A stretch of DNA of 21,319 bases from a virus: positions 1 to 21,319 of the IMG/VR virus record IMGVR_UViG_3300009071_000093; one strand, given 5' to 3'. The notes under the pieces are model-generated. The model searched no databases. It saw nothing but the letters and a program-made list of their open reading frames with translations, and had not been told where the DNA came from. Both the position numbers and the translations under genes were made by a program. Shown piece by piece: positions 1-21,319 of the stretch (position 1 is the first letter of the stretch; each line of letters begins with the position of its first letter).

Positions 1-3000
1 ATATCAACAGATCAAGCAGCAATCTATAGAACAGATGCAGCTGCAGATGAAATCATTGATATTATCAATAACGGTTTAGACAATGTCGATACAATCGTTT
101 GGAGTGATCCAGCTTCTAACCTGGCATATTTCACACCAACAGATGCGACATATGATCCAGCCAGTGGTATTAGTGTTGTCACTGTTGCTAGTCACGGCTT
201 GACTACAGATGATTGGGTTATATTTGCTCCATATTCATTCACATTTACTTGTGATGTTGATGGTGATGCTACACAGCATTCATATCCAAGATCTACTGAT
301 GGAAACTTCAACACTCCAATGCAAGTTACTGCCGTAACCCAAGATACGTTCACTGTGAATGTCGGAACAAGTGCTCCAAGTGTCCATACATTTATATCTG
401 CTGCACCTAATGCTGTGATTCATACTTCTCAACAGTCTCAAGGTTATCACGCTAGAATCAATCTGCAGGCTAATAAAACATTCTTGCAACAAGATGTTGT
501 ATCTTATCTTAATGCAAATTATTTCACATTCGATGGTGATAAGTGCTCTCGTGATACTGGATTCATTCTTGATGCAGTCAAGAGGGATATCGCTACCGGA
601 TCAAATTATCATTCGGTATATACTGGATTGGCTTATCGTTCAGGTACTCTTGGTGCTCAGGTAGTAATTACTGAACAGCTCAATGAAACAATCGGTGCTG
701 TCAATTATATTCGTGACGAGATTGCTGTTGGGTTGACCGGTGCAGAACTTACTCGATCAAATGCAGCATTCAATGAAATTACTGATATCTTGGCAAACGG
801 TCTCGGTTCTGCTGATCCATATAACTTCGGTACAAATTCAGCAAGTGCTGCCACGCTAGACGCCAGAACAATCTTGCAGTTGAACAGAACATTCATGATC
901 GCAGAAGCAACTGCTTATGTTGCTGCTAATTATCCAGATCTAGAATATGATGTTGCTAAATGCGAGAGAGATACTGGATTCATTATTGATGCAGCTTCAT
1001 GGGATATTCAACACGGATCAAATGTTGCCTCTGCAAATAATGCTAAATTCTATTTCGAACATGCTGTTGCTACATTAGGAGCTGATGAGGTCATTCCTAC
1101 TGCAGATACATTTGAACATATTGCTGAGGTTGCGTTCAAGATCGTCAGAGATCAAGCTGTAATTCCTACTGCTGGTAATGCTGAGACCCAAGATCTGTCT
1201 CAAAGTGATATCGGCCTTCTTACTGCAAGCAAGGTTCGTAATCTGATAAACATCACTGCTACGGCTATTAAAGACTCTAGAGCTCTTCTGGTGCCAGAGT
1301 TCGTAGAACCAGTCGTAGAGTCTGGTTACTCCAGTGCAGTAGTATGGATCAATGGTCAGAGAACTCGACTCCAAGACGATGTCATTGATGAATATCTCAT
1401 ACCAACCTTCAACGGACTACCATATAACCAGGCTAAATGTTTCAGAGACGTTGGTTATATCTTAGATGCCGTTTCTAAAGATATCGAATACGGCGGTAAT
1501 GCATCAACCCTTGAGGCAATTCAATATTATTTTGAAGGTGCCTATGGTGTTTCATTAGATGATGGAACTGGTATTATCAATCAGGTTAATATCTTACCAT
1601 TAGAACAGAGAGAGCCAACAAAACTTGCATTCCAACATCTCGCTGATGCTTCACAACAAGTTGTAAGAAATGTCGTGGTTACTCCACAATCAGGCAATGC
1701 TGAGGCTCAGAACACTTCTGGAACAGCAGTAACAGTCGCTACAGCTGATTCTCTACACGACCTCGTGGAAACCATTGCAATCACAATGGATCAACTAGAG
1801 AATCCGGTATTACCAACCCTCGTATCTCCTGTTGCTGATCCTAATCAGACCATGGCAAGACAGAATCTGCAACTGAATAAAGCATTCGTTCAGCAAGAAG
1901 TGATTGGTTACTTGGATGATAGGTATTTCACATATAACAATACAAGTTGTTCTGGTGATACTGGAACATTGATGGATGCCGTAAAGAGAGATGTTCTGAC
2001 TGGGTCGAACTTCAATTCAATATTCAACGGTCTGGCATACAGGGCAGGAACAGTATCAACTGATCTGGTGATTGCTGAACAGTTAGAAGAAACCATCGGC
2101 GCAATCAATTACATCAAACAGAATACAGCAAGAAAAGTTTCTGGTGCTAATGCCAAGTCTCGTGTAGAGCAAGGGTTCAACGAAATCGTTGATATCATGA
2201 TCTATGGTCAGCCTGCTGCTGACACTATTGTTTGGGGTGATGGTGCTCTATCCGGCGGACATATTATTGCAAGAGAACAAATTCAAAGTAACAGAGAATT
2301 TTTGCAGAAAGAAGTATCATCATTCTTGAATGAAAAGTATTACACATATGATGATAATACATGCGAGAGAGATGTTGGCTACATTGTAGACGCTGTAGAA
2401 TTAGACTTGCTCCTTGGCACTAATTACAATTCTGTCCTTGCTGGTCGAGCATATCGATCACCGATTGCTGCTTCTACAATTACTGATGAACAGCCACAAA
2501 CAATTGCTGCTTTCAATAATCTCAAAACAGAGATAGCTGCAATAGTATCAGATGGTCCTTCTCTTACAAGAGTAAATGCATCTATAGATGAAATCAATGA
2601 TATCATCGCCAACGATACGGCCGATCCTCTTGTATGGACAGATCCAGGCGTTGACACCAATAGAAGATATGCCAGAGAACAATTACAGTTAAACCGAGAC
2701 TTTATCATTGCAGAAACCATTGCATGGATTGATGAATTTTTGCCAGAATATGATACTGTGAAATGTGCTAGAGACATTGGTAATATTCTTGATGCTGTAC
2801 GTAGAGATTTAATTTTAGGTACAGATCATAACACTATTACTGCTGGTGATGCATATCTCAGATCAAGTGCTGGTTTATCATATATTAATTCTCAGGGTCC
2901 ATACACGATCGCCGGTATAGAGTATGCCAGAGATCAAGTGAAGGCCTTGGTATCTACTCCAGATGCTCAGATTGATGCTTTGTTTGCAAGAGTTATCGAT

Positions 3001-6000
3001 GTCCTTAATGGATCGGTTACTGCTTATATCGCACCTTCATATCCTAACCATGCTGGTTCATACGACACTACTGAACGTTCAGATGCTAGAACAGCAATCC
3101 AAACTAATCGTGCTACGATTGTGGATGATATGCAAGACTGGATTGCACAACAATATCCAACTCATATCTACGACGTTGCTAAGTGCAAAAGAGATGCTGG
3201 TTATATCCTAGATGCGGTGACCCACGATATCTTATACGGTGGAAACAGTGCATCACATATCGCCGCGCTTGCGTACTTTGATGGTACAGAATCACAGTTA
3301 GGCCCGGATGAAGCAATTCCTACTGTTTCTGCATTCGGTTATCTGAAATCATTAATAAACGCAAACATTGCTACTGCTCCAGAACAAGATCGAGTTAAAA
3401 CTCTGATAGACATTGTCATTGATGTAATTAATGCAGGTTCTATATCAGGCATGCCTGCAGTCGTTGAACCGGATTTGACTGGTTTAGTTACTACAGATCA
3501 TGATCTCATAGTAACGAATCAAACGGCAATTGCTAATCAGACTCCTGTATTCATTAAAGCTAATTATCCTGTATATGATCAAGCCAAGTGCGAGAGAGAT
3601 ACTGGATTCATCATCGATGCTATATCACACGATGTACAGTATACCGGTAACAGAGCGACTTTGGCAAATGCTGGATTCTATTTTGTCAATGGTATAAACA
3701 CGCTACCATCTCTACAAAGAGTATCGACTAAAGCAGCATATCTTCGATTGGCTGAAGTAATGTCTCAGGTTGTCACAGAGACTCTGGTGACTGTATCATC
3801 TGGCAACGCCGAAGTACAAGACACGGCTGGACTTCCCGCAACTGCGACAGAGGCAACTACTGTTACAGAATTAGGAACAATTATTGCAAATGCTGTTGCT
3901 GCAGATACTCCGGCAAATCTTCCTGCTAGAGTTGAGCCTGATGTTACTTGGGTCGCAAACAATTACGTAACGTCTCGGAATACAATTGTAGGTGCTACCT
4001 CTTCATTGGCAGCTGCTACCACACTATTCTTGAATTCAGATTACGATAATGAAACTTGCACAAGAGATCTTGGCTATATCATCGATGCGGTACGCAGAGA
4101 TTTCCTTACTGGTTCTACCCATCATACAGTTACAGCAGCAAATGCATATTTAAGAAATGCTGGTGCTTATGTTGCTAGTAGTCAATCTGATAGGACTGCT
4201 CAGGTTGTAGCCTATGCTAGGGATCTTATTACAAATCTAACTCTCGTAACCTCTGACGCTTCTATTATTAGTCTATTCCAGACTGTAATTGATGTCTTAG
4301 AAGGAACGACTAGTACATTCGGAACCTCTACATATCCGACTACTGCCGGTTCATATCAAACTGCTCCTAGAATTGCTGCTAGCATTGGTATTCAGTCTAA
4401 TATTGCATCATTACAGTCAGATGTTAGTGATTATATTCAGGAAACTTATCCGAATGTTTACTACGATAATGCTAAATGTTCAAGAGATCTTGGCCACATC
4501 ATTGATGCAGTTCGAAGAGATTTGGTGCTCGGCACCAACCATAATTCGGTAACAGCAGCAAATGCATATTTAAGATCCACAAGTGGTTATCCTGCAAACG
4601 GTCAAAGCACTGCTACCATTGCAGCAGTTGAATTTGCAAGAGATAAGATCACGCGATTGCCAAGTGTAGAAAGCATTGGAGAAGTCAACGGTCTATTCGA
4701 AAGAGTAATCGATGTTCTAAATGGATCTGTCACGACATTCGAACCTTCGGTTTTCCCAACCACAGAAGGTGCATCTTATCAGGTAACACTTGATAGAGAA
4801 GAAGGTTCTGCTCGATTACAAGCTAACAAATTGACTTTCGCTAGTGAATTGACAGCTTGGATTGACACTCAGATAGCAGGGAATATTGCTCCATTCACAG
4901 ATACCTTTGTTTATGATGTTGCTAAGTGCGAAAGAGACACTGGCTTCATTATAGATGCATTGACTCATGACATTAAATACGGTGGTAATTCTTCATCTAG
5001 ATTGAGTGCAGAAGCTTACATCGAAGGAACTTCAATATTAACTCAACAGGCTGAATCGTCTGCTGCATTCTCACAGCTTAAGGCCATCATTGGTGGTTAC
5101 ACTACTGGATTAGATACTGGTATCATTACATCGGTACAGACTTTACTGGATATCATTATCGATGTCCTCGATGCTGGATCTATCAGTGGCATGCCTGCTC
5201 TTGTCGAAATCGACACTACTGGATTAGATGTAACAGAATATTCTCAGATCACTAATAGTCAAGCTTCAATTATAACAGATACTGTTACATATGTCAACAC
5301 TAATTATCCAACTTATGATGTTGCTGATTGTGAACGTGATGTAGGATTTATCCTCGATGGGGTTTCATTCGATATTAAATATGGTGGAAATACTGCATCT
5401 AGATTATCAGCCATTGCATATTTCGATGCAAACGTAAGTCAATTAGGTGACGCAGATGAGGTTACTGCATCTATCGGTGCATATACACAACTTAAAACTC
5501 TTGTCGGTACTGTAATTACAAATACCATAGGAGCAACCGCTGCAGAGGTCACTCGAGCAGAAGAATTGATTGATATTATTATCGATGTTTTGACTGCTGG
5601 AAATCTCGACAGTTTAGAGGCCTTGGTTGAAGTTGATACCGCTGGTTACACTCTGACTGAATATGATGAAATCGTAAACAATCAAGCAACAGTAATCGCA
5701 GATTCTGTCACATGGGCAAATGAAAATGTGCCTAATGGTTTAGGTTACAATGCGGCTTCATGTGAAAGAGATGTAGGCTACTTGTTAGATTGTGTATCAT
5801 TCGATATTCAACACGGTGGTAATAGTGCTACTATTCAAGACGCTGAAATGTATTTCAAGAATGCATATACAACAAACGTATTGCCGGAATATCAAAAAAG
5901 AGCTTCAGTAAGAGCATTTAGTCATTTGGCTGAAGTAGTTCGACAAGTGGTAAATGCCGAAACAGTAACTCCCTCAACCGGTAACCCCATATCACAAGAT

Positions 6001-8457
6001 ATAGGGACTAGTGCTGGTGGTGCGATCGCGCAAGACGCAAAAGACCTGGTTAATATCACAACAAATGTGGTTGGAGAATCCAGTCTTGCTAATTTACCGG
6101 CTGAGATTGAACCAGATACTGCAGCTTATGATGCCGAATATGTCTCGGCATTTAATACAATCACAGAAGTCAAGCCTACCCTCCAGTCTGGTGTTATCAC
6201 TTATCTTTCTAGAGAGTGGAACGGCCTTGGATATGATCAGGCTAAGTGTATTAGAGATACTGGCTATATCATCGATGCTATCTCACACGATTTACAGTAC
6301 AAAGGTACTGCAGCAATATGGAACGCTTCTCAGATCTACTTCTCGAATGCTGTTAATACTTTACCTTATGAACAAAGAGAGCCCACTAAGAAGGCATTCT
6401 CTCATATGGCAGAAGTGATTGAACAGGTAGTCGAGTTGCAGACAGTTGTTCCTTCGCCTGGTAATACTGTTGCTCAGATCACTACTGGTATCGGAGCAAA
6501 TCCATTAACTGGTGATCGTGCTAAAGAACTTGGTATGTACATTGCCAATATCGTTGAGGATCCAGATGGTGATACAGTACCTCTGCGAGACGAGCCTGAT
6601 TACGATTGGGTTGCATCTAATTACACGACTGGTGTGACAAATATCGAGGCTTCGGCAGACACAATAGTCACAGGTGTAATTGATTATATTGCCAAGAACT
6701 GGAATGGTTTAAGTTACATCGAAGATAGTTGCAGAAGAGATATCGGATTCATCATCGATGCAGTATCACATGACGTGCAATACGGCGGTAATCGTGCAAC
6801 TAGAATCAATGCTCAGATTTATTTTGAAAACGCAATTAGTGTCCTTCCGGTATCAACGAGAAGACAAACCGCCGATACCTATGAATATCTGGGGTTGTTG
6901 GTAAGGAATATCATACAAAACAACGATACACAAGATCTGGCTTACACTTCAACCGCGCAAGATTTCTCTCAACCTGCTGCTACATCTGTTGATGGTGCTA
7001 GAGCTCAAGATCTTGTACAAATTATTGAAAGTGTAATTCGTCAAGATGATATCAGTGTGTTGGCATCACAAGAAGAGCCAGACCTCAGTTGGATTGATTC
7101 GTCATTGGTTACTCTTGGTACTACTATCGATGAAAGCACGACAACTCTTGCTGATAGTATGATTGAATTTATTAGATCAGAATTTGATGTTCTTGATTAT
7201 AATAGGGCTAAGTGCTACAGAGACGTCCAATATTTGTTGGATGGATTCAGCTGGGATCTTAACTATGATAGTAATCTTGCGTCTCGATGGAACGCAGAAT
7301 TCTATTTCTGGAATAATACCTTAAGACTCCCAGAAGATCAACGCATACCTACTGGTAAATCGTACAGAGAATTGGGTAATATATGTGCGTCTGTCCTTCA
7401 AGGTGAGCTGACTGGCCAGGTTATCAATAGTGGATTCCCTTCAGAAGTAGAAGTTGAGAAGGTCAAGTCTCTAGCAAATATATATTATCTGACTTTGACG
7501 AATAATTCTACGAAGTATCTTCCTGTTCGTCAAGATCCTAGCTTGGATTGGGTCAATATTCGATATCAAGATGCTAAGAATACAATTGAATCATTAAAGA
7601 TTGGTCTTGCATTTGATACTGTAAGATTTGTTGGGGCCACCTATAAGTTTGTAGATGAATATCTGACCCGAAGAGACGCTGGTAATTTACTACAATCAGT
7701 AAGAAATGACTTCGAGTTCAAGAATACTGCAACAGGTGTAGGAGGTTCTTCTAAGGCCACATTAACCTATACTGCTGCGTTCTTTGATTATAAGGGCGAA
7801 TTGGTATTTCCTACCTTTAACCCATCAATACAAGGTTTAAGGTACAAGGGTAGTGTAGCTGCAATTGCTGATTTACCTACCACCGGCCAGAAGCCATATT
7901 GGTCATATATTGTAACGCCAACGACTGGTGATTTCCTCACTAATATCTGGGCAGGTACTGTATATTATTGGGATGGTCTTAGCTGGGTAAATGCAGGCAC
8001 TAATAATACCGATCTACTCGATGCTTTCGTAGGATGTTGGGAGAGAATTAAGACAAACCTTATTAATAACTATTCACCAGATAGTCCTCACGACTTGATG
8101 ATAGAGGGCTTGATAGGAGATTGTGTAATTGGTAATGTACTCAAACCTTCTACATTGGTATTCGGTGCGTTGGTGGAATCCATTGCTCACCAGTTCAACG
8201 GTGCATCGGCAGGTGTTAACAGAAACGCATTGCCTCTGAACTTTAGGAACTTGGGTAGTGCAATCTCGGCATTGGCATCGGTCCAATACGAGGACGGAGG
8301 CCGAATTCGATGGTCGGGTTCTGACGAATTGAATAACCAGTATTTTGCCCGAGGATTGAGAATTAATGGTCGAACTGGACGAATTGAAGGAAGACCATTC
8401 ACATCATCAGTAAGAAAACTTGCCAGACGTGCTTCTCAGAGTAGAGCAATCGTCTAA
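1..8457 (+). CDS. Giant repeat-containing virion structural protein (5' truncated)
   Basis: The frame is open from base 1 to the TAA at 8455-8457, giving at least 2818 residues; the start lies left of the window. The protein is an array of 134-170 residue units. Each begins with a helix-like head (pattern AR..LQ.N..F), then a core such as YDxAKCxRDxGFIIDAVxxD with a following GGN or GTN, and ends in a helical tail (patterns DEINDIIAN or GNAEtQ). Sixteen units carry the Cys and a seventeenth has Thr there. A beta-type insert occupies about residues 42-144. The last 200 residues form a separate domain ending in a basic tail (RKLARR). I recognise this repeat style from large cyanophage and marine myovirus structural proteins of unassigned position. 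A structural, tail-associated role is inferred from the neighbouring fibre genes. There is no signal peptide or membrane segment to see. Homology is confident, exact function is not. Confidence 0.9.
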   Translation: MSTDQAAIYRTDAAADEIIDIINNGLDNVDTIVWSDPASNLAYFTPTDATYDPASGISVVTVASHGLTTDDWVIFAPYSFTFTCDVDGDATQHSYPRSTDGNFNTPMQVTAVTQDTFTVNVGTSAPSVHTFISAAPNAVIHTSQQSQGYHARINLQANKTFLQQDVVSYLNANYFTFDGDKCSRDTGFILDAVKRDIATGSNYHSVYTGLAYRSGTLGAQVVITEQLNETIGAVNYIRDEIAVGLTGAELTRSNAAFNEITDILANGLGSADPYNFGTNSASAATLDARTILQLNRTFMIAEATAYVAANYPDLEYDVAKCERDTGFIIDAASWDIQHGSNVASANNAKFYFEHAVATLGADEVIPTADTFEHIAEVAFKIVRDQAVIPTAGNAETQDLSQSDIGLLTASKVRNLINITATAIKDSRALLVPEFVEPVVESGYSSAVVWINGQRTRLQDDVIDEYLIPTFNGLPYNQAKCFRDVGYILDAVSKDIEYGGNASTLEAIQYYFEGAYGVSLDDGTGIINQVNILPLEQREPTKLAFQHLADASQQVVRNVVVTPQSGNAEAQNTSGTAVTVATADSLHDLVETIAITMDQLENPVLPTLVSPVADPNQTMARQNLQLNKAFVQQEVIGYLDDRYFTYNNTSCSGDTGTLMDAVKRDVLTGSNFNSIFNGLAYRAGTVSTDLVIAEQLEETIGAINYIKQNTARKVSGANAKSRVEQGFNEIVDIMIYGQPAADTIVWGDGALSGGHIIAREQIQSNREFLQKEVSSFLNEKYYTYDDNTCERDVGYIVDAVELDLLLGTNYNSVLAGRAYRSPIAASTITDEQPQTIAAFNNLKTEIAAIVSDGPSLTRVNASIDEINDIIANDTADPLVWTDPGVDTNRRYAREQLQLNRDFIIAETIAWIDEFLPEYDTVKCARDIGNILDAVRRDLILGTDHNTITAGDAYLRSSAGLSYINSQGPYTIAGIEYARDQVKALVSTPDAQIDALFARVIDVLNGSVTAYIAPSYPNHAGSYDTTERSDARTAIQTNRATIVDDMQDWIAQQYPTHIYDVAKCKRDAGYILDAVTHDILYGGNSASHIAALAYFDGTESQLGPDEAIPTVSAFGYLKSLINANIATAPEQDRVKTLIDIVIDVINAGSISGMPAVVEPDLTGLVTTDHDLIVTNQTAIANQTPVFIKANYPVYDQAKCERDTGFIIDAISHDVQYTGNRATLANAGFYFVNGINTLPSLQRVSTKAAYLRLAEVMSQVVTETLVTVSSGNAEVQDTAGLPATATEATTVTELGTIIANAVAADTPANLPARVEPDVTWVANNYVTSRNTIVGATSSLAAATTLFLNSDYDNETCTRDLGYIIDAVRRDFLTGSTHHTVTAANAYLRNAGAYVASSQSDRTAQVVAYARDLITNLTLVTSDASIISLFQTVIDVLEGTTSTFGTSTYPTTAGSYQTAPRIAASIGIQSNIASLQSDVSDYIQETYPNVYYDNAKCSRDLGHIIDAVRRDLVLGTNHNSVTAANAYLRSTSGYPANGQSTATIAAVEFARDKITRLPSVESIGEVNGLFERVIDVLNGSVTTFEPSVFPTTEGASYQVTLDREEGSARLQANKLTFASELTAWIDTQIAGNIAPFTDTFVYDVAKCERDTGFIIDALTHDIKYGGNSSSRLSAEAYIEGTSILTQQAESSAAFSQLKAIIGGYTTGLDTGIITSVQTLLDIIIDVLDAGSISGMPALVEIDTTGLDVTEYSQITNSQASIITDTVTYVNTNYPTYDVADCERDVGFILDGVSFDIKYGGNTASRLSAIAYFDANVSQLGDADEVTASIGAYTQLKTLVGTVITNTIGATAAEVTRAEELIDIIIDVLTAGNLDSLEALVEVDTAGYTLTEYDEIVNNQATVIADSVTWANENVPNGLGYNAASCERDVGYLLDCVSFDIQHGGNSATIQDAEMYFKNAYTTNVLPEYQKRASVRAFSHLAEVVRQVVNAETVTPSTGNPISQDIGTSAGGAIAQDAKDLVNITTNVVGESSLANLPAEIEPDTAAYDAEYVSAFNTITEVKPTLQSGVITYLSREWNGLGYDQAKCIRDTGYIIDAISHDLQYKGTAAIWNASQIYFSNAVNTLPYEQREPTKKAFSHMAEVIEQVVELQTVVPSPGNTVAQITTGIGANPLTGDRAKELGMYIANIVEDPDGDTVPLRDEPDYDWVASNYTTGVTNIEASADTIVTGVIDYIAKNWNGLSYIEDSCRRDIGFIIDAVSHDVQYGGNRATRINAQIYFENAISVLPVSTRRQTADTYEYLGLLVRNIIQNNDTQDLAYTSTAQDFSQPAATSVDGARAQDLVQIIESVIRQDDISVLASQEEPDLSWIDSSLVTLGTTIDESTTTLADSMIEFIRSEFDVLDYNRAKCYRDVQYLLDGFSWDLNYDSNLASRWNAEFYFWNNTLRLPEDQRIPTGKSYRELGNICASVLQGELTGQVINSGFPSEVEVEKVKSLANIYYLTLTNNSTKYLPVRQDPSLDWVNIRYQDAKNTIESLKIGLAFDTVRFVGATYKFVDEYLTRRDAGNLLQSVRNDFEFKNTATGVGGSSKATLTYTAAFFDYKGELVFPTFNPSIQGLRYKGSVAAIADLPTTGQKPYWSYIVTPTTGDFLTNIWAGTVYYWDGLSWVNAGTNNTDLLDAFVGCWERIKTNLINNYSPDSPHDLMIEGLIGDCVIGNVLKPSTLVFGALVESIAHQFNGASAGVNRNALPLNFRNLGSAISALASVQYEDGGRIRWSGSDELNNQYFARGLRINGRTGRIEGRPFTSSVRKLARRASQSRAIV
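124..432 (+). other. Beta-type domain inserted between two CxRD repeats
   Basis: About residues 42-144 of the truncated protein break the helical repeat pattern. The segment is rich in Thr, Val, Phe and Tyr, with alternating hydrophobic residues (SVVTVASHGL, FTFTCDVDGD, HSYPRSTD, TFTVNVGTSAP, HTFISA). It sits exactly between the WSDPA end of one repeat and the AR.NLQ.NK head of the next. I recall similar VxSHGL...HxYPRxTD...VNVG modules in cyanophage structural proteins. A small beta-sandwich protruding from the repeat rod is inferred. Confidence 0.6.
466..7720 (+). repeat. Array of 17 CxRD repeats within the giant structural gene
   Basis: The Cys codon of each unit starts at 544, 961, 1438, 1948, 2362, 2764, 3184, 3589, 4057, 4477, 4927, 5329, 5761, 6247, 6730 and 7213; the seventeenth unit has ACC (Thr) at 7666. 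Spacings are 402-510 bases (134-170 residues). Three subtypes can be read. Type A has GTN/GSN followed by an AYR or AYLR motif (units 1, 4, 5, 6, 9, 10). Type B is long, with a YF motif and usually GNxxxQ (2, 3, 8, 13-16). Type C is short, with GGNxxS and an IDIIIDV tail (7, 11, 12). Bases 1-123 are the tail of a further type A unit, so the array extends left of the window. Unit 4 has Gly in place of the Arg of CxRD. Confidence 0.9.
7830..8454 (+). other. C-terminal domain of the giant repeat protein
   Basis: After the degenerate last repeat comes a short beta module (KGSVAAIADLPTTG to YYWDGLSWVNAG, the latter at 7963-7998). It is followed by a compact segment with NALPLNFRNLG, DELNNQYFARGLRING and RTGRIEGRPF, and then a basic tail. 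The Gly/Arg-rich end looks far more conserved in style than the repeats and I have a memory of it in cyanophage homologues. It is a plausible anchoring or multimerisation end, which is inference. Confidence 0.5.
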
Positions 8458-8461
8458 AAGT

Positions 8462-8469
8462 TCTAAATA
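8462..8469 (+). promoter_or_regulatory. Possible T4-type late promoter (TCTAAATA)
   Basis: The 36-base gap after the giant gene contains TCTAAATA, one mismatch from the T4 late octamer TATAAATA. It ends 24 bases before the ATG at 8494. The perfect copy at 15301-15308 ends 22 bases before its gene, so the placement matches. A transcript starting some 6-7 bases downstream would carry the AGGA Shine-Dalgarno at 8483-8486. The single mismatch keeps confidence moderate. Confidence 0.45.
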
Positions 8470-8493
8470 GAAAAGGAACTATAGGATTTATAC

Positions 8494-8931
8494 ATGCCAG
8501 CTAATACAGACATCATAACAGTTGTAACATCACAGGCGCCGGATGCGAAACCTGTTGCGGTAAATTTAGAGCTAACAACCAATTGGCAAGAAATAGTACG
8601 AGTACCCAATTATGAAGTTCCAGAACTTGTATTCGGTGGCTCGACTACAGTAGAGCCAGGTGTTGGTGAAATCATTAGTCCATTGGTGTGTTGCAACGCA
8701 TATGCAAATACAGCCACTGTTGACGTCCATGTATACCGATACGATTTAAATGATACGTTCTGGTTGGTTCGTAATTTACAAATCCCCGGTTACGATACTA
8801 TCGCAATACCTCTTAATGGTCAATTTTTAAGAACAGGAGATATTCTTGAGGCTAAAAGTGACACTGAATATGCAATAAATACTACATTATCATTTACACT
8901 TGGTCAGTCAGAAGAAGACGACGTAGTATAA
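8494..8931 (+). CDS. Small beta-rich virion structural protein, 145 residues
   Basis: The ATG at 8494 has AGGA at 8483-8486 (7-base gap), and TAA closes at 8929-8931. The sequence alternates hydrophobic and polar residues throughout (AVNLELTTNWQEIVRV, VDVHVYRYDL, YAINTTLSFTLG), includes a GEIISPLVCCNAY segment with adjacent cysteines, and ends in an acidic tail (SEEDDVV). This suggests a beta-sandwich with no signal peptide or transmembrane helix. I recall small marine-myophage proteins with the same plan (TPQAP start, VPxYxVPEIVFGG, RTGDILE, GQSEqDD end) beside fibre genes, always of unknown function. Its place 14 bases before the collagen-like fibre gene suggests an accessory, connector or decoration protein for that fibre or the tail. 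It could equally be a head or neck decoration protein. Coding status is certain, role is open. Confidence 0.88.
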   Translation: MPANTDIITVVTSQAPDAKPVAVNLELTTNWQEIVRVPNYEVPELVFGGSTTVEPGVGEIISPLVCCNAYANTATVDVHVYRYDLNDTFWLVRNLQIPGYDTIAIPLNGQFLRTGDILEAKSDTEYAINTTLSFTLGQSEEDDVV

Positions 8932-8945
8932 TTTGAGGAACCAAA

Positions 8946-11900
8946 ATGCCATCTAAGTACACCACGGTATCTGGTAAGGCCCGAACTTTAGGGCAAGGAA
9001 TACCACAAGCGTTTCCTATACAGTTAGATCCCGCTCCATTCGAAGGGGCCATTATCTATGCAGATGATGGTTCATTAAAGTATTCTGATGGCACCGCATG
9101 GTTAGACATCGGCGCAGGTTTCCAAGGTGTTCAAGGCACTCAAGGTATTCAAGGTGATCAGGGTACTCAAGGCGAATACGGCCCTGGTTTCACAATTATT
9201 GGTTCCGTACCAGATGTAGATGCAGGTGGCGATCCTCAAGCAACTCTCAATGCAGCATTTCCATCAGCAGTTGTTGGTGACGCAGTTATCGATGAAGCTG
9301 ATGATGAACTTTGGATATATGATGGTGTAAATTGGATCAATATTGGTTCATTCAGAGGTGTTCAAGGCTTCCAAGGTATTCAAGGTGTTCAGGGGCTTCA
9401 AGGAGAAATAGGACAAGAAGGTATTCAAGGTTCTAGAGGCTTCCGTGGTGACCAGGGTGTCCAAGGGATGCAAGGTGTCCAAGGTGTTCAGGGCAACTTG
9501 GGTATTCAAGGTATTCAAGGCGAAAGAGGGCCTCAGGGAGTTCAAGGAATACAGGGTGATCTCGGTATTCAGGGTACTCAAGGTATTCAAGGTCCACAGT
9601 CTATTCAAGGTCCACAAGGTACTGATGGCATTCAAGGTGTTCAGGGAAATCAAGGTTTCTTAGGCCCTCAGGGGATTCAAGGTAATCAGGGACCACAAGG
9701 TGTTCAGGGTGACCAAGGAATTCAGGGAAATCAGGGCGTACAGGGTAATCAGGGATTCCAAGGAACTCAGGGTAACCAAGGTGTGCAAGGACTTCAGGGC
9801 ATTCAAGGATTGCCTGGCGAAGAAGGGCTATCAGGAGGCATCACGTATGTCTTCAATTACGATACCGCTCAGAATGGAGGTTCTTCAGATCCCGGCCAAG
9901 GTAATTTTTACACAGATAGTGCTTCACTGGGTTTAGGTACAGGGTTCGTACTGACCATTGACAATTTCAGTGCAGTATTTGAAGCCTTATCAGTAAGTGT
10001 AGAACCGGTTCTTTCTGATATTGCTGCTAGAACAGAGACGATCAAAGGATATCTTATTCTTCGTCAGAGGTCGGATGATGCTCCAGATCAAGCATATACT
10101 TACGCACGGATTGAAGCTGCTGCAGATCAGACTGGTTATTACACTTTAAACTGTTTCCACGAATATGGCGAGACATCGTGGACATCAAACATTAGTAGTT
10201 ACGGCGATTTATTCGAGGTAACATTCGTATTTCCAGGCGAGACTGGTTCACAAGGTGTTCAAGGGATTCAAGGACTTCAGGGCATTCAAGGTGATCAGGG
10301 TACTCAAGGAATTCAGGGCGATCAGGGTACTCAAGGAATTCAGGGCGATCAGGGTACTCAAGGTATCCAAGGTGATCAAGGTGTCCAAGGGATACAGGGT
10401 GATCTAGGTATTCAAGGCACTCAAGGTATCCAAGGTGATGCTGGTGGTCAGGGTGTTCAAGGCATTCAAGGTGATCTCGGGCTTCAAGGTGAGCAGGGAC
10501 AATACGGCGGGCTTACCTTCGTATGGAATTATTCCTCACCAGAAGACTTTACTACCAGTGACCCAGGTACTTCGTCTTTCAAGTTTGATAATACATTTGT
10601 AGGAAGTATTACCAGACTTATCATTGACGACATTCCAGATGATCAATATACGACGCAAATCGACGATTTCTTAGACTATCTTGGAGCAATACCAGGTTCC
10701 ATAAAAGGTCACATCAAGGTATATGAAGACGCTGGTGGCACTGGCCCAAGTGGTCATCACTGGATTATTTTTGAATTCACCGATTGGACATGGAGTACTG
10801 ATGGTACTGGTAAAGATTGGGGTTACTTTGACGTTAATGTCATTGATCATAACCTGGGCACATCCGCTGGGGCTTGGCAAACGCAAGTTGTAAATCCTCA
10901 CGGACCAGAAGCATTTATCTCTTTCATTCCGGCAGGCCCAGCTGGGGTTGATGGTATTCAAGGTGCTCAAGGAATTCAAGGCGTTCAGGGCGATCAAGGT
11001 ATCCAAGGTATTCAGGGTGTCCAAGGCATCCAAGGTGATACAGGGATTCAGGGTACCATTGGCGAAGGCTTAGCTCCATTCACTTCCATCTATAAGTATG
11101 ATGATCAAAATAACGCTGCTGCTGATCCAGGCGCTACATTCTTCCGATTCGATGATGCTGTTTTATCTGGCACACCGATCATGTATATCGATGATCTTGA
11201 TAACGACTCGAATGATTCGATAGGTGCTATTCTCAATTACATGTCAGGACTGCCTTCGGCTCCTTATGGTAGTTTACTATTAAAAAATGTTAATCAAGCT
11301 ATTATTGGTTCAGGTGCTGGGACGCCGTCAGGCACGGCAGAGCAAGGGACCTGGCTTTTAATCAATAATATCACAGATAACGGTGGTTGGTGGACTCTAG
11401 AATTAGAATGGGAATCGGGTAATCTAAATGCGGCTAACCAAATAGCAACATATGGTGACGTGCACCAAATTACATTTATTCCTTCTTCACCTGGTATTCA
11501 AGGTGCTCAAGGTATTCAAGGCATCCAAGGTGATGAAGGTAATACCGGTGCAATCGGTCCTATGGGTGGTCTTGCGTTTGAATATAACTATTTAAATGCA
11601 GATACTGCGAATTCAGATCCAAGTTTTGGTAATTTGAAATTCAACAATACAGATTTAAGTTCTGCTAACGTATTATACATCGACGATCTGGATGTATACA
11701 ATCAGGTTTTCGATTCAATTATCCCATCATTAAATGCTGTTACTAATGTGCCCAAAGGCCATCTCACTATAACGAGTAAGGGCTTTAGAGGATATTATAC
11801 AACATTCGAATATACTGCATTCCAAGATAATACTGGTTGGTGGACAATTGCAGTAGACTATCAAAGTGGTGATACTAACTGGGCGGCAATTGTTGCTGCT

Positions 11901-14900
11901 GAAGGTAATGGAATATATCTGTCATTCCAACCAGCTGGTGATCAGGGTATTCAGGGCACTCAAGGCATCCAAGGTAACGATGGCTTCGGGGCTCAAGGTA
12001 TTCAGGGCATCCAAGGCGACCAAGGTACTCAAGGTATTCAAGGTGTTCAGGGTATCCAAGGTGAAGGCGGTAGTGAAGGTGCTCGTCAGTTTGAGGTAAC
12101 AAATAACGGTTCTTCAGATTATGTTATCGATGGTGTTGGTGGTAATCCAGATATTACTTTGCTCCGTGGATTCACGTATAGATTTAATGTAAATGCTTCA
12201 GGGCATCCTTTCTGGATCAAGACCGACCCAGGTACTGGTACTGGAGATCAATATAATAACGGTGTCACTAATAACGGTGAAGATGTTGGCATCGTTCAAT
12301 TTGTTGTCCCATCCGATGCTCCTTCTACATTATATTACCAGTGTCAATTCCATGGTTCAATGGTCGGAACGATCAACATCAGTGATACTGGGCCTGCAGG
12401 CGCTCAAGGTATCCAAGGTATTCAAGGGATTCAGGGTAACGATGGTGTAGGCGCACCCGGTGGATTCGGTGGTGTTACATTCGACTACACATTCGAAACA
12501 GCTACTACTCCAATGTCTTTGTTTGATGTCGGCAAGATTAGATTTAATAATACCAACGCATCTGCTTCTACTGAAATGTTCATCCACGAACGCGATGACT
12601 CAAATGTAAATATCGAAACTTACCTTCGTACGATTGCTGATTCTACAAGCACGATCAAGGGTCACTTTAAGATCACAGAGGTAAATGATGCAAGTCAATT
12701 TGTATTATTTACAATAGCTGCACTGGCAGAAAATGGTGCTGTATTTACTGTAGACTGTGCATACGTAAGTGGAACACTCGGTACAGGATCCTTTGCAAAT
12801 TCAGAAGATGTTATCATTACATTTGCAAGAACTGGTGATTCAGGTGATGAAGGTAGTCAAGGTACTCAAGGTATTCAGGGCATTCAGGGTATCCAAGGTG
12901 ATTTAGGTCTCCAAGGTGAAACTGGTGCTGGTACTCCAGGTTCTCAGGGCCCACAAGGTATTCAAGGTAACCAAGGTACTGCTGGTATTGGTACTCAAGG
13001 TATTCAGGGGATTCAAGGTATACAAGGCCGTGAAGGCTTCCAAGGTGAAGGTGGTTTCCAAGGTGAGGCTGGCGCTGGTACCCAAGGTACCCAAGGCATT
13101 CAAGGTGACCAAGGTATTCAAGGCGAAGGCATCCAAGGACCTTCTGGAGCATATTACGGCATCAGGTTCGAGTATGATACCTCAACTACTGCTGGTGCAG
13201 GTGTTGGTCAATTCAGAACAAATAACAATACATTACAAGCTTCAACCACATTATATTTCTCTAAGCAAATGTATGATGGTTCTGGTTTTGTTGACAGTTA
13301 TCTTCTTTCTTGGGGCACTTCAAGCTCGACAGTCAAGGGTCATTTGATTGTTAAAGGTACTGATGATAATGCGACTTGGGACGCAGGCGAATTCTATGTT
13401 TTCCCTGTCACCGCTGTTGCAGATCAGTCCACATATATTGAAGTAACTGTAAATGCTGCGATAGATTTTGGTTCTCAGGGCTTCACAGATGCCGACGTTT
13501 GTTACGTTGAATTCTATAAGTCAGGTGATGGAACCATTGGTGCTCAAGGTGTTCAAGGTTTCCAAGGCTTTGATGGTCAAGCAGGTGCGCCCGGCGCTCA
13601 AGGCATTCAGGGTGTCCAAGGTGACCAAGGTGTTCAAGGGCCACAAGGATTCTCTGGTACTGCTGCACCTGGGCTACAAGGTATCCAAGGTATTCAAGGG
13701 ATTCAGGGTAACTTTGGACCTGCTGGTGTCGGACCTCAGGGTATTCAAGGGGTCCAAGGTATTCAAGGTGTTCAGGGCCAATTTGGTGCTGGTGGAACCG
13801 GTGCTCAAGGTATTCAAGGTATTCAGGGCATACAAGGGATCGCTGGCGGTGAAGGTCTTGACGGTAATCAAGGTGATCAAGGTATCCAAGGCAACCAAGG
13901 TATCCAAGGTGATTTCGGTATAGGTGGGGATGGCCCTCAGGGTGTTCAGGGTGTCCAAGGTATCCAAGGAAACCAAGGATTTTTTGGTGGAGATGGTGCA
14001 GCCGGCCCTCAAGGTTTCAGAGGATTCCAAGGTGGTGATGGATTTGAAGGCCCACCTGGTCCAACAGGTGATGATGGCCAAAGTATTCAGGGTGAAAGAG
14101 GTATTCAAGGCTACCGAGGATTCCAAGGGGAATCAGTCATTGGACCACCCGGCGTAGGTGCTCAAGGGCCAATTGGTACTCCAGGCGACCCAGGCCCACC
14201 CGGTATTCAAGGTATTCAGGGACCACAAGGTTTTGAAGGTTTGCCAGGCGGAGACGGTAGTCAGGGCTTCACGGGTAACCAAGGGTTCCCAGGTAATGCT
14301 GGACCACCAGGCCCACCCGGGGTAGACGGCAGCGAGGGCCCACCCGGTGGTGACGGTCCGCCCGGAACCATTGGTCCAGAAGGTCCACCCGGCCCAGAAG
14401 GCCCGAACGGCCCACCCGGTACTCTTGCTCCATTAGCTGCAATACCTATTCCGCTAATTAACACGCCGTTGCCGTTGACCGTATGGGATTCCACGGCTGC
14501 AAGCTTCTACTTCACTCCAGCTGGAATGAATTATAAGTCTGGAGGCAATACATTAACTGTTGATGGTGGTGTGCTGCAACTTACCGGTGGTACATATATC
14601 GATATGACCGGTCCCTTCTCAACACCACACGATTTGCATGGTACTTGGGACTTCTCGAACGCGACCACGGTTGACTTTACTGGTACTACTGTAACAGGAT
14701 TACCTACTGGTGGTAGTAGTTTCATCGATGCTACCAATAGTGTGACAAAGACTGCAGGAAACCTAACATTCTCCGGTGGTTCTATTATCTTAAATGATAG
14801 TGTGCCAATTGCATTCGGAACAGCTAATCCAATAACGGCTTTTGCAAGCGGTGGTGCAAATACCAAGCTTGATATTCAATCAACAAGTGGTGTGACAGGA

Positions 14901-15284
14901 ACAGCAGTACGCTTCCTCGATTCGGGTGGAACAGCTGAACTTAATATTGAATTTGATACTGGTAATGTTACTGCAACCGGTAGTATTAGATCAACATCTG
15001 ATAGTAGGATCAAGGAAAATATTATCACAGTTGACAATGCCTTAGAAAAGGTACTTAACCTTAGAGGTGTCTACTATAATAGAATATCTAATGAAGATAA
15101 GACTCGTGAAATTGGTGTGATCGCTCAGGAAGTACAGAAAGTATTGCCAGAAGTTGTAGGTGAATCCGACGAACTATTGAGTGTATCCTATGGAAACATG
15201 GCCGGACTGTTCATCGAATCTATAAAAGACCTAAAAGCAGAAATAGATATACTTAAGGCTGAAATTGCTGAACTGAAGAAATAA
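8946..15284 (+). CDS. Collagen-like tail fibre with S74 chaperone end, 2112 residues
   Basis: The ATG at 8946 has GAGG at 8935-8938. Residues 1-57 are an N-terminal piece with a [11 protein letters not shown] motif, perhaps the virion-attachment end. Collagen-like segments occupy about residues 58-81, 138-298, 431-522, 664-708, 850-875, 998-1046, 1149-1173, 1297-1402 and 1527-1825. Between them lie a WIYDG module (82-137), six related beta modules (299-430, 523-663, 709-849, 876-997, 1174-1296, 1403-1526) and a cupredoxin-like module (1047-1148). A beta-rich stem (1826-2017) leads to a peptidase-S74-type intramolecular chaperone with SDSRIKENI at 2018-2026 and a terminal coiled coil. Gly-X-Y segments and S74 ends both imply a homotrimeric fibre whose last 95 residues are removed after folding. 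Host recognition is the likely role. Receptor and position on the tail are unknown. Product class is confident. Confidence 0.93.
10293..10400 (+). repeat. 27-base tandem repeat (DQGTQGIQG unit)
   Basis: Units at 10293-10319 and 10320-10346 are identical at DNA level. The unit at 10347-10373 has a few changes near its end, and 10374-10400 is a more diverged fourth copy. Exact copies inside an otherwise codon-shuffled collagen region indicate a recent in-frame duplication by slippage or unequal recombination. Confidence 0.9.
12084..12389 (+). other. Cupredoxin-like module with type-1 copper ligand set
   Basis: Residues 1047-1148 of the collagen-like fibre differ from the other modules. They contain [17 protein letters not shown], then a [15 protein letters not shown] loop, then FVVPSDAP and [11 protein letters not shown]. 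His1087 (codon 12204), Cys1133 (12342), His1136 (12351) and Met1139 (12360) fall in the order His...Cys-x2-His-x2-Met used by type-1 copper proteins; the x2 spacing before Met is that of amicyanin. The fold assignment is by pattern; copper binding is inferred. I recall related modules in marine phage structural proteins. Confidence 0.7.
14997..15281 (+). other. Peptidase-S74-type intramolecular chaperone domain
   Basis: Residues 2018-2112 open with SDSRIKENI, matching the conserved S-D-x-R-x-K start at which S74 chaperones cut themselves off trimeric fibres and spikes. The segment [23 protein letters not shown] and the [16 protein letters not shown] stretch are the family's usual continuation, followed by a coiled coil ([17 protein letters not shown]). 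The conserved Ser2018 and Lys2023 are present, so autocleavage before Ser2018 is expected from the family. Confidence 0.9.
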
Positions 15285-15300
15285 TCCTCTTTCCGGCATT

Positions 15301-15308
15301 TATAAATA
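15301..15308 (+). promoter_or_regulatory. T4-type late promoter octamer TATAAATA
   Basis: An exact TATAAATA lies in the 46-base gap between two structural genes and ends 22 bases before the ATG at 15331. T4-like phages use this octamer, read by the gp55-type sigma, for late structural genes. A start about 6-7 bases downstream would leave a short leader containing the purine-rich AAAAGAG. No hairpin with a T-run is visible in the gap, so read-through from upstream also seems likely. Confidence 0.75.
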
Positions 15309-15330
15309 AGACTAAAAGAGATTTATTCTA

Positions 15331-15666
15331 ATGGCCTCTAGAGCAAACGTATACATTGATCAAGGAACTGACTTCCGTATTTCCATCGGGTTATCTGACG
15401 ACGATGGCTTGGGGTTGCCTATCAATTCGTACGATTTTTTTGGTAGTATTCGAAAAATATATTCTACCACGAAGATTGCTGATTTTATAATTGAAAAAGA
15501 TGAACCTAGTAGCTCAATCACTCTAGTACTTACTGACGCCGTAACAGAACCTTTAAAGCCGGGCAAGTATCAATACGACGTTTTGATGAGAAAAACATCA
15601 GGGGAGATATCAAAAGTAGTTGAAGGCTTGGCAATCATAGTCCCGACTATTTCCGAGGTCATCTAA
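15331..15666 (+). CDS. Small beta-rich phage structural protein, 111 residues
   Basis: The ATG at 15331 follows AAAAGAG with a 10-base gap; TAA closes at 15664-15666, one base before the next ATG. The protein starts MASRANVYIDQGTDFRISI, continues with an acidic turn (SDDDGLGLPINSYDF), a GSIRKIY strand, an SSSITLVLTDA strand, then PLKPGKYQYDVLMRK and a closing VVEGLAIIVPTISEVI. This looks like a single small beta-sandwich. I recall proteins of this plan (DQGxdFxixI ... GxYxYDxxix ... vxEGxxxVxPxVT) next to fibre genes in phages, without assigned function. The N-terminal domain of the siphophage baseplate protein BppU is a distant alternative that I cannot support. Its tight coupling to the following fibre gene suggests joint synthesis, perhaps as an adaptor. 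Coding status is sure; function is open. Confidence 0.87.
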   Translation: MASRANVYIDQGTDFRISIGLSDDDGLGLPINSYDFFGSIRKIYSTTKIADFIIEKDEPSSSITLVLTDAVTEPLKPGKYQYDVLMRKTSGEISKVVEGLAIIVPTISEVI

Positions 15667-15667
15667 C

Positions 15668-18600
15668 ATGGCCGATATCAATGTGACGGTCAATCCATCG
15701 CAAACGGTAGAGACGTCCACCACTCCGACACAAGATAAGATTACCGTAAAGACAACAGGAAACCTTCAAGTACAAGTAGGTGGCGATCGAACAATCAGAT
15801 CTGCACCGAAATATGATACTACAAGGCCTTTAGTAGCATCGGGTGAAAAGAAACCCATCATTGTCCCCGATTCTGTAGTCCTTGGTGTCGACACAATTGG
15901 TCCTTATATTCAAAGGATCGACGCCGGCCCTGGCATCATAGTATTTCCCGAAGATGATATCGAATCAGCAAATGTTGTCATCTCTCACGCAAATACTACC
16001 ACAGCCACAAGTACATCCTATGCTGATGGCAATTTCATTTCAAATATTGAGATTGATCAGTTTGGCCACATTACTGGTTTTTATTCAAACAATGTAATTG
16101 ATTTTGCATCTAGACTAGAAACTGCTAGAAGTGTTAATCTGGATGGTGTGATATCTGGTAATACCGTCTTCGACGGATCTGGCGATGTCACAATAAGTAC
16201 TTCATCTATAGATTTCACAATAGGCAATACAAGCCTGACCCTCGGTGATTCTGTTGACTCTTTGGAAGACTTGACATCTATATCTGTTGGAGATTTTAAT
16301 ATCTCTAACTCTTCTTTAGTATCTGATAATACTATTATAATACAATCTGGTGGTAATGTCAACCTTTCTGGCGCAACTTTATCAAATATTTCTGATCCCG
16401 CCATAGATTCTGATGCTGCTAATAAATTATACGTCGATCAGCAAATAAATCTTTTAGAGCAGGATCTATTAGATGTTCCTTATCCGATTATCGATACTGA
16501 TGCTGCTAATAAACAGTACGTTGATGATATCTCAAAATTGCTTTCAGAGCAAAATGTAGTTCTTGCTGCAACAAATTTTGCAGACACGGTAGCTTATTCC
16601 ACATATAGTCTCCCAGATACCATCGTCGTAGACCCTACGGCCACTCTTAATGTTGATGATGTTGTTAGCTGGGAACTGGGGGATAAGGTTCTTGTCAAGG
16701 ACAGGTTCTTTAAGAAAGAAAATGGTGTATATGAACTTACACAAATAGGTGGCGCGTCTACCGAATGGTTATTCGTAAGATCTGAATTTGCAGATGAGCC
16801 TAGAGAGTTGCCGGGTTCACTATATGTTGTCACAGATGGTACTCAAAACAGAGATACGGTTTGGATAGCAAGTGTCACTGATGCAGAAAATTATGGTGCT
16901 GCATTTAATGCACCCATAACATTTAAAAAAGTTGCAGGGGATGGTCTATTCACCGGTGGTGATGGTATTGACATCACTGATAACGACATTTCTGTTAATG
17001 TCGATGATACTACCATAGAGATTGTTGGTGATATACTTCAAGTAAAAGATGGTGGTATCACAAACGCTAAACTCGAAAATGATTCTGTTATCATTGGATC
17101 AACAAATCTTACTCTTGGCACCCCAGCTTTAGAAATTCGAAACCTCGATTTATTAGAGGTGTCTCAAATTGATGGGCGTAATAATAGACTCTCACTAGAT
17201 GCGACAGTAATTTTCTCTGATAGTACCGGCGGTTTAGTTATTCCTGTCGGTTCTACCATTCAACGTCCTCCTGCCGAACAGGGAATGATTCGATACAACA
17301 CAACCGACCTGCGGTTTGAGGCCTATAATGGCGCTGCTTGGACTGGACTGGGTGGTGTTGTTGATGTTGATCAGGACACAAGAGTCCAGGCCGAACTCTC
17401 GCCAGGGGCTGATAACGATCAACTCCAATTCTTTACTCAAGGTGTCCAACGATTAATTATCAACGCCGATGGTAATATCGAATACGGTGACAATTCAGAT
17501 AAGTTCACCATAGATTATTCCACAGGCGACGTTGAGATCGCTGGTAATCTCGGTGTGACCGGAGATATCACTCTGGGTGGTAATATCCGGGTTGGTGATC
17601 AAGACGTCGATACGATTGAGGTAATCGCAGACTTCACCAGTAATTTGGTACCGAACGATGATGATACCTATAATATAGGTTCGAGTTCTAAGAATTGGGC
17701 TAGAGTCTATACCAATGTCATTGATAATAATTCGGACGTTCTTACATTTGATATCAGTGGCGCAATAATTGTTCCTGTAGGTAATATAAGTCAGAGACCT
17801 ACAGTCCCAGTTGCTGGCATGATTCGATATAATACAAACGATGTTCGATTTGAAGGATATGATGGTAACATTTGGGCTGGTCTTGCAGGATCAGTTATTG
17901 ACGTCGACCAAGACACTAAGATCATAGCAGAATCTGGTCCGAATGCCGATAATGATCAGCTTCAATTCTTCACTAGAGGAGTTCAACGGTTAGAGATCGA
18001 TTCCGATGGCACGTTCAAATTTGGCAACAATCTAAACGCTCTCACCATAGATGCCTCTTCGGGTTTGGCCACGTTCAATGGCTCCGTCCAGATTGACAAC
18101 CTCTTTATTGTTAATGATACTATTTCATCTTCGACACCCCAAATTGAATTCAATGATATTAAACTCACCGGTGTGGCTAATCCCACATCGAATACTGATG
18201 TTGTTACCTATGACTACCTAGAGAATGGCTCATTCTCTCGCTTCATTCAAGTTATCGATGGAGCGAATACATTCAATTTAGACATTATCAATGAAACCCC
18301 GAAATTGTCTGTCGGGCAAGGAATGCAAGCCTCATTTGCAAACAATGAATTCTCTTGGGGTCTTGCCAATACGGCCGTAGATCCAGGCGTATACGGGGTT
18401 GAAGGATTCATTCCACAGCTCACAGTAGATGCTGATGGCCGGATTCTCACTGCTTTAGATATCCCAGTTGCATTCTCTGCTAATGCTGTTGTTGACTTCA
18501 CTGAATCGACCCAAGATATTGCCGGTCAGATGTGGGAGTTCACAGTCAAGGAAGGCGTCACTGTAATATACAACGATTCTCCGACCGGAAATCCGCCAGA

Positions 18601-21319
18601 ATCCGGCAAGATGGAAATCTACACGAGAAACTTCGAGGTAGAGCTTCAAGGAGACGTCGTAGGTATTAATACCGTCGTACGAAACTCTAACACGATAATC
18701 GACACTGCGATCACCGTCGACTACCTTGAAGGGCTCACAGCTAATTCTGGAATTGAGATTGACCTCACGCCAGGCATCGCTGCAATTGCAGACATTCGAC
18801 ATGCTAATACTTCCAACATCGAAGATGTCCTTAACGGACCCGGTGTTGTTATTAATGATATCACCTTTGATGAATTTGGTCACGTTCAGTCTGTAGTATC
18901 AGAAGATCTCAATGTCAATTTTGTAAACATCGAAGGCGATTCGATGACTGGACCTCTTACGGTTCCGAAAATTATTGATGCTAATAACGCTAGTTTCTTT
19001 GTCGACCCAGATTCACTTACTGTTCTTAATGACCTTAAACTCAAAGGTGATTTAGATATTGATGGTGTCTTATTTGCTAATGGCTCTATTACCACAGAAG
19101 GATCTATTTCTGCGAACGGCGGGATTACAATTGCTTCTGGTGATTTAACGGCGAATGGTGATATATTTGCCTCGCGATATTATGATGCAGATGATATTAC
19201 ATTTTTTCTAGATCCTGCCCAAACTTCGCAAATGAATGTTATTAGTGCTCAGGGTAATATTACTGGTAAGAAATTCATTGATTATGATAATCCAACATTC
19301 GAATTAGATCCTGCAGGCCAATCGAATTTAAATAACGTGACCATCCAAGGTAATTTTGCAGCTGGTCGGTTTGTTGATTCGAATGATACGAATTACTATG
19401 GGGATTTTGCTAGTATTTCAAGGATGAATGAGCTCATCCTCGGTTACGGGCTTTCACTATCAGCACTTCAGGTAACGCTCAATACCAATCAGACAATGTA
19501 TCTACTAGGACTGGGAGGTAAATGGGGGCCTGTTAATGCCTCATTTAATTATATCTGGTCTGTCGATCCTGCAACCAACGAATTTGTAAATCAATATGGG
19601 TTTAAGACTCCATACATCGACGATTACAATAATACTGCTTACAATCTAGATCCTACTGGTACCAGTAATATAACAGATCTTAACGTCGATGTCAATATAG
19701 ATGTTGGCGGTGAGGTAAGTGCCAATAGTGTAAACGCTCAAATTGATTTGGTGGTTGGTGGATCGATGTCTCTTACATCGACAACTCTATCCAGAAATTT
19801 TGGTATCATAATCGACCCTGGTTTTGGGACACTTAACGTATCAGATAGTTTCATTCAAAATGTAAGAAATCCGTCAAACCCACAAGACGCAGCAACCAAA
19901 TTCTATGTGGATGACCAGATCTCTGGTGGTCTCACTGGATTGGTTGGCGGTGATGGTTTATCATATAACGCGAATACATTTACATTTGATGTCAACGTTG
20001 ATGATTCCACACTAGAGATTGTCAGTGACATCATTCGTGTTAAAGATAGCGGAATCACCAATGCGAAGCTTGCAAATCCATATATCACCTTTGCAGGTGA
20101 ATTTGGTTCTGCTGATAACGTCAATCTAGGTGAGACGATTACATTCACTGCTGGTGAGGGAATTGATACCACCGTTTCGGATAACGTAATCACTATTGCT
20201 GGTGAAGCCGCGTCAACGACAAATAAAGGTATTGCATATTTCCACGCAAATAATTTTAGTGTATCTTCTGGTGGTGTGGCAATTATCGAGGTCGATGGCA
20301 CCGACACAATAATTCAATTAGAAAGAAATCTTGTATCTAATACTACTCCAGGCTGGACACCAGTTCTCAACAACATGGAATTAGGTGAAGTAGTTGTTAA
20401 TACCTATGAAGGCAAGCTGTTTATTAAACGGCATGATCCAGATACTAATGCAAATACACTAGTCACCTTTACTGCTGATCCACAAGAATTGCTTGATTTG
20501 ATTCTCACGGTAGATGGCTCCGGGTCATTACTTGATGCAGATCTTTTAGATGGCCAAGAAGGAACATTTTACCTAGACTATAATAACTTCACTAATGTAC
20601 CTCCGGCCAGTCTTGATCTGACTGTTGTCGGAAAAGTTACTGGTCAGGCGTTCACCAATACTGGCATCATGACCCTTTTAACTGAATTGGCCAACACGGG
20701 TGTCACACCGGGCGTTTATGGTTCATCTTCGCTTGTACCAGTCATTACAGTAGATGAAGATGGCCGTATTACCAATCTCACGACCAGTGATGTTGCTGGT
20801 GTTGATAGTACAAGTTGGTATTCTGCAAATAATACTTTCTCTATTGTAACACAAGATGGATCAATTTTCGACACTTTAATTGATTCTTTTGGTGCAGATG
20901 TTGGATTTTTAGATGGGGCCAAGATAACCTTTGGTGATGATATCGATTTAGAAATTCATCACACTTTGGGCACGAATTACATCGATGGTAATGGCCTGAA
21001 AATTCAGTGGAATGGTGCTGATCGAATTGAAACTACAGTTAACGGCATTTTAATTAATGGAACAATCAATGGCCGTGATTATGATGCTGATGGTGCTAAA
21101 TTAGACCGACTCGAAGAAGACATTGATATTACCCTCGATGGCAAGGTGACAGGTACTGCTACTAGTAATACTGGCATACTTACCATAACCACTGAATTGG
21201 CTAATACAACAGTCACTCCTGGTTCATACGGTTCATCTTCTCAGGTTCCGGTCTTTACAGTAGATGAAGATGGTCGATTAACTGCCGCAACTACTGCTGC
21301 TGTAGCTGGTATTGCAGAT
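15668..21319 (+). CDS. Giant modular tail fibre protein (3' truncated)
   Basis: The ATG at 15668 starts one base after the preceding stop, with GAGG at 15655-15658 inside the upstream gene, so translation is probably coupled. The frame stays open for 1884 codons to the window edge. In order: an N-terminal segment (1-240), two DAANKxYVD motifs (about 249 and 278) and a third DAATKFYVD (1407), a VLVKD..ENGVY module (298-423), a VDDTTIEIV...ITNAKL stretch repeated near 1425-1475, two tandem modules with MIRYNT..RFE and DNDQLQFFT (about 501-631 and 685-809), a YNIGSSSKNWARVY motif (near 670), five IDxxN..LDP units (1099-1341), an LDADLLDG..YYLDYNNFT-like motif, and PGxYG...VDxDGRI repeats. All are phage fibre modules that I recognise, especially from marine myoviruses. 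A trimeric beta-structured host-binding fibre is inferred; the tip lies outside the window. Confidence 0.9.
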   Translation, partial: MADINVTVNPSQTVETSTTPTQDKITVKTTGNLQVQVGGDRTIRSAPKYDTTRPLVASGEKKPIIVPDSVVLGVDTIGPYIQRIDAGPGIIVFPEDDIESANVVISHANTTTATSTSYADGNFISNIEIDQFGHITGFYSNNVIDFASRLETARSVNLDGVISGNTVFDGSGDVTISTSSIDFTIGNTSLTLGDSVDSLEDLTSISVGDFNISNSSLVSDNTIIIQSGGNVNLSGATLSNISDPAIDSDAANKLYVDQQINLLEQDLLDVPYPIIDTDAANKQYVDDISKLLSEQNVVLAATNFADTVAYSTYSLPDTIVVDPTATLNVDDVVSWELGDKVLVKDRFFKKENGVYELTQIGGASTEWLFVRSEFADEPRELPGSLYVVTDGTQNRDTVWIASVTDAENYGAAFNAPITFKKVAGDGLFTGGDGIDITDNDISVNVDDTTIEIVGDILQVKDGGITNAKLENDSVIIGSTNLTLGTPALEIRNLDLLEVSQIDGRNNRLSLDATVIFSDSTGGLVIPVGSTIQRPPAEQGMIRYNTTDLRFEAYNGAAWTGLGGVVDVDQDTRVQAELSPGADNDQLQFFTQGVQRLIINADGNIEYGDNSDKFTIDYSTGDVEIAGNLGVTGDITLGGNIRVGDQDVDTIEVIADFTSNLVPNDDDTYNIGSSSKNWARVYTNVIDNNSDVLTFDISGAIIVPVGNISQRPTVPVAGMIRYNTNDVRFEGYDGNIWAGLAGSVIDVDQDTKIIAESGPNADNDQLQFFTRGVQRLEIDSDGTFKFGNNLNALTIDASSGLATFNGSVQIDNLFIVNDTISSSTPQIEFNDIKLTGVANPTSNTDVVTYDYLENGSFSRFIQVIDGANTFNLDIINETPKLSVGQGMQASFANNEFSWGLANTAVDPGVYGVEGFIPQLTVDADGRILTALDIPVAFSANAVVDFTESTQDIAGQMWEFTVKEGVTVIYNDSPTGNPPESGKMEIYTRNFEVELQGDVVGINTVVRNSNTIIDTAITVDYLEGLTANSGIEIDLTPGIAAIADIRHANTSNIEDVLNGPGVVINDITFDEFGHVQSVVSEDLNVNFVNIEGDSMTGPLTVPKIIDANNASFFVDPDSLTVLNDLKLKGDLDIDGVLFANGSITTEGSISANGGITIASGDLTANGDIFASRYYDADDITFFLDPAQTSQMNVISAQGNITGKKFIDYDNPTFELDPAGQSNLNNVTIQGNFAAGRFVDSNDTNYYGDFASISRMNELILGYGLSLSALQVTLNTNQTMYLLGLGGKWGPVNASFNYIWSVDPATNEFVNQYGFKTPYIDDYNNTAYNLDPTGTSNITDLNVDVNIDVGGEVSANSVNAQIDLVVGGSMSLTSTTLSRNFGIIIDPGFGTLNVSDSFIQNVRNPSNPQDAATKFYVDDQISGGLTGLVGGDGLSYNANTFTFDVNVDDSTLEIVSDIIRVKDSGITNAKLANPYITFAGEFGSADNVNLGETITFTAGEGIDTTVSDNVITIAGEAASTTNKGIAYFHANNFSVSSGGVAIIEVDGTDTIIQLERNLVSNTTPGWTPVLNNMELGEVVVNTYEGKLFIKRHDPDTNANTLVTFTADPQELLDLILTVDGSGSLLDADLLDGQEGTFYLDYNNFTNVPPASLDLTVVGKVTGQAFTNTGIMTLLTELANTGVTPGVYGSSSLVPVITVDEDGRITNLTTSDVAGVDSTSWYSANNTFSIVTQDGSIFDTLIDSFGADVGFLDGAKITFGDDIDLEIHHTLGTNYIDGNGLKIQWNGADRIETTVNGILINGTINGRDYDADGAKLDRLEEDIDITLDGKVTGTATSNTGILTITTELANTTVTPGSYGSSSQVPVFTVDEDGRLTAATTAAVAGIAD
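16559..16936 (+). other. VLVKD..ENGVY fibre module
   Basis: Residues 298-423 of the second fibre match a widespread tail-fibre module. The opening strand (VVLAATNFA) leads to GDKVLVKDRFFKKENGVYEL, then WLFVRSEFADEP, ELPGSLYVVTDGTQNRDTVW and a closing ITFKKVAG. The usual sequence of this module is VLVKDQ..ENGIY...W.R..D....E...G..FV..GT....T.W. Its role, probably a short beta-roll in the shaft, is inferred. Confidence 0.75.
17168..18095 (+). repeat. Tandem duplicated fibre module
   Basis: Two diverged copies lie at about 17168-17560 and 17720-18095. Shared landmarks are PVG...QRP (17243 and 17774, 531 bases apart), GMIRYNTxDxRFE, DVDQDT, GPNADNDQLQFFT-type and GVQRLxIxxDG. Only the first copy is followed by an IRVGDQDVDTIEVIADF stretch and the YNIGSSSKNWARVY motif. 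Confidence 0.85.
18962..19690 (+). repeat. Five IDxxNTxYxLDPxGxS units in the fibre shaft
   Basis: Units lie at about 18962-19048 (IIDANNASFFVDPDS), 19171-19257 (YYDADDITFFLDPAQTS), 19264-19350 (FIDYDNPTFELDPAGQS), 19361-19443 (FVDSNDTNYYGDFASIS) and 19607-19690 (YIDDYNNTAYNLDPTGTS). The fourth has lost the LDP core (YYGDF), and a non-matching stretch of about 160 bases lies between it and the fifth. The motif is common in phage fibre shafts. Confidence 0.8.
20611..21319 (+). repeat. Repeated VTG..TELANT..PGxYG..VDxDGRI module
   Basis: Two copies of a KVTG...NTG...TELANT...YGSSS.VPV.TVDEDGR module end at about 20800 and at the right window edge; their GSSS codons are 510 bases (170 residues) apart. 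A more diverged third copy is at about 18350-18460 (NTAVDPGVYG...TVDADGRI). The region between the last two contains DADGAKLDRLEEDI, a typical fibre linker motif. Confidence 0.8.

Follow-up and report, generated by a model that had tools for sequence, protein, structure and literature searches.

The window analysed here, the 21,319 nucleotides of IMG/VR virus record IMGVR_UViG_3300009071_000093, opens with a giant gene whose product is very probably a tail-fibre rod (a virion adhesin) in which domains homologous to phycobiliproteins stand in tandem. Each domain would comprise helices A to H without the X-Y hairpin. The single cysteine that recurs from unit to unit would be the counterpart of the bilin-attachment residue Cys84, kept as a set with the equivalents of Arg86 and Asp87, and the last unit, with threonine at this position, would close the array. 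The triad may have been retained for the chemistry of the crevice in which it lies. The likeliest ligand there would be a putative covalently bound bilin or another tetrapyrrole supplied by the host, a part of the explanation that we put forward tentatively. The finding brings the fold of phycobilisome pigment proteins, including the residues for pigment attachment, into the virions of abundant aquatic phages.

The ORF (Table 1) is truncated at its 5' end by the contig edge; its relatives L142 and L143, with 70-73% identity, are 4182 aa long and have 20 units. It matched PHROG 4527 ("short tail fiber") with an E-value of 5.9e-131, as well as PHROG 5342 and 701, and the PHROGs label for the family is short tail fiber / virion structural protein. 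The presence of the window protein itself in virions is predicted from this homology. On its 3' side we found a 145-aa ORF and then a collagen-like fibre (ORF 8946-15284) ending in a Peptidase_S74 intramolecular chaperone, followed by a small ORF whose family resembles tail-fibre assembly proteins and another structural protein. We consider it very likely that the array forms a rigid segment of a virion fibre.

The initial annotation described 17 diverged repeats, 16 of them with a cysteine at a spacing of 402-510 bases and the last one with threonine, and the translation of the ORF confirmed this description (134-170 aa between the motif cysteines of neighbouring units). The array had been assigned to 466-7720; its limits are rather ~409 and ~7965. 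The ORF has 21 cysteines in total; since 16 of them share the motif position, chance is excluded. The CxRD core reported for all 16 cysteine-bearing units was found in 15 of them, with unit 4 reading CSGD. Nor is the cysteine the sole invariant residue. Numbered from it, Asp+3 and Asp+14 are present in 17 of 17 window units and Arg+2 and Gly+5 in 16 of 17, while the residue about 30 positions past it is tyrosine in 16 units and phenylalanine in one. Histidines near the motif are variable, in the window units as well as in the family. A disulphide within a unit appears unlikely, because almost all units have one cysteine.

Table 1. The giant ORF of the window and the units of its array, with the residue at the motif position.
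Feature	Position in window	Strand	Motif residue (aa of ORF)	Codon of motif residue	Remarks
Giant tail-fibre/virion structural protein ORF	1..8457	+			2818 aa, 5' end missing; open frame and PHROG matches
Unit 1	409..825	+	Cys 182	544	Phycobiliprotein-fold unit
Unit 2	826..1302	+	Cys 321	961	
Unit 3	1303..1812	+	Cys 480	1438	
Unit 4	1813..2226	+	Cys 650	1948	CSGD, Arg lost
Unit 5	2227..2628	+	Cys 788	2362	
Unit 6	2629..3048	+	Cys 922	2764	Part of three-unit model
Unit 7	3049..3453	+	Cys 1062	3184	Best PF00502 match; modelled singly
Unit 8	3454..3921	+	Cys 1197	3589	Part of three-unit model
Unit 9	3922..4341	+	Cys 1353	4057	
Unit 10	4342..4791	+	Cys 1493	4477	
Unit 11	4792..5193	+	Cys 1643	4927	
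Unit 12	5194..5625	+	Cys 1777	5329	
Unit 13	5626..6111	+	Cys 1921	5761	Second Cys at aa 1931
Unit 14	6112..6594	+	Cys 2083	6247	
Unit 15	6595..7077	+	Cys 2244	6730	
Unit 16	7078..7530	+	Cys 2405	7213	
Unit 17, C-terminal cap	7531..7965	+	Thr 2556	7666	TRRD for CxRD

In an unbiased Pfam scan, the window ORF matched PF00502 (Phycobilisome) with an E-value of 6.5e-9. A six-frame search gave the best match in unit 7, at 27.7 bits compared to the curated (gathering) cut-off of 22.2, covering positions 29-153 of the 155 in the profile and 3070-3423 of the window. Among 14 control genomes the cut-off was exceeded in one, Synechococcus elongatus, which was the expected one. When 100 phage units were scanned singly, seven matched PF00502 at E<=0.01, and every other Pfam family matched at most one of them. 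A profile derived from phage units alone was also searched against the PDB sequences: 33 of its 35 matches were phycobiliproteins (best E-value 7.9e-5), aligned on Cys84. A comparison by hhalign of the phage units with cyanobacterial phycobiliproteins produced a probability of 92% with an E-value of 6.2e-7.

The predicted structures led to the same family. For unit 7, AlphaFold was run with a 100-row alignment of units from the window and from metagenomes and produced a model with pLDDT 94.7 and pTM 0.88. The best 50 listed Foldseek matches of this model in the PDB were phycobiliproteins or their relatives, and the best 50 listed by VIA-align were all phycobiliproteins, with Z 15.3-16.5 over ~124 residues, rmsd 1.6-3.0 A, and identity of 15-25%. 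Residue 1 of the model superposed on residue ~27 of the phycobiliprotein chain; the unit therefore corresponds to the globin-like body and lacks the X-Y hairpin at the N-terminus. Three consecutive units (around units 6-8), which the initial annotation had proposed to model, also gave a confident prediction (pLDDT 91.5, pTM 0.77). For the three-unit model, several matches run from chain residue 1 through 177, aligned with model residues ~55-268; the match to 1qgw_D has 140 residues at 2.5 A. Since such matches begin at chain residue 1 and take in part of the preceding unit, the end points of the ranges suggest that helices of the preceding unit may replace the absent hairpin.

We regard the phycobiliprotein fold and the homology of the units as nearly certain. 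A convergent helical bundle would account for the low identity to phycobiliproteins and for the modest HMMER matches of single units. However, the independent searches by sequence and by structure arrived at one family and aligned the same cysteine, the Z-score of 16 applies to the whole domain, and the deep profile of phage units was enriched for phycobiliproteins; we thus find convergence the least credible of the alternatives considered here. The literature search, with subscription papers mostly outside its reach, gave no description of phycobiliprotein-like domains in phage tails; Pfam or InterPro may already list such matches.

The subunits of phycocyanin, allophycocyanin, and phycoerythrin (PF00502) resemble the phage units in having the globin-like helices A to H, which span chain residues ~27-177, and their Cys84-Arg86-Asp87, Gly102, and Asn47 region match the units in place. 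On the other hand, phycobiliproteins possess their own X-Y hairpin as well as Arg93, Thr96, and Tyr97, whereas in the phage units the hairpin is missing and these residues are replaced. Sequence and predicted fold therefore make the units members of the phycobiliprotein superfamily, but not canonical phycobiliprotein subunits, since the hairpin and the interface residues are absent. Phycobiliproteins assemble into alpha-beta trimers, while the units stand in tandem in one giant virion chain, for which a bilin is only a candidate. The core-membrane linker ApcE (Foldseek match 4xxi) likewise has a phycobiliprotein domain inside a large structural polypeptide. It contains one such domain plus linker repeats, compared to 16-20 copies in the phage protein. 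Another matched protein, smURFP (PDB 6fzn), an engineered allophycocyanin alpha, is a single shortened phycobiliprotein domain; it was selected in the laboratory and binds biliverdin unaided, while the phage units are known from sequence and model. Direct homologues of the same giant-repeat type are the cyanophage proteins of PHROG 4527, 5342, 701, and 18802. The isolates of these families that were checked have 3-14 units per genome distributed over one to three genes, compared to 17 in the one chain of the window protein and 20 in its full-length relatives. The PHROGs entries give no domain identity.

The lone cysteine, Arg+2, and Asp+3 together correspond in structure to the bilin-attachment triad Cys84-Arg86-Asp87, an identity that the list of possible cysteine functions in the initial annotation had overlooked together with the fold. 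In phycobiliproteins the contacts to the bilin include Arg86 and Asp87, and subunit pairing involves Arg93 and Tyr97. Over 722 phage units we observed Arg86 in 93%, Asp87 in 98%, and the cysteine in 93%, the last figure being slightly inflated since one of the scans that supplied loci demanded that at least one unit match a consensus motif. The Gly102 equivalent was present in 74%. Arg93, Thr96, and Tyr97, all at 100% in the cyanobacterial comparison set, were found in 0%, 7%, and 19% of the phage units, respectively. Asp+3 accompanied the cysteine in 671 of 671 cysteine-bearing units. Among the 32 non-cap units that lack cysteine, 12% have Arg and 44% have Asp, compared to 96% and 100% of the cysteine-bearing units, and the changes at Ala+10 (77 to 66%) and Gly+18 (76 to 69%) were not significant; the units of one protein are not independent, so the significance of this co-loss is only indicative. 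Arg and Asp usually vanish with the cysteine while the fold residues persist, so the three residues act like a single functional set.

That the invariant cysteine has a job, as the initial annotation proposed, is supported by its retention in the 722 units and by the co-loss of Arg and Asp. The frequent loss from homologues that was named there as an argument against a specific role did not appear: loss amounts to only 7%, and more than a third of it is in terminal caps. The suggestion that the last unit is a cap also proved sound. All 19 units of the family with [TS][RY]RD are the last ones in their ORFs, and this form is the cap closing the array. Among isolates, the units of Syn9 and S-SM1 keep Cys and Asp and often lose Arg, and the Arg of the triad is frequently lost in cluster-B cyanophages.

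A search with the consensus unit matched 358 of 50,697 phage records; 357 of these isolate records are named Synechococcus, Prochlorococcus, or Cyanophage, and one is a "Marine virus". In the isolates the units occur in tail or virion proteins. For example, S-RSM4 has 14 units, S-PM2 has 12, and S-H9-1 has nine, spread over two or three giant genes. Searches of the genomes of Pelagibacter phage HTVC008M, P-SSM2, P-SSP7, and S-CREM2 detected no units. The gene SSM1_102 of S-SM1, which belongs to T4-GC969, has three units, and analysis of purified virions detected the T4-GC969 protein of this phage (PMC3037559). Two S-PM2 ORFs, 3338 and 3779 aa long, acquired early mutations during coevolution with Synechococcus (PMC9910659), and these lengths agree with the two unit-bearing genes of this phage. 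A role of the unit-bearing fibre in host contact is therefore plausible.

A restriction of the units to cyanophages is true of the isolates, but the metagenomic contigs do not clearly fit it. In some uncultured phages with the full triad, the capsid protein gp23 resembles that of jumbo phages of Sinorhizobium, Vibrio, Erwinia, or Pseudomonas, or that of Flavobacterium phages. The nearest large contig to the window, a 73% relative, has a clamp loader closest to Methylophilales phages, a sheath-like tail protein closest to Sinorhizobium phages, and a DNA polymerase closest to Synechococcus phages. The photosystem gene psbA was present in 2 of 18 unit-bearing contigs, most of which are fragments. 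Three jumbo-like or non-cyanophage-like T4-type contigs (L065, an IMG/VR contig of 363,943 bases, L012, and L046), whose gp23 is near that of Vibrio, Sinorhizobium, or Flavobacterium phages, also have 13-24 units, and those of their units that were read show the full triad. In L046, as well as in L055 and L030, some units follow one another at only 108-115 aa (324-345 bases) and are shorter than those of the window.

The units are candidate targets for the phage bilin genes cpeT, pebS, pcyA, and cpcV. The gene cpeT lies ~4 kb or less upstream of a giant unit gene in NC_013085 (S-RSM4), NC_006820 (S-PM2), MW117966 (S-H9-1), and four more cyanophages, and the interval often contains tRNAs and a 2OG-Fe(II) oxygenase gene. 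We rejected a functional operon of cpeT with the units: the proximity was seen in 7 of 14 cpeT-bearing genomes, which are related, while in the seven others cpeT is tens of kb from the unit gene. This pattern is conserved gene order in one lineage. The role of cpeT itself is stated to be unresolved (PMC3037559). Similarly, cpcV is not a general partner of the units, for S-CREM2 (OR473000) carries this S-type phycobilin lyase gene (gp109) immediately upstream of its virion genes in a genome without units. P-SSM2 has bilin reductase genes (PMC2984593), yet no units were found in it. As a separate observation, the fibre CDS of S-PM2 (NC_006820, 165928-177267) has sixteen tRNA genes in its annotation; these look like an annotation artefact, since ARAGORN finds none there.

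What the triad does in the fibre is a matter on which two explanations are about equally probable in our estimate. The homology, the fact that the triad is selectively retained and tends to be lost together, and the bilin-making hosts of the isolates all favour a ligand of the bilin kind. We keep it at the tentative level because the triad is also complete in phages that are not cyanophage-like, the host signals are mixed, and the bilin genes do not track the units. The same persistence of the triad in phages of possibly non-cyanobacterial hosts, and the same unreliable co-occurrence of bilin genes with units, would be expected of a spacer without pigment, in which Cys, Arg, and Asp form a packing and salt-bridge network together with the newly conserved Asp+9, Asp+14, and Tyr+30. 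Asp+14 and Tyr+30 are conserved like the triad, and they are not bilin residues of phycobiliproteins. However, a free cysteine is seldom kept at such a level for packing only, Arg and Asp disappear along with it while the fold residues remain, and the interface residues of phycobiliproteins were freely lost. Two further functions listed in the initial annotation fare much worse. One cysteine per unit in a multi-copy fibre would suit disulphides between chains that lock the fibre after lysis, but the position is that of the bilin crevice in phycobiliproteins and not an interface, and the co-conservation of Arg and Asp would be left unexplained; we hold this to be very improbable. Slightly lower still we rank a metal site of Cys with nearby Asp and His (DAVSHD). 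The invariable pairing of Cys with Asp+3 is consistent with it, but the histidine is not conserved and, Asp aside, a second set of invariant ligands is missing, so that the proposal found no support.

If we return to the bilin reading, its full form, in which lyases of the host or the phage would attach up to ~16-20 putative covalent linear tetrapyrroles to each chain inside the infected cell, seems rather unlikely to us, though less so than any of the remaining alternatives. Fibres charged in this manner would make the virion coloured and possibly light-sensing; the light-dependent adsorption of some phages would then be explained, and phage bilin genes would gain a second purpose. The adsorption of S-PM2 is light-dependent (Jia 2010, as cited in PMC7112961 and PMC9229316), P-HM2 adsorbs in light (PMC7112961), and the podovirus P-SSP7 adsorbs in the dark (PMC7112961, PMC9229316). 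S-PM2 and P-HM2 have unit-bearing tail proteins and P-SSP7 has none, so the units are a concrete candidate for what lies behind the light-dependent adsorption of cyanomyoviruses. A fibre that extends or binds only in light owing to a bilin on the triad could thus explain some of this adsorption. Still, the comparison includes only three phages and is confounded with phage family, the effect of light may reside in the host, and the bilin is itself putative; light sensing is in our judgement improbable, if less so than disulphides between chains.

Besides the array, the collagen-like fibre ORF of the window carries a 102-aa insert at 12081-12386 that contains GHPFWI and has the look of a type-1 copper (cupredoxin) site. 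A Pfam search of the insert returned no significant match, and its best match among the PDB sequences was Glr2806 in phycobilisome entries, with an E-value of 1.3e-4.
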